Assembly (NCBI GenBank): GCA_016208315.1
Contig: JACQYF010000020.1
Location: 1 to 64,000 of the forward strand
DNA length: 64,000 bases
Direction of reading: 5' to 3'
Source: Chloroflexota bacterium
Lineage (GTDB): Bacteria > Chloroflexota > Anaerolineae > UBA4142
Position numbers and translations under genes: made by a program. Below are positions 1 to 64,000 of the stretch, one piece after another (within the stretch, counting starts at the first letter, position 1; every line of letters begins with the position of its first letter). The notes below the pieces were generated by a model. The model had not been told where the DNA came from. It was given only the letters and a program-made list of their open reading frames with translations, and ran no database searches.

Positions 1-309
1 CCAAACAGTTACGGCGTGTACAACGATTACTCCTCGCCGACAATCCAGAACAGCGTCATTCGCGCCAGCGGCGGTTCGAACAACTACGGCATCTACAACG
101 ATGCCATTGGCGGCTCCCACACGTTGAGAATCAACAACTCGCAGATTACGGGTAGCACCCGTACGATTCGCAACGACGCCGAATTCACCACCCGCGTCGG
201 CGCATCGCTGTTGGATGGCGGCGCGGTGGATGCAAACGGCGGCACGGTGACGTGCGCGGGCGTGTACGACGAGAACTATGCTTTCACTGCCGGACCGGCG
301 TGTCCATAA
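1..309 (+). CDS. C-terminal end of a secreted beta-helix repeat protein (partial)
   Basis: The reading frame is open from the first base of the window, so this is the 3' end of a longer gene. The visible ~102 residues are rich in Asn, Ser, Gly, Tyr and Ile. They contain degenerate repeats of the kind N-S-x-I-x-A-S-G-G-S-N-N-Y-G-I-Y-N-D, as in right-handed parallel beta-helix (pectate-lyase-like) surface proteins. No catalytic residues can be assigned. It is followed 12 bases later by another small exported protein and may share its transcript. The substrate and the anchoring mode are unknown because the N-terminus lies outside the window. Confidence 0.6.
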   Translation, partial: PNSYGVYNDYSSPTIQNSVIRASGGSNNYGIYNDAIGGSHTLRINNSQITGSTRTIRNDAEFTTRVGASLLDGGAVDANGGTVTCAGVYDENYAFTAGPACP

Positions 310-321
310 GGAGGGGGAACA

Positions 322-579
322 ATGAAACGCAAGCACATTCCAGGTCTGTTCATTCTCGCCGCCTTCGCGTTCCTCGCGCTGAACGTGCGCGTCGGCTACG
401 CGGAACCGAATGCCGCGCCGCGCACGGCGGGCTATGAGATCGCGTGGTACACGCTGGACGGCGGCGGCGCGCAGAACCTGACGGGCGGCACGTACACGCT
501 CAGCGGCACCATCGGCCAATTCGATGCCGGGTCGTCGAGCGGCGGGAGTTACGCACTCGCCGGCGGCTTCTGGGTCTAG
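322..579 (+). CDS. Small secreted protein, GTIGQFDAG-type module; tail cut off by an in-frame TAG
   Basis: This is an 85-residue protein with a signal peptide (basic MKRK, hydrophobic core LFILAAFAFLALNV, likely cleavage after GYA). The mature part carries the short module Y-T-L-S-G-T-I-G-Q-F-D-A-G...Y-A-L-A-G-G-F-W, which I recall from secreted proteins of Chloroflexota and other environmental phyla; its function is unknown. GGAGGGGG lies 5-12 bases before the ATG. The TAG at 577-579 is followed in the same frame by VFGARLYLPLIRK and a second TAG at 619-621. A C-terminal YLPL-x-K tail is, from memory, a common ending of exported Chloroflexota proteins, so the first TAG probably truncates an ancestral longer protein. 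Confidence 0.65.
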   Translation: MKRKHIPGLFILAAFAFLALNVRVGYAEPNAAPRTAGYEIAWYTLDGGGAQNLTGGTYTLSGTIGQFDAGSSSGGSYALAGGFWV

Positions 580-617
580 GTATTCGGCGCGCGGCTGTAC
601 CTGCCGCTGATTCGCAA

Positions 618-645
618 GTAGGGGCGGGGTCACCCCGCCCTTGAC
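618..645. repeat. GTAGGGGC-type palindrome
   Basis: GTAGGGGCGGGGT is followed by CACCCCGCCC, giving a GC-rich hairpin. The second TAG of the preceding frame (619-621) lies inside its first bases. Related elements lie at 4231-4255 (inside valS), 22321-22348 and 31087-31129. Confidence 0.6.
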
Positions 646-664
646 CCTTCGGGTCTTTTCGCGT

Positions 665-693
665 TTGACACCGTTAGTCACTCGTGGTAGAAT
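665..693 (+). promoter_or_regulatory. Sigma-70-type promoter of the T-box leader
   Basis: TTGACA at 665-670 and TAGAAT at 688-693 are separated by exactly 17 bases, a near-consensus housekeeping promoter. Transcription would begin around 700, directly at the T-box leader. Confidence 0.75.
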
Positions 694-890
694 CCAGCCA
701 AGAAACAAGAGAAAAGACGTGGAACCGGAGGAGTAGAGCGGGCCGCGCTGATAGAGAAGAGAGGCCATCGGGTGCAAGCCCCTCGCAGCCAAGCCGTTCG
801 AATGTCGCCGGGGAGTTGGGTCAGCGAACAGGCGCGTGCCAGACTAGTTGATCCCGGTTGAGCGCCGTTATCGCGTGAGATGGGAATCAA

Positions 891-961
891 GTTACAAGTC
901 TCAGGTCTCAAGCCGCAAGCTGAAAACCTGTGACCGGGGACATGCGACCTGAGACCTGAAC
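891..961. repeat. Palindromic short tandem repeat inside the T-box leader
   Basis: TCAGGTCTCA (901-910) is the exact reverse complement of TGAGACCTGA (950-959). The surrounding segment repeats variants of the same unit. It lies between the GCCGTTATC segment and the T-box sequence, where the riboswitch can tolerate extra length. Confidence 0.55.
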
Positions 962-980
962 AAGGTGGTACCGCGTGAGG

Positions 981-1018
981 AACGCCCCTTTCGCCCTTGA
1001 GGTGGAGGGGCGTTTTTA
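981..1018 (+). terminator. Rho-independent terminator of the T-box
   Basis: AACGCCCCT at 981-989 pairs with AGGGGCGTT at 1006-1014, followed by TTTATT. This is the terminator that competes with the T-box antiterminator (962-975 region). Confidence 0.8.
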
Positions 1019-1025
1019 TTTGCGC

Positions 1026-1412
1026 TTATTTGACGACGATGGTGATCGCAAATTCCTTGCCGCGCGGGAGGTTTGCTTCAAACTGGCGAAAGTAGACGAG
1101 CTTCAGGGTCGTCGTGCCGGCACCGGTCGCCTGGAATTGCCAGGTCTCGCTGCCGCCCGCGCCGGGGAGATTCGTGAGTGGCGCGTTGTACTTGGACGAA
1201 ACGAGCTTGACGATCTTGGCATCCGGCTCGGTCACGAGATTCCATTTGTAGCCGGTCGTCGCATTCGAGTCCAGGTTGATGTTGATCGTCTGATTACGCG
1301 TCGCATCAATCGTCTGCCCGTTATTGCTCTCGGCGATTTCAATCTCGCCGGGTTGGCCGGTGCAGCCGGCGAGGAAGACGACGGCGAGCGCGAAGGCAAG
1401 CAGCGTTTTCAT
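1026..1412 (-). CDS. Chagasin-family (I42) cysteine-protease inhibitor lipoprotein
   Basis: The protein has 128 residues, with a lipoprotein signal MKTLLAFALAVVFLAGC (lipidated Cys at 17), so it should be anchored on the outer face of the membrane. The three chagasin loops are recognisable: N-A-T-T-G-Y-K-W (50-57, the NPTTGY loop), G-A-G-G-S-E-T-W (84-91, the GxGG loop) and F-R-Q-F (around 108-111, the RPW-type loop). The family tightly inhibits papain-like proteases; the partner protease is not in the window. The gene runs against the T-box transcript and ends only 8 bases past its terminator. It therefore sits between the leader and valS. A minus-strand TGCTATAAT at 1450-1458 is its likely promoter. 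Confidence 0.8.
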   Translation of the reverse strand: MKTLLAFALAVVFLAGCTGQPGEIEIAESNNGQTIDATRNQTININLDSNATTGYKWNLVTEPDAKIVKLVSSKYNAPLTNLPGAGGSETWQFQATGAGTTTLKLVYFRQFEANLPRGKEFAITIVVK

Positions 1413-1449
1413 TGGAACACCTCATCGTTGGTATCGGCAGCGCGCGCGG

Positions 1450-1458
1450 ATTATAGCA
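1450..1458 (-). promoter_or_regulatory. Extended -10 promoter for the chagasin-like gene
   Basis: Read on the minus strand this is TGC-TATAAT, an extended -10 element 38 bases before the start codon at 1412. No good -35 was seen. The same TGC-TATAAT form occurs before surE and at 17494. Confidence 0.6.
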
Positions 1459-1486
1459 CTGAATGCAAATTTGGCGGAATTCGACG

Positions 1487-2020
1487 ATGACAACCGGAAG
1501 ATTACTCTGGGGCATGACGTGGCGCGGCGGCGCGTGGGGCCTGCTCGTCGGAACGCTTGGCGGCACGGCGTACGGCGCGGTATTTGCCAATGTTTTGCTC
1601 GCCGCTGGATTGGTGAGCCAAATGCCGTTTGACTGGAAGCCAGAGTATGCGGTCAGCGCCATCGGCGCCGTTCTATTTCTCGCGCTCATCGGCGCGGTGG
1701 TCGGCGGCATATTCGGCGTACCGTCCGGGATCGTCGTCGGCACGATGGTGGGCTTGGCGATGGGTGTTTTGACGCGCGCCGTATTCTACCCGCCGCGTGG
1801 CACGCGGGTGTTTCGTTGGACGCTCGCCATTACGAGCGCGCTGCTCACCACAATTGCCGCGTGGATGTGCTTTATCGCGATCATGCTCTTTTACGCCAAT
1901 CGAAACGCCGCAAGCGTCGGCGCGCTAATGATCGTCGTCGCCATCCCCGCGCTGATCGCGGGCGCAGCCGCGGCCCTCATCAGTCGCCTACTCGCCCGCT
2001 GGTACGAGCAACATTCATAA
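1487..2020 (+). CDS. Polytopic membrane protein of unknown function
   Basis: This is a 177-residue protein if started at the ATG at 1487; an in-frame ATG at 1463 would add eight residues. Four to five hydrophobic segments are visible: Gly/Ala-rich helices near residues 8-35, 45-85 (two), 98-122 and 132-158. It ends in a short basic tail. There are no recognisable catalytic motifs, and I cannot name the family. It lies on the + strand between the T-box and valS, so read-through transcription could carry it together with valS. Its stop is followed by tandem ACGTTTT repeats before the valS ribosome-binding site. Confidence 0.55.
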   Translation: MTTGRLLWGMTWRGGAWGLLVGTLGGTAYGAVFANVLLAAGLVSQMPFDWKPEYAVSAIGAVLFLALIGAVVGGIFGVPSGIVVGTMVGLAMGVLTRAVFYPPRGTRVFRWTLAITSALLTTIAAWMCFIAIMLFYANRNAASVGALMIVVAIPALIAGAAAALISRLLARWYEQHS

Positions 2021-2022
2021 CT

Positions 2023-2081
2023 TGAGATTACGTTTTACGATTCACGTTTTACGTTTTACGTTTTACGTTTCACGATTTACA
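2023..2081. repeat. Tandem 7-bp repeats (ACGTTTT type) before valS
   Basis: Three or more perfect ACGTTTT units, with ACGATTC and ACGATTT variants, fill the spacer between the membrane-protein stop and the valS GGAGG. Only one orientation is present here, unlike most other loci in the window. Confidence 0.75.
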
Positions 2082-2094
2082 TTGGAGGTGCCCC

Positions 2095-4956
2095 ATGCCA
2101 GAAATTGAAATGCCCAAAGCGTACGATCCCCATTCCGTGGAAGAGCGACTCTACGAGTGGTGGGAAAAGCGCGGCTACTTTCAACCGCAGATTGATCCCA
2201 ACAACAAGCCGTTCGTCATCTCGATTCCGCCGCCCAACATTACCGGCGAGCTGCACCACGGCCACGCGATGTTCCTCACTTTCGAAGACTTGATGATTCG
2301 CTGGCACCGCATGTTGGGCGATCCCACCCTCTGGGTTCCCGGCTCCGACCATGCCGGCATCGCGACGCAGAACGTGGTTGAGCGCGCGCTCGAAAAGCAA
2401 GGCATCTCGCGGCGCGAGCTGGGCCGCGAAGAGTTTGTGAAACGCGTGTGGGAGTGGAAGGTCGAGTACGGCAGCATCATCACGCACCAGATTAGGCGCA
2501 TGGGCGCATCGTGCGATTGGACGCGCGAGCGCTTTACGCTCGATGCCGGACTATCGCGCGCGGTGCGCGAGGCATTCGTGCGGCTCTATGAAAGGGGGCT
2601 GATCTATCGCGGCCCGCGCCTCATCAACTGGTGTCCCAAGGATGAGTCGGCTATCAGCGATCTGGAAGTGGAGCACGAGGATACGACCGGAAAACTGTAC
2701 TACGTCAAGTATCCTCTCGAACCAAAATTACCAATTACCAATTACCAATCTCCAGAATTTATCACGGTTGCCACGACGCGACCCGAAACGATTCTCGGCG
2801 ATACAGCGGTGGCGGTGCACCCCGACGACAAACGCTACAAGAATCTAGTCGGGCGCATGGCGATTCTCCCCGCGCTCCATCGCCCGATTCCGATTATTGC
2901 CGACGACGCCGTCGCGCCGGAATTTGGCACCGGCGCGGTGAAGGTGACGCCGGGCCACGACCCGACCGACTATGACATCGGCGCGCGCCACAGCTTGCCC
3001 ATCGTCAACATCATGAACAAGAACGCGACGATCAACGAAGAAGGCGGCCCATACGCCGGACTCGACCGCTATGCCGCGCGCGAGAAACTCGTGCAAGACC
3101 TGCAGGCCGCGGGCTTGCTCGATCACACTGAAGATCACGCCATGTCCATCGGTCGCTGTTCGCGCTGCGATGCGATTGTCGAGCCGCTGATCTCGACGCA
3201 GTGGTTTGTGAAAATCGAGCCGCTCGCCAAACCGGCGATTGAGGCCGTGAAAAAGGGCGCTATCCAAATCATCCCGGAGCGCTTCAACAAAATCTATGAC
3301 GACTGGATGGAGAACATCCGCGATTGGTGTATCTCGCGCCAACTGTGGTGGGGCCATCGCATTCCCGTGTGGTACTGCGAGAACGGGCATCAGACCTGCA
3401 CGCGCACCGACCCGACGCAATGCGCGACCTGCGGCTCGACCAACATCCATCAAGACGAAGATGTGCTCGATACGTGGTTCTCGTCCGCGCTGTGGCCCTT
3501 TTCCACGCTCGGCTGGCCCGACGAGACGCCCGACCTAAAATACTTTTATCCAACATCCGTACTCGAAACCGGCTACGACATCCTGTTCTTCTGGGTGGCG
3601 CGGATGATCATGATGGGCTTGAAATGTACCGGTGACGTGCCGTTCCGCACCGTGTACCTGCACGGCCTGATCCGCCACAAGGATGGCAGCAAGATCAGCA
3701 AGTCGAACCCGCAGCCGGGCGACAACCCGCTGGACGTGATCGCCGAATACAGCGCGGATGCGCTGCGCTTTACCATCGTCACCTCGTCCGCGCCGGGCAA
3801 CGATACGAAACTCGACATGGAGAAGGTGGAGCACGCGCGCAACTTTGCCAACAAAATCTGGAACATGACAAGATACGTAATTGGTAATTTGGAATTGGAC
3901 AAAGCCATACCGCCAATTACTAATCCCCAATTACTGTCGTTGCCCGACCGCTGGATTCTCTCGCGTCTCAACCGCCTCATCGTGAATGTGACCCAGAGTT
4001 ACGCGAACTGGGATTTCGGCGAAGGGACGCGCGCGATTCACGAATTCCTCTGGAGCGAGTTTGCCGATTGGTATATCGAGGCGTCCAAGATTCAGCTGAA
4101 TGGGAGCGACGATGCAGCGAAGCAAAGCACGCGCGCGATTTTGGTACACGCATTGGATCAGGCGCTGCGCCTCCTTCACCCCGCGATGCCGTTCGTGACC
4201 GAGGAAACGTGGCAGCACTTGAAGCAAGCCGTAGGGGCAGGTCTTGTGCCTGCCCAGTGGCCCGATGCGCTCATCATCGCGCCGTGGCCCAAGGGGGAAG
4301 AGAGATTTGTGGACGCGCGGGCCGAAAAAGAGTTCGCGACGGTCATGGAGATTGTGCGCGCGATTCGGAACGCGCGGGCGGAATTCAACGTGGAACCGGC
4401 CAAGCGCATCCCGGCGATCATTTCGGCGGGCGCGGGGAAGGGGACGGCAACCGTCCCCCTACTGGAATCGCAGCGCGATACGATTGCCATGCTGGCGCGG
4501 CTCGAGCCGGCGGATTTCAAAATCGAACGACGCGCGGCGCGGCCGGCGCAGGCGCTTGCGCTCGTGGCAGGCAAGGCGGAAATCTACTTGCCGCTTACGG
4601 GCATGATTGATGTGGAAAAAGAAAACACGCGGCTCGCGGCGGAGATCGCCAAGATTAACGCCGACATCGCGCGCGCGGAAAACATGCTCGCGGGCGAATT
4701 TGCCAAGCGCGCGCCGAAAGAAGTCGTGCAGCGCACGCGCGACCAGCTCGCCGCCAACCGCGAGCGGGTCGCCAAACTGGACGTGCAAGTCGCAAGTCTG
4801 GAAGGCCGCGCGAACACGAAAGCGAACACGAAAGCGAACACGAAATCCGCGAAAGCGGCGAAACCCGCGAAAAAAAGGATCGCCAAGAAGACGACTAAAC
4901 GCCGGGCGAAGAAGGCGGCAGCCACATCGAGAAAAAAGACCACGAAGAAACGCTGA
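2095..4956 (+). CDS. valS: Valyl-tRNA synthetase with repeat-derived insertions
   Basis: The enzyme charges tRNA-Val with valine in the cytoplasm. It has 953 residues and a GGAGG ribosome-binding site 6 bases before the ATG. Class I motifs are present: HHGH (54-57, after PPPNITGEL) and KISKS (533-537). The editing domain begins at ATTRPET (about 223), and the C-terminal coiled coil is at about 840-900. Three stretches match intergenic repeat families of this genome: ITNY-encoding ACCAATT units at 2722-2752, an inverted AATTGG/CCAATTA pair at 3875-3937, and a GTAGGGGC hairpin at 4231-4255. The last ~45 residues are a Lys/Ala/Arg-rich tail with a tandem NTKA repeat (near 4810-4845), probably nucleic-acid binding. 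The gene is the expected target of the T-box at 700-1018. Confidence 0.97.
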   Translation: MPEIEMPKAYDPHSVEERLYEWWEKRGYFQPQIDPNNKPFVISIPPPNITGELHHGHAMFLTFEDLMIRWHRMLGDPTLWVPGSDHAGIATQNVVERALEKQGISRRELGREEFVKRVWEWKVEYGSIITHQIRRMGASCDWTRERFTLDAGLSRAVREAFVRLYERGLIYRGPRLINWCPKDESAISDLEVEHEDTTGKLYYVKYPLEPKLPITNYQSPEFITVATTRPETILGDTAVAVHPDDKRYKNLVGRMAILPALHRPIPIIADDAVAPEFGTGAVKVTPGHDPTDYDIGARHSLPIVNIMNKNATINEEGGPYAGLDRYAAREKLVQDLQAAGLLDHTEDHAMSIGRCSRCDAIVEPLISTQWFVKIEPLAKPAIEAVKKGAIQIIPERFNKIYDDWMENIRDWCISRQLWWGHRIPVWYCENGHQTCTRTDPTQCATCGSTNIHQDEDVLDTWFSSALWPFSTLGWPDETPDLKYFYPTSVLETGYDILFFWVARMIMMGLKCTGDVPFRTVYLHGLIRHKDGSKISKSNPQPGDNPLDVIAEYSADALRFTIVTSSAPGNDTKLDMEKVEHARNFANKIWNMTRYVIGNLELDKAIPPITNPQLLSLPDRWILSRLNRLIVNVTQSYANWDFGEGTRAIHEFLWSEFADWYIEASKIQLNGSDDAAKQSTRAILVHALDQALRLLHPAMPFVTEETWQHLKQAVGAGLVPAQWPDALIIAPWPKGEERFVDARAEKEFATVMEIVRAIRNARAEFNVEPAKRIPAIISAGAGKGTATVPLLESQRDTIAMLARLEPADFKIERRAARPAQALALVAGKAEIYLPLTGMIDVEKENTRLAAEIAKINADIARAENMLAGEFAKRAPKEVVQRTRDQLAANRERVAKLDVQVASLEGRANTKANTKANTKSAKAAKPAKKRIAKKTTKRRAKKAAATSRKKTTKKR
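2722..2752. repeat. ACCAATT tandem repeat inside valS (editing-domain border)
   Basis: ACCAATT units in tandem encode K-L-P-I-T-N-Y-Q just before the ATTRPET editing motif. The unit is of the same type as intergenic elements in the window but is read in frame. Confidence 0.7.
3875..3937. repeat. Inverted AATTGG/CCAATTA repeat inside valS
   Basis: GTAATTGGTAATTTGGAATTGG is followed after about 14 bases by CCAATTACTAATCCCCAATTAC, an imperfect inverted copy. It encodes V-I-G-N-L-E-L-D-K-A-I-P-P-I-T-N-P-Q between the catalytic core and the anticodon-binding domain, without breaking the frame. Confidence 0.7.
4231..4255. repeat. GTAGGGGC-type hairpin inside valS
   Basis: GGGCAGG (4235-4241) pairs with CCTGCCC (4249-4255). 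It encodes V-G-A-G-L-V-P-A-Q in the anticodon-binding region. It is the coding version of the elements at 618, 22321 and 31087. Confidence 0.65.
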
Positions 4957-4964
4957 GGTAATCA

Positions 4965-5531
4965 ATGCGCGTTATTTCCGGCACGGCGCGCGGCCGGACA
5001 CTCAAATCGCCCGGCGAAGCGACGCGGCCGATCACCGACCGCGCGAAAACCAGTCTGTTCAATATCCTCGGCACGCGCGTGATTGACGCCGATGTGCTGG
5101 ATTTGTTCGCGGGCGCGGGCAGCGTGGGGATCGAAGCGCTGTCGCGCGGCGCGCGCCGCGCCACCTTTGTCGAACTGGATCGCGCCGCGCTGCAAACCAT
5201 CCGCGACAATCTCGCGCTCACCAAGCTCGCGGACCGGGCGAGCGTGGTGCGGCAAGACGTTTTCAAGTTCATCGCGCAGAGCGCCGCGACCCGCTACGAT
5301 GTGATCTATGTCGCGCCGCCGCAGTACAAAGGGCTGTGGTCGAAAACGCTCGTCGCTCTCGATGACGCGGACTTGCTCGCCGACCGCGGTACGCTGGTCG
5401 CCCAGATCCATCCCAAAGAATATCGCGACCTCGCTCTAAAGCAATTTGCGCTGGTTGACCAGCGCAAATACGGCAGCACCCTACTGTGCTTTTATCAAAA
5501 AGTGAGCGCATCCAGCAACTTGCTCACTTGA
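4965..5531 (+). CDS. rsmD: 16S rRNA m2G966 methyltransferase RsmD family
   Basis: The protein has 188 residues and starts 9 bases after the valS stop with MRVISGTARGRTLKSP, a typical RsmD N-terminus. The SAM-binding motif DLFAGAGSVGIEALSRG lies near residues 43-59. It methylates N2 of G966 in 16S rRNA of the 30S subunit. The usual catalytic D-P-P-Y/F motif is A-P-P-Q-Y here (around residue 113), so the Asp is replaced by Ala. That may be a lineage trait, as the rest of the fold is intact. The last ~37 bases overlap the convergent phosphoribosyltransferase gene. Confidence 0.85.
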   Translation: MRVISGTARGRTLKSPGEATRPITDRAKTSLFNILGTRVIDADVLDLFAGAGSVGIEALSRGARRATFVELDRAALQTIRDNLALTKLADRASVVRQDVFKFIAQSAATRYDVIYVAPPQYKGLWSKTLVALDDADLLADRGTLVAQIHPKEYRDLALKQFALVDQRKYGSTLLCFYQKVSASSNLLT

Positions 5532-6133
5532 CTGTCTTCGACCTGTTTGAAATCGCGATAGAACCGTCCCACCGCCCAAAACGGTTCGGGAGTCTCGAGC
5601 ACGATCACGCCGTCGCACTCGCGCTCGAGCATTTTCACGGCCTCCGCTGGAGCGACCGGAATCGCAAGCAGGAGGCGCGCCGGAGATTGCTTGCGCAGGG
5701 CGCGCAGCGAAGCCAGCATCGTCGAACCGGTGGCAATGCCGTCGTCCACGACGATGACGGTTTTGCCCTCGACTTGAAGCGCCGGCCGATTACTGCGGAA
5801 CAATTCGAGCCGGCGCGCGATCTCTATCCGTTGACATTCGATCTCATGCTGGATGCGCTGTTCGGGAATTCCCAGGACGGCGATCAGCGCATCGTCGAGG
5901 AATATTTCGCCGGTGCTCGCCAGCGCGCCGATAGCCAACTCCGGGCTGAACGGCGCGCCCAGCTTGTGCGCGATAAAAATGTCGAGGGGCGCGTTCAGCG
6001 CCTGCGCGACCTCTGCCGCGACGACCACGCCGCCGCGCGGAATGCCCAGCACGACCAAATCCTTTTCGTCTTTGAGAAACGCGAGCCGCGCTGCCAACTG
6101 CCGCCCCGCATCCTTGCGATCACGGAAGACCAT
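5495..6133 (-). CDS. Phosphoribosyltransferase-family protein
   Basis: The protein has 212 residues. N-terminal FRDRKDAGRQLAARL and GIPRGGVVVAAEVA are typical of stand-alone type I phosphoribosyltransferases. The PRPP-binding loop VIVVDDGIATGSTM is near residues 124-137. Family members of this size are annotated only as predicted phosphoribosyltransferases, sometimes fused to dienelactone hydrolase. The acceptor base or other substrate is unknown. It overlaps the 3' end of rsmD by 37 bases tail to tail. Confidence 0.85.
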   Translation of the reverse strand: MVFRDRKDAGRQLAARLAFLKDEKDLVVLGIPRGGVVVAAEVAQALNAPLDIFIAHKLGAPFSPELAIGALASTGEIFLDDALIAVLGIPEQRIQHEIECQRIEIARRLELFRSNRPALQVEGKTVIVVDDGIATGSTMLASLRALRKQSPARLLLAIPVAPAEAVKMLERECDGVIVLETPEPFWAVGRFYRDFKQVEDSQVSKLLDALTF

Positions 6134-6146
6134 TGCAGCCCCTCTG

Positions 6147-6214
6147 TTATCCGCTAATCACGCGAATCTTCGCTAATGATCCTAGTCGTGAAGATTCGCG
6201 TGATTAGCGGATAA
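6147..6214. repeat. Perfect 25-bp palindrome
   Basis: The arm at 6147-6171 (TTATCCGCTAATCACGCG...) is the exact reverse complement of 6190-6214, with an 18-base loop. It lies between the phosphoribosyltransferase start and the aldo/keto reductase remnant, whose stop codon falls in the loop. Confidence 0.9.
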
Positions 6215-6331
6215 TCCTAGCGCCAGATTCACAGCCTGCCGTGGGCTATTTGCCTCGACAATTCCGCGGCCCAACTGCCACGTGCCCAGACCGATCACGG
6301 GAATTCCGAACTCCCACACTCCCACACTCAT
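6182..6331 (-). pseudogene. N-terminal remnant of an aldo/keto reductase
   Basis: A 49-codon frame on the minus strand begins with an ATG at 6331 that overlaps the thpR stop (ATGA). It reads EFGIPVIGLGTWQLGRGIVE, then ANSPRQAVNLALGL, then a stop. I-P-V-I-G-L-G-T-W-Q-L-G is the classic N-terminal signature of aldo/keto reductases, which normally run about 280-330 residues, so only the first strand and helix survive. The 3' end runs into the 25-bp palindrome and the 5' end into ACTCCCAC octamers, suggesting decay or deletion at repeats. I infer it was once co-translated with thpR. Confidence 0.7.
6309..6330. repeat. Tandem 8-bp ACTCCCAC repeat
   Basis: ACTCCCAC occurs twice plus a partial third unit. 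It overlaps the 5' end of the aldo/keto reductase remnant and the thpR stop. Confidence 0.6.
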
Positions 6332-6912
6332 CCCAATTCGACCGCAAATAGCTGAGTATACACGCTGCCCGTCGGTCGTAAGTCACTTTTCATCACGCTG
6401 ACGCGCTCGACGCGCATTTCGCCCAACTCGTCGGCTTGCGCGGCCGCGACCATCTCGCCGACGAATTGATGATCGTTGGGCCGAACATCGCGCTTGACGC
6501 GGCCGAGCGTCAGGTGCGGAGAAAAGGGCCGTGCTTCGCGCGCAAATCTAAGCGCCGCGCACGCCGCGTCAATTTGCGCCGCGAGCCGCGCCGCGGTGTC
6601 CACATCGCCGCGCATGCCAACCCACACCACATTGGGTCGCCGCGTGTTCGGAAACGCGCCGAGGCCGGCGAGCGTTAGCTCGAACGGTGGAATGCCCTTG
6701 CACGCGTCCGATATCGCGCTTTGCAACGCAGGCATCTTGTCGGCATCCACGCCGCCGAGGAACTTGAGCGTCAAATGGATTCCTTCGGGCGCGCTCCAAC
6801 GGACGTAACGCGCCGCGCGCTCCTCTTGCAATCGCGTCTGCAATTTACCGAGGGCGCGCCGAATCGCGTCGTCGAGTTCAATGGCGATGAATGTCCGAAT
6901 CGGTTCCGGCAT
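6328..6912 (-). CDS. thpR: RNA 2',3'-cyclic phosphodiesterase (2'-5' RNA ligase family)
   Basis: The protein has 194 residues from the ATG at 6912 (MPEPIRTFIAIEL). A longer frame upstream is only translated repeat sequence. The two catalytic HxTx motifs are HLTLKFLG and HLTLGRVK, as in the 2H phosphoesterase superfamily. LigT/ThpR enzymes open 2',3'-cyclic phosphates and can join 2'-5' ends of RNA in vitro; the physiological substrate is uncertain. The stop overlaps the start of an aldo/keto reductase remnant. Confidence 0.9.
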   Translation of the reverse strand: MPEPIRTFIAIELDDAIRRALGKLQTRLQEERAARYVRWSAPEGIHLTLKFLGGVDADKMPALQSAISDACKGIPPFELTLAGLGAFPNTRRPNVVWVGMRGDVDTAARLAAQIDAACAALRFAREARPFSPHLTLGRVKRDVRPNDHQFVGEMVAAAQADELGEMRVERVSVMKSDLRPTGSVYTQLFAVELG

Positions 6913-6943
6913 GCATCCATTTTGCAACAAACTGGGGGAAAAG

Positions 6944-7065
6944 TCAATTAGTCGAATAGTCAACTAGTCAACCAGTCAATCAGTAACGAATTGACCAATT
7001 GACTGATTGACTAATTGACCAGTTGACTGATTGACTAATGGACTAGGCGACAAATTGACTAGGCA
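6944..7065. repeat. Tandem 7-bp TTGACTR/GTCAATC repeat cluster
   Basis: Many degenerate 7-base units occur in both orientations (AGTCAAC/AGTCAAT, then TTGACTG/TTGACTA). The final TTGACT unit (7055-7060) doubles as the -35 box for the following penicillin-binding protein gene. Confidence 0.85.
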
Positions 7066-7083
7066 ACCAAACGGTGCTACACT
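7055..7083 (+). promoter_or_regulatory. Promoter of the penicillin-binding protein, -35 inside a repeat
   Basis: TTGACT (7055-7060), 17 bases, then TACACT (7078-7083) preceded by TGC, an extended -10. The -35 hexamer is the last unit of the repeat cluster. Confidence 0.65.
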
Positions 7084-7098
7084 GCAAACGTACTCCTG

Positions 7099-10000
7099 TT
7101 GAAGAGGTTAACAAACTCTGTGACCGCACGTACACTGCTCGTCCGCCGACGCCGGCTGCGCAAGAAACCCAACCAGGCAGGGCCGCTCGTCCTGCGGCTC
7201 AGTCTCGTAAGCATCGCGCTGCTGGCCGGCTTGATGGTGACCTCGGTCGGCATGGCCGCCGCTTCGGCCGTGACGATTTACAACTATTACGCCAAAGACC
7301 TTCCCGCTCCCGGCGAAATCGTCACCCAAACCAATCAGCAATTCAAGACTACCCGGATTTACGACCGCACCGGCCAAGTCCTTCTATACGAAATCTTCGA
7401 TCCGCAAGGTGGCAATCGCACCGTCGTTTCCCTCGACAAGATGCCCGCGCATCTCGTCAACGCGACCGTCGCGCTCGAAGACCGCAACTTTTGGACCAAT
7501 CCCGGCTACGATTGGTACGGCATTCTGCGCGCCGCATACACGACCTTGCGCCGCGAACAAGTCCAGGGCGCGAGCACGATCACGCAGCAGTTGGTCAAGA
7601 ACGTTCTCATTCCGCCGGAAGAACGCACCGTGCGCGATCCCTTTAGCTGGGTGACCTACAATCGCAAGGCGAAAGAACTGATCCTGTCGAATGAAATCTC
7701 GCGCCGCTACGACAAGAAGAAAATCCTCGAATGGTATTTGAACGGCAACTATTACGGCAACCTCGCCTACGGGGTGGATGCCGCGGCCGAAGCGTACTTT
7801 GGCAAGCACGTTCAGGATTTGGATTTGGCGGAGAGCGCGACGCTGGCCGCCATCCCGCAGTATCCCTCGCTCAATCCGATTGATAATCCGACGGAAGCGG
7901 TCAAGCGCCGCAATATCGTGCTCGACCAGATGCTCCTGCAAGGATATATCTCCGCCGAAGAAGCGCTTACCGCCAAAAACGCCAAGCTGCGCGTCACCCC
8001 CAAACGCTTTGACATTCTCGCGCCCCATTTCACTTTTTACGTTCGCCGCCTGCTCGAAGACAAGTTCGGGCCGGAGATGGTTTACAAAGGCGGCTTGAAG
8101 GTTTACACCACTCTCGATTACAACGTTCAGCAGGTCGCAGAGCAGGTGGCCCGCGAGCAGGTTGCCAAGCTAGCCGCCGAAAAGAAGAATGTTACGAACG
8201 CGTCGGTCGTCGTCATTCGCCCGAGCACGGGCGAGATTGTCGGCCTGGTCGGCTCGGTGGATTATTTCAATCGCGACATTGACGGCCAGGTGAACGTGGC
8301 GATTGCGGCACGCCAGCCGGGCTCGTCGTTCAAGGTTTTCAATTACCTGACGGCGTTCGCGCAAGGATACACCGCCGCGTCTATGCTGATGGACGTGCGC
8401 ACCGTGTTTGACGACCCGGGCAATCCGCCGTACGTGCCCGAAAACTATGATCGCAAATATCACGGGCCGGTCCGCTTGCGAACCGCGCTCGCATCGAGTT
8501 TCAACATTCCCGCCGTCAAGCTACTGCAACTCGTCGGCCCGAAAAACGTCGTCAACACGGCGCACCGGATGGGCATCAGCACGTTGAACGCCGAGAAATA
8601 CGGTTTGGCGCTCACGCTCGGCGGCGGCGAAACGACCCTGCTCGACATGACGTACGCGAACAGTGTGCTCGCGAATCAAGGGACCCTGATGGGCGTGCCG
8701 GTTCCCGCCGATCAGATCAAACCCGGCTACCGCACGCTCGACCCGGTCGGAATCGTCAAGGTGACCGACGCCGACGGCAAGATACTGTACGAATCGAAAC
8801 AGCCCGCCAGCCAGCAAATCGTCACGCCGCAGCTCTCTTACTTGCTCACCGATATTCTCGCCGATAACGCCGCGCGCACGCCGGGCTTTGGCGCGAACAG
8901 CGTCTTGAAATTGACGCGCCCCGCGGCGGTCAAGACGGGCACGACCTCGGATTGGAAGGACAACTGGACGATTGGCTACACGCCCGATTACGCGGTCGGC
9001 GTGTGGGTCGGCAACTCGGACAATGCCGAAATGGAGCACATTAGCGGCGTGATGGGCGCGGCCCCGATCTGGCGGGACGTGATGGAGAAAATTCATCAGG
9101 GTGTTCCCGTACGGCCGTTTGTCGAGCCGCCCGGAATGGTGCGCGTCGAAGTGTGCGCGACCAGCGGCCTATTGCCCACGCCCTACTGCCCCGAGCGCGT
9201 CAAGGAATTGTTCATCGCGGGCACCGAGCCAAAGCAGCTCGACAACGTCTGGCAGCCCTTCCGCATCTACAAGCCGAACGGCAAGCTGGCGACGGTCTAC
9301 GACCCACCGGATCAAGTCGAGGAAAAAGTCTTTGCGATGTATCCGCCCGAAGCCGCGGACTGGGTACGCGAGAATAATATCCCGCAGCCGCCCACCGAAT
9401 ACGATACAACCTTTCGTTCGCCTTCGCAAAGCGGCGACGTGGCGATCATTACGCCCGCGTCATATTCGACGATTCACGGCGTTGTAACCATCGTGGGCAA
9501 TGCGCGCCTGGATAATCTTCAGACTTACCGGCTCGCGTTTGGCAAGGGACTGGACCCGACCCAGTGGACCCAAATTGGCGGCGATCATCAAGATCGCGTG
9601 GACAATGGTTTTCTCGAACAGTGGGATGCCTCCACATTGGAGGGCCTTTACACGTTGAAACTGACCGTGGTGGACAGGAACGGCACGCCCCGCGAATCGG
9701 CAATTCAGGTCATCGTAGACAATCAGCCGCCTTCGGTCAAGATCATTCACCCAGCAACGGGCGCGATCTACAGTCCAGAGAAAGACGAGTGGGTCTCTAT
9801 CGGCGTAGACGCCGTAGACAACGCGTCGATGGGCCGCGTCGAGTTCTACGTGGATGGCGCCTACGTTGGCGCGACCACCGTCGCGCCGTTCAACAAAAAG
9901 TGGACCATCAAGATGTCGGACACGTTGACGAAAACACTTGCCACGGCAGCCACCGCCAAACCGCCCAACCCCATTACCGTTTCGCGGGTCGTCACGAATC

Positions 10001-10242
10001 CTGATGGGACGGCGATCACCGAGCAATTGCAGGGCCAAGTTGCCGTCGTCACGACGCCCAATCCCGCGGTAACCGCCGTGTTCACGACCGGACTGATCAT
10101 TGTTTCGAACACCGTGCCCGTGCCGAACTCGCCCGGTTTTGTCGAATCGCACATTATCAAAGTAGTCGCCATAGACGCGGCCGGCAATCGCACCGAAGGC
10201 GCGCCGGTAACGATTTTCATCCAGCACGCGGTAAAGAAATAG
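7099..10242 (+). CDS. Class A penicillin-binding protein (PBP1A/1C-like)
   Basis: This bifunctional peptidoglycan glycosyltransferase/transpeptidase has about 1047 residues. The order is a basic cytoplasmic tail, one membrane anchor (about 30-60), a GT51 domain with EDRNFW (about 127) and QGASTITQQLVKN (about 156), then a transpeptidase domain with serine motif SSFK (about 409), SFN (about 467) and KTGTTSDW (about 612). The C-terminal ~220 residues carry an Ig-like beta-sandwich (VDNQPPSVKIIHP...YVDGAYVG). Start choice is uncertain: TTG at 7099 or GTG at 7120, the latter 12 bases after GAAGAGG. Presence of this enzyme argues for a peptidoglycan wall. The stop codon falls at the first bases of a palindromic repeat. 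Confidence 0.95.
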   Translation: MKRLTNSVTARTLLVRRRRLRKKPNQAGPLVLRLSLVSIALLAGLMVTSVGMAAASAVTIYNYYAKDLPAPGEIVTQTNQQFKTTRIYDRTGQVLLYEIFDPQGGNRTVVSLDKMPAHLVNATVALEDRNFWTNPGYDWYGILRAAYTTLRREQVQGASTITQQLVKNVLIPPEERTVRDPFSWVTYNRKAKELILSNEISRRYDKKKILEWYLNGNYYGNLAYGVDAAAEAYFGKHVQDLDLAESATLAAIPQYPSLNPIDNPTEAVKRRNIVLDQMLLQGYISAEEALTAKNAKLRVTPKRFDILAPHFTFYVRRLLEDKFGPEMVYKGGLKVYTTLDYNVQQVAEQVAREQVAKLAAEKKNVTNASVVVIRPSTGEIVGLVGSVDYFNRDIDGQVNVAIAARQPGSSFKVFNYLTAFAQGYTAASMLMDVRTVFDDPGNPPYVPENYDRKYHGPVRLRTALASSFNIPAVKLLQLVGPKNVVNTAHRMGISTLNAEKYGLALTLGGGETTLLDMTYANSVLANQGTLMGVPVPADQIKPGYRTLDPVGIVKVTDADGKILYESKQPASQQIVTPQLSYLLTDILADNAARTPGFGANSVLKLTRPAAVKTGTTSDWKDNWTIGYTPDYAVGVWVGNSDNAEMEHISGVMGAAPIWRDVMEKIHQGVPVRPFVEPPGMVRVEVCATSGLLPTPYCPERVKELFIAGTEPKQLDNVWQPFRIYKPNGKLATVYDPPDQVEEKVFAMYPPEAADWVRENNIPQPPTEYDTTFRSPSQSGDVAIITPASYSTIHGVVTIVGNARLDNLQTYRLAFGKGLDPTQWTQIGGDHQDRVDNGFLEQWDASTLEGLYTLKLTVVDRNGTPRESAIQVIVDNQPPSVKIIHPATGAIYSPEKDEWVSIGVDAVDNASMGRVEFYVDGAYVGATTVAPFNKKWTIKMSDTLTKTLATAATAKPPNPITVSRVVTNPDGTAITEQLQGQVAVVTTPNPAVTAVFTTGLIIVSNTVPVPNSPGFVESHIIKVVAIDAAGNRTEGAPVTIFIQHAVKK

Positions 10243-10315
10243 TAATCAGTAGCCAGTAGTCAGTAGCCAGATCAAACCTTCTAATCTGACTACTGGCTAC
10301 TGGCTACTGATTACT
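10241..10315. repeat. Palindromic 7-bp repeat (AGTAGCC type), 32-bp arms
   Basis: AGTAATCAGTAGCCAGTAGT... (10241-10272) is mirrored by 10284-10315 with two mismatches. Each arm is itself tandem AGTAGCC/AGTAGTC units. The TAG of the preceding gene (10240-10242) overlaps the element. There is no U-tract, so it is not a standard terminator. Confidence 0.9.
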
Positions 10316-10346
10316 GATCCCACATCATACTCTCATGGAGGACGAA

Positions 10347-10724
10347 ATGTTACAACGGACCCTAATCCTCTGCGCGGTGCTCGCGCTGATGGCCGCGTCC
10401 CTTGCGGCGTGCGGCGGCGGCGCGGGCAGCGTGCCCGGCGGCGGAACCGCGTTGGACGTTACGGTAAGCGCAAACGAGTTCAAGTTTGACCCAGCCACGA
10501 TCAATGCCACGCCGGGTCAAACTATCAATCTGACCTTGAGAAACACCGGCAGCATTCAGCACACTTGGGTGGTGTCGCGGACGAACATCAAAATAACGGC
10601 TGATCCTGGCAAGACCGTCACCCAAACCTTTACCGCGCCCACGGCCGCGGGTACCTACGAGATCATGTGCGACATCGCCGGGCACAAAGAAGCGGGCATG
10701 GTTGGCCAGTTGATCGTCAAATAG
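10347..10724 (+). CDS. Cupredoxin (plastocyanin/azurin-like) lipoprotein
   Basis: The protein has 125 residues from the ATG at 10347; GGAGG lies seven bases upstream, which decides against the ATG at 10335. The lipobox AASLAAC is followed by a Gly-rich linker, so it is a membrane-anchored exported blue-copper protein. The copper ligands are recognisable: His in I-Q-H-T-W, then Cys and His in M-C-D-I-A-G-H, and the Met in A-G-M-V-G. It probably carries electrons outside the membrane; its partner is not encoded nearby. It stands alone between a palindromic repeat and the surE promoter. Confidence 0.88.
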   Translation: MLQRTLILCAVLALMAASLAACGGGAGSVPGGGTALDVTVSANEFKFDPATINATPGQTINLTLRNTGSIQHTWVVSRTNIKITADPGKTVTQTFTAPTAAGTYEIMCDIAGHKEAGMVGQLIVK

Positions 10725-10725
10725 T

Positions 10726-10754
10726 TTGTTGCTACGTCTGTGTTGTGCTATAAT
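10726..10754 (+). promoter_or_regulatory. Promoter of surE
   Basis: TTGTTG (10726-10731), 17 bases, then TATAAT (10749-10754) preceded by TGC. It overlaps any GTG-initiated frame for surE, so translation must begin further downstream. Confidence 0.75.
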
Positions 10755-10796
10755 CGCGTTCGTTGGTTCAACAAATCACTCGAAGGGAGTACAGAA

Positions 10797-11561
10797 CTGA
10801 TACTGGTAACCAACGACGACGGCGTGGATGCGCCCGGCCTGCTCGCACTGAAACAGGGCTTGGAATCTCTGGACGAGATTGCCGTTGTCGCGCCTGACCG
10901 CAATTGGAGCGCGGCAGGCCATACCAAGACAATGCACAAGCCGCTGCGCATTCAAAAGGTCACCCTGCGCGACGGCTCGTGCGCCTATGCCACCGACGGC
11001 GCGCCGACCGATTGCGTGGCGCTCGTCATGCTTGGCTTGTTAAAAGAGCAACCGACCCTCGTCGTCAGCGGCATCAATCCCGGCGGTAACCTCGCCCACG
11101 ATCTCACCTACTCCGGAACCGTGGCCGCGGCCATGGAAGGCGCGATCAACAACATCCCCTCGATTGCCGTTTCGATTGACGCCAACCATGCCGAGCATAT
11201 TGATTTTGCGCCCGCCGCGGAATACGCGGCGCGTATCGCTCAGCGAGTGTTGGCTGATGGGCTGCCGCCCGATACTTTTCTCAACGTCAACGTTCCAGCG
11301 ATTCCTATCGCCCAAATCCAGGGCGTGCGAATTACCCGCCTCGGCAAACGCATCTATCGCGACCTACTGGTCGAACGGCAGGACCCACATGGCAAGAACT
11401 ATTATTGGATTGGCGGCGAACCGCCGTCCGGCGTGGTCGAACCGGGGACCGACTTTGGCGCGCTGGCCGAGCGCTATGTTTCCATTACGCCCGTCCACAT
11501 GGACATGACGAGTCACACACTGTTGGATAGACTAAAATCTTGGGAAACTGATTCTATGTAG
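10797..11561 (+). CDS. surE: 5'/3'-nucleotidase SurE, probable CTG start
   Basis: SurE is a metal-dependent nucleoside-monophosphate phosphatase. The family N-terminus [M]-x-I-L-x-T-N-D-D-G is matched by L-I-L-V-T-N-D-D-G. The leucine codon CTG at 10797 lies 7 bases after GGGAG (10785-10789). A GTG start at 10740 is unlikely because the TATAAT promoter box lies inside that extension. NDDG binds the metal, and SGINPGGNLAHDLTYSGTV is the conserved family segment (G-G-N-L-A-H-D replaces the usual G-x-N-x-G-x-D). The gene gives 254 residues from CTG. Its TAG is inside a GTAGGACA palindrome. Confidence 0.9.
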   Translation: MILVTNDDGVDAPGLLALKQGLESLDEIAVVAPDRNWSAAGHTKTMHKPLRIQKVTLRDGSCAYATDGAPTDCVALVMLGLLKEQPTLVVSGINPGGNLAHDLTYSGTVAAAMEGAINNIPSIAVSIDANHAEHIDFAPAAEYAARIAQRVLADGLPPDTFLNVNVPAIPIAQIQGVRITRLGKRIYRDLLVERQDPHGKNYYWIGGEPPSGVVEPGTDFGALAERYVSITPVHMDMTSHTLLDRLKSWETDSM

Positions 11562-11584
11562 GACAGCTTGCCAAGTTGTCCTAC
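11558..11584. repeat. GTAGGACA...TGTCCTAC palindrome
   Basis: GTAGGACAGCTTG pairs with CAAGTTGTCCTAC (one mismatch). The surE stop is within it. An 84-base relative lies inside the GT4 gene at 46775-46858. Confidence 0.8.
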
Positions 11585-11612
11585 TACCTTCACCCAAAGG
11601 AGGGAACGAACG

Positions 11613-12590
11613 ATGGTCCAAACTCTGAACGTGCCTGTATCAACTCAAAAGCCCGCAGACGGGCGAGGCGCCGCGCCTGAGACGCGTTGGGCGTTTTTCA
11701 AGGGCGAATTTGTGCCCATTCAGGATGCCAAGCTGAGCATTATGACTCAAGTGATCAACTATGGCATCGGCGCGTTTGGCGGCATCCGCGGCTACTGGAA
11801 CGAAGAGCAGGAACAACTGTACGTCTTTCGCATTGGCGATCACTATCGCCGCTTTTTGAACTCAGGCAAACTTTTGCACGCCACCCTGCCCTACACCGCT
11901 CAAGACCTCACCCAAATCACGGTCGAACTGCTCCGCCGCGAGGGGTATCGTCAAGATACGTACGTCCGTCCCTTGCTCTACAATGCGACCGAAGACATCA
12001 CCCCGCGTTTGTACGACGTTGACTTTCAATTCGCCTGCTTTTCGCGCCCGCTTGGCAACTATATCAAACTCGACGTTACGGCCTGCATTTCTTCGTGGCG
12101 GCGTCTGGACGACAACATCATTCCCTCGCGCGGCAAGATCACGGGCGGCTATGTCAACTCGGCGCTGGCGCGTACCGAAGCGCACTGGAACGGCTACGAC
12201 GAAGGGATCGTCCTGAACCAAGATGGAGGCGTTGCGGAAGGCAGCGCGGAGAATCTGTTCGTCGTGCGCGGCGGGAAACTCTACACACCGCCGGTCTGCG
12301 ACAACATTCTGGAAGGCATCACGCGCGGCACGGTCATCCAACTCGCGCAGGACGAGCTGGGCATCCCCGTCGTCGAGCGATCCATTGACCGCTCGGAACT
12401 ATACGTCGCGGACGAAGTGCTTTTCTGCGGCACCGGCGCGCAGGTCTCGGCGGTCACTCAAATTGATCATCGCCCGGTAGGAACCGGCCAGCCCGGTCCA
12501 GTAACTCAAAAATTGCAGGATATTTACTTTCGCGTGGTGCGCGGCAATGAGCCGAAATACGGGGAATGGGTTACCCCCGTCTACGCGTAA
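11613..12590 (+). CDS. ilvE: Branched-chain amino acid aminotransferase
   Basis: The protein has 325 residues from the ATG at 11613, eight bases after GGAGGG (11599-11604). It is a fold-type IV PLP enzyme. WAFFKGEFVPIQDAKLSIMTQVINYG is the conserved N-terminal region, and the PLP lysine lies in GKITGGYVNSALARTEA. Further typical segments are EGSAENLFVV, LEGITRGTVIQLA and EVLFCGTGAQVS. It transfers amino groups between Val/Leu/Ile and 2-oxoglutarate in the cytoplasm. It is not within an ilv operon here. Confidence 0.93.
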   Translation: MVQTLNVPVSTQKPADGRGAAPETRWAFFKGEFVPIQDAKLSIMTQVINYGIGAFGGIRGYWNEEQEQLYVFRIGDHYRRFLNSGKLLHATLPYTAQDLTQITVELLRREGYRQDTYVRPLLYNATEDITPRLYDVDFQFACFSRPLGNYIKLDVTACISSWRRLDDNIIPSRGKITGGYVNSALARTEAHWNGYDEGIVLNQDGGVAEGSAENLFVVRGGKLYTPPVCDNILEGITRGTVIQLAQDELGIPVVERSIDRSELYVADEVLFCGTGAQVSAVTQIDHRPVGTGQPGPVTQKLQDIYFRVVRGNEPKYGEWVTPVYA

Positions 12591-12593
12591 AAG

Positions 12594-13007
12594 ATGGAAC
12601 CACCGGAACTATTAGCTCAGCCAGTTGGATCAAGCCCACGCCTTCAAGAACCGAGTGCGTGGGATCGCTTGCGCTGCGACTATGCGCTGCAGGCGTTGCT
12701 CATTCTCACGTTCTTGGTCAACGTGGGCTTGATCGGCTTTCTCATTCTGCGCTACGACGCGCTGCCGGATCCGTTGCCGCTGCACTTTGACGCGAGTGGC
12801 TTGCCCGACCGGATTGACGCCAAGACCAGTATCATCGCTTTGCCGGCGATCGGGTTTGTGGTCTTTGGCTTGAACACCGTGCTCGGCATACTGTCCTACC
12901 GCCGCGAGCGCGCGGCGACGATGCTGCTCGTCGTCGGCGCGCTGTTCGTGCAAATCCTGATGTGGCTCGCGACGATCAATGCAGCGGGCGGATTGTTAGG
13001 CACGTAA
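12594..13007 (+). CDS. DUF1648-domain membrane protein
   Basis: The protein has 137 residues and starts 3 bases after the ilvE stop, so the two are probably co-transcribed. Three hydrophobic segments are present (about 33-53, 80-103, 112-132). The DUF1648 signature D-P-L-P-L-H-F-D-A-S-G-L-P-D lies between the first and second. DUF1648 occurs in SdpI-like immunity/regulator proteins, but this short version has no assigned role. Confidence 0.75.
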   Translation: MEPPELLAQPVGSSPRLQEPSAWDRLRCDYALQALLILTFLVNVGLIGFLILRYDALPDPLPLHFDASGLPDRIDAKTSIIALPAIGFVVFGLNTVLGILSYRRERAATMLLVVGALFVQILMWLATINAAGGLLGT

Positions 13008-13014
13008 AGCCGGC

Positions 13015-13830
13015 TTGGCCCCTCTAAACCTGCTTGTTGGATTTGGTCTGAGTCTCGTTATCGCCGCGTTGGCCTACCAGCGCGGCTCGCTTGCATTCAG
13101 CGGCGCCGTCGGCGCGGTGATCGTGGGCACGACGATTTTTGCAGGCGGCGGGTGGACGTGGGGCCTGCTCTTGGTCGCATTCTTTGTCACGTCCTCCGCG
13201 CTTTCGCATTATCGGGCGCGCGCCAAAGAACCCCTCTCCGAGAAATTCCAAAAAGGGCATCGGCGCGATATGGCCCAAGTGCTCGCCAACGGCGGTTGGG
13301 GCGCATTGCTCGCGTTTAGCTTTGCCTACGCGCCGCAACCGATCTTGTTCATCGCCTTCGCCGGCGCAATAGCTACCGTGAATGCGGACACGTGGGCGAC
13401 GGAGTTGGGGGTACTAAGCAAGAGCTTGCCACGGCTTGTCACAAATGGTCGGATGGTTCCCGTCGGCACGAGCGGTGGCGTGACGCTCCTCGGCACTTTG
13501 GTCGCCTTCGGGGGCGCGTCGTTGATCGGAGTTCTGGCCTTCTTTGCCAATCTCTTTTCTCCAATCTCGAATTTTTTAGTGGTTCCCATCGCAGCGGTGG
13601 CCGGGTTACTCGGCTCGCTGTTCGATTCACTGCTGGGCGCGACCGCGCAAGCCATCTATTATTGCGATTACGACCAGCAAGAGACCGAGGCGGCGCGCCA
13701 TCGCTGCGGACGCGACACGCGCCTGGTCCGCGGCTGGCGCTGGCTCGACAACGACGGCGTCAATTTCTTGGCGAGCGTGTTTGGGAGCGGCTTGGCGGCG
13801 ATCATGTACCGGTTGGCGCAGGGGCTTTGA
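13015..13830 (+). CDS. DUF92-family membrane protein
   Basis: The protein has 271 residues. TTG at 13015 is the probable start, 7 bases after the previous stop. There are seven or so membrane segments, and the DUF92 hallmarks R-A-K-E...KGHRRDMAQVLANGG (about 65-90), NADTWATELG (about 122) and GGVTLLGTLVAFGGA (about 153). Plant and cyanobacterial members (VTE6) act as phytyl-phosphate kinases; whether this one phosphorylates a prenyl phosphate is not known. Its stop overlaps the -35 of the next promoter. Confidence 0.85.
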   Translation: MAPLNLLVGFGLSLVIAALAYQRGSLAFSGAVGAVIVGTTIFAGGGWTWGLLLVAFFVTSSALSHYRARAKEPLSEKFQKGHRRDMAQVLANGGWGALLAFSFAYAPQPILFIAFAGAIATVNADTWATELGVLSKSLPRLVTNGRMVPVGTSGGVTLLGTLVAFGGASLIGVLAFFANLFSPISNFLVVPIAAVAGLLGSLFDSLLGATAQAIYYCDYDQQETEAARHRCGRDTRLVRGWRWLDNDGVNFLASVFGSGLAAIMYRLAQGL

Positions 13831-13855
13831 CACGCGGCGCGAGACAAGGTAAAAT
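13827..13855 (+). promoter_or_regulatory. Promoter of the PIN toxin-antitoxin pair
   Basis: TTGACA (13827-13832), exactly 17 bases, then TAAAAT (13850-13855). The -35 overlaps the DUF92 stop codon. Confidence 0.7.
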
Positions 13856-13888
13856 CCCAGCAAGACTGCTCGCAAGTGAGAGGTAGAA

Positions 13889-14155
13889 ATGGCCCAAGTT
13901 CTGCTTGACGGCGTGCGGGTGGAATTGACTCCGGATCAAATCATCGCGGCTGTTCGCCAGCTCCCCGCCCGCGAGCGCGAACGGGTGCGCCGTGAATTAG
14001 ACACGCAGCAGTGGCGCCGCGAATTCGAGCAACTGCTGGCGAGAGTTCAAGCACGCGCGACCAAGTACCCCATTTCAGAGACACAAGTCTCTGAGGAGGT
14101 GCGCATTGTCCGAGCGCAGCGCCGAGCCAAGCGGCTTGCCCAGAGTAGTCGTTGA
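13889..14155 (+). CDS. Probable antitoxin of a PIN toxin-antitoxin pair
   Basis: This is an 88-residue charged protein with AGAGGTAGAA upstream of its ATG. Residues 14-45 look helical (LTPDQIIAAVRQLPARERER), and the C-terminus is basic. There is no obvious DNA-binding fold. It overlaps the following PIN gene by 50 bases, the usual order for antitoxin then toxin in VapBC-like modules. The antitoxin role is inferred from position and size. Confidence 0.6.
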   Translation: MAQVLLDGVRVELTPDQIIAAVRQLPARERERVRRELDTQQWRREFEQLLARVQARATKYPISETQVSEEVRIVRAQRRAKRLAQSSR

Positions 14156-14579
14156 TACGAATCTGCTCCTCCTTGGAATGTTCTCGCTTGGTCTTTACCT
14201 ACCGATCATTCGAGCGTGGATTAACGACGAGTTTGAACTGGTCATCTCGAACCTTTTGCTGGACGAACTAGCCGAAGTTTCAGCACGCCCCAAATTCCGC
14301 AAGAGAATTACAAAGACGGATGCAGAAAAACTTTTGGAATTGATCTGGCGCAAAGCAAATGTGATTGCCGTTGGGGAGAATCCGGTGCTCGGGCGTGATC
14401 CGGATGATTATCCGGTTTTGGGAGCTGCAATTGCCGCGAATGCCACACACATTGTTACGAACGACAAAGATCTGTTGGAAGATGCAACCGTGAAATCGGA
14501 AAAGAAACGCTTGGGCGTGGAAATTGTCAGCGCAGGTGAGCTGTTGCGGTTCTTGAAGGCACGTCGCCATCCGAGTTGA
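14106..14579 (+). CDS. PIN-domain ribonuclease, probable toxin
   Basis: The protein has 157 residues with a TTG start inside the antitoxin frame. PIN acidic residues are in V-V-V-D-T-N-L-L-L near the N-terminus, D-E-L-A-E near 50, D-P-D-D-Y-P-V-L near 97 and T-N-D-K-D-L-L near 118. It resembles the putative toxin-antitoxin PIN family in which the nuclease is followed by a short basic tail. The likely activity is Mg-dependent RNA cleavage; the target RNA is unknown. Confidence 0.8.
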   Translation: MSERSAEPSGLPRVVVDTNLLLLGMFSLGLYLPIIRAWINDEFELVISNLLLDELAEVSARPKFRKRITKTDAEKLLELIWRKANVIAVGENPVLGRDPDDYPVLGAAIAANATHIVTNDKDLLEDATVKSEKKRLGVEIVSAGELLRFLKARRHPS

Positions 14580-14597
14580 TATTGCATTCCCAGATAC

Positions 14598-15266
14598 ATG
14601 CTGTACATTGTATCCACTCCCGTCGGCAACCCGGATGACATCACACTGCGCGCGCTCGACGTCTTGCGGCAAGCGGACGCGGTCATCTGCGAAGAACGGC
14701 GCGAGGGTGCACGCCTTTTGCGCCAATACCAAATCGAAAACGAACTGGTCGAACTGAACGAACATACCGAACGCGAGCGCGTCCCCGCGCTGATCGAACG
14801 ATTACAGCGTGGCGAAACGCTCGCGTTGATTTCCGATCACGGCACGCCGCTCTTGGCCGATCCCGGCTCGCGCTTGGTGGAGCAGGCCGTACAGAAACAA
14901 ATTCGAGTCAGCGCGGTGCCCGGCGCATCCAGTTTGCTCGCGGCGCTTGTGGTGAGCGGGCTGCCGATGGCGCGCTTTCGCTTCGTCGGGCTGTTGCCGG
15001 CGAAAAAAGACGAGCGCCTCCAGGCGCTGCGGCGATTGAAAGAAGAACGCGACACTTGGGTCATCTTCGATGCGCCCTATCGCCTGCCCGCGCTGCTCGC
15101 CGATTTGCAGCAGGCCCTCGGCCCGCAGCGGGCGATGGTCGTCACATGCGACCTGACCATGCCCACTGAGAAAATTGTGCGCGGAACAACAGGGGATGTG
15201 GTATCGCATTTTCAGAAGAATCCTTTCAAGGGCGAATTTGTCATCGTAGTGCAAGGAAAGAAGTAA
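14598..15266 (+). CDS. rsmI: 16S rRNA 2'-O-ribose C1402 methyltransferase
   Basis: The protein has 222 residues. LYIVSTPVGNPDDITLRAL is the canonical RsmI start, SDHGTPLLADPG and VSAVPGASSLLAAL are its SAM-pocket segments, and FVGLLPAKKDER follows. It is a tetrapyrrole-methylase-fold enzyme acting on 30S subunits. It is shorter than E. coli RsmI (about 286), lacking the C-terminal extension as many homologs do. Its TAA stop is within the first unit of a palindromic repeat. Confidence 0.93.
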   Translation: MLYIVSTPVGNPDDITLRALDVLRQADAVICEERREGARLLRQYQIENELVELNEHTERERVPALIERLQRGETLALISDHGTPLLADPGSRLVEQAVQKQIRVSAVPGASSLLAALVVSGLPMARFRFVGLLPAKKDERLQALRRLKEERDTWVIFDAPYRLPALLADLQQALGPQRAMVVTCDLTMPTEKIVRGTTGDVVSHFQKNPFKGEFVIVVQGKK

Positions 15267-15317
15267 TTCGTAATTCATAATTCAGACAGTTGCGAGAAGG
15301 AATTACGAATTACGAAT
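15263..15317. repeat. Palindromic 7-bp AATTCGT repeat
   Basis: GTAATTCGTAATTC is mirrored by GAATTACGAATTACGAA after about 20 bases. It supplies the rsmI stop codon. Confidence 0.85.
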
Positions 15318-15336
15318 CTTGATTGTTGGAGCATCC

Positions 15337-16335
15337 ATGAAAGCAGTCATCCTACTCGCGGGACTGGGCACGCGATTGCGGCCTCACACGTACAGCAAGC
15401 CGAAACCACTCGTGCAAGTAGCCGGCAAACCCGTGCTGGGCCACATCCTGGACGGTCTCGCCGACCTCGACCTCGAGGAGACGATTTTCATCGTCGGCTA
15501 TCTCGGCGATCAGATCCAGAAATACGTGAGCGACCATTACCCGCGTATGCGCGCCAAATACGTCGAGCAGAACGAGATGAAAGGCCAAGCGCATGCCATT
15601 CGGCTCGCCCAAGAGTTTATTGACCAGCCGGTGCTGATCATCTTCGGCGACACGATCTGGGAAACCGACTTTACCCGGCTCAAGCAGGTGCGCCACGACG
15701 GTTTGATCTATGTAAAAGAAGTGAGCGATCCGCGGCGATTTGGTGTGGCGCTCACGAAGAATGGGCTCGTTCAGAAATTTGTCGAAAAGCCCTCGACTCC
15801 GATTTCTAACCTGGCGGTCGTCGGCGTCTATTATTTTCGCGCCTGGCAGAAACTCATGAATGCGATAGACACGCTGATCGCGCGCAACATCCAGACCAAG
15901 GGGGAATACTTTCTCGCGGATGCGATGCAATTGATGATCGAAGAAGGCGCGGAACTGGAAGTCGAAACGATTCCGGTCTGGGAAGACTGCGGAACCCGCG
16001 AGGCGATCCTCAAAACCAATCGTTATCTGCTGGCCAAGCAAGGCAGCCACGCAAGCGAAATTGCGGGGTCGGTCGTCCTGCCGCCCGTCCACATCAGCCC
16101 AAGCGCCTCTATCCGGAATTCGATCATCGGTCCGAATGTTTCGATCTCGGAGAGTGCCAGCGTCGAAAACTCGATCGTGCGGGATTGCATCATCAGCGAA
16201 TGCGCTCACATCGAGAATGCAATGCTCGAATCGTCGCTGGTCGGGAAGGACGCCCACGTGCGCGGCGCCTTCGAGCGCCTGAACGTCGGCGACTCATCCG
16301 AAGTAGATTCCGCAGCATCTGCCAATGGCGAATGA
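15337..16335 (+). CDS. Sugar-1-phosphate nucleotidylyltransferase with left-handed beta-helix
   Basis: The protein has 332 residues from the ATG at 15337 (GGAG 6 bases upstream; the TTG at 15319 is rejected). The N-terminal domain has L-A-G-L-G-T-R-L-R-P-H-T-Y-S-K-P-K-P, the nucleotide/Mg signature of RmlA/GlmU-type enzymes. The C-terminal ~100 residues are hexapeptide repeats (HISPSASIRNSIIGPNVSI...). It activates a hexose 1-phosphate as NDP-sugar; the sugar and nucleotide cannot be read from sequence. It overlaps the next gene by 11 bases. It could feed the glycosyltransferases in the window, but linkage is only inferred. Confidence 0.85.
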   Translation: MKAVILLAGLGTRLRPHTYSKPKPLVQVAGKPVLGHILDGLADLDLEETIFIVGYLGDQIQKYVSDHYPRMRAKYVEQNEMKGQAHAIRLAQEFIDQPVLIIFGDTIWETDFTRLKQVRHDGLIYVKEVSDPRRFGVALTKNGLVQKFVEKPSTPISNLAVVGVYYFRAWQKLMNAIDTLIARNIQTKGEYFLADAMQLMIEEGAELEVETIPVWEDCGTREAILKTNRYLLAKQGSHASEIAGSVVLPPVHISPSASIRNSIIGPNVSISESASVENSIVRDCIISECAHIENAMLESSLVGKDAHVRGAFERLNVGDSSEVDSAASANGE

Positions 16336-17491
16336 TATGCTCATTTCCAAACGCGTCCAAGCCATACCCCCCTCCGGCATCCGCCGTTTTTTTGATATTG
16401 CCGCGACGATGACCGATGTCATTTCGCTCGGCATTGGCGAACCGGATTTCATCACGCCGCCGCGCCTTCGGCAGGCCGGTACCAACTCCATCGAGCGCGG
16501 CGAAACGAAATACACGTCGAACGCCGGAACGATCGAACTGCGTCGCGCGCTCAGCGATCATCTCGCCAAGCGCTACCGCGTCCGCTACGATCCCAACGAG
16601 GAACTGGTGATCACCGTCGGCGTTTCCGAGGCCCTCACCTGCGCGATGCTCGCGCTGATTGATCCGGGCGACGAGGTCATCATTCCCGAACCCTGCTTCG
16701 TCGCGTACAAACCGAGCGTGATGCTCGCGGGCGGCGTGCCGGTGGTCGTCCCCACGCGCGTCGAAAACGATTTCAAAGTGACGGGCCTCGACATCGAACG
16801 CGCCGTGACGCCGCGCACCAAAGCCATTCTGATCGGCTATCCCAACAACCCGACGGGCGCGGTCATGACCCGCGATCGCCTCTTGGAAGTGGCGCGCGTC
16901 GCCGAGGAACACAACCTGCTCGTCTTTTCGGACGAAATCTACGACCGCTTGGTTTATGGGATCGAACACGTCTGCTTTGCCTCGCTCTCGGATATGCGCG
17001 ACCGGACGATTCTCTTGGGTGGCTTTTCGAAAGACTATGCAATGACCGGGTGGCGCGTTGGCTATGCCGCCGCGAGCGCGGAGATTTTGGCGGCCATCAA
17101 CAAGGTCCACCAATACGTCATCATGAGCGCGCCGACGATGGGCCAAGCGGCCGCGCTGGAAGGATTGCGGCACGCCGAAGAAGACGTGCAAGCGATGGTA
17201 CGCGAATACGATCAGCGGCGACAGACGATGGTCTCGGGTTTCAACGCGATCGGCCTGCCGACTTTCGAGCCGCGCGGCGCATTCTATGCCTTCCCCGACA
17301 TCCGTAGTACCGGCCTCACTTCGGAAGAATTCGTCGAGCGATTGTTGGTCGAGGAGCACGTCGCGGTCATCCCCGGCAACGCGTTTGGCGCGTGCGGCGA
17401 AGGATTCGTCCGCGCGGTCTACGCGGCGAGCATGGCGAATATCGAAGAGGCGTTGACGCGCATCGAGCGCTTTGTGAAAAGTTGCCGATAG
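16325..17491 (+). CDS. Class I/II pyridoxal-phosphate aminotransferase (aspartate/aromatic type)
   Basis: The protein has 388 residues. Fold-type I PLP enzyme features are GIGEPDFITPP (about 38), YTSNAGTIELR (about 60), GYPNNPTGAVM (about 175), SDEIYDRLVY (about 202) and the PLP lysine in GGFSKDYAMTGWRVGY (about 237). It belongs to the branch that includes PatA and AspC-like aromatic aminotransferases of Gram-positives and archaea. Substrate preference cannot be set from sequence. It overlaps the nucleotidyltransferase by 11 bases, so the two are co-translated. Confidence 0.9.
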   Translation: MANDMLISKRVQAIPPSGIRRFFDIAATMTDVISLGIGEPDFITPPRLRQAGTNSIERGETKYTSNAGTIELRRALSDHLAKRYRVRYDPNEELVITVGVSEALTCAMLALIDPGDEVIIPEPCFVAYKPSVMLAGGVPVVVPTRVENDFKVTGLDIERAVTPRTKAILIGYPNNPTGAVMTRDRLLEVARVAEEHNLLVFSDEIYDRLVYGIEHVCFASLSDMRDRTILLGGFSKDYAMTGWRVGYAAASAEILAAINKVHQYVIMSAPTMGQAAALEGLRHAEEDVQAMVREYDQRRQTMVSGFNAIGLPTFEPRGAFYAFPDIRSTGLTSEEFVERLLVEEHVAVIPGNAFGACGEGFVRAVYAASMANIEEALTRIERFVKSCR

Positions 17492-17493
17492 TG

Positions 17494-17502
17494 TGCTATA
17501 AT
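17494..17502 (+). promoter_or_regulatory. Extended -10 promoter before the decayed toxin-antitoxin locus
   Basis: TGC-TATAAT directly after the aminotransferase stop. Only a weak TTGTGA is available upstream at a 19-base spacing. Confidence 0.55.
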
Positions 17503-17530
17503 TCCTAATGCGAGCGAGGGGAGTTGGCCT

Positions 17531-17815
17531 ATGATCACACTTACGGTCGAACTGCCAGAGCGAATTGGCGAGCAACTGAACAAACGCGCGCAGAGCGAGG
17601 GCAAAGCCCCGCAAGCGGTTGCGCGGGAGATTTTGGAGCATGACTTGAATGGCCCTGCCGAAAAGCCCGAAACGCCGTCCCCGCCTGCAGCGACGGCCGA
17701 ATTAAGCGTGCGAGAGCGTGAGGAACGTGCCTATCAGAAAATGCGCGACGCCGGTCTGTCTCGCACTGAGCGACACGCTGAAAGCAATGATCAAAGACCC
17801 ACCAAGTCTAGATGA
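17531..17815 (+). CDS. Ribbon-helix-helix-like antitoxin candidate
   Basis: The protein has 94 residues with GGGGAGTTGG upstream of the ATG. Residues 1-38 (ITLTVELPERIGEQLNKRAQ, then SEGKAPQAVAREILEHDL) fit a ribbon-helix-helix DNA-binding fold: one strand and two helices. The rest is a Pro/Ala linker and a charged tail. It lies upstream of a broken PIN toxin, so it was probably its antitoxin or a transcriptional repressor. The C-terminal part overlaps another short frame and may itself be frameshifted. Confidence 0.5.
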   Translation: MITLTVELPERIGEQLNKRAQSEGKAPQAVAREILEHDLNGPAEKPETPSPPAATAELSVREREERAYQKMRDAGLSRTERHAESNDQRPTKSR

Positions 17816-17957
17816 GGTGCAGGACATATTGACCCGCGCAGGTGGCAAGCCGTTGAGCCAAATCGTCATCGAACAAAGGCAGGAACGCCATGACATCCTT
17901 GTTTATGGATACAAGCGCGCTCGTCAAAAGGTACGTGAGAGAGAACGGAAGCAGTAG
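17787..17957 (+). CDS. Short frame, possible antitoxin fragment
   Basis: The frame has 56 residues starting [20 protein letters not shown], with [14 protein letters not shown] resembling the C-terminal toxin-binding helix of small antitoxins. It then runs on through the start of the PIN remnant. A longer start at 17718 exists. Whether it is translated is unclear. Intact PIN modules usually end the antitoxin a few bases around the toxin ATG, and that stop seems lost here. Confidence 0.35.
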
Positions 17958-18038
17958 GATTTGCTCCTCGCCGCCCAGGAAGAGGGCCTCGCAGTCGAAA
18001 ACCCCGAAAACTATTCAGAGCCAAAGAAACCACAATGA
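17890..18038 (+). pseudogene. VapC-type PIN toxin with the middle deleted
   Basis: From the ATG at 17890 the frame reads [20 protein letters not shown], the N-terminus of a PIN toxin with its first catalytic Asp. From about 17958 a different frame reads [16 protein letters not shown], the typical PIN C-terminus, ending in a TGA at 18036-18038 that overlaps the gatB ATG (ATGA). The roughly 80-90 residues between are gone and the joint is out of frame. The toxin is therefore inactive, and the gene order antitoxin-toxin-gatB was once translationally coupled. Confidence 0.7.
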
Positions 18039-19486
18039 ACTTTGAACCTGTAATCGGTCTTGAAGTCCACGCCCAACTGCTCACCCACAGCAAAATGTTC
18101 TGCGGCTGTTCGGCCGACTATGCGGGCGCCGCGCCCAACACGCACGTCTGCCCCGTCTGCCTCGGAATGCCGGGCAGTCTCCCCGTGATCAACAAGACGG
18201 CGGTCGAGTACACCATTCTGACCGCGCTCGCTTTCCACTGCGAAATCCCCGAGTTCGCCAAGTTCGACCGAAAGAACTACCACTATCCCGATCTAATGAA
18301 GGGCTACCAAATCTCGCAGTACGATCTGCCGCTCTCGCGCAACGGCTACATCCTCATCAACGACGCGGGCCAACAGAAAAATATCCGCATCCGCCGAGTC
18401 CACCTAGAAGAAGATACCGCAAAACTCTTTCACGTGGACGGCACGAGTCTCATTGACGTGAATCGCTCCGGCGTGCCCCTCATGGAGATCGTGAGTGAGC
18501 CGGACATGCATTCAGTGGAAGAGGCGCGGCTGTATTCGCTCAAGCTGCGGCAAATCCTCCGCTACCTCGGCGTGAGTTCGGGCGATATGGAAAAGGGCGC
18601 GATGCGGTTCGAGGCCAACATCTCGCTGCGCCCGCAAGGGACGACGCAATTGTCCGCGACCCGCGTCGAAATCAAGAACCTGAACTCGCTGCGCGCGATG
18701 ATGCACGCAACCGAGTACGAGATCAAGCGACAGTCCAGAATCTTACAGGCGGGCGGAATCGTCGAGCAGGAGACGATGGGCTGGGACGAAGCGCGCGGGG
18801 TAACGTACACGCAACGGAGCAAGGAAGAGGCGCACGACTATCGCTATTTTCCCGAGCCGGATTTGCCGCGACTCGAAATCTCTCGCGTTTGGGTGAGCGC
18901 CCTGCGCGCCTTGCTGCCCGAGCTGCCCGACGACAAGCGCGAACGTCTAGTGCGCGATTACGGTCTCAGCGCCTACGACGCCGACGTCATCACCGCCGAA
19001 AAACAAGTGGCGGATTATTACGACCGCGCGGTCGAGGCGGGCAAAGAACGCGGCGTTGATCCAAAAGCAATCGCCAACTGGGTTACGGGCGAGTTGTTCC
19101 GGCTGATGAACGACTCGAGCGCCGAGATTACTCAAGTCAAGATTGCGCCCGCGCAGATTCCGGCCCTGGTTGCGTTAATCAACAAGGGAACGATCACGAC
19201 GACGATTGCCAAGCAGGTTTTCGAGGAAATGTTTCGGACCGGACGCGATCCCGAAGCGGTCGTCAAAGAGAAAGGGCTGGCCGTTATTAGCGATACCGGC
19301 GCGCTCGCGGCGATTGCGGACCGCGTGATCGGCGAGAATCCCAAACCGGTCAAGGACTATTTGGCGGGCAAAGAAGCCACCCTCAAGTTTCTAGTCGGCC
19401 AAATGATGAAGGCGACCAAGGGTCAGGCCAATCCAACGCTCGCCGCTGAGCTGCTGACCCAAAAACTGTTAGCCCTGAAGGATTGA
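18035..19486 (+). CDS. gatB: Asp-tRNA(Asn)/Glu-tRNA(Gln) amidotransferase subunit B
   Basis: The protein has 483 residues. GLEVHAQL (8-15) and the zinc cysteines F-C-G-C-S...C-P-V-C (about 24-43) are as in Gat[35 protein letters not shown] and ISLRPQGT follow, with the GatB/Yqey tail domain at 330-480. With GatA and GatC (not in the window) it transamidates mischarged tRNAs. It overlaps the remnant of a PIN toxin at its start and lies 2 bases before the glutamate dehydrogenase ATG. A glutaminase-dependent amidotransferase beside glutamate dehydrogenases fits a nitrogen-metabolism block. Confidence 0.96.
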
Positions 19487-19488
19487 GA

Positions 19489-20739
19489 ATGGAGACAAAG
19501 CCGTCCCCCTGGGCCGTGGCGGTGGAGCAATTCAATACCGCTGCCATTCAGCTTGGAATGGAGGATTACCTCCGCGCGAAACTCGCCGAGTGCGAACGTA
19601 TCCTGACCGTCACTTTTCCCGTGCGCATGTCCGACGATTCGATCCAAATTTTTACCGGCTACCGCTCGCAGCACAATACGGCGCGCGGCCCCGCTAAAGG
19701 AGGCCTTCGCTACCACCCCAGCGTGTCGCTCGACGAAGTGAAAGCGCTCTCGATGTGGATGACATGGAAGTGCGCGGTCGTGGGCATCCCTTTTGGCGGC
19801 GGCAAAGGCGGCGTCATCTGCGACCCGACCAAAATGTCGCTGATCGAAGTGGAACGCCTGACCCGCCGCTACGGAACATCGCTCGAAGGATTCATCGGCG
19901 CCGACAAGGACGTGCCCGCGCCGGACGTGAACACGAACGCGCAAATCATGGCGTGGCTCATGGATACGCTCTCGATGCACGAAGGCCACACGCTGCTGCC
20001 ACTCGTCACCGGCAAGCCGGTCGCGCTCGGCGGATCGTTGGGGCGCGTGGAGGCGACGGGCCGCGGGCTGAGCTTTGTCGTCGCCGACGCCGCCAATCAT
20101 CTGGGCCTTTCGCTCGCCAGCGCCGCGACCGCCGTCCAGGGTTTCGGCAATGTAGGTTCGACGAGCGCGATGCTGCTGCACGATCTCGGCTGCAAGATCG
20201 TTGCCCTCAGCGACGTGTTTGGAGGGATTTACAATCCGCAAGGGATGGATCCGCGCCAAGTCATAGAGCACGTCAAACAGACCAAATCGGTCGTCGGGTT
20301 TCCCGAGACCGAACCAATCACGAACGAAGCACTCCTCGAAATTCAGTGCGACATCCTCGTGCCGGCCGCGCTCGAAAACCAGATCACCAAAGAGAATGCT
20401 CCCAAGATCAAAGCCAAGCTGATCGCCGAAGGCGCGAACGGCCCCACGACACCGGACGCGGATCGCATCCTGGCCGAACGCGGCATTATCGTTTTGCCCG
20501 ACGTGTTGGCGAACGCGGGCGGCGTGACCGTATCGTACTTTGAATGGGTGCAGGATCTCCAGTCCTTTTTCTGGACGGAAAAGGAAATTAACGCGCGCTT
20601 GAAGCGCATCATGGACGAAAGTTCCCGGGCGGTCTGGGCCATCGCCGATCAACGCGAGGTAGACCTCCGGACGGCGGCCTATTTCGTGGCGATTGATCGC
20701 GTGGCGGAGGCGGAACGAGTGCGCGGGATTTATCCGTAA
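19489..20739 (+). CDS. Glutamate dehydrogenase (Glu/Leu/Phe/Val family), copy 1
   Basis: The protein has 416 residues from the ATG at 19489. Substrate and catalytic segments are RGPAKGGLRYHPSV, MTWKCAVVGIPFGGGKGGV and DVPAPDVNTNAQIMAW; the NAD(P) domain has V-Q-G-F-G-N-V-G. It interconverts glutamate and 2-oxoglutarate plus ammonia. It shares most motifs with the gene 22 bases downstream, so the pair is a tandem duplication. Whether the copies differ in coenzyme or form mixed hexamers is unknown. Next to gatB it may adjust glutamate supply. Confidence 0.93.
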   Translation: METKPSPWAVAVEQFNTAAIQLGMEDYLRAKLAECERILTVTFPVRMSDDSIQIFTGYRSQHNTARGPAKGGLRYHPSVSLDEVKALSMWMTWKCAVVGIPFGGGKGGVICDPTKMSLIEVERLTRRYGTSLEGFIGADKDVPAPDVNTNAQIMAWLMDTLSMHEGHTLLPLVTGKPVALGGSLGRVEATGRGLSFVVADAANHLGLSLASAATAVQGFGNVGSTSAMLLHDLGCKIVALSDVFGGIYNPQGMDPRQVIEHVKQTKSVVGFPETEPITNEALLEIQCDILVPAALENQITKENAPKIKAKLIAEGANGPTTPDADRILAERGIIVLPDVLANAGGVTVSYFEWVQDLQSFFWTEKEINARLKRIMDESSRAVWAIADQREVDLRTAAYFVAIDRVAEAERVRGIYP

Positions 20740-20761
20740 TCTCAATGAGGAGATTAGTCAC

Positions 20762-22024
20762 ATGGAAACGATGAACGACAATACCATTGACCTCTGGCAA
20801 GAAGGTCTGGTCCGATTCAATCGCGCCGCGGACCACTTGCATCTCGACGACGGCACGCGCCAAGTCTTGAGCCACTGCAAGCGCGAACTGATCGTCAGCT
20901 TTCCGGTCAAGCGCCAAACCGGCGATGTGACCGTGTTCACCGGCTACCGCGTTCACCACAATGTGGCGCGCGGCCCGGCCAAGGGCGGCATCCGCTATTC
21001 GCTCAATGTATCGCTGGAGCAGATCAAGGCGCTGGCGATGTTGATGACGTGGAAGTGCGCCGTCGTCGGAATTCCTTTCGGGGGCGCCAAGGGCGGCGTG
21101 ATCTGCGACCCCAAGGCCATGACGATCCGCGAACTCGAGCACCTCACGCGGCGCTATGCCACCGAGATCGAAATCATGATCGGCCCCGACCGCGATATTC
21201 CGGCGCCGGACTTGGCGACGACCGCGCAGGAAATGGCGTGGATCATGGATACGTACTCGATGCACCAGGGCAAAGTCGTACCGGGCGTCGTGACCGGCAA
21301 ACCCGTTTCGGTCGGCGGCTCGCGCCTGCGCGCGGAAGCGTCCGCGCTGGGCATCAAGCTCGTGGTCGAACAGGCGGCGCGTCAAAATAATCTCGCGCTG
21401 GAAGGACTCCGCGTCGCCATTCAGGGATTTGGCAGCGTCGGTATGGCTTGCGCCAAGATGTTACACGCCCTGGATTGCAAGATCGTCGCGGTGAGTGATT
21501 CGAAAGGGGGCGCGCTCAACAAGAATGGATTGGATCCGCAGCATCTGATCGAGTTCAAACGGAACAGAGGCACGATCAAGGGCTTGCCGGGCGCCATCGA
21601 AATTGAGAATGACGAATTGCTGGAGCTGCCTTGCGACATCCTGATTCCCGCGGCGGTCGAAACTCAGATTACGGCCCGGAACGCGCCCAAAATCAAGGCC
21701 AAGGTGATCATCGAGGGCGCGAATGCGCCGACCACCTGCGCCGCCGATAAAATCTTGCGCGACAACAGCATCATGGTCATTCCGGATTTTCTGGCGAATT
21801 CGGCGGGCGTAATCGTTTCGTACTTTGAATGGGTGCCGGATTTGCAGTCGTTCTTTTGGAGCGAGGATGAAGTGACCTGGAATCTGCGAATGATCCTGGG
21901 TCGCGCGTTAGACGAGGTATTTGCCAAGGCAGAGAGCATGCGCGTAGATATTCGCACCGCGGCCATGGTGGTAGCCGTTGACCATGTGGCCCAGGCACTT
22001 GACTTGCGCGGCATATACCCGTAG
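20762..22024 (+). CDS. Glutamate dehydrogenase family, copy 2
   Basis: The protein has 420 residues from the ATG at 20762, preceded by GAGGAG. The same architecture is present: RGPAKGGIRYSLNV, MTWKCAVVGIPFGGAKGGV, DIPAPDLATTAQEMAW and V-A-I-Q-G-F-G-S-V-G-M-A. Differences from copy 1 include GGAKGG for GGGKGG and many changes in the coenzyme domain. It is probably transcribed with copy 1. Hetero-hexameric glutamate dehydrogenases with one catalytic and one regulatory subunit are known in other bacteria; that possibility applies here but is not shown. Confidence 0.93.
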   Translation: METMNDNTIDLWQEGLVRFNRAADHLHLDDGTRQVLSHCKRELIVSFPVKRQTGDVTVFTGYRVHHNVARGPAKGGIRYSLNVSLEQIKALAMLMTWKCAVVGIPFGGAKGGVICDPKAMTIRELEHLTRRYATEIEIMIGPDRDIPAPDLATTAQEMAWIMDTYSMHQGKVVPGVVTGKPVSVGGSRLRAEASALGIKLVVEQAARQNNLALEGLRVAIQGFGSVGMACAKMLHALDCKIVAVSDSKGGALNKNGLDPQHLIEFKRNRGTIKGLPGAIEIENDELLELPCDILIPAAVETQITARNAPKIKAKVIIEGANAPTTCAADKILRDNSIMVIPDFLANSAGVIVSYFEWVPDLQSFFWSEDEVTWNLRMILGRALDEVFAKAESMRVDIRTAAMVVAVDHVAQALDLRGIYP

Positions 22025-22043
22025 ATAAATGGGAGCGTAGTAA

Positions 22044-22316
22044 ATGGCAGCATGGGGCAACCGCGTCGCTAACATTCGTCGGGTTCTCGGCCAAGTCCTC
22101 TTCGGCATGGCCGTCCATGAGATCGTCCGCGCCAATCTCCGGACACGCGCGTCCCTCGAACACCTTTTTATTCTGATCACGTTTGGCGATCTGGTGGGCG
22201 TGCCGATTCTGCCGCCATACTATTGTATGCGCCTCTTACCATTCATCGTCCCCGAGATCAACGGCTGGCGCCGCCGGATGCTGCGCGAGCGCGATCTGTT
22301 GGACGCGATCTTTTAA
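22044..22316 (+). CDS. Small hypothetical protein with one hydrophobic segment
   Basis: The protein has 90 residues, 19 bases after the second glutamate dehydrogenase. It has an N-terminal amphipathic stretch, one likely membrane segment (HLFILITFGDLVGVPILPP, about 40-58) and a basic C-terminus (PEINGWRRRMLRERDLL). I do not recognise a family. Its position at the end of the + strand run, just before a GC-rich hairpin, suggests it is the last gene of the operon. Confidence 0.5.
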   Translation: MAAWGNRVANIRRVLGQVLFGMAVHEIVRANLRTRASLEHLFILITFGDLVGVPILPPYYCMRLLPFIVPEINGWRRRMLRERDLLDAIF

Positions 22317-22320
22317 CAAC

Positions 22321-22348
22321 GTGGGGCGAGCCGCTGGCTCGCCCCTAC
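22321..22348. repeat. GTGGGGC...GCCCCTAC hairpin between convergent genes
   Basis: GGGGCGAGCC (22323-22332) pairs with GGCTCGCCCC (22336-22345) around GCT, followed on the + strand by TACTGTTTT. It sits between two convergent genes and may help termination, but it also belongs to the GTAGGGGC repeat family. Confidence 0.6.
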
Positions 22349-22353
22349 TGTTT

Positions 22354-23154
22354 TCACGCGTGAATCACCGTCCCCACATCAACATCTGCCCGTGTCAACG
22401 CGCGCTCGACCGATCCTGGCTTTAGCGCGCTGGTGAGAATCACCGTGATCGCCGGCTGGCGCTCCACCAGCGCCAGCATCGTTCTGACCTTGGCGAGCAT
22501 CCCGCCAGTCACGTCATAGCCGTGCGAGCCGCGCAACTGCGATTCGATCTGCACGGCATTCGCGGGCGTGATTTCTGGAATCAGCCGCGCCGACGCATCT
22601 TGAAGCGGGTCGGCGGTGAACGCGCCATCCACATTCCCCGCCAGCACGATGCGCGCCGGCTTGAGCTGTGGCGCGAGGTACGCAAAAATCATCTCGGTCG
22701 AGACGATCCACCGGCCGCGCGTCTCGTCAAACGCGACATCGCCATAGACAAGCGGAATCAGCCCATGCGCGAGCGCAGTTCGAATCGGCTCGACCGCGAG
22801 TTCGACAAGCTCACCGTCGCGGCAGCGTGCGGACGCGGAGGGCTGCATCGTCACCACCGGCACACCCTCGGCGAGAAAAATATCGGCGACAAGCCGGTTC
22901 AGCCGCGCGGCGGATGCGCCCGTCTCGGCATACGCCTGCCAGTTCCCAGACCTGCGATAGCCAAATTTCTCCGCCGTAAAGTGTCCAAACGAACCGCTGC
23001 CGTGTCCGAGCAGAATACTCAGGTCCGGCTGTTGCTCCCGCGCCGCTCGCACCTCGCGCGCAATCCAGCGAATCACATCCTCCCGCGCCGCCGCCTCGCG
23101 CGTCTTGTCCGTTATGGCCGAGCCGCCGAGTTTTAGAAAGAGCAGAGTATTCAT
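22354..23154 (-). CDS. ipk: Isopentenyl phosphate kinase
   Basis: The protein has 266 residues. FLKLGGSAITDK (about 5-16) and LLGHGSGSFGHFTAEKFG (about 48-65) with the catalytic His are diagnostic of isopentenyl phosphate kinases within the amino-acid-kinase fold. G-D-V-A-F-D, N-V-D-G-A-F and G-S-H-G-Y-D-V-T-G-G-M-L-A-K complete the ATP site. It makes isopentenyl diphosphate from isopentenyl phosphate, the last step of the alternative mevalonate route known in archaea and in Roseiflexus. The start ATG overlaps the DUF433 stop (TGATG), so it is translationally coupled to it. No other isoprenoid genes are nearby. Confidence 0.9.
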   Translation of the reverse strand: MNTLLFLKLGGSAITDKTREAAAREDVIRWIAREVRAAREQQPDLSILLGHGSGSFGHFTAEKFGYRRSGNWQAYAETGASAARLNRLVADIFLAEGVPVVTMQPSASARCRDGELVELAVEPIRTALAHGLIPLVYGDVAFDETRGRWIVSTEMIFAYLAPQLKPARIVLAGNVDGAFTADPLQDASARLIPEITPANAVQIESQLRGSHGYDVTGGMLAKVRTMLALVERQPAITVILTSALKPGSVERALTRADVDVGTVIHA

Positions 23155-23549
23155 CAAACATTCAAGGGTGGACGAAATCGAATTCGCTTCTGGAATCTCT
23201 TCGCGGCTTCAATCTGCTCGAGTGTCAGAAAGGGAAATTCTAGGCGGATTTGCGCGGGCGAATAACCCGAATCAAGATAGCCCCAGATAGTACGAACAGG
23301 GATGCGCGTCCCTGCCAGTACCGGGGTTCCGAACATCACCTTGGGATCGCGCACAACCAGTCCGTTCTCGTAATGGGTCACGCGCCCGCTTGGATGCGCC
23401 CAATTCTCCGGGAGTGGCGCAAGCACAAGACTTGAACCGATACGGGTGACGCTTAATTCGCGTGAATCGCCCAGAGTGCGCTGAAAATCAGGCGGCAGTT
23501 TGAGCGTCCCATCACGCGCTATTTCGACGGTGATTGTTCTTGTTTCCAT
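23154..23549 (-). CDS. DUF433-domain protein with N-terminal AbrB-like part
   Basis: The protein has 131 residues. Residues 1-50 (ITVEIARDGTLKLPPDFQRT...GSSLVLAPLP) look like an AbrB/SpoVT swapped-hairpin domain. Residues 66-120 (VVRDPKVMFGTPVLAGTRIPV then Y-S-P-A-Q-I) are a DUF433 helix-turn-helix domain. DUF433 proteins often act as antitoxins with PIN or DUF5615 toxins, but no toxin follows here; the next frame is isopentenyl phosphate kinase, coupled by TGATG. A regulatory role on the operon is possible but unproved. Confidence 0.8.
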   Translation of the reverse strand: METRTITVEIARDGTLKLPPDFQRTLGDSRELSVTRIGSSLVLAPLPENWAHPSGRVTHYENGLVVRDPKVMFGTPVLAGTRIPVRTIWGYLDSGYSPAQIRLEFPFLTLEQIEAAKRFQKRIRFRPPLNV

Positions 23550-23553
23550 CTAT

Positions 23554-24027
23554 CTATCCTTGTTCCGCTTCCACCACACTCGGCGGCGGCGCGGGCGTGC
23601 GGTCGCCCAAATCGAAATGGTCAATCTGGATGCCTGCAATGCTCAGATACTTCATTGCATGTTCGTCGGGGTAGTGCCCCGCGTAGACCACGCGCGCCAA
23701 ACCCGCGTTGATGATCATCTTGGCGCACGTGTGGCACGGCTGATGCGTCGTGTAGATAGTGCCGCCTTCCAGCGAGACACCGTGCAGCGCGCCTTGCAGG
23801 ATCGCGTTCTGCTCCGCGTGCAGCGAGCGCACGCAATGCCCGCCAACCACCTCGCAGCCCTCGTCCAAACAATGCGGCAAGCCCTTCGGTGCGCCGTTAT
23901 ACCCCGTCGTTAGAATCCGCTTGTCCTTGACGATGATCGCGCCAACCTGCGCGCGCAAGCAGGTCGAACGCCGCGACACGTCGAGCGTGATATCCATAAA
24001 GTACTGATCCCAAGTGGGTCTGGTCAT
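23554..24027 (-). CDS. dCMP/deoxycytidylate deaminase family protein
   Basis: The protein has 157 residues from the ATG at 24027 (MTRPTWDQYFMDITL); a longer frame upstream translates a palindromic repeat. The zinc-site motifs are S-L-H-A-E-Q-N-A-I (His plus catalytic Glu) and Q-P-C-H-T-C-A-K. V-G-A-I-I-V-K-D and T-G-Y-N-G-A-P are typical of ComEB/dCMP deaminases. It makes dUMP for thymidylate synthesis. It lies downstream of uracil phosphoribosyltransferase, so the neighbourhood handles pyrimidine nucleotides. Confidence 0.9.
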   Translation of the reverse strand: MTRPTWDQYFMDITLDVSRRSTCLRAQVGAIIVKDKRILTTGYNGAPKGLPHCLDEGCEVVGGHCVRSLHAEQNAILQGALHGVSLEGGTIYTTHQPCHTCAKMIINAGLARVVYAGHYPDEHAMKYLSIAGIQIDHFDLGDRTPAPPPSVVEAEQG

Positions 24028-24044
24028 CCCGGTTCCATTCCAAA

Positions 24045-24095
24045 GGCAGGGGAGCAGAGGTGCAGGGGAGGCCGAATTCTCCCCTGCTCCCCTGC
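24045..24095. repeat. Palindromic GCAGGGGA tandem repeat
   Basis: Two GCAGGGGAG units face CTCCCCTGCTCCCCTGC. It lies between upp and the dCMP deaminase start. Confidence 0.8.
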
Positions 24096-24101
24096 AAGCC
24101 A

Positions 24102-24728
24102 TTATCCCGTCCCAAACTGCCTATCGCCCGCGTCACCCAAGCCGGGGACGATGTAGGCGTTCTCGTTCAGGTGCTCGTCAATCGCGGCGAGATAGATTTC
24201 CACATCGGGATGCGCCTCCTGCAAGCGCCGGATGCCTTCCGGCGCGGCGATGATGCCGATGTACTTGATGTGCTTGGCGCCCCAATCCTTTAGAATCTGC
24301 GCGGTCGCGGTCGCCGAACCACCGGTCGCCAGCATCGGATCGAGAATCAGGCAGACATCCACGGTCGGCGCAACGGGCAGGCGATTGTAATACTGGATCG
24401 GCTCCAGCGTCTTGTGATCGCGATAGAGACCGATGTGCCAAACTTCCGCCGAGGGCATCATCTCCCAAAAGCCCTCGACCATCCCCAACCCCGCGCGCAG
24501 CACGGGCACTAGACCGATGATTTCTTGCAGATCATACCCTTTCGCTTGAGCGAGCGGCGTGGTGACCGTGATCTCTTTCAATTCCAAGTCAGCCGTCGCT
24601 TCGTACGCCAGCAAAATCGCGACCTCGCGAATCAGTTCGCGGAACTTTTTCGGCTCGGTCTTGGCATCGCGCATCATCGTCACTTTGTGGCGGATGAGCG
24701 GATGATTGGAGACGTGGACTGTGGACAT
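24102..24728 (-). CDS. upp: Uracil phosphoribosyltransferase
   Basis: The protein has 208 residues from the ATG at 24728, with AGGAG five bases upstream. V-H-V-S-N-H-P-L-I-R-H-K-V-T, V-P-V-L-R-A-G-L-G-M and the PRPP loop L-I-L-D-P-M-L-A-T-G-G-S-A are characteristic, ending with P-G-L-G-D-A-G-D-R-Q-F-G-T. It salvages uracil to UMP. It starts 7 bases after the gyrA stop and belongs to the same minus-strand operon. Confidence 0.96.
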   Translation of the reverse strand: MSTVHVSNHPLIRHKVTMMRDAKTEPKKFRELIREVAILLAYEATADLELKEITVTTPLAQAKGYDLQEIIGLVPVLRAGLGMVEGFWEMMPSAEVWHIGLYRDHKTLEPIQYYNRLPVAPTVDVCLILDPMLATGGSATATAQILKDWGAKHIKYIGIIAAPEGIRRLQEAHPDVEIYLAAIDEHLNENAYIVPGLGDAGDRQFGTG

Positions 24729-24735
24729 GGCGCTC

Positions 24736-27197
24736 CTATTGCTTTTTCCCATTCGATTTGGCTTCCAAGCGAGCGATAGACGCCACCGCGTCGCCTTCTT
24801 TCAAGTTCATCACGGGCGATTCCTTCGACGTGCGGCGCGCTTTCGGCAAGTTCGCTACGCGGGCGCGCAGGACGTGGCCGTTGGTCGAGATGATCGTTAC
24901 GTCGTCGTCCTCGGCGACCACGCGCGCCGCGGCGATCACACCCGCACGCGCGACATCGCGGCCGAGGGTGGCGACGCCCTTGGTGTAGCGCCCTTGCACG
25001 GCGTACTCTTTCACGGGTGTTCGCTTGCCAAACCCTTTTGCCGTAACGACGAGCAAAAAGCCATCCGGCTGCACGGCATCCATCGAACCATCGAAGCGAC
25101 CTTGTCGCCCTCGTTCAATTTGATGCCGTAAACTCCGCCCGCGACGCGGCCCTGCACTGGCACATCCTCTTCCTTGAACCGCAGCGCCTGCCCTTGCTCC
25201 GTCGCAAACATCAACTCGCCGTCGCCGTGCGTCAGCCGCGCCCAGCCAAGCTCGTCGCCCTCGTTCAAGTTCAGCGCGGCGACGCCGCTCGCGCGGATGC
25301 CGTCGAATTCCGCGAGCGGGGTGCGCTTGATGCGGCCGCCCGCGGTCGCCATCGTCAGAAATTCAGCCGCGGAGAAATCGGGCACGGCCACGGCCGAAGT
25401 GACGCGTTCGTTTGCTTCGAACGACAGGAAATTGTTAAGCGGCAGTCCCCTTGGCTGGCGTTCGACATCCGGCACTTGATGCGCCCGCAGTGGATAGACC
25501 TTGCCGCAGTTCGTAAAGAAAAGGAGTGTATCGCGCGAGTTGGCGGGGAAGAGATATTGCACGGCGTCTTCTTCGCGCGTCTGCACGCTCTTGGAGCCGG
25601 TCGCCGTCCGCCGCACCGAGGTCAGCGGCACGCGGCTGATGTAGCCGCGCTGTGTGACCGAAATCAGCACTGCTTGCTCCTGCACCAAGTCCTCTTCCTT
25701 GAACTCGGTCGTCTCCTCACCGCCTTCCGAGATGTGCGTCCGCCGTGTATCGCCAAAACGCTTTTTCAGGTCGGCAAGCTCTTCCTGAATGACGCCCAGA
25801 ATCTTTTTCGGATGCTTGAGCAGGTCTTCGAGGTATTTGATCGCCTTGCGAACCTCGGCCAGTTCGTCCTCGATTTTCTTGCGTTCCAATGCGGCGAGGC
25901 GGCGCAGTTGCATATCGAGAATCGCTTGCGCCTGAATATCGTCGAGCTTGAAGCGTTTCATCAAGCGCTCTTTCGCCGTCTCGGCGTCGGGCGATTGGCG
26001 GATCGTCTTGATGACCTCGTCCAAATAATCGAGCGCGATTTTCAAACCTTCGAGGATGTGCGCCCGCGCTTTGGCCTTTTCCAGATCGTACTGCGTGCGC
26101 CGCGTGATGACGATTTGCCGATGCTGGACGTAGAGTTGCAGCATCTTTTTGAGCGAGAGCACGCGCGGCTCGCCTTCGACGAGCGCGAGCATGTTGACGG
26201 TAAAGCCGGATTGCAGCGGCGTGTATTTCAAGAGTTGGTTGATGACGGGCTTGGCATCGGCGCCGCGTTTCAACTCGATGACGATGCTCATGCCTTGGCG
26301 GTCGGACTCGTCGCGCAAGTCGCCAATATCCTCGATGCGCCGGTCGCGCACGAGGTCGGCGATACGTTCGATGAGCGCGGACTTGTTCACCTGGTACGGC
26401 AATTCGGTAATGACGATGCGCGCCCGCCCGCCGCCCGCCTCTTCCGTGTGCAGCTTGCCGCGCACGACGATGCGCCCTTTCCCGGTCGCGTACGCCTCTT
26501 TGATACCGTCGGAGCCGAGAATGATGCCCGCGGTTGGAAAATCGGGACCGCTGATGAACCGCATGAGGTCTTCCACGTCTACATCGTCAATCTTGTCCCA
26601 GCGGTCAATCAAATAGTGAGTGGCGTCAATCACCTCATTGAGGTTGTGCGGCGGGATATTGGTCGCCATGCCGACCGCGATGCCCGCCGTGCCATTGAGC
26701 AAGAGGTTCGGCACTTTGGCCGGCAGCACCGTTGGCTCTTGCATTGTGCCGTCAAAGTTCTCTTTGAAATCCACGGTATTGCGGTCAATATCCAGCAGCA
26801 TCTCTTCGGCGATTTCGGAGAGGCGCGCTTCAGTGTATCTCATCGCGGCCGCGGGATCGTCGTCAATACTCCCAAAGTTCCCTTGCCCATCAATGAGCGG
26901 ATAGCGCATCGTAAAATCTTGCGCCATGCGGACGAGCGTATCGTAGACCGCTTGATCGCCGTGCGGGTGATAGCGGCCCAGAACGTCGCCGACGATACGC
27001 GCGCACTTCTTGTACGCGGTATTGTACCGCAAGCCCATCTCGCCCATCGCGTACAGGATGCGCCGCTGCACCGGCTTGAGTCCATCGCGCACATCCGGCA
27101 GCGCGCGCGCAGTAATCACGCTCATCGCGTAGTCCAAGTACGCGCTCTTCATTTCCTGTTCGATTTCAACTAGTTTGACGGTGCCGATTTCAACCAA
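24736..27197 (-). CDS. gyrA: DNA gyrase/topoisomerase IV subunit A, frameshifted near the C-terminus
   Basis: Type II topoisomerase A subunit. The TTG at 27197, six or more bases after GGAGGAAGGG, gives [20 protein letters not shown], a standard GyrA N-terminus. [48 protein letters not shown] and the catalytic Tyr in A-M-R-Y-T-E-A-R are present. The beta-pinwheel domain begins near residue 500. At 25080-25085 the frame breaks: G-D-K-V-A-S-M-V-R continues only in another frame as [16 protein letters not shown] to a stop at 24736. One missing base explains it. The GyrA-box Q-x-R-G-G-K-G is not seen; a T-A-T-G-S-K stretch takes its place, so a ParC-like role is possible. Confidence 0.88.
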
Positions 27198-27272
27198 GTC
27201 CCTTCCTCCGCATACGCTACACTGTGTGCCTATTATATCCAATTCCGAACAAAAATGCTATTCGCGCGGCAG

Positions 27273-27301
27273 AAAAACACCCCCTTCGACGAAAGGGGGT
27301 G
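27273..27301 (-). terminator. Rho-independent terminator, minus strand
   Basis: Read on the minus strand, CACCCCCTTTCG...GAAGGGGGTG is followed by TTTTTCT. It ends transcripts from the membrane-protein gene at 27316, so gyrA downstream needs its own promoter. A TATAAT at 27232-27237 (minus) is the candidate -10. Confidence 0.8.
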
Positions 27302-27315
27302 CTGTCGAATCATGC

Positions 27316-28317
27316 TCACGTCGCTCGCGGCGCGCTGTCTCTTTGCGTCAGCTTTCGCAACAGATCGAACCAGAAGGGCGCGCCTTGCGCGCCGGCAAGG
27401 CCCGTGACGATCCAGCCGATCAATTTGAGCAGCAACGCGCGCAAATAGGAGAAATCGGCCGGAGGGGTGGCCCAGTCTTTGGGCGTAAAGCGCAACCAGG
27501 GCGCATCGGGGATGCGATCCATCTGCCAACCAATGGGCAGGTCCAATTGATTCAGGACGCGTTGCGCTTCATCGGGTTGGCCGCTGCGTTCGAATTCCCC
27601 AGCCGCGGCGGCGACGGCGGCGCGCAGTGTGGGATCGCGCCACAAGTTGGATGTGATCGCGATGGCGTCTACGTTCATCACCACGCTGACGCTTAGCCCG
27701 ATGATGAGCGCCAAGTGCCACATGTTGCGCCGGTAGCTCTCCGACACGCGGTCCATCGCACCGTTGAACCAATCTTCGACATTCTTGCGCGCGGTATCAA
27801 TTTCGTCGTTCTTCGCGGTGAGGAGGGCCAGCAATGAGGTTTTCAATCGCGAGTCCGGAATGCGGGCTACGGCGTCGTGGAGGTCCGTGACGGTGGTCTT
27901 GCCGGAAGAGCCGGGGACGAACGTGTTGAACAACGCCAGGACAAACGTGCGCGACGGGATGCTGATGGGCTTGCCTTCGCGCAAATCAACTCCCAAACGT
28001 TGTTTCAGGGCAACTTGAACGGACGAGAAGAGTCCGCCCAGTTGCTTGAGGATGGGCAAAGCGCCAAGCCATTGTCTAAGCGCCGACGGCTCCGGCACGG
28101 TGGGGACCAGCGCCTCGATCAGCGGATTCTGGTATAACAGCCCCAGCTTGGTCACGTCGCCGTGAAAAACGAGATCGCGGATGCCCTTTTCCAATTCGTC
28201 GGCGCGCCATTTGAGCGCCTCGGAGATCTTGTTGCCGATCTGCGAACAGATCAGACTCACGAGCAGGAAAACGAAAACGATGCCGATTGCAACTTCGAGG
28301 ACGGCAGAGCCAAACAT
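27316..28317 (-). CDS. Membrane protein of unknown function next to an AAA+ ATPase
   Basis: The protein has 333 residues, with GGAG before the ATG. There is one N-terminal membrane segment (VLEVAIGIVFVFLLVSLICSQ, about 6-26), a ~170-residue soluble part with helices (ALKWRADELEKGIRDLVF...), then a membrane segment around 208-230 (MWHLALIIGLSVSVVMNVDAI) and another near 295-315. The family is familiar as a conserved hypothetical protein in several phyla, but I cannot name it. It follows the AAA+ gene and is closed by a strong terminator, so the two probably form one unit. Confidence 0.6.
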   Translation of the reverse strand: MFGSAVLEVAIGIVFVFLLVSLICSQIGNKISEALKWRADELEKGIRDLVFHGDVTKLGLLYQNPLIEALVPTVPEPSALRQWLGALPILKQLGGLFSSVQVALKQRLGVDLREGKPISIPSRTFVLALFNTFVPGSSGKTTVTDLHDAVARIPDSRLKTSLLALLTAKNDEIDTARKNVEDWFNGAMDRVSESYRRNMWHLALIIGLSVSVVMNVDAIAITSNLWRDPTLRAAVAAAAGEFERSGQPDEAQRVLNQLDLPIGWQMDRIPDAPWLRFTPKDWATPPADFSYLRALLLKLIGWIVTGLAGAQGAPFWFDLLRKLTQRDSAPRAT

Positions 28318-28340
28318 CGCGTTCTCCTTGCGTGCCTATT

Positions 28341-28385
28341 GCTCAGCCAGTCATTCTTCGCTGCGTTCAGAATGACTGGCTGAGC
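28341..28385. repeat. Perfect 17-bp palindrome
   Basis: GCTCAGCCAGTCATTCT (28341-28357) is the exact complement of 28369-28385. It lies between the AAA+ gene and the membrane-protein gene. There is no T-run on either side. Confidence 0.85.
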
Positions 28386-28387
28386 GC

Positions 28388-29692
28388 CTATCCTTTCATC
28401 AGGAAATACGACTGGCACGCGGCGTCGAGCAGTTCTTTGGACATCGTGGGCGGCACGCTGCGATACCGCGCAATATCCACCAATTCGTCGAGGATGTCGC
28501 GCGGGTGGACGGCGCGCGGCTTGCGCTTGGGCTTGACGTAGTACTCCATCACGATATGGCGCAAACCCTCTTCGGAATACGGCACGCCGCGCTTCTCCGC
28601 CACGCGTTTGAAAATCTCCCGATAGTCGTCCCACGAAGGATCGTTCACTTGGATCTTGTACCGAATGCGGCGCAGGAACGCTTCGTCCACTAATTCGTCG
28701 GGGTTGAGGTTCGTCGAGAAAACAATGAGCGCGTCAAAGGGCACGTCAATTTTGCGACCCGTCGCCAGCGTCAAAAAGTCCACGCGCTTTTCCAGCGGCA
28801 CGATCCAGCGATTCAAGAGATCGCGCGGCCGCACTTGCTGCCGGCCAAAGTCGTCAATGAGAAACACCCCGCCGTTCGCTTTCATCTGGTACGGCGCTTC
28901 GTAAAACTTGTTGGTCGTATCGTAGACGAGGTCGAGACTCTCGAGCATCAACTCGCCGCCGACCGTGATCATCGGGCGATGGATCAGAATCCACCGCCGG
29001 TCGTAGCGCTCGCCTTTGCGCAAGCCGGGAATCGCGCTGTCACTGCTCTCCTTGTCCGAGACCGGGTGATGGTGGAGCGAATCGAACATTTTGATAATGT
29101 GCCCATCGGCCGCGACCGCGTAGGGAATAAAGATCGCGCCGGGGAGCATCGCGCCGATGCCTTCGGCGATGGCCGTCTTGCCGTTGCCGGGATGCCCGAA
29201 CAGGAAAATGGATTTGCCCGAATTGATCGCCGGGCCAAGTTGGTCGTAGACCGCTTCGCCCAGGATGAGGTGCGACAGCCCGCGCTGCATCATTTCACGC
29301 GTGACGATTTGGCCGTTCATGGATTGGGCCAGGGCCGAGCGGTTGTACACTTCGAGCGGCACGGGCGCGGGGCCGGCGTACTGCGACTGGTTCAGCAACT
29401 CGCGCGTTCGGGCGCGCCCTTCGTCCGCGATCACGTATTGATACGACGATTCGCCCAGCCCGCCCGATCCCTTGACCTCGGTCAAATGCTCGCGGCGCAA
29501 ATAGTCGAGCGCGCGATCCACGATGTTGGCAAACGGCAGCTTGACCGCGTCCGCGATTTCGTGGCCCATCATAAAACCGCGCGCGTACATCACCTTGAGC
29601 ACGAGATCGGAGATGAACGCGAGGTTCAGGCCACTCTCCTCGATCGAGTGCGGTTCCGATGGGACGAAACGAGGCAGGGAAGGTGACTGCAT
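28388..29692 (-). CDS. AAA+ ATPase with N-terminal winged helix
   Basis: The protein has 434 residues from the ATG at 29692 (GGAG upstream). Residues 18-85 (NLAFISDLVLKVMYARGFMM...ADAVKLPFANIVDRALDYL) look like a winged helix. Next comes a MoxR-like AAA+ core with Walker A GHPGNGKT (about 172) and Walker B V-F-L-I-D-D-F-G (about 280). The sensor region V-F-S-T-N-L-N-P (about 325) and arginine fingers R-R-I-R follow. The family is seen in cyanobacteria and Chloroflexota without known substrate. Its neighbours clpX-clpP upstream suggest protein quality control, while the membrane protein downstream suggests a membrane-linked task; both are inferences. Confidence 0.75.
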   Translation of the reverse strand: MQSPSLPRFVPSEPHSIEESGLNLAFISDLVLKVMYARGFMMGHEIADAVKLPFANIVDRALDYLRREHLTEVKGSGGLGESSYQYVIADEGRARTRELLNQSQYAGPAPVPLEVYNRSALAQSMNGQIVTREMMQRGLSHLILGEAVYDQLGPAINSGKSIFLFGHPGNGKTAIAEGIGAMLPGAIFIPYAVAADGHIIKMFDSLHHHPVSDKESSDSAIPGLRKGERYDRRWILIHRPMITVGGELMLESLDLVYDTTNKFYEAPYQMKANGGVFLIDDFGRQQVRPRDLLNRWIVPLEKRVDFLTLATGRKIDVPFDALIVFSTNLNPDELVDEAFLRRIRYKIQVNDPSWDDYREIFKRVAEKRGVPYSEEGLRHIVMEYYVKPKRKPRAVHPRDILDELVDIARYRSVPPTMSKELLDAACQSYFLMKG

Positions 29693-29792
29693 GCCGAGAA
29701 CTCCGAAAGTGTGGATTGCCGAAATGCTAACGAAAAGAGGAAAGGGGCAGCCATCGCCATCTTTCCTCACGCATGAACAAATCGTCTGGGCG

Positions 29793-31073
29793 CTATGCCG
29801 TCTGTTCTTCTTGCCAATCTACAGGCAGTTCCGCTTGTGTGAGCAAAATCGGCTTTTTCTTATTCCGGATCGTGTCGCCGTTGATCACGCATTTGCGCAC
29901 GTCACGCCGCGAAGGGATCTCGTACATCACGTCCAGCAAGACTTCTTCGATGATCGTCCGCAGCCCGCGCGCCCCGGTTTTGTATTGCAGCGCGTGCTCG
30001 GCGGCCGCCTGCATCGCATCGTCGGTAAAGCTTAGCTCGACGCGATCGAGCGCGAAAAGTTTTTGGTATTGCTTGATGATCGAATTCTTTGGCTCGCTCA
30101 ATATCTTGACGAGCATCTCTTTGTCGAGCGGGTCCACGCTGACGACGACGGGCATCCGGCCCACAAACTCGGGGATCAAGCCGAATTGCAGCAGATCGTC
30201 GTGCGTGCAGAGCCGCAGCAATTCTGTCGGCGAAAGGTCTAACGCGCTCCGTTCGCGCTCGCCCTTGAAGCCCATTGAACGCCGGTCCGCGGCGCGCTGC
30301 GCGATAATCTTGTCCAGCCCTTCGAACGCGCCGCCGCAGATGAATAGGATGTTGCCGGTATTCAGGCGCAGGTACTCTTCGTGCGGATGCTTGCGCCCGG
30401 CTTTCGGCGGCACATTCGCGATCGTGCCTTCGATGATCTTTAGGAGCGCCTGCTGGACCCCTTCGCCGGACACGTCGCGCGTGATCGAGGGATTGTCGCC
30501 GCTCTTGCGCGCGATCTTGTCAATTTCGTCAATGTAGATGATGCCGCGCTGGGCGCGTGGGATGTCGAAATTCGCGCTCTGGATAAGCGCGAGCAGAATG
30601 TTTTCCACGTCCTCGCCGACGTAGCCCGCTTCGGTGAGCGAGGTCGCATCGGCAATCGAAAAGGGCACGTCGAGGATTTTTGCCAGCGTCTGCGCGAGGA
30701 GCGTCTTGCCGCAGCCGGTCGGGCCGATCAGCAGGATGTTCGACTTGCCGAGTTCGACCTCGTCAGTGGGCGCGCGGTTTTGGATGCGCTTGTAGTGATT
30801 GTAGACCGCGACGGAGAGGACTTTTTTGGCGCGCTCCTGTCCGACGACGTATTGGTTCAGCCGCTTGTAGATTTCCTTGGGCGGCAGACTTTCAATCGAG
30901 AGGGGCGCGCCCCCCGGCGTGCCTGCTTCCTGTTCGAGAATCTCGCGGCACAACTCAACGCACTCGTCGCAAATGTAAACCTGGTCGGGCCCCGCGATTA
31001 AGCGGTTGACCTGTTCCTGGCTGCGATTGCAGAACGAGCACATTTCCTCGCCGTGGCGGGTGAGGGACGGCAT
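29793..31073 (-). CDS. clpX: ATP-dependent protease ATPase subunit ClpX
   Basis: The protein has 426 residues from the ATG at 31073 (GGAG 6 bases upstream; an earlier GTG lies in a palindrome). The N-terminal C4 zinc domain is C-S-F-C...C-D-E-C. Walker A is GPTGCGKT (about 120), and Walker B/sensor segments are I-I-Y-I-D-E-I-D-K and I-L-F-I-C-G-G-A-F. The pore loop G-Y-V-G-E-D-V-E and the C-terminal Y-K-T-G-A-R-G-L-R are as in ClpX. It unfolds substrates and feeds them to ClpP. The order tig-clpP-clpX is the common bacterial arrangement. Confidence 0.97.
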
Positions 31074-31086
31074 GCGGGTCTCCAGA

Positions 31087-31129
31087 CAGACCACGTAGGG
31101 GCGGGGTGACCCCGCCCCTACGTGGTCTG
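31087..31129. repeat. Perfect 21-bp GTAGGGGC palindrome between clpP and clpX
   Basis: CAGACCACGTAGGGGCGGGGT (31087-31107), a single G, then the exact reverse complement (31109-31129). It fills the clpP-clpX spacer and could affect relative expression, but there is no U-run. Confidence 0.9.
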
Positions 31130-31136
31130 GCGTGAT

Positions 31137-31760
31137 CTACTTTTTCTCTTCCTGCAGTTTGGCGCTGAGCAAAACTTCGTCAATCAAGCCATATTCGACG
31201 GCTTCGGGCGCGTCCATGTAATAGTTGCGGTCGGTGTCGTGGATGATGCGGTCAATGGGCTGCCCGGTGTTTTTGGAGAGGATTTCGTTCAGCCGGCCGC
31301 GCTCGCGCATGATGCGCCGCGCTTCGATCTCGATGTCTACGGCCTGTCCCTGCGCGCCGCCCCACGGCTGGTGGATGTGGATCGTCGAGTTGGGCAGCGC
31401 ATAGCGGCGGCCTTTCGCGCCCGCGGAAAGCAGCACCGTGCCCATGCTCGCCGCCAAGCCCACGCAAATGGTCGAAACGGGCGCGCTCACGATTTGCATC
31501 GTATCGTAGATCGCCAAGCCCGCGGTGATCGAGCCGCCGGGGCAGTTGATGTACAGCCGAATCTCTTTCTCGGAATCCTCGCGATCGAGCACCAACATCT
31601 GCGCCACGATCAAGTTGGCGACGTGGTCGTCAATCGGCGTGCCGAGGAAGACGATGCGCTCTTTCAACAACAGCGAAAAAATATCATAGACGCGTTCGCC
31701 GCGTCCGGTGTTCTCCACCACCATGGGGATGACGTTGAGCGGGTGGGTGATGTTGTTCAT
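31137..31760 (-). CDS. clpP: ATP-dependent Clp protease proteolytic subunit
   Basis: The protein has 207 residues from the ATG at 31760, GGAGG 6 bases upstream. The catalytic Ser lies in G-L-A-A-S-M-G-T (about 110), His in [10 protein letters not shown] (about 135) and Asp in D-T-D-R-N-Y-Y-M (about 184). [11 protein letters not shown] is the oxyanion strand. It forms the tetradecameric chamber used by ClpX. Its spacer with tig carries ACGATTT tandem repeats. Confidence 0.97.
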
Positions 31761-31769
31761 TGATGCCTC

Positions 31770-31798
31770 CATAAATTACGATTTACGATTTACGATTT
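31770..31798. repeat. Tandem 7-bp ACGATTT repeat
   Basis: ATTACGATTTACGATTTACGATTT between tig and clpP, in one orientation. A similar short run lies at 48791-48811. Confidence 0.7.
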
Positions 31799-31820
31799 GG
31801 GGACTATCATAAATTGCAAA

Positions 31821-33305
31821 TCACTTTTCTTGTCCGGGGACGATTGGGCGATCCAATCCGCGCGGCCAATCTTCGGGCCGCACATGGCCGGGGTCGGTAA
31901 TCAAGCCGCCTGCCGGGGGCGCTGTGCCCCGCTTGGCCGCTTCGGCCGCTTCCAGGGCGCGTAGTTCTTCGCGCACCATTTCCGGCGTGACGATGGTGCC
32001 GCGTGTTGGCTCGCCCTTGGCGATCGCGACCATACGCTCGACGGCTTTGCCCATCTTGATGCTAAACTCGATATCGCGCCGCGAGGACGAAGTCGCAAGC
32101 GAGCGGCGAACCTGATCCGCGCGCTCGCCCGCCCGCGCGGCCTCCTGCGCGCGCCGGTCAATCTCGATATCCACTTCTTTGCCGGATGCCTCGATGTTTT
32201 CCGCTTCGACCAATTGGAGGATGACCAGCAGACGCCGCAGGCGCATTTCGGCGCGTGGGCGTTGTTCCTCACGGTACTGGTCCGCCGTCTTGCCCGAAAG
32301 CTCCAAATACTTGGGCCAGGTCAAGCCCAAACGCTCTGCGACCTGTTGCGAACGCTTGGTTTCCTGATCAATCTCATCGTCGAGCATCGAAGCCGGATGG
32401 GCGATTTGCGCTTGCGCGACGACGGCGTCAATCACCTGATCCGTAAAGCGGTTGTCTTCCTCGATTTGCTTCCGCGCGGCGAGATTGTTGCGAACGTAAC
32501 CCTTAAGCTGGTCAAGCGACTCGTACTGGCTGACGGCCTTCGCCAATTCGTCGTCAATGGGCGGCAAATGCGGCTCTTTGATGTCCGTGATGTTCACCGT
32601 ATACGTGGCCGTCTTGCCCGCGAGGTTTGGGTTGAGCGGACGAACTTCGTCCGACTCATCCGCGGGATAAACGTACGTGATCGTCCGCGGCTCGTTGACA
32701 TTCATGCCGACCAGTTGCTCGAGCCATGGAAAGACCGGCTTGTCGGATTCCAGCCGGATTTGCAATCCTTTGTTATCATTCGTCGGCTGGCCTTCAATTC
32801 CGCCATTCATGTCCGCCGTCACGAGGTCGCCCATCTGCGCGGGCCGCGTCACCGGGACCATCTGCCCCTGATCCATCTGGAGCCGGTCGAGGGCCTCTTT
32901 TACCTCGTCATCCGAAACTACGATCGGCGCGGGGCGCAGTTGAATGGAACGATAATCGCCGAGCGTGACGACCGGGCGCGTGGGGATGGTGAACTTGAGA
33001 ATCAGCGGCTCTTTCTGCGGCACGTCGAGCTTGCCGGCATCGTAGACGTCAATGTTTTCGTCTTTGATGACTTGCCTGTAAACGCTTTGCGCGAGTTCCT
33101 CGATGGCCTCATCGCGCAGGAGGTCTTTGCCTACCGCGCGCTCGACGACCGCGTACGGCGCTTTGCCGGGACGAAAGCCGGGCATCGGACGCACGCGGGA
33201 GACTCGCTGCGCGGCGGATTTCATCGCGGTCTGTAGTTGCTCGTCGTCCACTTCTACGGTGACAATCGCATTACAATCGGCAGTGCGTTCGGTTGTGACC
33301 TTCAC
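31821..33305 (-). CDS. tig: Trigger factor (ribosome-associated chaperone)
   Basis: The protein has 494 residues. The N-terminal ribosome-binding domain has the signature G-F-R-P-G-K-A-P (about 43-50). A degenerate FKBP-type domain follows at about 160-245 and a helical C-terminal chaperone domain after that. It is somewhat longer than E. coli trigger factor (432) owing to an acidic/Pro-rich tail (TAPPAGGLITDPGHVRPEDW). It folds nascent chains at the exit tunnel. It is first in the tig-clpP-clpX operon. Confidence 0.95.
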   Translation of the reverse strand: MKVTTERTADCNAIVTVEVDDEQLQTAMKSAAQRVSRVRPMPGFRPGKAPYAVVERAVGKDLLRDEAIEELAQSVYRQVIKDENIDVYDAGKLDVPQKEPLILKFTIPTRPVVTLGDYRSIQLRPAPIVVSDDEVKEALDRLQMDQGQMVPVTRPAQMGDLVTADMNGGIEGQPTNDNKGLQIRLESDKPVFPWLEQLVGMNVNEPRTITYVYPADESDEVRPLNPNLAGKTATYTVNITDIKEPHLPPIDDELAKAVSQYESLDQLKGYVRNNLAARKQIEEDNRFTDQVIDAVVAQAQIAHPASMLDDEIDQETKRSQQVAERLGLTWPKYLELSGKTADQYREEQRPRAEMRLRRLLVILQLVEAENIEASGKEVDIEIDRRAQEAARAGERADQVRRSLATSSSRRDIEFSIKMGKAVERMVAIAKGEPTRGTIVTPEMVREELRALEAAEAAKRGTAPPAGGLITDPGHVRPEDWPRGLDRPIVPGQEK

Positions 33306-33339
33306 TCTTCTATGATTCCTTTTCCAGTATGCGGCAATC

Positions 33340-33397
33340 GGTAATTAGTAACTAGTAATCCGGGACTGATTACTGTTTACTGTTTACTGATTACTGT
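33340..33397. repeat. Tandem/inverted 7-bp GTTTACT repeat
   Basis: GTAATTAGTAACTAGTAATC faces GATTACTGTTTACTGTTTACTGATTACT. It lies between tRNA-Leu and tig. Confidence 0.75.
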
Positions 33398-33403
33398 CTC
33401 TCA

Positions 33404-33487
33404 TGGGGAAGGAGGGACTCGAACCCTCACGGGTATTAGCCCACATGGTCCTAAGCCATGCTCGTCTGCCAATTCCGACACTCCCCC
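33404..33487 (-). tRNA. tRNA-Leu (UAG anticodon)
   Basis: The minus strand folds as a class II tRNA: acceptor GGGGGAG/CTTCCCC, anticodon stem CATGG/CCATG with loop CTTAGGA (anticodon TAG), variable arm GGG-CTAATA-CCC, T arm GAGGG-TTCGAGT-CCCTC and discriminator A. The 3' CCA is not encoded; ATGAGAG follows. The length is 84 bases. Confidence 0.95.
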
Positions 33488-33669
33488 GGAAGCGGCTGTC
33501 ATTTTACCATCAATGCGCGCTTTTGGCAATCTACGCGCTCCAGCAACTCTGTTACGTTGTCAATTCAGCTTCGTTATATCGCGTAGTGAATTCGAACGGA
33601 AAGAATTTCGCGCGCCCACCTATCGCGTAGAGACGGATTGGGCGCGGGCGTTCAAATGGAAGGAGTAAT

Positions 33670-34482
33670 ATGCCACCAATTGCACCCATAACAGATTGGG
33701 GCACTGCGCTTGTAACTTCGGTCGCTGCCGCATTGGCATTGTTTGTGGCCGCAATTCCCAAGGTCATCGGTTTTCTCGTCATCCTTATCGTCGGTTGGAT
33801 TATCGCGGGCATTATCGGCGGCATCGTCGCAGCCGTGCTGCGGACGATCCGCTTTAACGACTTGGCAAACCGGTCCGGGCTGACTGGCTTTGTCGAAAGG
33901 ATGGGCGTTCGCCAGGATTCCTCGAGCGTAGTCGCGGATCTAGCCAAATGGTTCGTGCGCCTGATCGTCCTGGTCGTCGCCTTCGACGCGCTCGGCCTGC
34001 CGGCAATTTCCCAAGTGTTTGGCCAGATGCTTGGCTGGCTCCCGAATTTGGCCGTCGCCCTCTTTGTGCTCGTCATTACGGGCATTCTGGCGCGCGCGGC
34101 ATCCGATCTCGTGCGCGGCTCGACCGCGTCCGCCGATTTGAGCAATCCAAACTTGATGGCGACGTTGACGAGTTGGACGATTTGGGGTTTCGGCATGATC
34201 GTCGCCGTGAATCAAATCGGCGTGGCTACGACTTTGGTGAACACGCTCTTCATGGCGCTGGTCGGCGCGCTGGCGCTCGCGTTGGGACTGGCGTTCGGAC
34301 TGGGCGGACGAGAGACGGCATCGGAAATCGTTCACAAGTGGTACAACAGCGCTCAATACGCCGCGCCCAAATTGAGGCGCGCGACCGATATGGCTCAGCG
34401 TGAAGCCATGGGGATGGGAGGTGGTAGCCGAGAACCACGACCTGAGACGCCAAGTCCACGAACCGAACCGTACCGACCGTGA
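33670..34482 (+). CDS. Mechanosensitive-channel-like membrane protein (TM_helix repeats)
   Basis: The protein has 270 residues, with GGAAGGAG before the ATG. Five hydrophobic helices are present. The repeated segment VIGFLVILIVGWIIAGIIGG...LP-N-L-A-V-A-L-F-V-L-V is the small conserved TM helix of CmpX/YnaI-like proteins, followed by A-L-A-L-G-L-A-F-G-L-G-G-R-E, the pore-type helix of the MscS family. The usual MscS beta domain is absent; a short basic tail follows. It likely works in osmotic or membrane-tension response. It has its own terminator. Confidence 0.8.
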   Translation: MPPIAPITDWGTALVTSVAAALALFVAAIPKVIGFLVILIVGWIIAGIIGGIVAAVLRTIRFNDLANRSGLTGFVERMGVRQDSSSVVADLAKWFVRLIVLVVAFDALGLPAISQVFGQMLGWLPNLAVALFVLVITGILARAASDLVRGSTASADLSNPNLMATLTSWTIWGFGMIVAVNQIGVATTLVNTLFMALVGALALALGLAFGLGGRETASEIVHKWYNSAQYAAPKLRRATDMAQREAMGMGGGSREPRPETPSPRTEPYRP

Positions 34483-34514
34483 GCAGCTTCGCTCAAAATC
34501 GAATAGGTTCGTAA

Positions 34515-34558
34515 GAATGTAGAGACCTTGCATGAAATGTCTCTACATTCTCTTTTTA
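34515..34558 (+). terminator. Rho-independent terminator
   Basis: GAATGTAGAGAC (34515-34526) and GTCTCTACATTC (34539-34550) form a perfect 12-bp stem, followed by TCTTTTTATTT. It ends the channel gene. Confidence 0.85.
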
Positions 34559-34562
34559 TTTC

Positions 34563-35351
34563 CTAGCCATGGAACAGGTTCAGGATATTTGCCGATAGAT
34601 TGGGCAGCAGCTCGGAGGATTGCAGGATGAAAAAGAGAATGAGCGACAGCGCGTTGTTCGCCGCGTGCAGCAACATACTGGGATAGAGCGAGCCGGTTGC
34701 CTCGTACAACACCGCCAGGAACAGGCCCAGAACAAAGATCGGAATAAAGAGTTCGACGCTCATGTGCAGGGCCGTAAACAGCGCGGTGCTCGCCAGCATG
34801 GCGCCGGCCACGCCGATACGACCGCGCAGCCCGGCATACAGAAAGCCGCGAAAAAAGATTTCTTCCGCAATGGGGGCGACGATCGCGGCGGCCACCAGCG
34901 TCAGTAAGAATCCCACGCCGTGCAGGTCCAACCGCGTCAAAATTTGCTGTTGTTCGATCCGCAGGCCGAGAGCGATCGCGATCAAGCTGTATAGAAACCG
35001 GATTACGTATGAGAGGAGCAGCAGCGCGAGACTCAAGGAACAACCGAGCGGCATAAAGTAGGCGCGCAAGCCCAGCACTTGCCCGCCCACCCGATAACGC
35101 ACAGGGCCGAACCACCAAGCCACGCCGACGACCACGAGGTCTTGGATTACTAGGAACAAAGTGAGTACACCGCTGTTCTCGCGGAGCGGGAGGCCTAGCG
35201 CCAAACTGGCTGCAAATACGACGAGGTTCAGCGCGAGGAGAATCGCCGCGGCGACGACGATCGCCGCGATCATGTCCCGCCATCCCCACGGGACGACGGG
35301 CACACGCGTCGAGTTTTCGGCGTTTGACAACTTGGTTTCAGTCTGGTTCAC
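34563..35351 (-). CDS. CPBP-family intramembrane metalloprotease
   Basis: The protein has 262 residues with seven or eight membrane helices. The CPBP/Abi motifs are present: A-E-E-I-F-F-R-G-F-L-Y (EExxxR), F-T-A-L-H-M (FxxxH) and H-A-A-N-N (HxxxN/B). Members include CAAX-prenyl protease Rce1 and bacteriocin-immunity proteases; the substrate here is unknown. It stands alone between a terminator and a divergent two-component system, with its own TTGTCA/TATAAT promoter. Confidence 0.88.
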   Translation of the reverse strand: MNQTETKLSNAENSTRVPVVPWGWRDMIAAIVVAAAILLALNLVVFAASLALGLPLRENSGVLTLFLVIQDLVVVGVAWWFGPVRYRVGGQVLGLRAYFMPLGCSLSLALLLLSYVIRFLYSLIAIALGLRIEQQQILTRLDLHGVGFLLTLVAAAIVAPIAEEIFFRGFLYAGLRGRIGVAGAMLASTALFTALHMSVELFIPIFVLGLFLAVLYEATGSLYPSMLLHAANNALSLILFFILQSSELLPNLSANILNLFHG

Positions 35352-35387
35352 AGATAGGCACTTGATCGGGTTTGGTCTATTGGGCGA

Positions 35388-35416
35388 ATTATAGCCGCAA
35401 GCAAAGTGGGTGACAA
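35388..35416 (-). promoter_or_regulatory. Promoter of the CPBP protease
   Basis: On the minus strand TTGTCA (35416-35411), 17 bases, then TATAAT (35393-35388). The same TTGTCA-N17-TATAAT form occurs before yvcK. Confidence 0.75.
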
Positions 35417-35430
35417 GCGCCCGCGTCGCT

Positions 35431-35459
35431 TTGACATTCTCCTTGCGCGGTCATATAAT
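35431..35459 (+). promoter_or_regulatory. Consensus promoter of the two-component system
   Basis: TTGACA (35431-35436), 17 bases, then TATAAT (35454-35459): a full-consensus sigma-70 promoter, divergent from the CPBP promoter. Confidence 0.85.
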
Positions 35460-35489
35460 CCTGACCAAAATGGGAGGCGCGACAAACCG

Positions 35490-36161
35490 ATGACCACACT
35501 GCTCCTGGTGGACGACGAAAAGAATATCATCGAGTTGGAACGTCTGTATCTGGAAAAGGAAGGTTACCAAGTCGAAGCATGTTATGATGGGCATACCGCG
35601 CTCGCCAAATTCCGCGCGCTCAAGCCCGCGGCCATCATTCTCGATTTGATGCTGCCCGGCGTGGACGGCTGGGACGTCTGTCGCCGCATCCGCCAGGAAA
35701 GCGATGTGCCGATCATCATGCTCACGGCGCGCGATCAGGATATTGACAAAATAGTGGGCTTGGAGCTAGGTGCGGACGATTATCTCACCAAACCCTTCAA
35801 TCCGCGCGAACTCGTCGCGCGCGTCAAGGCGATCTTTCGCCGCACGAGTCCCACGCCGAAAACCCAGCGCCTCTCGATTGGCGACCTGACGATGGACTTG
35901 GACCGGCGCGAGGCGACGGTTGGCAAAAGGCAATTGGAATTGCGCGCCAAGGAATTCGATCTGCTGGCCGTGTTTGCCCAGAATCCCGGCATCGTGCTCA
36001 CTCGCGAGCGCCTGCTCCAAATCGCGTGGGGCTATGACTTCGCGGGCGAAACGCGCACGGTGGACGTGCATGTCGCCCACCTACGCAAAAAGCTAGCGAA
36101 CGCCCACACGCAGATCGAGACGGTGAGCGGGGTGGGATACAAGTTGGTCAGTGAACAGTGA
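35490..36161 (+). CDS. OmpR/PhoB-family response regulator
   Basis: The protein has 223 residues from the ATG at 35490. Its receiver domain has acidic pocket V-D-D-E, phospho-Asp in L-D-L-M-L-P-G, Thr in M-L-T-A-R and Lys in T-K-P-F. The C-terminal winged helix is L-R-A-K-E-F-D-L-L...T-V-D-V-H-V-A-H-L-R-K-K-L. It is a DNA-binding partner of the kinase encoded 103 bases downstream. The last codons (S-E-Q-stop) are already within the following repeat. The signal is unknown. Confidence 0.95.
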   Translation: MTTLLLVDDEKNIIELERLYLEKEGYQVEACYDGHTALAKFRALKPAAIILDLMLPGVDGWDVCRRIRQESDVPIIMLTARDQDIDKIVGLELGADDYLTKPFNPRELVARVKAIFRRTSPTPKTQRLSIGDLTMDLDRREATVGKRQLELRAKEFDLLAVFAQNPGIVLTRERLLQIAWGYDFAGETRTVDVHVAHLRKKLANAHTQIETVSGVGYKLVSEQ

Positions 36162-36256
36162 ACAGTCAACAGTAAACAGTAAACAGTAACCAGTTTTCAG
36201 TATTCAGTTCGCTATTCACTGTTCGCTGTTGACTGTTGACTGTTGACTGCTTACTG
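36150..36256. repeat. Palindromic 7-bp AGTAAAC/TTGACTG repeat
   Basis: Tandem CAGTGAA, CAGTCAA and CAGTAAA units face TTCACTG and TTGACTG units. It fills the response regulator-kinase spacer and includes the regulator stop codon. Confidence 0.85.
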
Positions 36257-36264
36257 GAGTTGCC

Positions 36265-37710
36265 ATGTCTCTCCGCTCTCGCTTGATTCTCACCCACGTC
36301 AGCGTCATCCTGCTTACGCTCGTCATCATCGGCGTGAGTCTGGTCTACATCTTGCGCGATTACCAGCGCCAGATTCAACTCGCGCGCCTGGGCGATGCGG
36401 TCGTCCCGCTTTCGTTCCAAGCCCGCGCGATGCTCCTCAACGATGTGGCCCCGCGCGAAATCCTCAACCGCTTGGAAACGGAAGCGGGCGGTGTCGGGCA
36501 CGTCATGCTGATTACTGAGAAAGGGCTTGTGCTCGCGGATGCGGCCAATGGGCTGACCAATCGCACCGTGCGGCTCAATCGTCAGATTCCGGAGAAGGAT
36601 TTCTTCTGGGGACAGCACATCCTCAAGGTGAACAATACGGAACGCGTTTTGCTCTACGTCGGCATCGCGGCAGGTAAGGCCAGCGGGCAGACCGTGTACG
36701 TCGCGCTGTCTGCGGTCGAGCGGCCCATCCTATCGGCGCTGGAAGACATCCTACCGAGTTTGTTAGTGGCCGGCGGCATTACGCTCTTTCTCTCGCTGAT
36801 CGCCGCGCTCTTGCTGGCGCGCTCTATCGCCAAACCGCTGACGCGTCTAGCGCAGGCCACGGAAGCGGTCGCGCGCGGCCAGTACGATCACCGCGTCTCG
36901 GGTACCGGCGGCGACGAGATCGGGCGGCTGGCAGCGAGCTTTAACGCGATGGCCGAACGCGTGCAGCGTTCGCGACAAATGGAAAAGGATTTTGTCGCGA
37001 ACGTATCGCACGAGCTAAAGACGCCGCTCACCTCGATTCAGGGCTTTTCACAAGCGATTCTCGACGGCGCGGTTCAAGACTTTAGCCATGTGCGCCGCGC
37101 CGCGCAAACCATTTTCGAAGAAACCGCGCGCATGGCGCGGCTGGTGGGCGATTTGCTAGTCCTCGCGCGTTTTGAATCGGGTGAAATGCCGCTGGCGATG
37201 GAGACGCTCGACCTGAACCAATTGCTCCCGCACTGGATCGAATGTCTCCAGCCGCGCGCCAAATCGCAGGGCGAAACATTGATCACGGTGATGGACCCGC
37301 TGCTGCCCATCGCCGGCGACGCCGGACGACTCGAACAAGTCGTGATCAATCTCGTCGAGAACGCGATCAAGTACAATCGGCCCGGCGGAACCGTAACTGT
37401 GACGGCGAAAGCGCCCGCGGTCGAGAGCGCGACCAAGAGTTCGGTGCTGGCGCGGCGACGCGCGGCCCAAGTGCTGGGCACGCGCTGGGTGACCATCGCC
37501 GTCACGGATACCGGTGCGGGAATCCCCAAAGAGGACCTCCCCCGCGTGTTCGAGCGGTTTTATCGCGGCGACAAGGCGCGGGTTGCCGGCGGCACGGGGT
37601 TGGGGTTGTCTATCGCGCACGAGATTGTCGCCGCGCATGGCGGCAAGATTATTGTCGAGAGTGAGATAGGCCGCGGGAGCACGTTCACCGTTCAGTTGCC
37701 GGTCAAGTAG
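36265..37710 (+). CDS. Sensor histidine kinase
   Basis: The protein has 481 residues. Transmembrane helices are at about 8-30 and 163-185, with an extracytoplasmic sensor between them. A HAMP domain follows (about 190-240). The phospho-His is in F-V-A-N-V-S-H-E-L-K-T-P-L-T-S, and the ATPase domain has N-L-V-E-N-A-I-K-Y-N, D-T-G-A-G-I-P and G-T-G-L-G-L-S-I. The layout resembles PhoR/ResE/VicK-type kinases. It acts on the response regulator just upstream. The input signal is unknown. Confidence 0.95.
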   Translation: MSLRSRLILTHVSVILLTLVIIGVSLVYILRDYQRQIQLARLGDAVVPLSFQARAMLLNDVAPREILNRLETEAGGVGHVMLITEKGLVLADAANGLTNRTVRLNRQIPEKDFFWGQHILKVNNTERVLLYVGIAAGKASGQTVYVALSAVERPILSALEDILPSLLVAGGITLFLSLIAALLLARSIAKPLTRLAQATEAVARGQYDHRVSGTGGDEIGRLAASFNAMAERVQRSRQMEKDFVANVSHELKTPLTSIQGFSQAILDGAVQDFSHVRRAAQTIFEETARMARLVGDLLVLARFESGEMPLAMETLDLNQLLPHWIECLQPRAKSQGETLITVMDPLLPIAGDAGRLEQVVINLVENAIKYNRPGGTVTVTAKAPAVESATKSSVLARRRAAQVLGTRWVTIAVTDTGAGIPKEDLPRVFERFYRGDKARVAGGTGLGLSIAHEIVAAHGGKIIVESEIGRGSTFTVQLPVK

Positions 37711-37724
37711 GACGACGTAGGTCG

Positions 37725-37827
37725 AGTAGACAGGGAAACAGGGAAACAAGTAAACAGGTAGACAGGTAGACAATCGCCCTGTGTACCTGTTTCCCTGTTT
37801 CCCTGTCTACCTGTTTGCCTGTCTACC
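37725..37827. repeat. Palindromic 8-bp ACAGGGAA/ACAGGTAG repeat
   Basis: Units ACAGGGAA and ACAGGTAG in tandem face CTACCTGT/TTCCCTGT units across a short loop. It lies between the convergent kinase and zinc-ribbon genes. There is no U-run. Confidence 0.9.
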
Positions 37828-37831
37828 GAAA

Positions 37832-38023
37832 CTAGTCGTGCGCCCCCGGCGACAGCCGGTCCGCGCCCTTTAACTTGCCAGCCATGCGCTCAGGGTGGTG
37901 AATGAGAATCGGCATGCACTGCGGGCAGATCCACGCGGGATTCCCGGCGGCACGCAGAGAGACGAGCGGAACCTCGTTCTCCGAGCGATTGCAGTTCAAA
38001 CAGCGACCCATTTCCTTATCCAC
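37832..38023 (-). CDS. Small zinc-ribbon-like protein
   Basis: The protein has 63 residues. The two pairs C-L-N-C (8-11) and C-P-Q-C (33-36) would bind one zinc ion. The rest is short and basic. It overlaps the isochorismatase-like gene by 8 bases. The function is not known; it could be a regulator or a metal-binding accessory of the preceding genes. Confidence 0.6.
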   Translation of the reverse strand: MDKEMGRCLNCNRSENEVPLVSLRAAGNPAWICPQCMPILIHHPERMAGKLKGADRLSPGAHD

Positions 38024-38561
38024 GAATAATCTCCTCCACTGATTTTACTTTTCCGTACGTTCCATTCAACGCGGCCAAGAAGGCCCGATGCACATGATCG
38101 GCGGGCACGGTGCGGTCGCCGAATTTCAACGCGCGTGTCGCGCAAGCATCGTGCGCGATAACGCATTCGAATCCGAAATCGAACGCGGCCCGTGCGCTCG
38201 CATCTACGCACATGTGCGTCATCATACCGGCGATCACCAAACGCGACACGCCCTTTTCTTTGAGATGGTCGAGCAGCGGGGTCTCGCGAAAACTATTGGG
38301 GTAGTGTTTTTGAAAGACCGGTTCGTTTTCCAATGGCTTTACGTTCGCGTGAATTTCGGCGCCCACGGTGCCCGCGACAAACGCCGGCGCGTTCGCGCTG
38401 CTGGCAATGTGTTGGATGTGAACGACCGGCAGGTTGGCGCGGCGAAAATGCTCCAACAAAGTCCGCGCGCATTCGCTTGCCTGGAGCGGACGTTCCAGTT
38501 CCCTTTTGCCGCCGGCAAAGTATTCGTTCTGGATGTCAATCAAGAGCAATGCGGTTGTCAT
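38016..38561 (-). CDS. Isochorismatase-like cysteine hydrolase
   Basis: The protein has 181 residues. The catalytic triad is recognisable: Asp in L-L-I-D-I-Q-N-E-Y-F, Lys in F-Q-K-H-Y-P-N-S-F and Cys in M-T-H-M-C-V-D-A-S-A-R. The family includes nicotinamidases, N-carbamoylases and isochorismatases; the substrate cannot be told. It starts inside the stop of the hemerythrin gene (ATGA). Confidence 0.88.
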   Translation of the reverse strand: MTTALLLIDIQNEYFAGGKRELERPLQASECARTLLEHFRRANLPVVHIQHIASSANAPAFVAGTVGAEIHANVKPLENEPVFQKHYPNSFRETPLLDHLKEKGVSRLVIAGMMTHMCVDASARAAFDFGFECVIAHDACATRALKFGDRTVPADHVHRAFLAALNGTYGKVKSVEEIIRG

Positions 38562-38983
38562 GGTGTGGCTCCTTGTTGCTGCACATACGGCAGCATCCGC
38601 GCGTCAATGTTGCGAATGTGGTCCACCAGCCAGGTGGAAATATCGCGCAGCATCTCGATGGCAATCAGCGCGGTCGTGCTCTGCCGATTTGCCAACCGGT
38701 CCCGAAACGTGGCAAGCTTTTTCATAAAGATGGCGTGCGCTTTTCGATTGGCCGCCGCCAAAGGGCACTGCACCCGATCCATCAAAGCTTCCTCGCGGGA
38801 AAAGTGCTGCACCACGTATTTCGAGAGAAAATCCAGCATGGACTCTACCTCGGCCGCGGGCTGTCCCTTGTACATCGCGTGCAGCAATAGGTTCAGACGG
38901 CGAATCAACTCCTTGTGCTGCGCGTCGCACAGGTCGTCGCCCGTCCGCATGGATGGCTCCCACGCGTAATCCAGAATTTCCAT
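38558..38983 (-). CDS. Bacteriohemerythrin
   Basis: The protein has 141 residues from the ATG at 38983 (GGAGG five bases upstream). The di-iron ligands fit the hemerythrin pattern: H-K-E-L near 24, V-V-Q-H-F-S-R-E-E near 60-68, K-A-H-A-I-F near 82 and W-L-V-D-H-I-R-N-I-D near 117-126. It binds oxygen reversibly and may act in oxygen storage or sensing. It is translationally coupled to the downstream hydrolase by a 4-base overlap. Confidence 0.88.
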   Translation of the reverse strand: MEILDYAWEPSMRTGDDLCDAQHKELIRRLNLLLHAMYKGQPAAEVESMLDFLSKYVVQHFSREEALMDRVQCPLAAANRKAHAIFMKKLATFRDRLANRQSTTALIAIEMLRDISTWLVDHIRNIDARMLPYVQQQGATP

Positions 38984-39001
38984 GCTCACCTCCGCCGACG
39001 G

Positions 39002-39553
39002 CTATTCAAAGATCTCTCCGACCGCCACGGCAAAACCGGGCAACACGTCGCTGCCATCCAGCGTATCGGTCATCGTCAGCACACGGATATTGTCGAGCGA
39101 GCGGTACGCGGTGATCGTTTTCGTTCGCGGATGGACGACCCAGACAAGTTGCGTTCCGGCTTGCAGGTACTTGAGAACTTTGGCATCTACTTCCTCAACG
39201 GTGTCTTCGGGAGAAACGACTTCGACGGCAACATCCGGCGCGCCATCGAAAAAGCCCTGCCGGCGCGTTTGCCGCGCGGCGCGGGCGGCAGACACAAACG
39301 CAGCATCGGGCGTGCGTACGATGTCAGGATCGCGCGCGAGAACGAATCCGGTTTCCGCCGCATACACCTTGCCAAGCCGATGCTTTCTGACAAATTCGCG
39401 TACCAGAGAACCAATAGCAAGCGCAATTTCTCCATGTTCGTGACCGGCCGGTGTCATCCTAATGATTTCGCCCTTCACGAGTTCGACATGCTCATCGTGC
39501 TGCGGCATCCGTTCCAACTCTTCGGCTGTTACGAGGCGAGTCTGAACGATCAT
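39002..39553 (-). CDS. Uma2-family (DUF820) restriction-endonuclease-fold protein
   Basis: The protein has 183 residues from the ATG at 39553 (GGGGAGG upstream). L-V-T-A-E-E-L-E-R-M-P, E-L-V-K-G-E-I, R-T-P-D-A-A-F-V and P-D-V-A-V-E-V-V-S-P-E-D are the DUF820 motifs with PD-(D/E)xK catalytic residues. The family is greatly expanded in cyanobacteria and Chloroflexota and its role is unknown. It sits after pgk in the same orientation. Confidence 0.88.
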   Translation of the reverse strand: MIVQTRLVTAEELERMPQHDEHVELVKGEIIRMTPAGHEHGEIALAIGSLVREFVRKHRLGKVYAAETGFVLARDPDIVRTPDAAFVSAARAARQTRRQGFFDGAPDVAVEVVSPEDTVEEVDAKVLKYLQAGTQLVWVVHPRTKTITAYRSLDNIRVLTMTDTLDGSDVLPGFAVAVGEIFE

Positions 39554-39572
39554 TTGACACCTCCCCCACTGT

Positions 39573-40748
39573 TCACCGGTCTTGCAACGCCGCCACGCCC
39601 GGCAGCACGCGCCCTTCGAGAAATTCGAGTGATGCGCCGCCGCCGGTCGAAATGTGCGTGATCTGGGCCGCGACGCCCGCTTGCTCGACCGCCGCCGCGC
39701 TGTCGCCGCCGCCGATGATGGTCGTGGCTTGGGATTTGGCGAGCCGCTTGGCGATCTCGACCGTGCCTCTCGCAAACGCGGGCATTTCGAATACGCCGAG
39801 CGGACCGTTCCAAACGACCGTTTTCGCGCTCGTCAAAATCTCCTCGAACGCATCAATGGTCTTGGGGCCGATGTCGAGGATGCGCCAATCGCCAGGAACC
39901 TCGTCCACGGGAACGACCCGACTCTGCGCGTCCGCGGCAAACTTGTCGGCAATCACCACGTCTACCGGCAGCGCGATCTTGGCGCCGCCCTTTTCGATCA
40001 GCCCTTTGGCTATCTCCAGCTTGTCGCTTTCCACCAGCGATTGGCCGATGGCGATGTCCTGCGCGGCAAGAAATGTATTCGCCATGCCGCCGCCGATGAG
40101 GAGCGCGTCTACCTTCGGCAAAAGATTCTCGATCACTTTGATCTTGTCGCCGACCTTTGCGCCGCCCAAAATCGCGACGAACGGGTGTGCGGGATCGGCG
40201 AGCGCCTGGCCCAAATAGCTCAACTCTTTTTCCATCAAGAAACCCGCGACCGCGGCCAAGTAGCGCGCGACGCCTTCGGTACTCGCGTGCGCGCGGTGCG
40301 CCGAGCCGAAAGCGTCGTTCACGTAAACATCGGCGAGGGCCGCCAGTTTTTTCGCAAACGCGGGATCGTTCTTTTCCTCTTCGGCATAGAAGCGAACGTT
40401 CTCCAGCACAATCACATCGCCCGCGCGCATCGCCGCCACCGCGCGCTCGACCTCCTCGCCCACGCAATCGCCGACGAACGTCACGGGCTTGCCGAGCAGT
40501 TGCGTTAAGCGCGCCGCGACGGACCGCATGCTGTATTTCTGGTACTTGCCTTTCGGTCGTCCCAAATGCGACGCCAGAATCACTTTTGCGCCTTGCTCGA
40601 CCAAATAGCGAATCGTCGGCAGGGAGGCGACGAGGCGCGTATCGTCGGTCACCTGCCCGTTATCAATCGGCACGTTGAAATCCACGCGCACGAGGATGCG
40701 CTTGTGCTTGACGTCAATGTCGCGAACGGTTTTCTTGTTCACTGTCAT
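39573..40748 (-). CDS. pgk: Phosphoglycerate kinase
   Basis: The protein has 391 residues. [12 protein letters not shown] (about 18), S-H-L-G-R-P-K-G (about 60), L-E-N-V-R-F-Y-A (about 112), [10 protein letters not shown] (about 310) and G-G-G-D-S-A-A-A-V (about 350) are the classic PGK segments. It transfers phosphate from 1,3-bisphosphoglycerate to ADP. Its ATG lies inside the preceding nucleotidyltransferase-HEPN gene (35-base overlap), so its expression depends on that transcript. Confidence 0.97.
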
Positions 40749-41517
40749 CTCTCACTCTTTCGTTCAAGTGGACGAGCATCTCTTCCGCCAACGCTATTAC
40801 GCAGCGAGTCTCCTCAGCGCCGATTGTATCGGTCAATTTATATGCAGCTTCGATATGCCACTTTAGCGCCTGACGCAGGCGGGGTACAAACGCACTCGCG
40901 CGTGTCTCTTTCAGAGCGGTAATGACACCGTGGCGCGAACCCGGAAGATCATCGGCTTCGAGCAGGATCAACGACTTGGCACAGAACTCGGCGGCGTTAT
41001 ATGCTGGCATCATAGCGCCACGCGGAAATCGAGCAATCAGATGGCGCGCGGCGCGCAAATCTTCTTGGACCCGTGCGATTCGTTCTTGGATTTCTTTCAC
41101 CTTCAACCGTTGGGCGCGTCGCCGGTTGAACGCTTTGCCATGCCGAGTTGCACGATAAACCAGATAGGAGGTGGGGTTCACATATTCGGCCAGTGGGTAG
41201 AGGTGTGCTTCTATGTGTTCGTCGAAGTTTTCCCACACTTCCTGCTGGAGATCATACCGAGCATCTCTGGATTCTTCGTCCTCTCGTGTTCGAGTAAATA
41301 GCAATACGTCAATATCGCTGTCCCGTTTTGCCGTGCCCTTCGCCACACTACCGAATAGGACCGCTCGCGCAACATTCTTTCCGACCGGACTAGCGCGTAA
41401 ACGTTGCAAGAAGAATCCGAGTGCTTTCAACTTCCTGCGGTGTACCGCATCCTTCGGCTTGATCCGCGTCCCGTTGATGGTGATGGGCGCAGACGAAAGC
41501 GCAATTCTCGTTTTCAT
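40714..41517 (-). CDS. Fused nucleotidyltransferase-HEPN protein
   Basis: The protein has 267 residues from the ATG at 41517. Residues 45-75 carry the minimal nucleotidyltransferase motif [20 protein letters not shown]. Residues ~130-260 form a helical HEPN domain ([13 protein letters not shown], with R-x4-6-H-like pairs). MNT and HEPN are normally separate antitoxin and toxin genes in which the nucleotidyltransferase AMPylates the HEPN RNase; here both are in one chain. It lies between gap and pgk and overlaps pgk by 35 bases. Confidence 0.82.
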
Positions 41518-41606
41518 CGCTTGCTCATGCACTGCTCTGAAAAGTGGCGCTTTGGTTTGTAGTCAGCGACGGGCACACGCGCCAACGGGTGTGAAAATCC
41601 CCAAAG

Positions 41607-41642
41607 GCCCAAGGGCGAACGGGATTGACCATTCGCCCTTCG
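41607..41642. repeat. AAGGGCGAA...TTCGCCCTT hairpin
   Basis: A 9-10 bp inverted repeat around GGGATTGACC in the gap-MNT/HEPN spacer. There is no following T-run, so it is scored as a repeat and not a terminator. Confidence 0.6.
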
Positions 41643-41662
41643 TGACGTTGCCTTGTCGTTGG

Positions 41663-42673
<1,011 letters not shown>

Positions 42674-42683
42674 TCGATTCCTC

Positions 42684-44000
42684 CTAGAGTTTTGAGCCGG
42701 ATTTCTGATTATCTCGGTACCACTTGAGAATTTGCTGGGCGAGTTTTTCCGGGTCGTGCCGCCAGGGTTTGGACTCGTCCACCAAATCGGCCAGAACCAG
42801 CTCCACGCCCGGCGTCCGGTTTTCGCGGAGACGCACCACGGCGCTTGCGCTCTGCTCCGGCAGATGGCCCTGCCAGTTATTGTTCGCGATGACGTGCGTA
42901 AAGATGCCTGGTCCGACGTGTTGAGCGAGCGCCTCGTAATGGTCCTCGACCGAGAAACCGTTCGTCTCGCCCGGCTGGGTGGCGACGTTGCAAACATAGA
43001 CCTTGAGCGCGTGCGACGCTTCCAACGCCCGCCGAATATCCTCGACCAACAAATTGGGGAGCACACTCGTGTACAGACTGCCGGGGCCGGCCACGATCAA
43101 ATCCGCGTCGAGGATCGCGCGTACCGCGCCGGGATACGCCGGCACGTGCTCCGGCTCGAGATAAACGCGCTCGATGGGCCGGCCGCGGTGCGTAATTTCT
43201 GATTCGCCGGCGACGCGCGCGAGGCCCGCGCCGGCCGGTTCCAGCTCGAGGGTCTCGGCGCAGAGCGTAACATTTTTGAGCGTCGAGGGCAGAATCTGGC
43301 CGCGCACGGCGAGCACGCGCGAGGACTGCAACAGCGCGCTCTCGAAATCGCCCGTTACGCCGGCCATCGCGGCGATGAACAGATTGCCGAACGAATGCCC
43401 GCTCAGCCCGTTCCCTTCGCTAAAGCGATACTGAAACAGCCGCGTCATCAGCGGCTCGGAATCGGCGAGCGCGGCGATGCACTGCCGAAAATCGCCAGGG
43501 GGTAGTACGCCGAGTTCGCGGCGCAAGCGCCCTGAACTGCCACCGTCATCGGCCACCGTTACGATGGCGGTGAGGTAATCCGTCTTGTCCTTCAAGCCGC
43601 GCAGCAGCGTGGAAAGCCCGGTTCCGCCGCCCAGCGCGACGATCTTGGGCCCATGATGGCGGATGCGCTTGCGGTAGAGAGTTTCAATCACGTTGGTTTC
43701 GCTGCCGACAAAAGCCGAGAGGAGCGACTCGCTGAGTTTGACGACCGAAATGACGACGAGCGCGATGCCGAGCGCGCCGAAGAGCAGGCCGCGCTCGACG
43801 CGCGGGATGAATTGCAGGGTCAGGTAGTAGAAAACCGCGGGCACATCCGATTCGCGATAGAGCTGCACCAAAATGTAGGCCACGCCCAACCCGAGAATCG
43901 TCACGCCCAGCGTGAGCAGAACCAGCCAGCGCTTGATCCCCAACCCGAGATACAGCCACTTCCAACTTGAACTTTTGAGCAACCGCGAAACCCAGTTCAT
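42684..44000 (-). CDS. yvcK: YvcK/CofD-like gluconeogenesis factor with two N-terminal membrane helices
   Basis: The protein has 438 residues from the ATG at 44000. Two membrane helices (about 24-48 and 63-90) precede the CofD-like domain: [40 protein letters not shown] and [10 protein letters not shown]. YvcK proteins bind UDP-sugars and are needed for growth on gluconeogenic carbon and for wall synthesis. Placement before gap and pgk fits that. The membrane-anchored form is frequent in Chloroflexota and actinobacterial relatives, from memory. Confidence 0.9.
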
Positions 44001-44015
44001 TGGCTCACCGCTTGA

Positions 44016-44044
44016 ATTATAGCCCAACCGCAGACAATTGACAA
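44016..44044 (-). promoter_or_regulatory. Promoter of yvcK-gap
   Basis: On the minus strand TTGTCA (44044-44039), 17 bases, then TATAAT (44021-44016). Transcription would start only about 9 bases before the yvcK ATG, so this block can be made separately from the solute cluster upstream. Confidence 0.75.
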
Positions 44045-44055
44045 ATGGAAATTCG

Positions 44056-45858
44056 CTACGCGGAGCGGATACCCCGCCGCGCGCGATACTCGGGTACGGT
44101 GATGATGGGTGGGCGCTCGTGCGCGCGAATGTCCGCCACGTCGAGTTGGAAATCATCTTGCGCGTACCGGATCAGCTTCATGCTCGCGTTCAACTCGTCC
44201 ATCAACGCGATTCCGAGCTTTTGCCCCACGCGCTTTATTACGACCTGGACGATTTCAAAAGACATCTTGCTCAACGCGGTCAGCGATTGATTGCGATGCA
44301 CGCGCTCGTCCAAGTCTACCTGCCCGATGTTTTGCAATCCAAACTTGGTCCAAATATCAATCAGCAGTCCGACCTCGACGCCATAGCCCGTGAAGAACGG
44401 CACCTGCTCCAGCGCCGAGCGTCGCCCCGCGTATTCGCCGGCCAGTGGCTGGACGAATCCGGACAACTCGGGATAAAAGAGGTTGAGGAGCGGACGCGCG
44501 GTGAGTTCGGTCACGCGACCGCCACCCCGCGCCTCGGCGGCGCCGGCCATCTTGAGTGGTCGCTGATAAAAGCCCTTGACGTAGACCAAGTGCGGCTCGC
44601 GAATCAGCGGGCCGAGGATGCCGTACACAAAACGCGGATGGATGTTGACGATGTCGGTGTCAATCCAGGCAATCAAATCGCCGCGCAGGATGTAAAGACT
44701 ATTCCACAGCGCCTCGCCCTTGCCGCGCCACTTGTCGGGTTTCCACTTTTCCTGCCGCGGCAGCACATCGGGATGCTTGACCACTGGCACGCCCATCCCC
44801 TGCGCGATCTCGGCCGTCCGGTCCGTCGAATTGGAATCAATCACGACAATCTCGTCGAGCAGGCGATGACGTTCCATGAACTGGGCCCGCACGGTCTGGA
44901 TGATCTTGCCGATGGTCTTTTCCTCGTTCAGGGTCGGCAGACCCAAACTGATCGTGAGGCCCTGTTTCTCTTTGAGTTCTACCAAGCGTTTCAAATCCTG
45001 AAACTCGCGCGCGTGAAAAGTATTCTCGGCGAACCATTTGTCCACGATGACTGAAATGGTAAAATCTACCGGCGCCGGTTGCGGCTCAGGCGTCGGGAAC
45101 GTATACAGCGTGTGGGCCGCGCGCACGACGAGCGCGGGCAACTTGGATTTGGCGAGCACCTCCGCCGCCGTCGCGCCGATCGCGGGATCGTCCGCCGGGG
45201 CGTTCGCCGCGGCGCCCATTACGATCAACTGATGGTTGCGCGTGGCCTGCGTGATCGAGCGGACCGCCGGGCCGTGCGCGTTCACCCAGCGCTTGACTTG
45301 CGGCAGCTGGCTGAGCCGCTGGATAAAGCTCTCGTAATAATTATCGGTGCTTTCGGCGGGGCTGGCGTGCAGGACCGTGATTTCGCCGTGGCTCGTTTGC
45401 GCGAGCGCGAGCGCAAGGCGCAGAGCCAACGCGGCATAGGGCCCGCCGCGAATCGGGAGCAAGATGCGCGGCTTGCCCTTTGGAAACGGCGGTTTGGCGA
45501 TGACGAGATCGCACGGCAGCGCGGTCAGCCAATCGCCGGGCGGCGTTTCTTTCCAGCTCAAGACGACCAGCGCCACTTTTTCTTGGCGGATCGTCTCGGT
45601 TAGCTCGCGCCAAATATTGTGCGCGACGCGAATGGTCACCTGCGCGCCCAGTCCGCGCGCCCCCGGCGCAATCGCCTCACGCAGCTTGCGCGCGTCCAGC
45701 GCGCCCGCGCTGAGCGACGCTTGCTCGGACACGGCGACCAAGCCGAGCACGGCCAGCGGGCTGTTTTGCTCGGCCGCAAACGCCTGCGCAAACGGCAAGA
45801 TGGCTTGAATCTCTGATGGAGACGTTCCGGCGACGAGGATGGTGTTGTCAATGGGCAT
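44056..45858 (-). CDS. gpgS: Universal stress protein-glucosyl-3-phosphoglycerate synthase fusion
   Basis: The protein has 600 residues. Residues 1-250 look like two tandem universal-stress-protein-type domains (T-I-L-V-A-G-T-S-P-S start; L-L-P-I-R-G-G-P-Y-A-A-L-A and I-V-M-G-A-A in the second). Residues ~285-590 are a GT81 glycosyltransferase: S-L-G-L-P-T-L-N-E-E-K-T-I-G-K, I-D-S-N-S-T-D-R-T, K-G-E-A-L-W-N-S-L, W-I-D-T-D-I (DxD-like) and G-Y-G-V-E-V-G-L-L-I-D. GpgS joins glucose from NDP-glucose to 3-phosphoglycerate, the first step to the solute glucosylglycerate. The expected phosphatase is not in the window. It overlaps the GT4 gene upstream by 11 bases. Confidence 0.85.
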   Translation of the reverse strand: MPIDNTILVAGTSPSEIQAILPFAQAFAAEQNSPLAVLGLVAVSEQASLSAGALDARKLREAIAPGARGLGAQVTIRVAHNIWRELTETIRQEKVALVVLSWKETPPGDWLTALPCDLVIAKPPFPKGKPRILLPIRGGPYAALALRLALALAQTSHGEITVLHASPAESTDNYYESFIQRLSQLPQVKRWVNAHGPAVRSITQATRNHQLIVMGAAANAPADDPAIGATAAEVLAKSKLPALVVRAAHTLYTFPTPEPQPAPVDFTISVIVDKWFAENTFHAREFQDLKRLVELKEKQGLTISLGLPTLNEEKTIGKIIQTVRAQFMERHRLLDEIVVIDSNSTDRTAEIAQGMGVPVVKHPDVLPRQEKWKPDKWRGKGEALWNSLYILRGDLIAWIDTDIVNIHPRFVYGILGPLIREPHLVYVKGFYQRPLKMAGAAEARGGGRVTELTARPLLNLFYPELSGFVQPLAGEYAGRRSALEQVPFFTGYGVEVGLLIDIWTKFGLQNIGQVDLDERVHRNQSLTALSKMSFEIVQVVIKRVGQKLGIALMDELNASMKLIRYAQDDFQLDVADIRAHERPPIITVPEYRARRGIRSA

Positions 45859-47140
45859 GGAGATGCTCCAGTAATAGGATCAACGGCTCTATTCGTTCTT
45901 TGAAAACTCGCTCCCACGCGTACTCGCGCAGCACCCGCTTTTTCAGGCGATACGCCGAATCTTGCGCGAGCGTGGTCGCGATTTGCGCGGCGGCGTCTGG
46001 AGGCGATTGGCCCGGCGGCAAATAGTGCGCGTGCTCTCCCGCCGATTCACGGAAAGGGGCGATGTCGGAACAAAAAGTCGGGAGGCGCGTTAGCCCCGCT
46101 TCGAGCAACGGGATGCCAAAGCCCTCGCGTTCGCTGGGAAAGAGGAGCGCATCCGCGAGCAGAAACAAATCGCGCAGCGTGGCGTCGTCCACTGCGCCGA
46201 ACTCGTAGAGAAAGATCGCAGCGTCTTGCAGCCCAAGCGTTTCGCGCAAGCCGCGCAGCGTTTCCAGATACGCGACGTTGGTTGGATTGTGGGGACCTGG
46301 CGGCCCCGTAATGACGAGCCGCGCGGCTTGCCCGCGCTCGCGCAACGCGGCGGTTATCTCCATCGCGTACTCGATGTTCTTGCGGCGCGTGAGGCGCGCG
46401 GGCAGGAGAAGCAATGGTTCGGCGTCGAGCAGCGCGAAATCGCGCGCCCAGCGCGCGGTCTTGGCCGTGACGCCGAGAAAGGCGAGTGGATCGAGGCCCG
46501 GGGGCACAACGGCGATTTCGACCCCACGTCCCCACAACTCTTGCAATTCTCTTTTCCGCGCCTCTGACACCACCACGTACTTGACCCCCTCCCACGGCTG
46601 CCGCAGCAAATCCCACGGAAAACCGGGATGGACTTCTCTCGCATACTGCGGATCGGTCCACGCGAAATCGTGACACCACGCGATCAACCGGATGCGCCCG
46701 GCATCGGCGAGGTTTTTGAGCGCCGCCGTCAACGCGAGGTTCTTGTGTAACGAAAGCGCGTTGTGGACGATAATGTAGGACAAATTGCCCCCCTCCATTT
46801 CCCCATTCGCTTCGCTCAGGGTCTTTGAATTTCGGGGATCTACGACAATTTGTCCTACAAGCTCCGCGATCAATTCCTCAACCAATTGCTGGAATTTCTC
46901 GCCGACAATACCGCGCGCCAATTCGGCGTTCACTTCTGAGACGCGCGGCGACCGCGAGCCAACGTCGGGGATGACCTGAACGGGGACGCGGGGGTCGAAA
47001 GGTTCGCCGTGACCGGTGATGATTTTAACGGCGTAGCCGTGGTCGGCAAAGAGGCGGGCGTGCGCGGCAATCGTGGATTCGACGCCGCCAATGGTGGGAG
47101 GAGACGCATAGTGAAGAATGGCGATGGATGGTTGCGACAT
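45848..47140 (-). CDS. GT4 glycosyltransferase of the solute cluster (copy A), with repeat insertion
   Basis: The protein has 430 residues from the ATG at 47140. Typical GT4: N-terminal I-L-H-Y-A-S-P-P-T-I-G-G-V-E-S, donor site R-L-T-R-R-K-N-I-E-Y-A-M-E, and P-S-E-R-E-G-F-G-I-P-L-L-E (E-x7-E). It is clearly paralogous to copy B (50207-51475). Relative to B it has about 28 extra residues encoded exactly by a GTAGGACA palindrome at 46775-46858. The acceptor is unknown. Position next to GpgS suggests extension of a glucosylglycerate-type solute or trehalose, for example as in mannosylglucosylglycerate synthesis, but that is inference. Confidence 0.85.
   Translation of the reverse strand: MSQPSIAILHYASPPTIGGVESTIAAHARLFADHGYAVKIITGHGEPFDPRVPVQVIPDVGSRSPRVSEVNAELARGIVGEKFQQLVEELIAELVGQIVVDPRNSKTLSEANGEMEGGNLSYIIVHNALSLHKNLALTAALKNLADAGRIRLIAWCHDFAWTDPQYAREVHPGFPWDLLRQPWEGVKYVVVSEARKRELQELWGRGVEIAVVPPGLDPLAFLGVTAKTARWARDFALLDAEPLLLLPARLTRRKNIEYAMEITAALRERGQAARLVITGPPGPHNPTNVAYLETLRGLRETLGLQDAAIFLYEFGAVDDATLRDLFLLADALLFPSEREGFGIPLLEAGLTRLPTFCSDIAPFRESAGEHAHYLPPGQSPPDAAAQIATTLAQDSAYRLKKRVLREYAWERVFKERIEPLILLLEHLHAH
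46775..46858. repeat. 84-base palindromic element in frame inside the GT4 gene
   Basis: GTAGGACAAATTG (46775-46787) and CAATTTGTCCTAC (46846-46858) are exact complements. The element is 84 bases (28 codons) and adds residues that copy B lacks at the same place. It is related to the intergenic element at 11558-11584. Confidence 0.9.
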
Positions 47141-47145
47141 GTGAT

Positions 47146-48783
47146 TCAAGAACCTTGTGAAGGCGCAAGGTTGAGCCAAAAGAACTGGTACGGCTGGAAT
47201 TGCACACGATACGGCTCGCGGGTGATCGGCGGGAACGATTGCTTGGTGAGCAAGTCAACGGGCGTTCGGCCCTCGAACGCGCCGAGGTCAAGGCCGGTTT
47301 CTTGAGCGCGCTCAGACAGGTTGTGAACGGCGACCACGGTTTCGTCTTGATAGTGCCGGATGTACGCCAGGATCGCGGGGTTGGGCGGAGTCAAAAATAT
47401 ACAGTCGCCGCGGCCAAAGACTGGGTGCTGTCGTCGAATCGCGATCAGCCACTTGAGCGTGTGGTAGAGTGATTCGGGGTCGGCGCGCTGCTGCTCGACG
47501 TTGACGCGCGCGTAGCCGTAGATCGGATCGTGAATGACGGGCGCGTAAAGGCGGGAAGCCGGCGCTTTGGAAAAGCCCGCGCACTCTTGCGCCGACCATT
47601 GCATCGGCGTCCGCACGCCATCGCGATCCTTGAGCCATATATCATCGCCCATGCCGATCTCGTCGCCGTAGTAGATGATGGGCGAGCCGGGCAGCGTAAA
47701 GAGGAGCGAATTCGCCAACTCGATTTTGCGTTGGTTGTTGTCGAGCAGCGGCGCGAGGCGGCGGCGGATGCCCAAGTTGAGGCGCATGCGCGGCTCAGGC
47801 GCGTATTCGCGCCACATCCACTCGCGTTCTTCGGATGTGACCATTTCCAGAGTGAGTTCGTCGTGATTGCGGAGGAACGTACACCATTGGCAGGAATCGG
47901 GAATGGGCGGCGTCTGTTGGGCGATGGCGACAATCGGCCCGCGATCCTGTTGCTTGAGTGACATGAAAATGCGCGGCATGATGGGAAAATTGAACGCCAT
48001 CTGGAATTCGTCGCCGCCGCCGAAATAGGCGACCGCGTCGCGCGGCCATTGATTGGCTTCGGCCAGGAGCACCGCGTCGGGAAAGCGCTCTGAGACAAAC
48101 CGGCGGACGCGTTTGAGATACTCGTGCGTCTCGGGCAGGTTTTCGCAGTTGGTGCCCTCGCGCTTGAAAAGGTAAGGCACGGCGTCACACCGAAACCCGT
48201 CAATGCCCATCTCGAGCCAGAAATTCATCACGTCCAGCATTTCGTGTTGAATGACGGGGTTATCATAGTTCAGGTCGGGCTGCTGCGTGTAAAAGCGATG
48301 GAAGTAAAACTCGCCGGTATGCGGGTCATAATGCCAGTTCGACGTTTGCGAATCTACGAAAATGACGCGGGCGTCTTTGAATTTTTCGTCGTCGGCATTC
48401 CAAAGATAATAGTCGCGGTTTGACGCCGCGCGCGAAGACCGCGCTTGCACGAACCACGGATGTTGGTCCGACGTGTGATTCATTACCATATCGGCGATGA
48501 CGCGCAACCCGCGCGCGTGCGCCGCTTGCACGAGCTCCCGGAAATCGTCGAGCGTACCGTATTCGGGCAAAATCCGGCGATAATCCGAGACATCGTAGCC
48601 ATCGTCCACCAACGGCGACTCGCAAATAGGGAGCAGCCAGAGACAGTCTACACCCAAATCCTGCAAATAGTCCAACTTGGCGAGCAAGCCGCACAGATCG
48701 CCTTGACCGTCGCCATTCGAATCGGCAAACGCCCGCACGTAGATTTCGTAAAAGATCGCGTCTTTGTACCAGAGAGGGTCCAT
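47146..48783 (-). CDS. treS: Trehalose synthase (maltose alpha-D-glucosyltransferase, GH13)
   Basis: The protein has 545 residues. D-P-L-W-Y-K-D-A-I-F-Y-E-I-Y-V-R-A-F is the TreS start. GH13 regions are D-M-V-M-N-H-T-S-D-Q-H (region I), G-I-D-G-F-R-C-D-A-V-P-Y (nucleophile Asp), L-L-A-E-A-N-Q (acid/base Glu) and L-R-N-H-D-E-L (stabiliser Asp). It isomerises maltose and trehalose. The C-terminal domain is short and no maltokinase is fused. It sits between GT4 copy A and the GT20 gene. Confidence 0.93.
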   Translation of the reverse strand: MDPLWYKDAIFYEIYVRAFADSNGDGQGDLCGLLAKLDYLQDLGVDCLWLLPICESPLVDDGYDVSDYRRILPEYGTLDDFRELVQAAHARGLRVIADMVMNHTSDQHPWFVQARSSRAASNRDYYLWNADDEKFKDARVIFVDSQTSNWHYDPHTGEFYFHRFYTQQPDLNYDNPVIQHEMLDVMNFWLEMGIDGFRCDAVPYLFKREGTNCENLPETHEYLKRVRRFVSERFPDAVLLAEANQWPRDAVAYFGGGDEFQMAFNFPIMPRIFMSLKQQDRGPIVAIAQQTPPIPDSCQWCTFLRNHDELTLEMVTSEEREWMWREYAPEPRMRLNLGIRRRLAPLLDNNQRKIELANSLLFTLPGSPIIYYGDEIGMGDDIWLKDRDGVRTPMQWSAQECAGFSKAPASRLYAPVIHDPIYGYARVNVEQQRADPESLYHTLKWLIAIRRQHPVFGRGDCIFLTPPNPAILAYIRHYQDETVVAVHNLSERAQETGLDLGAFEGRTPVDLLTKQSFPPITREPYRVQFQPYQFFWLNLAPSQGS

Positions 48784-48790
48784 GGGGAGT

Positions 48791-48811
48791 TATGATTTAC
48801 GATTTACGATC
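48791..48811. repeat. Short ACGATTT tandem repeat
   Basis: TATGATTTACGATTTACGAT between treS and otsA, the same unit as at 31770. Confidence 0.55.
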
Positions 48812-50210
48812 ACAGGTTCGCCATTTTGTCGAGGAATGCGTTCATCCACCATGTCACGTTTTCGGCCTTGATCCGCGCTTGCATCGCCTGTATCCGCCGC
48901 CGTTGTTCTTCTTTGGGCATCACCAGCGCCTGCTCGATCACCGCCGCCATGTCTTCGATATCGTAGGGATTGACGCTTAACGCCTCCGGCAATTGACACG
49001 TCACGCCCGCAAATTCGCTGAGGATCAAGACGCCATCCTGATGAATGCGCGCTGCGACATATTCTTTGGCGATCAAGTTCAGTCCGTCGCGCAGCGGCGT
49101 GACGAGCGCGATGTCCGCGGCGCGATAGTACACGACCAAGCGCGAGGGCGTGAACGCCCGATAGAGATAATGAATAGGCGTCCACAGATCATTGCTAAAG
49201 CGACCGTTGATCCGGCCAACGATCTCGTCAATCTCACGCTTTTTTTCGCGGTAAGCCGCGACACCCTCGCGGGAAGGGGTGACGATCTGGATCAGAGTGA
49301 CCTTGCCATGAATCTCGGGCTTGGTCTTGAGCAAGTGCTCCATGCCGCGCAGGCGCTCGAGAATCCCTTTCGTGTAATCCATTCGTTCGACGCCGAGAAT
49401 AAGCGTTTGACCGCGGAGCGATTCGCGCAGACGCTCCATGCGCCGCTCGACGCGCGGCTGGCGCGCCTGCCGGTCAATCGCGGCATCGTCTATGCCGATG
49501 GGCAGCGCCGCCACCTGGGTCGCGTGCCCATTGCAATAAACCAAGTCGCCCTTCACCTCGGCCCCCAGCAGTTCGACCGCGACCTCTTTGAAATTCTTGA
49601 CGTACTCGGGAATGTGAAAGCCGACCAAATTGCAGGCGAGGAGACTCGCGAGGAATTTCCGCCGCCACGGCAACGTGCGAAATATCTCCGGCGCCGGGAA
49701 GGGAATGTGCCAGAAGAACGCCAAGCGCGCGTTCGGGCGCTCGGCGCGGATGTAATAGGGCGCGCGCGCGAGGTGATAATCGTGGACCCAGATCACATCG
49801 TTCGCGTGAGCATCTTCCAAAGCCACCTGCGCGAAACGGCGATTAACTTGCTCGTAAGTCTGCCACTCGCTCCAATCGTAATTCACCCGGCCCAGGAAAT
49901 AGTGGCAGAGCGGCCACAACGCGCTGTTTGACAAGCCATGATAAAAGCCCCGCACTTGCTCGTCCGTCAGCTCGATCAAGTGCAGATCGAACGGCGGCCG
50001 GCCCGGCGCGTTGGGGTGTCGTCCTCCGGGATTACCCCCCGAAATCCAAACCCCGCCCGAATTTTCCAGAACCGGCAGAATGGCCGTCGCCAGCCCGCCG
50101 ATCGTTTTCTCGTATTTCATTTCGCCGTTCACTTCAGTCAAGTGATACGGTCCCCGATTCGAAACGATCACCAGCCGAAAAGGCGCCGGTTCGCTCGCGC
50201 CCACGTTCAT
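48810..50210 (-). CDS. otsA: GT20 trehalose-6-phosphate synthase
   Basis: The protein has 466 residues from the ATG at 50210, which overlaps the stop of GT4 copy B (ATGA). R-L-V-I-V-S-N-R-G-P-Y, G-G-L-A-T-A-I, V-W-V-H-D-Y-H-L, F-F-W-H-I-P-F-P-A-P-E, V-E-R-M-D-Y-T-K-G-I and P-L-R-D-G-L-N-L-I-A-K-E-Y are the GT20 hallmarks. It makes trehalose 6-phosphate from UDP-glucose and glucose 6-phosphate; GT20 relatives that make glucosylglycerol phosphate are a possible alternative. The matching phosphatase OtsB is not in the window. Confidence 0.9.
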   Translation of the reverse strand: MNVGASEPAPFRLVIVSNRGPYHLTEVNGEMKYEKTIGGLATAILPVLENSGGVWISGGNPGGRHPNAPGRPPFDLHLIELTDEQVRGFYHGLSNSALWPLCHYFLGRVNYDWSEWQTYEQVNRRFAQVALEDAHANDVIWVHDYHLARAPYYIRAERPNARLAFFWHIPFPAPEIFRTLPWRRKFLASLLACNLVGFHIPEYVKNFKEVAVELLGAEVKGDLVYCNGHATQVAALPIGIDDAAIDRQARQPRVERRMERLRESLRGQTLILGVERMDYTKGILERLRGMEHLLKTKPEIHGKVTLIQIVTPSREGVAAYREKKREIDEIVGRINGRFSNDLWTPIHYLYRAFTPSRLVVYYRAADIALVTPLRDGLNLIAKEYVAARIHQDGVLILSEFAGVTCQLPEALSVNPYDIEDMAAVIEQALVMPKEEQRRRIQAMQARIKAENVTWWMNAFLDKMANL

Positions 50211-51475
50211 TCCTCCGCGCTTCCAGTACACTCGGCGATCAGCGGCGCGATCTCGCGCTCGAAAATCGCTTGCCACGTGTAATCTTGCCGCACGCGCCGC
50301 TGCAGGCGCGGTTGCAGCTCTTGCTCGGCCCACGCGCGCATGCGCGCCGCGACCGCGTCCGGCGTTTCATCCGGCGCGATGGTTTGCACCGAATCGGCGC
50401 CGACTTGGTCTACTGCCGGAACCTCGGTCGCGAAGACCGCTTTGCCGGCCAATCCGCCTTCGAGCACCGGCAGTCCAAACCCTTCGCGATGGCTGGGCAT
50501 GAAAACGATATCGGCGACGCGATACAGTTCGGCCACCGTTGCCGGCTCGAGGGTCAGAGGCCCCGGCGCATCGGAAGTCCCTTGATAGAGAAAGATCACC
50601 TCGCGTTCCAAATGCATGGCCCGGCGCAGCGCGACGAGTTCGTCGAAATAGTCGTCGGCGTCGTGCCCATGCGGATCAGGAGGCCCGGTAATGACGAGTT
50701 TGGCCGCGAGGTTCGTCGCTTTGAGCGCCGCGGTCACTTGCATCGCAAATTCGATATTCTTGGCTTGCGTGACCCGCACCGGCATTAACAAGATCAGGTC
50801 GGCGTTGAGTAGATCGAATTCCTTCACGACTTGCTGTCCAAATGGGCCCAGTCCCAACAGCAATTCCGGCGCAACCCCATTGGGAATTACGCGAATGAGT
50901 TCCGGCACAATATCCAGCGTCTCCGCCAACAGGCGCTGACGCCGCGCCGAGACGGCGACGTACCGAATCTCCGGGCGAAAGGTCCGCAAGAGATCCCAGG
51001 GAAAACCAAACCGCTGCTTTTCGCCCGACGACGCGTTCACATATCGCGAAATATCGTGGCACCACGCGACCAGGGGTGGCGTTCGGCCCTGCTCCAGCAA
51101 ATGGTAGAGCGCGGCGGTGAGCGGCAGGTTGAAATGAAAATTCAAAACATTGTGCACCAGCAACACGTCGGCCGCCGCGAGTGGCCGGTAGAGTTTCTTT
51201 TCGATGCGCGCCTGCAGCGTTCGAAACTCCGGCGGGACGACGCCCTCGTCCAATGCTCGAGCGATCTCACGATTCTTGGGATCTTCGGAATCAAGCTCGG
51301 GAATGACGACGACGTTCGGCTCCGCGTGCGCGTCCGCGTGGCCGCCGCGGCCGGCGATGAGCGTCACCGCATCACCGGCTTGCGTGAACAGCCGCGTGTG
51401 ATCGCCGATCACGCTTTCCACGCCGCCGATGACGGGCAGCGCGGTGTAATGCAAGATAGAAACGCCGCGGGTCAA
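50207..51475 (-). CDS. GT4 glycosyltransferase of the solute cluster (copy B)
   Basis: The protein has 422 residues. The likely start is the TTG at 51475, 8 bases after GAGGAG and overlapping the stop of the hydrolase gene (TTGA). It then reads T-R-G-V-S-I-L-H-Y-T-A-L-P-V-I-G-G-V-E-S. The donor site is R-V-T-Q-A-K-N-I-E-F-A-M-Q, with P-S-H-R-E-G-F-G-L-P-V-L-E. It is a paralog of copy A and gives the uninterrupted length for the family: L-Y-R-P-L-A-A-A-D-V-L-L-V-H-N where copy A has the insertion. Donor and acceptor are unknown. Confidence 0.85.
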   Translation of the reverse strand: MTRGVSILHYTALPVIGGVESVIGDHTRLFTQAGDAVTLIAGRGGHADAHAEPNVVVIPELDSEDPKNREIARALDEGVVPPEFRTLQARIEKKLYRPLAAADVLLVHNVLNFHFNLPLTAALYHLLEQGRTPPLVAWCHDISRYVNASSGEKQRFGFPWDLLRTFRPEIRYVAVSARRQRLLAETLDIVPELIRVIPNGVAPELLLGLGPFGQQVVKEFDLLNADLILLMPVRVTQAKNIEFAMQVTAALKATNLAAKLVITGPPDPHGHDADDYFDELVALRRAMHLEREVIFLYQGTSDAPGPLTLEPATVAELYRVADIVFMPSHREGFGLPVLEGGLAGKAVFATEVPAVDQVGADSVQTIAPDETPDAVAARMRAWAEQELQPRLQRRVRQDYTWQAIFEREIAPLIAECTGSAEE

Positions 51476-53265
51476 ATGATCGCTCCTCGCGACGCCTTGA
51501 TCGCAAGGTCTACAAATACGGCGCTCGACCAACCGAAAACCGAGGCCGCATTCGGCGGCGGGTCCGAGGTGTCGGGATTATAGTATTCGTAAATATCGCT
51601 GTGCCGCATCATCAGTTCGAGCGTCTTGTCACGCAGCTCGCGCGCCGTGTCGAGATAGCCCGAGCGCGTCAACCCCTCGACGAATAAATAGTTGATATTC
51701 ATCCACGCCGGCCCACGCCACATACGCTCGGGGCTGTAGTGCGGATCATTCCGCGCGACGGTCGCGATCGGGTAGTTGGCCCAGAATTCCTGTGGATCGG
51801 TCAGATGCGCGACCAACCGGTCGGCCATCGCGCGCTCCAGTCGGCCGGTCAGGAGCGGATACAGATTGAATGGCGTCAGCGCCGCGATGCGCGTGTGATC
51901 GCGCAGCGCCCAAAATACCCCGGCCTTTTCATCCCAAAAATGCTCAATCACCTGGCGCAACAATTCGTCAGCGCGGCGACTCCACTCCCGCGCCTCGTCC
52001 TCCAGCCCCAACACCTGCGCGATCTTCGACAGGGCTTGTGCCTGGAGCACAAGATATGTGTTGATGTCCGGCGACTCAACCGGCACGCCCTCATCCCACA
52101 GCGGGCTGTCGTCCAAACCCGACGAATACGGATGGTTGTATTCGACGATTCCGTCGCCGTCGCCGTCGTTCTTTTCGAACCACCAGCGATTCCAACGGAC
52201 GATCGGTTCGTATATCTCGTCCAGGAAATCGCGGTTGCCGCTGGCTTGGTAGAGTTTCCAGGCCGTCCAGGCGAGGAGCGGCGGCTTGGTCACATCGGCT
52301 TCTTGCGCGTTGAGCGGCAGCGCGATGCTCATCACGATGCCTTCGTCGTGGACCGCATCCGGGATCATGCCATCTTCCCTTTGATGGTCGAGCACGACGC
52401 GCAGTTGGTTCTCCGCAAGCTTATGATCCATGTGCCGATAGGCCAGGGCGTGAAAGAAGGCGTCCCACTGCCAAACGCCAATGTACTGAATGACCGAAGG
52501 GGCCATCGCCTCACGGGTGAGGAAATACCGAGGGCTGAGCAGTCCGGCGCGCAGAATCCACCACGCGTAATAATATTGGCGCGCGTATTGCGCGTCCACC
52601 GTGGGCGCCGCCGCGAACCACGCGTGCCAACGCTGTTCGGCGGTCGTCAACACCGGCTCCGTTTTCGGCATGCTGCGATTAAAGCCGAGCCGCGGCGTGA
52701 TGTTGAGCAGAAAGCCGGAACCGGCGCCTGGCTCGACTTGAAGCTGAACGCGCAGATAGCCCTGCTGGTCGGCGGTGATTGTGTTCGAGATCAAGCGCGC
52801 GTTCGTCGTGTAGGCGACGTTGCGATGGGTGTTGCGGTGGCCCGGGTCGCCTTTGAACTCACCGCCGCGCCGATCCGTGCGGCCGTGCGCGGCATAGACG
52901 CGGAAGGAAATCCCCAACTTGTTTGGCGGCAGGGAGAGATAAAGCGTTTCCTCGTCGGCGAACGCCAGGCAGAGTTCGCCCAGCGGCGTTTCAATCGACA
53001 GCACATTCGGATACGTCGTCAGTTTGAAATCGAGTTGGGCCCCGTTTTCGTCGGTTACAATGAAATCGTTGACGACGGGCGCGCGCTGCCGGTAGTGCCC
53101 CACCTCGTGCTCCCACTGCGACCAGCGCTCCGTGAGCCGAATCATCAAATGCGAGCCGCGACGGAACACCAACAGCCGCGAGGCCCGATCGCTAAAGGGC
53201 ACAGTATCGAGCGTGATTTTGTCGCGCAGCATTTGCAGAAAACTTGAAGCAGGTGAATACGACAT
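51472..53265 (-). CDS. GH63-like glycoside hydrolase, glucosylglycerate hydrolase candidate
   Basis: The protein has about 597 residues from the ATG at 53265; a TTG at 53358 would add a Ser-rich 31-residue extension. Recognisable segments of the (alpha/alpha)6 GH63 fold are W-Q-W-D-A-F-F-H-A-L-A-Y, D-G-M-I-P-D, Y-S-S-G-L-D-D-S-P-L-W-D, W-R-G-P-A-W-M-N-I-N-Y and the C-terminal P-P-N-A-A-S-V-F-G-W-S-S. Mycobacterial glucosylglycerate hydrolase is of this type, and the cluster contains GpgS. I therefore propose turnover of glucosylglycerate; mannosylglycerate or another alpha-glucoside are alternatives. Confidence 0.75.
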   Translation of the reverse strand: MSYSPASSFLQMLRDKITLDTVPFSDRASRLLVFRRGSHLMIRLTERWSQWEHEVGHYRQRAPVVNDFIVTDENGAQLDFKLTTYPNVLSIETPLGELCLAFADEETLYLSLPPNKLGISFRVYAAHGRTDRRGGEFKGDPGHRNTHRNVAYTTNARLISNTITADQQGYLRVQLQVEPGAGSGFLLNITPRLGFNRSMPKTEPVLTTAEQRWHAWFAAAPTVDAQYARQYYYAWWILRAGLLSPRYFLTREAMAPSVIQYIGVWQWDAFFHALAYRHMDHKLAENQLRVVLDHQREDGMIPDAVHDEGIVMSIALPLNAQEADVTKPPLLAWTAWKLYQASGNRDFLDEIYEPIVRWNRWWFEKNDGDGDGIVEYNHPYSSGLDDSPLWDEGVPVESPDINTYLVLQAQALSKIAQVLGLEDEAREWSRRADELLRQVIEHFWDEKAGVFWALRDHTRIAALTPFNLYPLLTGRLERAMADRLVAHLTDPQEFWANYPIATVARNDPHYSPERMWRGPAWMNINYLFVEGLTRSGYLDTARELRDKTLELMMRHSDIYEYYNPDTSDPPPNAASVFGWSSAVFVDLAIKASRGAII

Positions 53266-53401
53266 ACTGGACCTATTGAAAAGATTTCGCTCGCGGGTTT
53301 TGGCAGAGGAGGAAGGATGGACGGAGCTTGATGAATCGGACGAACTGGGTCCGTGCAATCGGGTTTAATGTAATAACGAGCGAGCTGACAAGCTGTGATT
53401 C

Positions 53402-53434
53402 CTAGGGTAACCGTTGCGGCAACGGTTACCCTAG
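53402..53434. promoter_or_regulatory. Operator-like 33-base perfect palindrome over the cluster start site
   Basis: CTAGGGTAACCGTTGC (53402-53417), a single G, then its exact complement (53419-53434). It overlaps the -10 box by two bases and covers the predicted start of transcription near 53426. The A-A-C-C-G-T-T core resembles LacI-family operators. No regulator gene lies next to it. Confidence 0.6.
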
Positions 53435-53461
53435 TGTAGCGCAAAACGAAAGAGGCGTCAA
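53433..53461 (-). promoter_or_regulatory. Promoter of the compatible-solute cluster
   Basis: On the minus strand TTGACG (53461-53456), 17 bases, then TACACT (53438-53433). It points at the hydrolase gene and everything below it. Confidence 0.65.
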
Positions 53462-53558
53462 TGCGCTGGCCCAAGCCGTCGAAACATTTAGCCGCGCGCA
53501 TCGTTTGAAAACAGAGCAGCGCGTTTGGCATGAGAATTCTTGCGAGTTGAGGTCCGTA

Positions 53559-53912
53559 ATGGCGAATATGCTCGTTCTGGTTTTGGATGACCCCGAAAAG
53601 TTCTGGGCGATCATCCGGGCCTGGGAGCGCATCGGCGTCCCCGGCATTACGATGCTTGATAGCGCCGGCAGCCGTCACTTGCGCGCGCATGCCAGCCGCG
53701 ACGATTTGCCCCTAATGCCCTCCGTGCGGGCCATCTTCGCCCGGACGGAGGAAAATAACCAGACCCTCTTTAGCGTCATTGACGACGACGCGCTGCTGGA
53801 GAGCGCGATCGAGCAAGCCCAGAACATCGTCGGCGATTTCATGCGCCCGCAAAGCGGCATCCTCTTCGTCGTGCCGGTGACGCGCACCTGGGGTGTGCCG
53901 AAACCAAAATAG
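53559..53912 (+). CDS. Small PII-like-fold candidate protein
   Basis: The protein has 117 residues from the ATG at 53559. Its first strand-helix unit (MLVLVLDDPEKFWAIIRAWE) and the short length suggest a ferredoxin-like alpha/beta fold reminiscent of small PII-type signalling proteins. R-A-I-F-A-R-T-E-E-N-N-Q-T-L-F-S-V-I-D-D and I-L-F-V-V-P-V-T-R-T-W-G-V are well ordered. The T-loop of true PII is not evident. It is divergent from the solute cluster and may be linked to it, but I cannot assign a role. Confidence 0.55.
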   Translation: MANMLVLVLDDPEKFWAIIRAWERIGVPGITMLDSAGSRHLRAHASRDDLPLMPSVRAIFARTEENNQTLFSVIDDDALLESAIEQAQNIVGDFMRPQSGILFVVPVTRTWGVPKPK

Positions 53913-53932
53913 TTATCCGCAGAAATTCCGTT

Positions 53933-55864
53933 TCATTCGACGACGGTCAAGATGCCAAGCAGCGGCTCACTGCCCAACGCGTTCCCTTCCGCATCCTGCG
54001 CCGTCAAGTTCTTCTGATCGGTGGTCGCGTAAAGACCGGCCGTGATGCGATAATCGCTGGGCGGCATATCCCGCGGCAACTCGAGGATGAACCGATCCGG
54101 CGTCGTGTCACCGGCATTCCAACGGTCGGTGCGAAACCAGCCGTTCGCGGGTTCGTAGTCGTCCTGCGCCCACACCTGATTGCGCGCATCCAGCACGTGA
54201 ACAAAAGTGACGTAACGTTCTCGAATCGCCTGGTCCGCGTGCCACGTTAGGACGACCGACAGGCTGCCACCACGCCGGATAGGTAGCGTTGACTCGACCG
54301 TGTAGCCGAGCAGCGAGATGCGCTCGTCGAAGTGAAACTGAGTTGGGTGATCTATGCGCGCCGGCGCGCGCCTTTTGAGGAGAAAATCACCCTGCTCCGC
54401 TACGGTTTCAAAGTACGGCGAGGACAGAATGTCGCTCCAGATCGGCTTATAGGGTTCGCCCACTTCAAACGATTTATCAGCGATGAGATATTCGAGAGGG
54501 CGTAGATCATAAACGTCTGGCGCTTGATAGATGTATCGTCGGTCGGAAAGGTGCGGAACGAGGTTACCTTCCGCCATCACTATGGCATCGGGCGGAATTT
54601 GCGCCAGCAACTGTCGTCCGAGGGTAACCCGCGCGTCTAGCGCGTACTGCTTGGGATCGAACTGGATCGCCAGAGGTCCGCTAGATTGAAAATAGTAATT
54701 CAACAATGTGGCGGTGACAAGCAGCGTGGCGCTTGCATACTTGAGACGCGGTTGGCTCATTCGCCGGCGCGCGAGTCCTATGACCAACGCGAAAAACACA
54801 ATCGGGATCAACGGCGCGGTGTATTGATACCGGATTGAATTCTGATAAGTGTAATCGCCTACCAGCAGATAGCCGATGGTCGGTAAGCCGAGCGCCAAGA
54901 CCTCGCCGCCAGCCAACGGAATGAATGCAAGAGGGATCAACAATTGAAGAACAAACTCAACTTTCAGTGGAACAAGTAGATGTTGGACAATCAGTCCCGG
55001 CTGGGTGAGCGCCGTCAGCACAATTTGACCGGGACTAGAACCCAGGTAAGCGTAGCGATCCATCACGAAATAATTGGCGTCATAGGCCTGTCCCGAAAAA
55101 TAAGGGATGATGTACTGGAAGACGACCACTACGTACGTAACGCCAAACAACACCAAGGCGAACCCCAAGCCGCGTTTGCGCTGTGCGAAAAAGAGATACA
55201 CACCAAATGCGGAGATGATAAAGGCCACTTCTTCTTTGGTCAAGAGTGCCAGCATCAACGTGACCACAAGCGGCTTGTAACGGCGATGCAAACAAAAGTA
55301 GAGCGCAAAAGTGAGAAGCGGGGTGGCTAGAGCAATCTCATGAAATTCGAAGAGATTCACATATTGAATGGACGGATACAAAAAGAATGCCAGCGCAATC
55401 AATACAGCCCACGCGGTACCCAGCCGCTCGCGCGCAAACCAGTAGAGCGGCAAAACCGAGATGGCGAGAAACACGGTCTGGACGCCGAGCAACATGCGCG
55501 GATCACTCCAGATCGCATAGAGCGGCACAAGAGCGATGAGCAGGGGCGAAAAATGCTGCCCGAGGAAGGAGGGCGCATCAAATCGAATAGTATTCTCGAA
55601 CAAACGCCCGTGCAGCGAATTCCAGGTCACCTGGTCAAATATGCCCAGATCGAAACCGCCGCTGTGGAAAGATTCGTGGCGCAAAATCGAGAGCGAACCG
55701 AAGATGCCAATATACGCGAGCATCAAGGCGAGAACGATAGTATTCGCGGCGCGCCGCGAAATGCGGGTAGTGGGCAAATGGACCCGCGCGGCCGCGGCGG
55801 CAGCGATCGTACTCGCGCAGAGAGCGAGAGCGATGGTCATCGCGAATTCGGTAAATGGAGACAT
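53933..55864 (-). CDS. DUF2079 membrane protein with C-terminal beta-sandwich
   Basis: The protein has 643 residues. About ten membrane helices are present; the DUF2079 region has F-D-L-G-I-F-D-Q-V-T-W-N-S-L-H-G, L-G-Q-H-F-S-P-L-L-I-A-L and L-L-T-K-E-E-V-A-F, a GT-C-like layout with an acidic first loop. The last ~125 residues (L-L-G-Y-T-V...L-S-V-V-L-T-W-H-A-D...F-V-H-V-L-D-A-R-N-Q) form a module also found in the next two genes. It is probably a surface or lipid-linked glycosyltransferase. Confidence 0.8.
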   Translation of the reverse strand: MSPFTEFAMTIALALCASTIAAAAAARVHLPTTRISRRAANTIVLALMLAYIGIFGSLSILRHESFHSGGFDLGIFDQVTWNSLHGRLFENTIRFDAPSFLGQHFSPLLIALVPLYAIWSDPRMLLGVQTVFLAISVLPLYWFARERLGTAWAVLIALAFFLYPSIQYVNLFEFHEIALATPLLTFALYFCLHRRYKPLVVTLMLALLTKEEVAFIISAFGVYLFFAQRKRGLGFALVLFGVTYVVVVFQYIIPYFSGQAYDANYFVMDRYAYLGSSPGQIVLTALTQPGLIVQHLLVPLKVEFVLQLLIPLAFIPLAGGEVLALGLPTIGYLLVGDYTYQNSIRYQYTAPLIPIVFFALVIGLARRRMSQPRLKYASATLLVTATLLNYYFQSSGPLAIQFDPKQYALDARVTLGRQLLAQIPPDAIVMAEGNLVPHLSDRRYIYQAPDVYDLRPLEYLIADKSFEVGEPYKPIWSDILSSPYFETVAEQGDFLLKRRAPARIDHPTQFHFDERISLLGYTVESTLPIRRGGSLSVVLTWHADQAIRERYVTFVHVLDARNQVWAQDDYEPANGWFRTDRWNAGDTTPDRFILELPRDMPPSDYRITAGLYATTDQKNLTAQDAEGNALGSEPLLGILTVVE

Positions 55865-55868
55865 CTTC

Positions 55869-57608
55869 TCAGCGAGTCGTCACCGAGATTGGCTCAAGCT
55901 CAAGTATCTCTCGTCCGTTAACGGGCAGCCATTCCCAACGACCAAAGGGGTGCAGACCCAGTTGCAGCGTGTAATTGCCTGGCGATACATTATCTGGAAC
56001 GATGAGCGTATGACGCGAAGTGAATCCCTGGCCGGCTTTCCACCAATCGGTCGTGAGACGCCCCGCGCAGGGGACGCCGTCTTTGTTGGCAATTGCGCCC
56101 TCCTTGCCGGTCAGTTGAAGCAACAACCAATAGTCCTCGCCCGGATCGGCTAGCGCCTGCCAATAGACCTGCACCGTGAGAGCATCGCCAGGAGCGACCT
56201 GCGTGCGATCCACGCGGTAATCTGCCACGCGGATAGTGTCGCCAAAATCGGCCGGGCGGTTCACGCCGCCAAGCGGCGCGAGCGCGTTTACGTCTTGGAG
56301 CGGCGCGGCAAAGACCGAGCCAAGATACACAAGCACCGCCAACGCAAACGCGGCGCTGGCCGCGCCGCCCATCGCGAACACCATCTTGCGGCGCGGTCCG
56401 AACAGCCATCCCCAACCGGCGACGAGAACAATCGCGAGGAGCGGCAAGCCCGGATAGATTTGGCGCGCCTGATCGGTCCCGCCGACCACGAGCGTCCACC
56501 GAATATGCGCGGCAAGCAGGATCGCCCAAAACCCGCCGAAACTCGCCACCAAGATTCGCGCGCCTTGATCGAACCGGAGGCGTGTCGCACGCGCGTTCGC
56601 GACCCAGCCCACGAGCGCGAGAATTCCCGGTCCGCCCAGGGCCGCGTAAACCGCATCGCTCATGCTGAGATGGACGACGCCCCCAAAGCGGCCCCAGAAA
56701 CTCGTATACATCCCGCGAACGAAAAATGCCCAGTCGTCCCACGTCATCGGCGTCTGCCGCACCTCGGTCGTCGCTAGGACGAGCGACCAACCGAACGGAT
56801 CGCCATACCGCGCCAAATTGGCCAGCACCCACGGCGCGAGAATCAAAATCCCGACTTCAACCGCGAGTGCCGAGCGCAGCGCGATTTCCTTCCAGTGTCG
56901 CGTTTTGACCGCAAGGAACAAGAGGACGCTGGCCGCAAAGAGCCATAGAACCAGACCGCTTAACTTGGTGAGGGGCGCGAGACCGAGGAGCACTCCCAGC
57001 AGCAGGAAATCGCGCCAGCGCCAAGCCAATCGTCGCCGCGCGATACGAACGACCTGCAACGCCGTCAGACTCGCCAGCATCACGATGAGGTTGTCATTGT
57101 TGACGACCGCGCTGATCGCCAGAAATCCGGGTAGGAACGCGACAAATGCCGCCGCGCCCAGGGCGATCTCTTCGCCCTCGGGGAAAATCTCGCGGGCGAG
57201 CCGCCACGTGGCCCAGACCGTGACCGCGCCCATGGCGATAGAGAGCGCGCGCACGAGACGCCACGCGAGCGAAACATCGCGGTAGGGAAACGCCTCCCGC
57301 CGCGTATGGAGTAGAACATTTGGAGTCTGCGGATCGTCGAGGACAAAATCGGGATTCGCGATGATGGGGAAATCTGGCGCGGGGATCCAGAACGTCGCCA
57401 GCGCGCCGATCACGTAATACAACGGGGGTTGGTGCGACTCGCCCAGTACCGCGCCCTCGGACTTGGGCAACTCGCGATGCGCTCGCAAGTACTGCACGTA
57501 GGCCCAATGGGGCACTTCATCCGACGCCTCGCCAAGCGGGATGGTAACACTGTACCCGAGCGCGAGAGCGATAAAGGTGGCGAGGATGAGCGCTAGGTAG
57601 CGATTCAT
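55869..57608 (-). CDS. GT-C-like (DUF2142/GT39 type) membrane protein with C-terminal beta-sandwich
   Basis: The protein has 579 residues and lies 4 bases from its downstream neighbour. The first luminal loop E-A-S-D-E-V-P-H-W-A-Y-V-Q-Y-L and H-Q-P-P-L-Y-Y-V-I are typical of dolichyl-phosphate-mannose-like GT-C enzymes, followed by about ten helices. The C-terminal domain (residues ~455-575, V-T-V-Q-V-Y-W-Q-A-L...) is the shared beta-sandwich. The lipid-linked sugar donor and the acceptor are unknown. Confidence 0.8.
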   Translation of the reverse strand: MNRYLALILATFIALALGYSVTIPLGEASDEVPHWAYVQYLRAHRELPKSEGAVLGESHQPPLYYVIGALATFWIPAPDFPIIANPDFVLDDPQTPNVLLHTRREAFPYRDVSLAWRLVRALSIAMGAVTVWATWRLAREIFPEGEEIALGAAAFVAFLPGFLAISAVVNNDNLIVMLASLTALQVVRIARRRLAWRWRDFLLLGVLLGLAPLTKLSGLVLWLFAASVLLFLAVKTRHWKEIALRSALAVEVGILILAPWVLANLARYGDPFGWSLVLATTEVRQTPMTWDDWAFFVRGMYTSFWGRFGGVVHLSMSDAVYAALGGPGILALVGWVANARATRLRFDQGARILVASFGGFWAILLAAHIRWTLVVGGTDQARQIYPGLPLLAIVLVAGWGWLFGPRRKMVFAMGGAASAAFALAVLVYLGSVFAAPLQDVNALAPLGGVNRPADFGDTIRVADYRVDRTQVAPGDALTVQVYWQALADPGEDYWLLLQLTGKEGAIANKDGVPCAGRLTTDWWKAGQGFTSRHTLIVPDNVSPGNYTLQLGLHPFGRWEWLPVNGREILELEPISVTTR

Positions 57609-57610
57609 TA

Positions 57611-60529
57611 TTACGGCTCGTTGAGCGAGATCAGAATCACGCGGTCCTGTCCGTCGGCCGTCTTCAAACGCGCTCCGCTGACCGGATCGTACAGGCCGAT
57701 TTCAATCGGGTACGTTCCTTCCGCCAAATCGCCAGGCATGGTGAACGAATGAATATCCGTCACATATTCGCCTTCGATCCAGCCGGTCGTCGGCAAGTCG
57801 CCGCCGCCTGGGACCGCATCGCCGGAAACGATGACCTGGTTGCGGCTGTCGAGCAAATGGACAAAGACCGTGTAGGACGTTTCGGTCGGCGCAAGCGCAC
57901 GCCAGTAGAGCGTGACCCGCACCCCGCGGGCCGGCCGATCGCGCTCCAACTCGTAGCCGAGTAATTTGATCTTGCGGTCGAAAATCGTTTCGAGCGGATT
58001 CGGGATGAGCGACGGCTCCATGATCCGCGGCCGGCTCTTGATCGTAATTTGTCCAAGCTTTGCGGTCGTGGGGCCGAACGGGAGCCAATTCGCGCCGAGG
58101 AATTCGTTGCGGCGCGCGGCCGCCATTTTCACCGTATACGAGCCGTCGGCGATATTCGCGGGGACGCGTACCCGCGGCCAATCGCGGACGAATTGATTCG
58201 GCTGCCAGAACGAAACGGGCAGAGCCACACCGACCGGCGCGTCGCGGCTGGCGACCGATTTCCCGTCCGAATCCTCGAGCCAGATGCGTACCTGCAAATT
58301 ATTGGCGATCGGCGCGGAACCCGCGCGCCAGAGCAGCGTGAGCGGCAGCGCATCGCCCGGCCGGATGGGGCCATCGGCGGCGAGCGAATGACCGACCAGC
58401 GTCAACGCGCCAAAGTCGCCGCTCGCCGCGGGGTTGATGTTCCATGCGTCAGACCGCGGCGCGGCGCGATCCGGTCCGAGCGCGAATCGCGGCGCGATCA
58501 AATCGGGCGCGAGCGCGACGGTCTGCAGATCGCGTTTGCCGACGACGACCCCTGACTCGCCATCGTACAACGTCACGTTCAACGTATACTCGCCGGTCGG
58601 CACGCCCAGGAACACCGGCACCGTATGAGTGTCCGCGACCACTTCGCCGGCGCGCCAAGCCGCAGTCGGATACGCGTCGTGTACGGGACGGCGATCCATC
58701 TGCGCCACGACTTGCTGATCTTTACTCAGCAGTTTCAGCGAGACCAGCACATCGGCGTCGAGCTTTTCAAGCGCTTGCCAATAGAGCGTCACGCCAAGCG
58801 TGCGACCGTTTTCCACGTGCCACCCTGCGGGAATCGAGTTCAGTCGCGTCGCATCCAAGTCATAGCCGAGCAACTTGAGCTTCGTGCCGAAATCTTCGTC
58901 TAACGGAAGGGAAATTTTCGGCGCGTCCGGCGCGGGTTTGGCTTGCGCACGAATCAGCGGGCCTAACGAAGTCAATGAATATTTGGCGGCGACGCCTTTC
59001 AGCGGGCGGGTGAGATAGACCGCGCGGTTTTCCCGCAGCGCGCGATCCACCGCCGCGAGCCGCGCGTCTTCTTTGTCCGCGGCAATCGTTTGGACGTCGG
59101 GGCGAATGTTCTGCGTCTCTTGGAAATAGCGCAGCACAGTCATCTCGCCCTGGATGCCGATGATGGCCGCGTTCGGTTCGAGCGGCTGGCGCAAAATGTC
59201 GAGACCGTAATCGTGAATGTCCCATTTATCTGAGAGATTGCTGGCAGAGTAATTGGTAATTAGTAAGTTGACCGGAATCAGCAGCAGTAGCAGACCGGCG
59301 AGCAGAGTCGCAAAATTCGTAATTCGTAACTGCGAAGCGTCCCTGTGGGATTCGTAATTCGTAATTATCGCGAGAAGGCCGTCTGCACCCGCGGCGACAA
59401 AGAGGGTAAGCAAGAGAAACGTGGTGAGGAAATGCACCTCGACATCGGCGACGCGATAGTTAAAGACAAAGATGGCTTGCGTGATGAGCGCGAGGACGAG
59501 GAGCGCCCATTCGCGCGGGCGGCGCAATAACCAGACGATGCCTACCGCCGCGAGCGCCAAGCCCAAGACGCCAAATTGGTCTTGCAAGAGTGTCACGTAG
59601 TATGCAACGTCGCGCTGCACCTGCAAGGGATTATCCGTCAAGAATACCGTGTACTGCTGCGCGGTGATCCACTCCCAGAATCCTTGCAACGTATTTTGAT
59701 ACTCGCCGTTCGCGGAACCAACCGCGCCGCGCAGGGGGAGATAAAGGTAAAAGGTTAGAGGCAAAAGGAAAAAGAAGGCCGCGCGAAGGAGGGTTCGCCA
59801 TTCGCGAAGAATATTGCGACTAACGAGTAAAACGTAAAACGTAATGGCGGGATAGAGCAGTAGAATCAAGCGATGGTGCGTGAGGCCCAAGCCCATCACG
59901 AACGCGAGCAAGTAGAGGCGCGCGGCGGGCGATTGAAATCGCGGCAACACAGACACCAAGTCCACCTTCGTGGACTCTCCGCCAGCCGACGAAGGTCGGC
60001 TTTGTGTTTTTGTTGCTGCGATGCTTCGGCTTCGCTCAGCACATGCTTCTAGTCGCCCGGCTTCTTCCTTCCACGTCAATACTAAGCACAACATTAACGC
60101 CACAATCAGCATCTGCAACGTGTACGTTTCGGCGATGACGGCCTGCGACCAAAACGTCTGCCCGACGGCAAACGTCAGCGCGGCGATCAGCGCGGCGAAG
60201 CGGAACGCGGTAAGATGCCGCGCGACGAAATAGACCATCGCAACGGCCAGCGCGCCGTTCAGCGCCGAGAAAAGATTCAAGCGAAACGCCGGATCGTTTA
60301 CGGGGACGAGCAGCGTAAATAGCTTACCGAGGAGCGTATAGAATGGATAGCCGGTCTGGTGGAGAATGCCCAGCCGCGGGACGACGTACTGGAATTCGAG
60401 CGAATCGTCGAAGAGAAACGCGACGGACGGCGCCAGCGTGCGAAGGTAGAGGGCGAACGCGGCCGCAAAGACTGCCGCGGCCACGAGCAGATCGCGCCTG
60501 ATCTGCGGCGCTTGGCGAGTAGTTTCCAT
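57611..60529 (-). CDS. DUF2723 (protein O-mannosyltransferase-like) membrane protein with three beta-sandwich repeats
   Basis: The protein has 972 residues from the ATG at 60529. The DUF2723 part is D-D-S-L-E-F-Q-Y-V-V-P-R-L-G-I-L-H-Q-T-G-Y-P. Two stretches are translated repeats: an ITNY/ITNF region (59249-59367) and a C-A-E-R-S-R-S...S-S-A-G-G-E-S-T-K region (59959-60047). The last ~400 residues hold three copies of the beta-sandwich module (around 590, 700 and 840). A near-leaderless start is likely: the -10 box TATAGT ends ten bases before the ATG. Confidence 0.82.
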   Translation of the reverse strand: METTRQAPQIRRDLLVAAAVFAAAFALYLRTLAPSVAFLFDDSLEFQYVVPRLGILHQTGYPFYTLLGKLFTLLVPVNDPAFRLNLFSALNGALAVAMVYFVARHLTAFRFAALIAALTFAVGQTFWSQAVIAETYTLQMLIVALMLCLVLTWKEEAGRLEACAERSRSIAATKTQSRPSSAGGESTKVDLVSVLPRFQSPAARLYLLAFVMGLGLTHHRLILLLYPAITFYVLLVSRNILREWRTLLRAAFFFLLPLTFYLYLPLRGAVGSANGEYQNTLQGFWEWITAQQYTVFLTDNPLQVQRDVAYYVTLLQDQFGVLGLALAAVGIVWLLRRPREWALLVLALITQAIFVFNYRVADVEVHFLTTFLLLTLFVAAGADGLLAIITNYESHRDASQLRITNFATLLAGLLLLLIPVNLLITNYSASNLSDKWDIHDYGLDILRQPLEPNAAIIGIQGEMTVLRYFQETQNIRPDVQTIAADKEDARLAAVDRALRENRAVYLTRPLKGVAAKYSLTSLGPLIRAQAKPAPDAPKISLPLDEDFGTKLKLLGYDLDATRLNSIPAGWHVENGRTLGVTLYWQALEKLDADVLVSLKLLSKDQQVVAQMDRRPVHDAYPTAAWRAGEVVADTHTVPVFLGVPTGEYTLNVTLYDGESGVVVGKRDLQTVALAPDLIAPRFALGPDRAAPRSDAWNINPAASGDFGALTLVGHSLAADGPIRPGDALPLTLLWRAGSAPIANNLQVRIWLEDSDGKSVASRDAPVGVALPVSFWQPNQFVRDWPRVRVPANIADGSYTVKMAAARRNEFLGANWLPFGPTTAKLGQITIKSRPRIMEPSLIPNPLETIFDRKIKLLGYELERDRPARGVRVTLYWRALAPTETSYTVFVHLLDSRNQVIVSGDAVPGGGDLPTTGWIEGEYVTDIHSFTMPGDLAEGTYPIEIGLYDPVSGARLKTADGQDRVILISLNEP
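59249..59367. repeat. AATTACG/AATTGGT 7-bp repeats inside the DUF2723 gene
   Basis: GTAATTGGTAATTAGTAAG at 59249-59267 and two AATTCGTAATTCGTAA blocks at 59313-59367. They encode I-T-N-Y and I-T-N-F runs at a loop between membrane helices. Confidence 0.75.
59959..60047. repeat. Hairpin-rich repeat inside the DUF2723 gene
   Basis: AGTCCACCTTCGTGGACT (59959-59976) and GCCGACGAAGGTCGGC (59985-60000) are hairpins, followed by a GCTTCGGCTTCGCTCAGC segment. The encoded charged peptide (C-A-E-R-S-R-S...) breaks the hydrophobic context of the protein. Confidence 0.75.
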
Positions 60530-60538
60530 ACGGGGAAA

Positions 60539-60567
60539 ACTATAGCACAGACTGCCCATATCGGCAA
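60539..60567 (-). promoter_or_regulatory. Promoter of the DUF2723 gene
   Basis: On the minus strand TTGCCG (60567-60562), 17 bases, then TATAGT (60544-60539) preceded by TGC. The start of transcription should fall 3-4 bases before the ATG at 60529. Confidence 0.65.
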
Positions 60568-60577
60568 AAACCGCGCT

Positions 60578-60631
60578 ACTCCCATACGCCCACACTCCCA
60601 TACAGGTTTGGGAGTGTGGGCGTATGGGAGT
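60578..60631. repeat. Perfect 23-bp palindrome with ACTCCCA units
   Basis: ACTCCCATACGCCCACACT... (60578-60600) is the exact complement of 60609-60631. It lies between divergent promoters. The octamer-like ACTCCCAC also occurs at 6309. Confidence 0.9.
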
Positions 60632-60659
60632 GGTATTTTATCCCTCGCGCGCTTTGTTG

Positions 60660-60665
60660 TATAAT
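60660..60665 (+). promoter_or_regulatory. -10 box of the MFS gene, near-leaderless start
   Basis: TATAAT ends only 9 bases before the ATG at 60675, so the transcript should start within about 5 bases of the codon. The -35 (TTTATC at 60637-60642) is weak. Confidence 0.5.
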
Positions 60666-60674
60666 TCAAAGTGG

Positions 60675-62051
60675 ATGACATATCAATCACCACCCCACGG
60701 CTGGCGCACGTTTCTGATTGTTTGGACAACACAATCAGTTTCGGTGTTTGGGAGCGCGCTGACGTTTTTTGCCGTGACCATTTGGCTCACTCAAGTGCTC
60801 TATCCCGCGCCCGAGCAGAAACCGGAACTCGCGTTCGCGCTCTCTGCGATCAGTCTCGCATTCGCGCTGCCCACGGTTTTCGGCGCACCGCTGGCGGGCG
60901 CGTGGGCCGACCGGCATGACCGCAAACGCACGATGATGGCGACCGATCTGATGAACGGCTGCCTCACTCTGCTCGCAGCGGCGCTGATGGCGACGCAGAC
61001 CATGCGATTGTGGATGCTCATCGCCGTCGTGTTCGTGGCCTCGACGCTGGCTGCCTTTCACGCGTCGGCGTTCGATACTTCGTACGCGATGCTCGTGCCG
61101 GAGAAGCAACTGCCGCGCGCCAACGGCATGATGCAGACGATCTGGTCGCTGTCGGGCATCGTCTCTCCAGCGATTGCGGCAATAATCATCTCGCTGCCGA
61201 CTTTGGCGCGGCAGGGGTTGGTGCCCGGCACTCCGGGGGTCTGGCTAAGCCGATTGAGCGACGGCGCGCCGCTGGCCATCACGATTGACGCGATCACTTT
61301 TATTCTCGCGGCAGCCACTTTGCTCTTCCTCTCGATTCCGTCGCCCAAGCGCACCGACTTGTCGGCCGATGGCAAACCGCAAAAGAGCATCTGGGGCGAT
61401 GTGCGCATCGGCGCGCTTTACATCTGGCATCGCCGCCCACTCTTGTGGCTGCTCGGCACCTTCGCCGTGGCGAATCTCGTGAGTTCGCCGGTCGGCGTCT
61501 TGCAGCCGCTCATCGTCAAATTCAACTTGGCGGACGATTGGGCCGCGCGCGGTTTCGCGTTCGAAACGGCGTTTGCTTTGGTCGGCTCCATCGCTAGCAT
61601 CGGCGGCGTCGCGGGAGGATTGTTCATCAGTAGTTGGGGCGGCCTGAAAAAGCGGCGCGTGTACGGCGTAGTCGTCGCGATGATTCTATCGGGAATTGCC
61701 GAGATCGTCCTCGGGCTTTCGGCGACGCTGTATCTCACTGCGGCGATGGCGTTTGTTCTCACCGGGATGATTCCGATCATGAACGCGCATTCGCAGACGA
61801 TTTGGCAGACGCAGACGCCGCGCGAATTGCAGGGGCGCGTCTTCGCCGTGCGGCGGCTGATCGCGCAATTTACGTGGCCGCTCAGCACGGCGCTGGCCGG
61901 CTGGGCCGGCGGCGTTTTCAATCCCGGTCTCGTCGTGACGGTATTGGGCAGCATCCTGGTCGTCTTTTGCGTCGCGCAACTATTCAATCCGTATCTGTTG
62001 CGCGTGGAAGACAAGGAATGGCTGGACGCGATGGCGGCGCGTGCGGGATGA
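60675..62051 (+). CDS. MFS transporter (MFS_3/DUF894 type)
   Basis: The protein has 458 residues with about 12 membrane helices. G-A-P-L-A-G-A-W-A-D-R-H-D-R-K-R is the conserved cytoplasmic loop between helices 2 and 3 of major facilitator transporters. R-E-L-Q-G-R-V-F-A-V-R-R-L is typical of the MFS_3 branch, which includes putative macrolide and siderophore exporters. The substrate is not known. There is no Shine-Dalgarno sequence at the chosen ATG, in line with a near-leaderless transcript. Confidence 0.85.
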   Translation: MTYQSPPHGWRTFLIVWTTQSVSVFGSALTFFAVTIWLTQVLYPAPEQKPELAFALSAISLAFALPTVFGAPLAGAWADRHDRKRTMMATDLMNGCLTLLAAALMATQTMRLWMLIAVVFVASTLAAFHASAFDTSYAMLVPEKQLPRANGMMQTIWSLSGIVSPAIAAIIISLPTLARQGLVPGTPGVWLSRLSDGAPLAITIDAITFILAAATLLFLSIPSPKRTDLSADGKPQKSIWGDVRIGALYIWHRRPLLWLLGTFAVANLVSSPVGVLQPLIVKFNLADDWAARGFAFETAFALVGSIASIGGVAGGLFISSWGGLKKRRVYGVVVAMILSGIAEIVLGLSATLYLTAAMAFVLTGMIPIMNAHSQTIWQTQTPRELQGRVFAVRRLIAQFTWPLSTALAGWAGGVFNPGLVVTVLGSILVVFCVAQLFNPYLLRVEDKEWLDAMAARAG

Positions 62052-62056
62052 ACCTC

Positions 62057-62170
62057 CACCCCCACCCTAACCCTCCCCCGTCGGAAACCCACCGACAGGG
62101 GAGGGGACGCGCAACTCCCTTCCCCTGTTCGCCGGGCTTGCGAACGGGGGAAGGGTGGGGGATGGGGGTG
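62057..62170. repeat. Two-hairpin palindrome next to the DUF559 gene
   Basis: The outer arms CACCCCCACCCTAACCCTCC and GGAAGGGTGGGGGATGGGGG are imperfect complements. They enclose two hairpins, one around CCCCGTCGG...CCGAC (about 62073-62106) and one around CCTTCCCCTGTTCGC...GCGAAC (about 62118-62153). It begins 5 bases after the MFS stop. Confidence 0.85.
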
Positions 62171-62196
62171 TTCCCACCACGCCAAAGGAGCCAACC

Positions 62197-62577
62197 ATGC
62201 AGACACACAAACACCCACACTGGCGCTCTTCCAAAGCCATGCAACACCGCGCGCGCGAACTGCGTCGCGCAATGACGCCCGCGGAACGGAAACTGTGGCA
62301 ACATATTAGGGACGGACAACTTGGCGTGCAATTCCGGCACCAACACGCCGTCGGGCCGTACATCGTGGATTTCTTTTGCGCCAAATCCAAACTGGTGGTC
62401 GAGATTGACGGAGACAGTCACGCCGACCCGGAGCAAGCGGAGTACGATGCAGAACGAACAGAATGGCTGAACGCACAAAAACACTATCGGGTCATTCGAT
62501 TCTGGAACAGCGAGGTTCTTCACAGCATCGGAATGGTATTGGCGCAGATTTGCGAAAGTCTGACCACTGGCTACTGA
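62197..62577 (+). CDS. DUF559 Vsr-like endonuclease-fold protein
   Basis: The protein has 126 residues from the ATG at 62197 (GGAG 7 bases upstream). R-A-R-E-L-R-R-A-M-T-P-A-E-R-K-L-W, G-P-Y-I-V-D-F-F-C and L-V-V-E-I-D-G-D-S-H are the DUF559 motifs with the nuclease-like E-x-D-G-x-x-H site. The role is unknown. The coding end (S-L-T-T-G-Y) reads through a CTGGCTACTGA repeat unit. It stands between a two-hairpin palindrome and a gene that has lost its 5' end. Confidence 0.88.
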   Translation: MQTHKHPHWRSSKAMQHRARELRRAMTPAERKLWQHIRDGQLGVQFRHQHAVGPYIVDFFCAKSKLVVEIDGDSHADPEQAEYDAERTEWLNAQKHYRVIRFWNSEVLHSIGMVLAQICESLTTGY

Positions 62578-62578
62578 G

Positions 62579-63376
62579 GTGACTGGAGGCGCGATTGACC
62601 GCGCGTTGGCCGACGTGTCGAAAGACAAGGACGTGGTGTTAATCGAGGGCGCGGCCGATTTGGTGGAGGGTACGTTGGTCGGCTTGCCGCCGCAAAAGGT
62701 GGCCGAGCGATTGAACGCGCGCGTGCTCGCCGTGACGAAATACGCGAACGATTTTGCGCTCGACGGCGTGCTCGCCGCGCAGGCCCAGTTCGGCGGGCGA
62801 TTCCTGGGCGCGGTACTGAACGCGGTGGCGCAGCCGCGGATCGAATTCGTCGAGCAGAGCGTGGCAGCGGCGCTCAAAACGCGCGGCGTAACCGTCTACG
62901 CCACGTTGCCCCAAGAACGCCTGCTCCTCTCGATGACCGTGAACGAAATCGCAGACGTGCTGGAGGCGGAGATCATCGGGCCAACGGATCGCGGCGAAGA
63001 GTTGGTCGAGAATCTGATGGTCAGCGCGATGAGCATGGAAAGCGCACTGTCGTACTTTCGCCGCACGCCGAACAAGGCGGTCATCACCGGCGGCGACCGC
63101 GCCGACATTCAACTCGCCGCGCTCGAAACTCTTACGCGCTGCCTCGTGCTCACCGGCAACCTGCGCCCCAGCCCGCTGATTATCGGTCGGGCGGAAGAGT
63201 TGGGCGTGCCGCTCATTATCGCCGGGCAGGACACGTTGAGCGCGGTACAAGTGATCCAGCAATATTTCGGCAAAACTCGGCTGCGCCAACCGCGGAAAGT
63301 GGAGCGCTTTCAAGAACTGCTCGACGCGCGCTTTGATTTCGCGCGGCTGTATGCCGATCTCGGAATTGGACACTGA
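62579..63376 (+). CDS. BioD-like/DRTGG-domain protein lacking its N-terminal P-loop part
   Basis: The protein has 265 residues from the GTG at 62579. The rear part of a dethiobiotin-synthetase-like ATPase (V-V-L-I-E-G-A-A-D-L-V-E-G then L-G-A-V-L-N-A-V) is followed by a DRTGG domain (about 150-250). Intact relatives, often annotated phosphotransacetylase-like, run about 350 residues and start with a G-x-G-K-T P-loop, which is missing here. I judge the gene truncated by about 90 codons. An activity depending on ATP hydrolysis is unlikely. Confidence 0.75.
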   Translation: MTGGAIDRALADVSKDKDVVLIEGAADLVEGTLVGLPPQKVAERLNARVLAVTKYANDFALDGVLAAQAQFGGRFLGAVLNAVAQPRIEFVEQSVAAALKTRGVTVYATLPQERLLLSMTVNEIADVLEAEIIGPTDRGEELVENLMVSAMSMESALSYFRRTPNKAVITGGDRADIQLAALETLTRCLVLTGNLRPSPLIIGRAEELGVPLIIAGQDTLSAVQVIQQYFGKTRLRQPRKVERFQELLDARFDFARLYADLGIGH

Positions 63377-63396
63377 CGAACACAGAAAGGGACTAG

Positions 63397-64000
63397 ATGC
63401 CTCAAACGAATGTTATCGTCTACGGCACGAATTGGTGCGGCGATTGCCGGCGCGCCAAGCAGTTGCTCGCCGAGCACATGGTCAACTTTCGATGGATTGA
63501 CATTGACAAGGACGCGGAAGCGCGCGCTTTTGTCGAACGGGCCAACAAGGGCAAGCGCAGCGTGCCGACGATCGTATTCGACGATGGCTCGATTCTGGTC
63601 GAGCCGAGCAACGCGCAGCTCGCGCAAAAGCTCGGCGTATCGGCGGAGGCAAAGATGCGGTATTATGATCTCGTCGTCGTCGGCGGGGGCGCGTGCGGGC
63701 TGACCGCGGCGAGTTACACGGCGCGGGAGCGGGTCCGGACATTGGTGATCGAGCGCAGCGGCCTGGGCGGACAGGCGAGCATCACGGATGTCGTCGAAAA
63801 CGTTCCGGGCTTTGCCAACCAGCTGAGCGGCACGGAATTCGCCAAGCAGATCACCCAACAGGCGCGCCGCTTTGGCGTGGAGATTATTGAAGAGGATGTC
63901 GAGCGGATCGAGGTCGCCGACAATTATCGCCTCGTTCATCTTGGCGAGGGGAAGGCGATCAACGCGAGCGCGCTTTTGCTCGCCACCGGCGCAACATATC
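63397..64000 (+). CDS. Glutaredoxin-thioredoxin reductase fusion (partial, runs off the window)
   Basis: The gene starts at the ATG at 63397 with AGAAAGG upstream and is open to the end of the window (about 201 residues). Residues 1-80 are a glutaredoxin-like domain with active site N-W-C-G-D-C-R-R and cis-Pro region R-S-V-P-T-I-V-F. Residues 88 on begin an FAD-dependent thioredoxin-reductase-type domain: Y-D-L-V-V-V-G-G-G-A-C-G-L-T-A-A and G-L-G-G-Q-A. It probably passes electrons from NAD(P)H to its own dithiol. The reductase CxxC lies beyond the window. Confidence 0.9.
   Translation, partial: MPQTNVIVYGTNWCGDCRRAKQLLAEHMVNFRWIDIDKDAEARAFVERANKGKRSVPTIVFDDGSILVEPSNAQLAQKLGVSAEAKMRYYDLVVVGGGACGLTAASYTARERVRTLVIERSGLGGQASITDVVENVPGFANQLSGTEFAKQITQQARRFGVEIIEEDVERIEVADNYRLVHLGEGKAINASALLLATGATY

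Follow-up and report, generated by a model that had tools for sequence, protein, structure and literature searches.

Does the two-hairpin palindrome that lies just upstream of a small nuclease gene in this Chloroflexota genome belong to that gene, and if so, in what capacity? The window, that is, the whole stretch of 64,000 nucleotides that was analyzed, contains the following features at this locus:

62057-62070, no strand: left arm of the outer stem (block A, CACCCCCACCCTAA), from sequence, pairing with 62156-62170
62071-62105, no strand: hairpin 1, a C-rich arm, a 7-nt loop and a G-rich arm (14-nt arms, 93% complementary)
62106-62116, no strand: inter-hairpin spacer of 11 nt, from sequence
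62117-62155, no strand: hairpin 2, a 16-bp stem with one mismatch and a 7-nt loop, from sequence and DNA fold
62156-62170, no strand: right arm of the outer stem (block A', TGGGGGATGGGGGTG), from sequence and consensus comparison with PMC4666352
62184-62190, + strand: putative ribosome-binding site AAAGGAG, from sequence
62197-62577, + strand: DUF559 (YcjD-like, PD-(D/E)XK) nuclease gene, 126 aa (PF04480, E = 1.4e-36)
62561-62576, + strand: short repeat TGACCACTGGCTACTG, at the DUF559 3' end, with similar stretches at 10254, 10287 and 33367
62579-63376, + strand: AAA_26-DRTGG gene that abuts the stop codon of DUF559 and is without ~95 N-terminal codons, which hold the P-loop

The palindrome lies exactly where a preliminary description of this DNA had placed it, at 62057-62170, and both sequence and folding delimit a 114-bp structure with two hairpins inside an outer stem. 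Folding as single-stranded DNA gave a z-score of -5.7 for the complete 114 nt, with 0/200 shuffles equally stable; each hairpin was likewise more stable than all 200 shuffles (hairpin 1, -13.6 kcal/mol, z = -4.1; hairpin 2, -18 kcal/mol, z = -5.8). Only one other C-rich hairpin, a short one at 27278-27301, was identified in the 64-kb window. The rest of the window's own genome revealed approximately 30 related stretches with 73-94% identity (34 palindrome matches in this genome, part of them counted on both strands). No GTAG tag of the REP type was present in 62057-62170. Since no palindrome was found on the 3' side of the DUF559 gene, the window copy is one-sided.

The ATG of the DUF559 gene, at 62197, is positioned 26 nt 3' of the palindrome, and the PF04480 match covers the whole domain (profile positions 3-108 of 109). 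Residues invariant in an alignment of 13 homologues include E17, D45, E56, D58 and H62, numbered from window base 62236. The nearest solved folds to an AlphaFold model of the protein (pLDDT 89.5) in a Foldseek search were DUF559 from Neisseria gonorrhoeae (3hrl), the homing endonuclease I-Bth0305I (3r3p, E = 1.6e-4) and Vsr (1vsr, E = 0.011); a profile search of the PDB returned 3hrl (1e-37) and 3r3p (6e-6). The modelled fold thus matches I-Bth0305I and Vsr, and the protein is a predicted nuclease. Matches to toxin B-subunits in the PDB sequence search (E about 0.1) were rejected as chance. E. coli YcjD has been placed in PD-(D/E)XK (PMC1189080). In Caulobacter, the DUF559-domain protein VsrA, which is linked to a cytosine methylase, accounts for the SOS response of cells that lack the methylase ScmA (PMC12907096), the sole in vivo result found in the literature searched. 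The PADLOC defence library gave no meaningful match. The same genome has another stand-alone DUF559 gene, flanked by a palindrome on either side (G000:C44, L002/L140), and a longer zinc-ribbon protein as the third with this domain (L003).

The gene that follows DUF559 had been described as lacking its 5' end, and our analysis confirmed this: the open reading frame (ORF) at 62579-63376 matched DRTGG in full and AAA_26 (PF13500) only from position 94 of 198, and orthologues in relatives are 341-428 aa long compared with ~265 aa here, with those read retaining the P-loop N-terminus. At its 3' end, the one-sided window copy adjoins this truncated gene. The preliminary description had further taken the DUF559 3' end to be repeat-derived; a single stretch of 16 nt that resembles short repeats in other parts of the window gives this weak support. 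This dispersed short repeat, of the form TGACTACTGGCTACTG, was seen at 10254-10303, 33367 and 62561, the last being the DUF559 3' end.

The palindrome unit, a hairpin with a short loop followed by a G-rich third block (CCCTCTCCC..GGGAGAGGG-TTA-GGGTGAGGG), is the published BoxC/PIT/'triplex motif' (TM) repeat. Its E. coli consensus reads CCCTCNCCC N3-6 GGGNGAGGG N3 GGGNGAGGG (Holder et al. 2015, PMC4666352). BoxC/TM is present in 23 copies in E. coli K-12 and abundant in >260 prokaryotes, forms a triplex in vitro, is associated with local instability in E. coli and has never been found near mobility genes; PIT elements, as cited in that paper, have neither promoter nor terminator activity (PMC4666352). 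In the window, hairpin 2 together with block A' reproduces the C-G-G order of this unit, with the third block toward the gene. The exact E. coli consensus had no match in the window, and the window palindrome is a divergent, longer-stemmed version with the same C-G-G order and other stems. Rfam returned only chance matches to miRNA hairpins, all under gathering scores.

The E. coli DUF559 gene is ycjD, and published TM no. 9 lies 168 nt past its stop codon (L313). A degenerate TM copy nearby overlaps the 3' end of ycjD, and a perfect hairpin that is not C-rich precedes the gene. According to the coordinates in the published Table 1, the third blocks of inverted TM pairs in E. coli face each other, 16-27 nt apart, in 4/5 cases, the layout expected of a cassette that lacks its gene. 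The combination of type A and type B ends seen in the E. coli pairs was not significantly preferred (15 mixed, 12 like). In the literature searched, which took in papers outside subscription journals and a minority of preprints, nothing connected DUF559 with palindromes or BoxC. The parts are already known; as far as could be checked, the DUF559-BoxC pairing and the element are new.

The preliminary description had stated that DUF559 genes often adjoin GC-rich palindromes in other bacteria, and had proposed to compare the distance from palindromes to DUF559 with that to other genes. We counted hairpins with a C-rich 5' arm and exact arms of at least 8 within 250 bp of each gene. The phylum sample comprised 201 Chloroflexota genomes, 93 of them with a DUF559 match, from which 80 regions were taken. 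Stand-alone DUF559 genes had palindromes on both sides in 34/70 cases compared with 1/552 control ORFs from these loci (P = 3e-35); for any side the counts were 56/70 and 42/552 (P = 2e-39), leaving 14/70 copies with no C-rich palindrome within 250 bp. DUF559 domains within larger Chloroflexota ORFs were flanked on both sides in 7/11 cases, and two of the other four were framed by intein-like sequence (L134 and L136). The cross-phylum sample comprised 80 named loci, 72 with enough flank, mostly from Pseudomonadota but also from Myxococcota, Thermodesulfobacteriota, Methylomirabilota, Elusimicrobiota, Kapabacteria and others. Palindromes were found here on both sides of 54/72 DUF559 genes compared with 0/352 controls, and on any side of 69/72 compared with 43/352; this set is biased because it was assembled with relatives of palindrome-flanked genes, whereas the Chloroflexota set was not. 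The stated association therefore holds, and the distance comparison strongly supports the pairing.

Allowing at most 3 substitutions, the published E. coli TM consensus was detected on any side of 44/72 cross-phylum DUF559 genes (23/352 controls) and on both sides of 28/72 (0 controls); in Chloroflexota the values were 25/65 compared with 16/485 for any side and 13/65 compared with none for both. An inverted repeat across the gene (score at least 18) was present at 54/72 cross-phylum DUF559 genes and 1/190 controls, and at 23/65 Chloroflexota DUF559 genes and 0/186 controls. Generic hairpins with arms of at least 14 were less enriched when taken alone (0.68 compared with about 0.07 per kb) because the stems are mostly 9-12 bp. 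Relative to the nearest hairpin, the third block lay inward, toward the gene, in 77 cross-phylum cases and outward in 9; Chloroflexota, with their many full two-hairpin elements, gave 34 and 29. Individual loci included a Rickettsiales single-cell genome with long BoxC hairpin arrays flanking DUF559 on both sides (L163). An N. gonorrhoeae DUF559 gene from the plasmid collection (L223), of the family of structure 3hrl, also had such motifs on both sides.

The suggestion that palindrome number depends on DUF559 presence was borne out as a trend, but not as an absolute rule. The motif was present in 44/64 genomes with a strong DUF559 match compared with 30/137 without (P = 3e-10), at a mean of 27.7 compared with 4.6 copies; 10 genomes had at least 10 copies but no strong DUF559 match. 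Relatives had up to 272 motif matches. Such co-occurrence is weak proof because genes for Y1 transposases co-occur with the motif too, in 22/30 palindrome-rich genomes including the window's own (P = 7e-5), so that only the locus-level link is specific to DUF559. This bears on the possibility that a Y1/HUH transposase (RAYT or TIRYT) mobilizes the palindromes in trans, with DUF559 as passenger or accessory. RAYT-like genes with terminal inverted repeats carrying the motif GGGGWSAS have been described (Di Nocera et al. 2013, PMC3733652), and GGGGTGAG fits this motif. Against this, RAYT-like genes in palindrome-rich Chloroflexota genomes had palindromes on both sides in 0/20 cases and on any side in 1/20, and the best Y1 matches in 0/25 and 2/25, compared with 34/70 and 56/70 for DUF559; 8 palindrome-rich genomes, several of them draft MAGs, had no Y1 match. 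RAYT/TIRYT was therefore rejected as the palindrome partner at the locus level, and we consider mobilization in trans unlikely. The RAYT-like genes of these Chloroflexota (L291-L310) have their own repeats, e.g. GCCCGACGGTTTATCGTCGGGC, which are unrelated to BoxC and thus indicate two repeat-nuclease systems side by side.

The gene and its palindromes also behave as a unit. Several genera belonging to one family have a nuclease domain of ~105 aa in frame in methionine synthase (metH), where it separates the cap domain from the B12 domain. The metH linker in family f2 exists in three states, always in frame: empty (19 aa), with a palindrome only, or with palindrome-DUF559-palindrome. The occupied states were as follows:

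metH, palindrome only: L244 (element), L233 and L247 (arrays), L249 (half)
metH, palindrome-DUF559-palindrome: L130/L227, L132, L135, L232, L235, L238, L243, L246, L255

Empty and occupied alleles of one site were seen at metH and in the genome pair G112/G293, the direction of change being unproven. A 493-bp cassette is present in G112 and absent from G293, with surroundings 94-98% identical. The joint is at GAAACAT, which occurs on both sides in G112 (as the 12-bp GAAACATGTTTC), giving a direct repeat of 7-12 bp; this was the only such case, and no consistent target duplication was found. The difference may be a loss, because a third genome (G278) keeps a DUF559 3' remnant there. Comparison of the pair (~333 kb aligned, 97% identity) also revealed a solo motif with short flanks (~55 bp) that is present in one and absent from the other, and a second cassette that is identical in both (L096). 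The L065 locus was rearranged and gave no information on this.

Near-copies also occur at unrelated sites within one genome. Two cassettes in G111 share 93% identity over 598 bp with unrelated flanks, and the shared part is bounded at both ends by imperfect inverted repeats of ~85 bp that include the hairpins. Two cassettes in G168 share 81% identity over 616 bp, the left limit being the palindrome edge. A cassette common to two Legionella species has an inverted repeat that extends ~70 bp beyond the hairpin; long terminal inverted repeats (TTAGGYAAYGTCCCTAAAG...) characterize the Legionella cassettes of L171 (5835-6491) and L176. In Azospirillum plasmids no empty site was found, and the cassette was present in every orthologous replicon identified. 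A clean empty site was also not found in E. coli, where there is no simple joint because strains without ycjD carry the eef RND operon instead. The sapF-fabI locus (L313, 1953-2306; L311, L312) holds either ycjD (3365/5426 genomes) or this operon. The E. coli cassette is located at a site of gene loss, like the window copy.

Many cassettes stay in place by vertical descent, those of metH across several genera and ycjD in 3365/5426 E. coli genomes being examples, so movement must be rare. Most DUF559 pairs had a dN/dS of about 0.1, indicating purifying selection, and the DUF559 tree, which is based on few columns and poorly resolved, was weakly ordered by phylum (15 changes compared with a shuffled mean of 17.5). 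Matches were found in only 3/50,697 phage and 43/72,556 plasmid records, and phage or plasmid cargo was rejected on this ground in favour of a chromosomal element. One large ORF, presumably DUF1156-like, carries two more palindrome-derived inserts in frame beside its DUF559 cassette (L129). The DUF559 domains in the intein-like inserts of L134 and L136 have no flanking palindromes, which suggests a second life as intein homing endonuclease.

These data bear on a second possibility, that BoxC palindromes are unstable spots (replication blocks) that act as a target for foreign DNA and that DUF559 cassettes enter them by an unrelated route. Local instability has been tied to BoxC/TM in E. coli (PMC4666352), ycjD is located where other strains have the eef operon, and the window copy abuts a truncated gene, all of which fit such a scenario. 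However, other genes were found between two such palindromes in only 1/552 and 0/352 cases, the third blocks point toward the gene (77 compared with 9), the reverse of what a gene placed in the middle of A-h-h-A' would give, and within-genome copies retain their end repeats at new sites. We regard entry at unstable spots as improbable, to a similar degree as mobilization in trans. The already disfavoured reading in which DUF559 is a Vsr-like mismatch nuclease that serves host repair, and the palindromes are ordinary features of gene ends (terminators or mRNA stabilizers), is the least probable of the three, since the predicted Vsr fold, the connection of Caulobacter VsrA to a cytosine methylase (PMC12907096) and the conservation of ycjD in E. 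coli are set against palindromes that also lie upstream, in both orientations and without T-runs, that surround DUF559 domains in frame within metH and that, for PIT elements as cited in PMC4666352, have no promoter or terminator activity, and against a DUF559 tree only weakly ordered by phylum.

Taken together, these results are best explained if YcjD-type DUF559 is the sole gene of an IS-like selfish element of ~0.5-0.7 kb that ends in BoxC-type palindromes, with solo BoxC repeats as its derivatives (probability roughly 0.6). The left end of such an element would consist of a hairpin plus the G-rich third block and the right end of its inverted version, often doubled to the two-hairpin form. 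We infer that the nuclease would cut or nick either a vacated site or DNA within or close to a palindrome, the latter being present as duplex, cruciform or slipped hairpin, and that repair on the template of a copy that carries the cassette, for which the palindromes would supply the shared homology, would copy or keep the element; we know of no case of palindrome cleavage by a DUF559 protein. Free-standing homing endonucleases and TnpB-only elements would offer analogies for this mode of spread. Solo palindromes (BoxC/PIT/TM) would be gene-less derivatives, formed by deletion between the ends or as MITE-like copies. The A-h-h-A' form may represent abutted right and left ends, as at a tandem or circle junction. 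Because the third blocks face the gene, the cassette resembles a gene with its own ends rather than a gene inserted in the middle of A-h-h-A'. The presence of palindromes without DUF559 in some genomes, and the one-sided window copy with no exact TM consensus, argue against the selfish-element reading. So do the lack of a consistent target duplication, the possible loss by deletion in G293, the 14/70 Chloroflexota copies with no nearby C-rich palindrome and the vertical retention of many cassettes. More tentatively, and at somewhat less than even odds, BoxC-type triplex-forming palindromes would be the ends and relics of an undescribed, nearly pan-bacterial class of minimal mobile elements, whose sole gene, a Vsr-like DUF559, would recognize the palindrome (as hairpin, cruciform or triplex) and drive copying by break repair without a transposase.

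Such an element shares features with several known systems. It has in common with BoxC/PIT/TM (PMC4666352) the C-G-G unit of hairpin plus third block, the inverted pairs and TM no. 9 adjoining ycjD, but those were published as orphan repeats, whereas here a dedicated nuclease gene lies between two palindromes. RAYT/REP systems (REPtrons) and TIRYT/TIRtrons (PMC3733652) likewise combine a small nuclease-type gene between palindromes with many solo palindromes and intragenic copies. RAYTs differ in being HUH tyrosine transposases with GTAG-tagged REPs, in contrast to a PD-(D/E)XK Vsr-like nuclease with BoxC palindromes. The RAYT/REP analogy of the preliminary description stands as a concept, but no HUH/Y1 transposase gene is present at the window locus, and Y1 genes elsewhere are without these palindromes. 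The free-standing homing endonuclease I-Bth0305I (PDB 3r3p) belongs to the same fold family, and DUF559 also occurs in intein-like inserts; classical homing genes, however, lack palindromic ends and target a single long site, whereas DUF559 cassettes occupy many unrelated sites and have repeat ends. Vsr and Caulobacter VsrA have a related fold, and the DUF559-containing VsrA has been connected with DNA damage in vivo, but no cytosine methylase gene adjoins DUF559 here. To our knowledge, no Vsr genes are flanked by palindromes. Insertion sequences, MITEs and Rickettsia palindromic elements show, between them, terminal inverted repeats, one gene, gene-less copies and in-frame insertion in proteins, as seen here; we know of no nuclease partner of the Rickettsia elements. 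Terminal inverted repeats were found at 54/72 DUF559 genes, though not on the right side of the window copy. Unlike insertion sequences, the DUF559 element encodes neither a DDE nor an HUH nor a serine transposase, and target duplication is not consistently seen.

BoxC/PIT/TM repeats, known in E. coli since the 1990s and in >260 genomes since 2015, have had neither a mobility partner nor an accepted origin, and DUF559 is a large family of unknown function; a link between the two gives both a testable biology. A palindrome plus PD-(D/E)XK nuclease would stand beside REP/RAYT and TnpB-only elements as a counterpart. Inserted palindromes would account for the proline-rich runs, PHPNPLP...GEG for example, of many predicted proteins. 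On the more tentative, nearly pan-bacterial reading, E. coli K-12, with ycjD and 23 BoxC motifs, would be the laboratory model. The link also makes the origin and instability of BoxC repeats directly testable in that strain through one small gene, ycjD.
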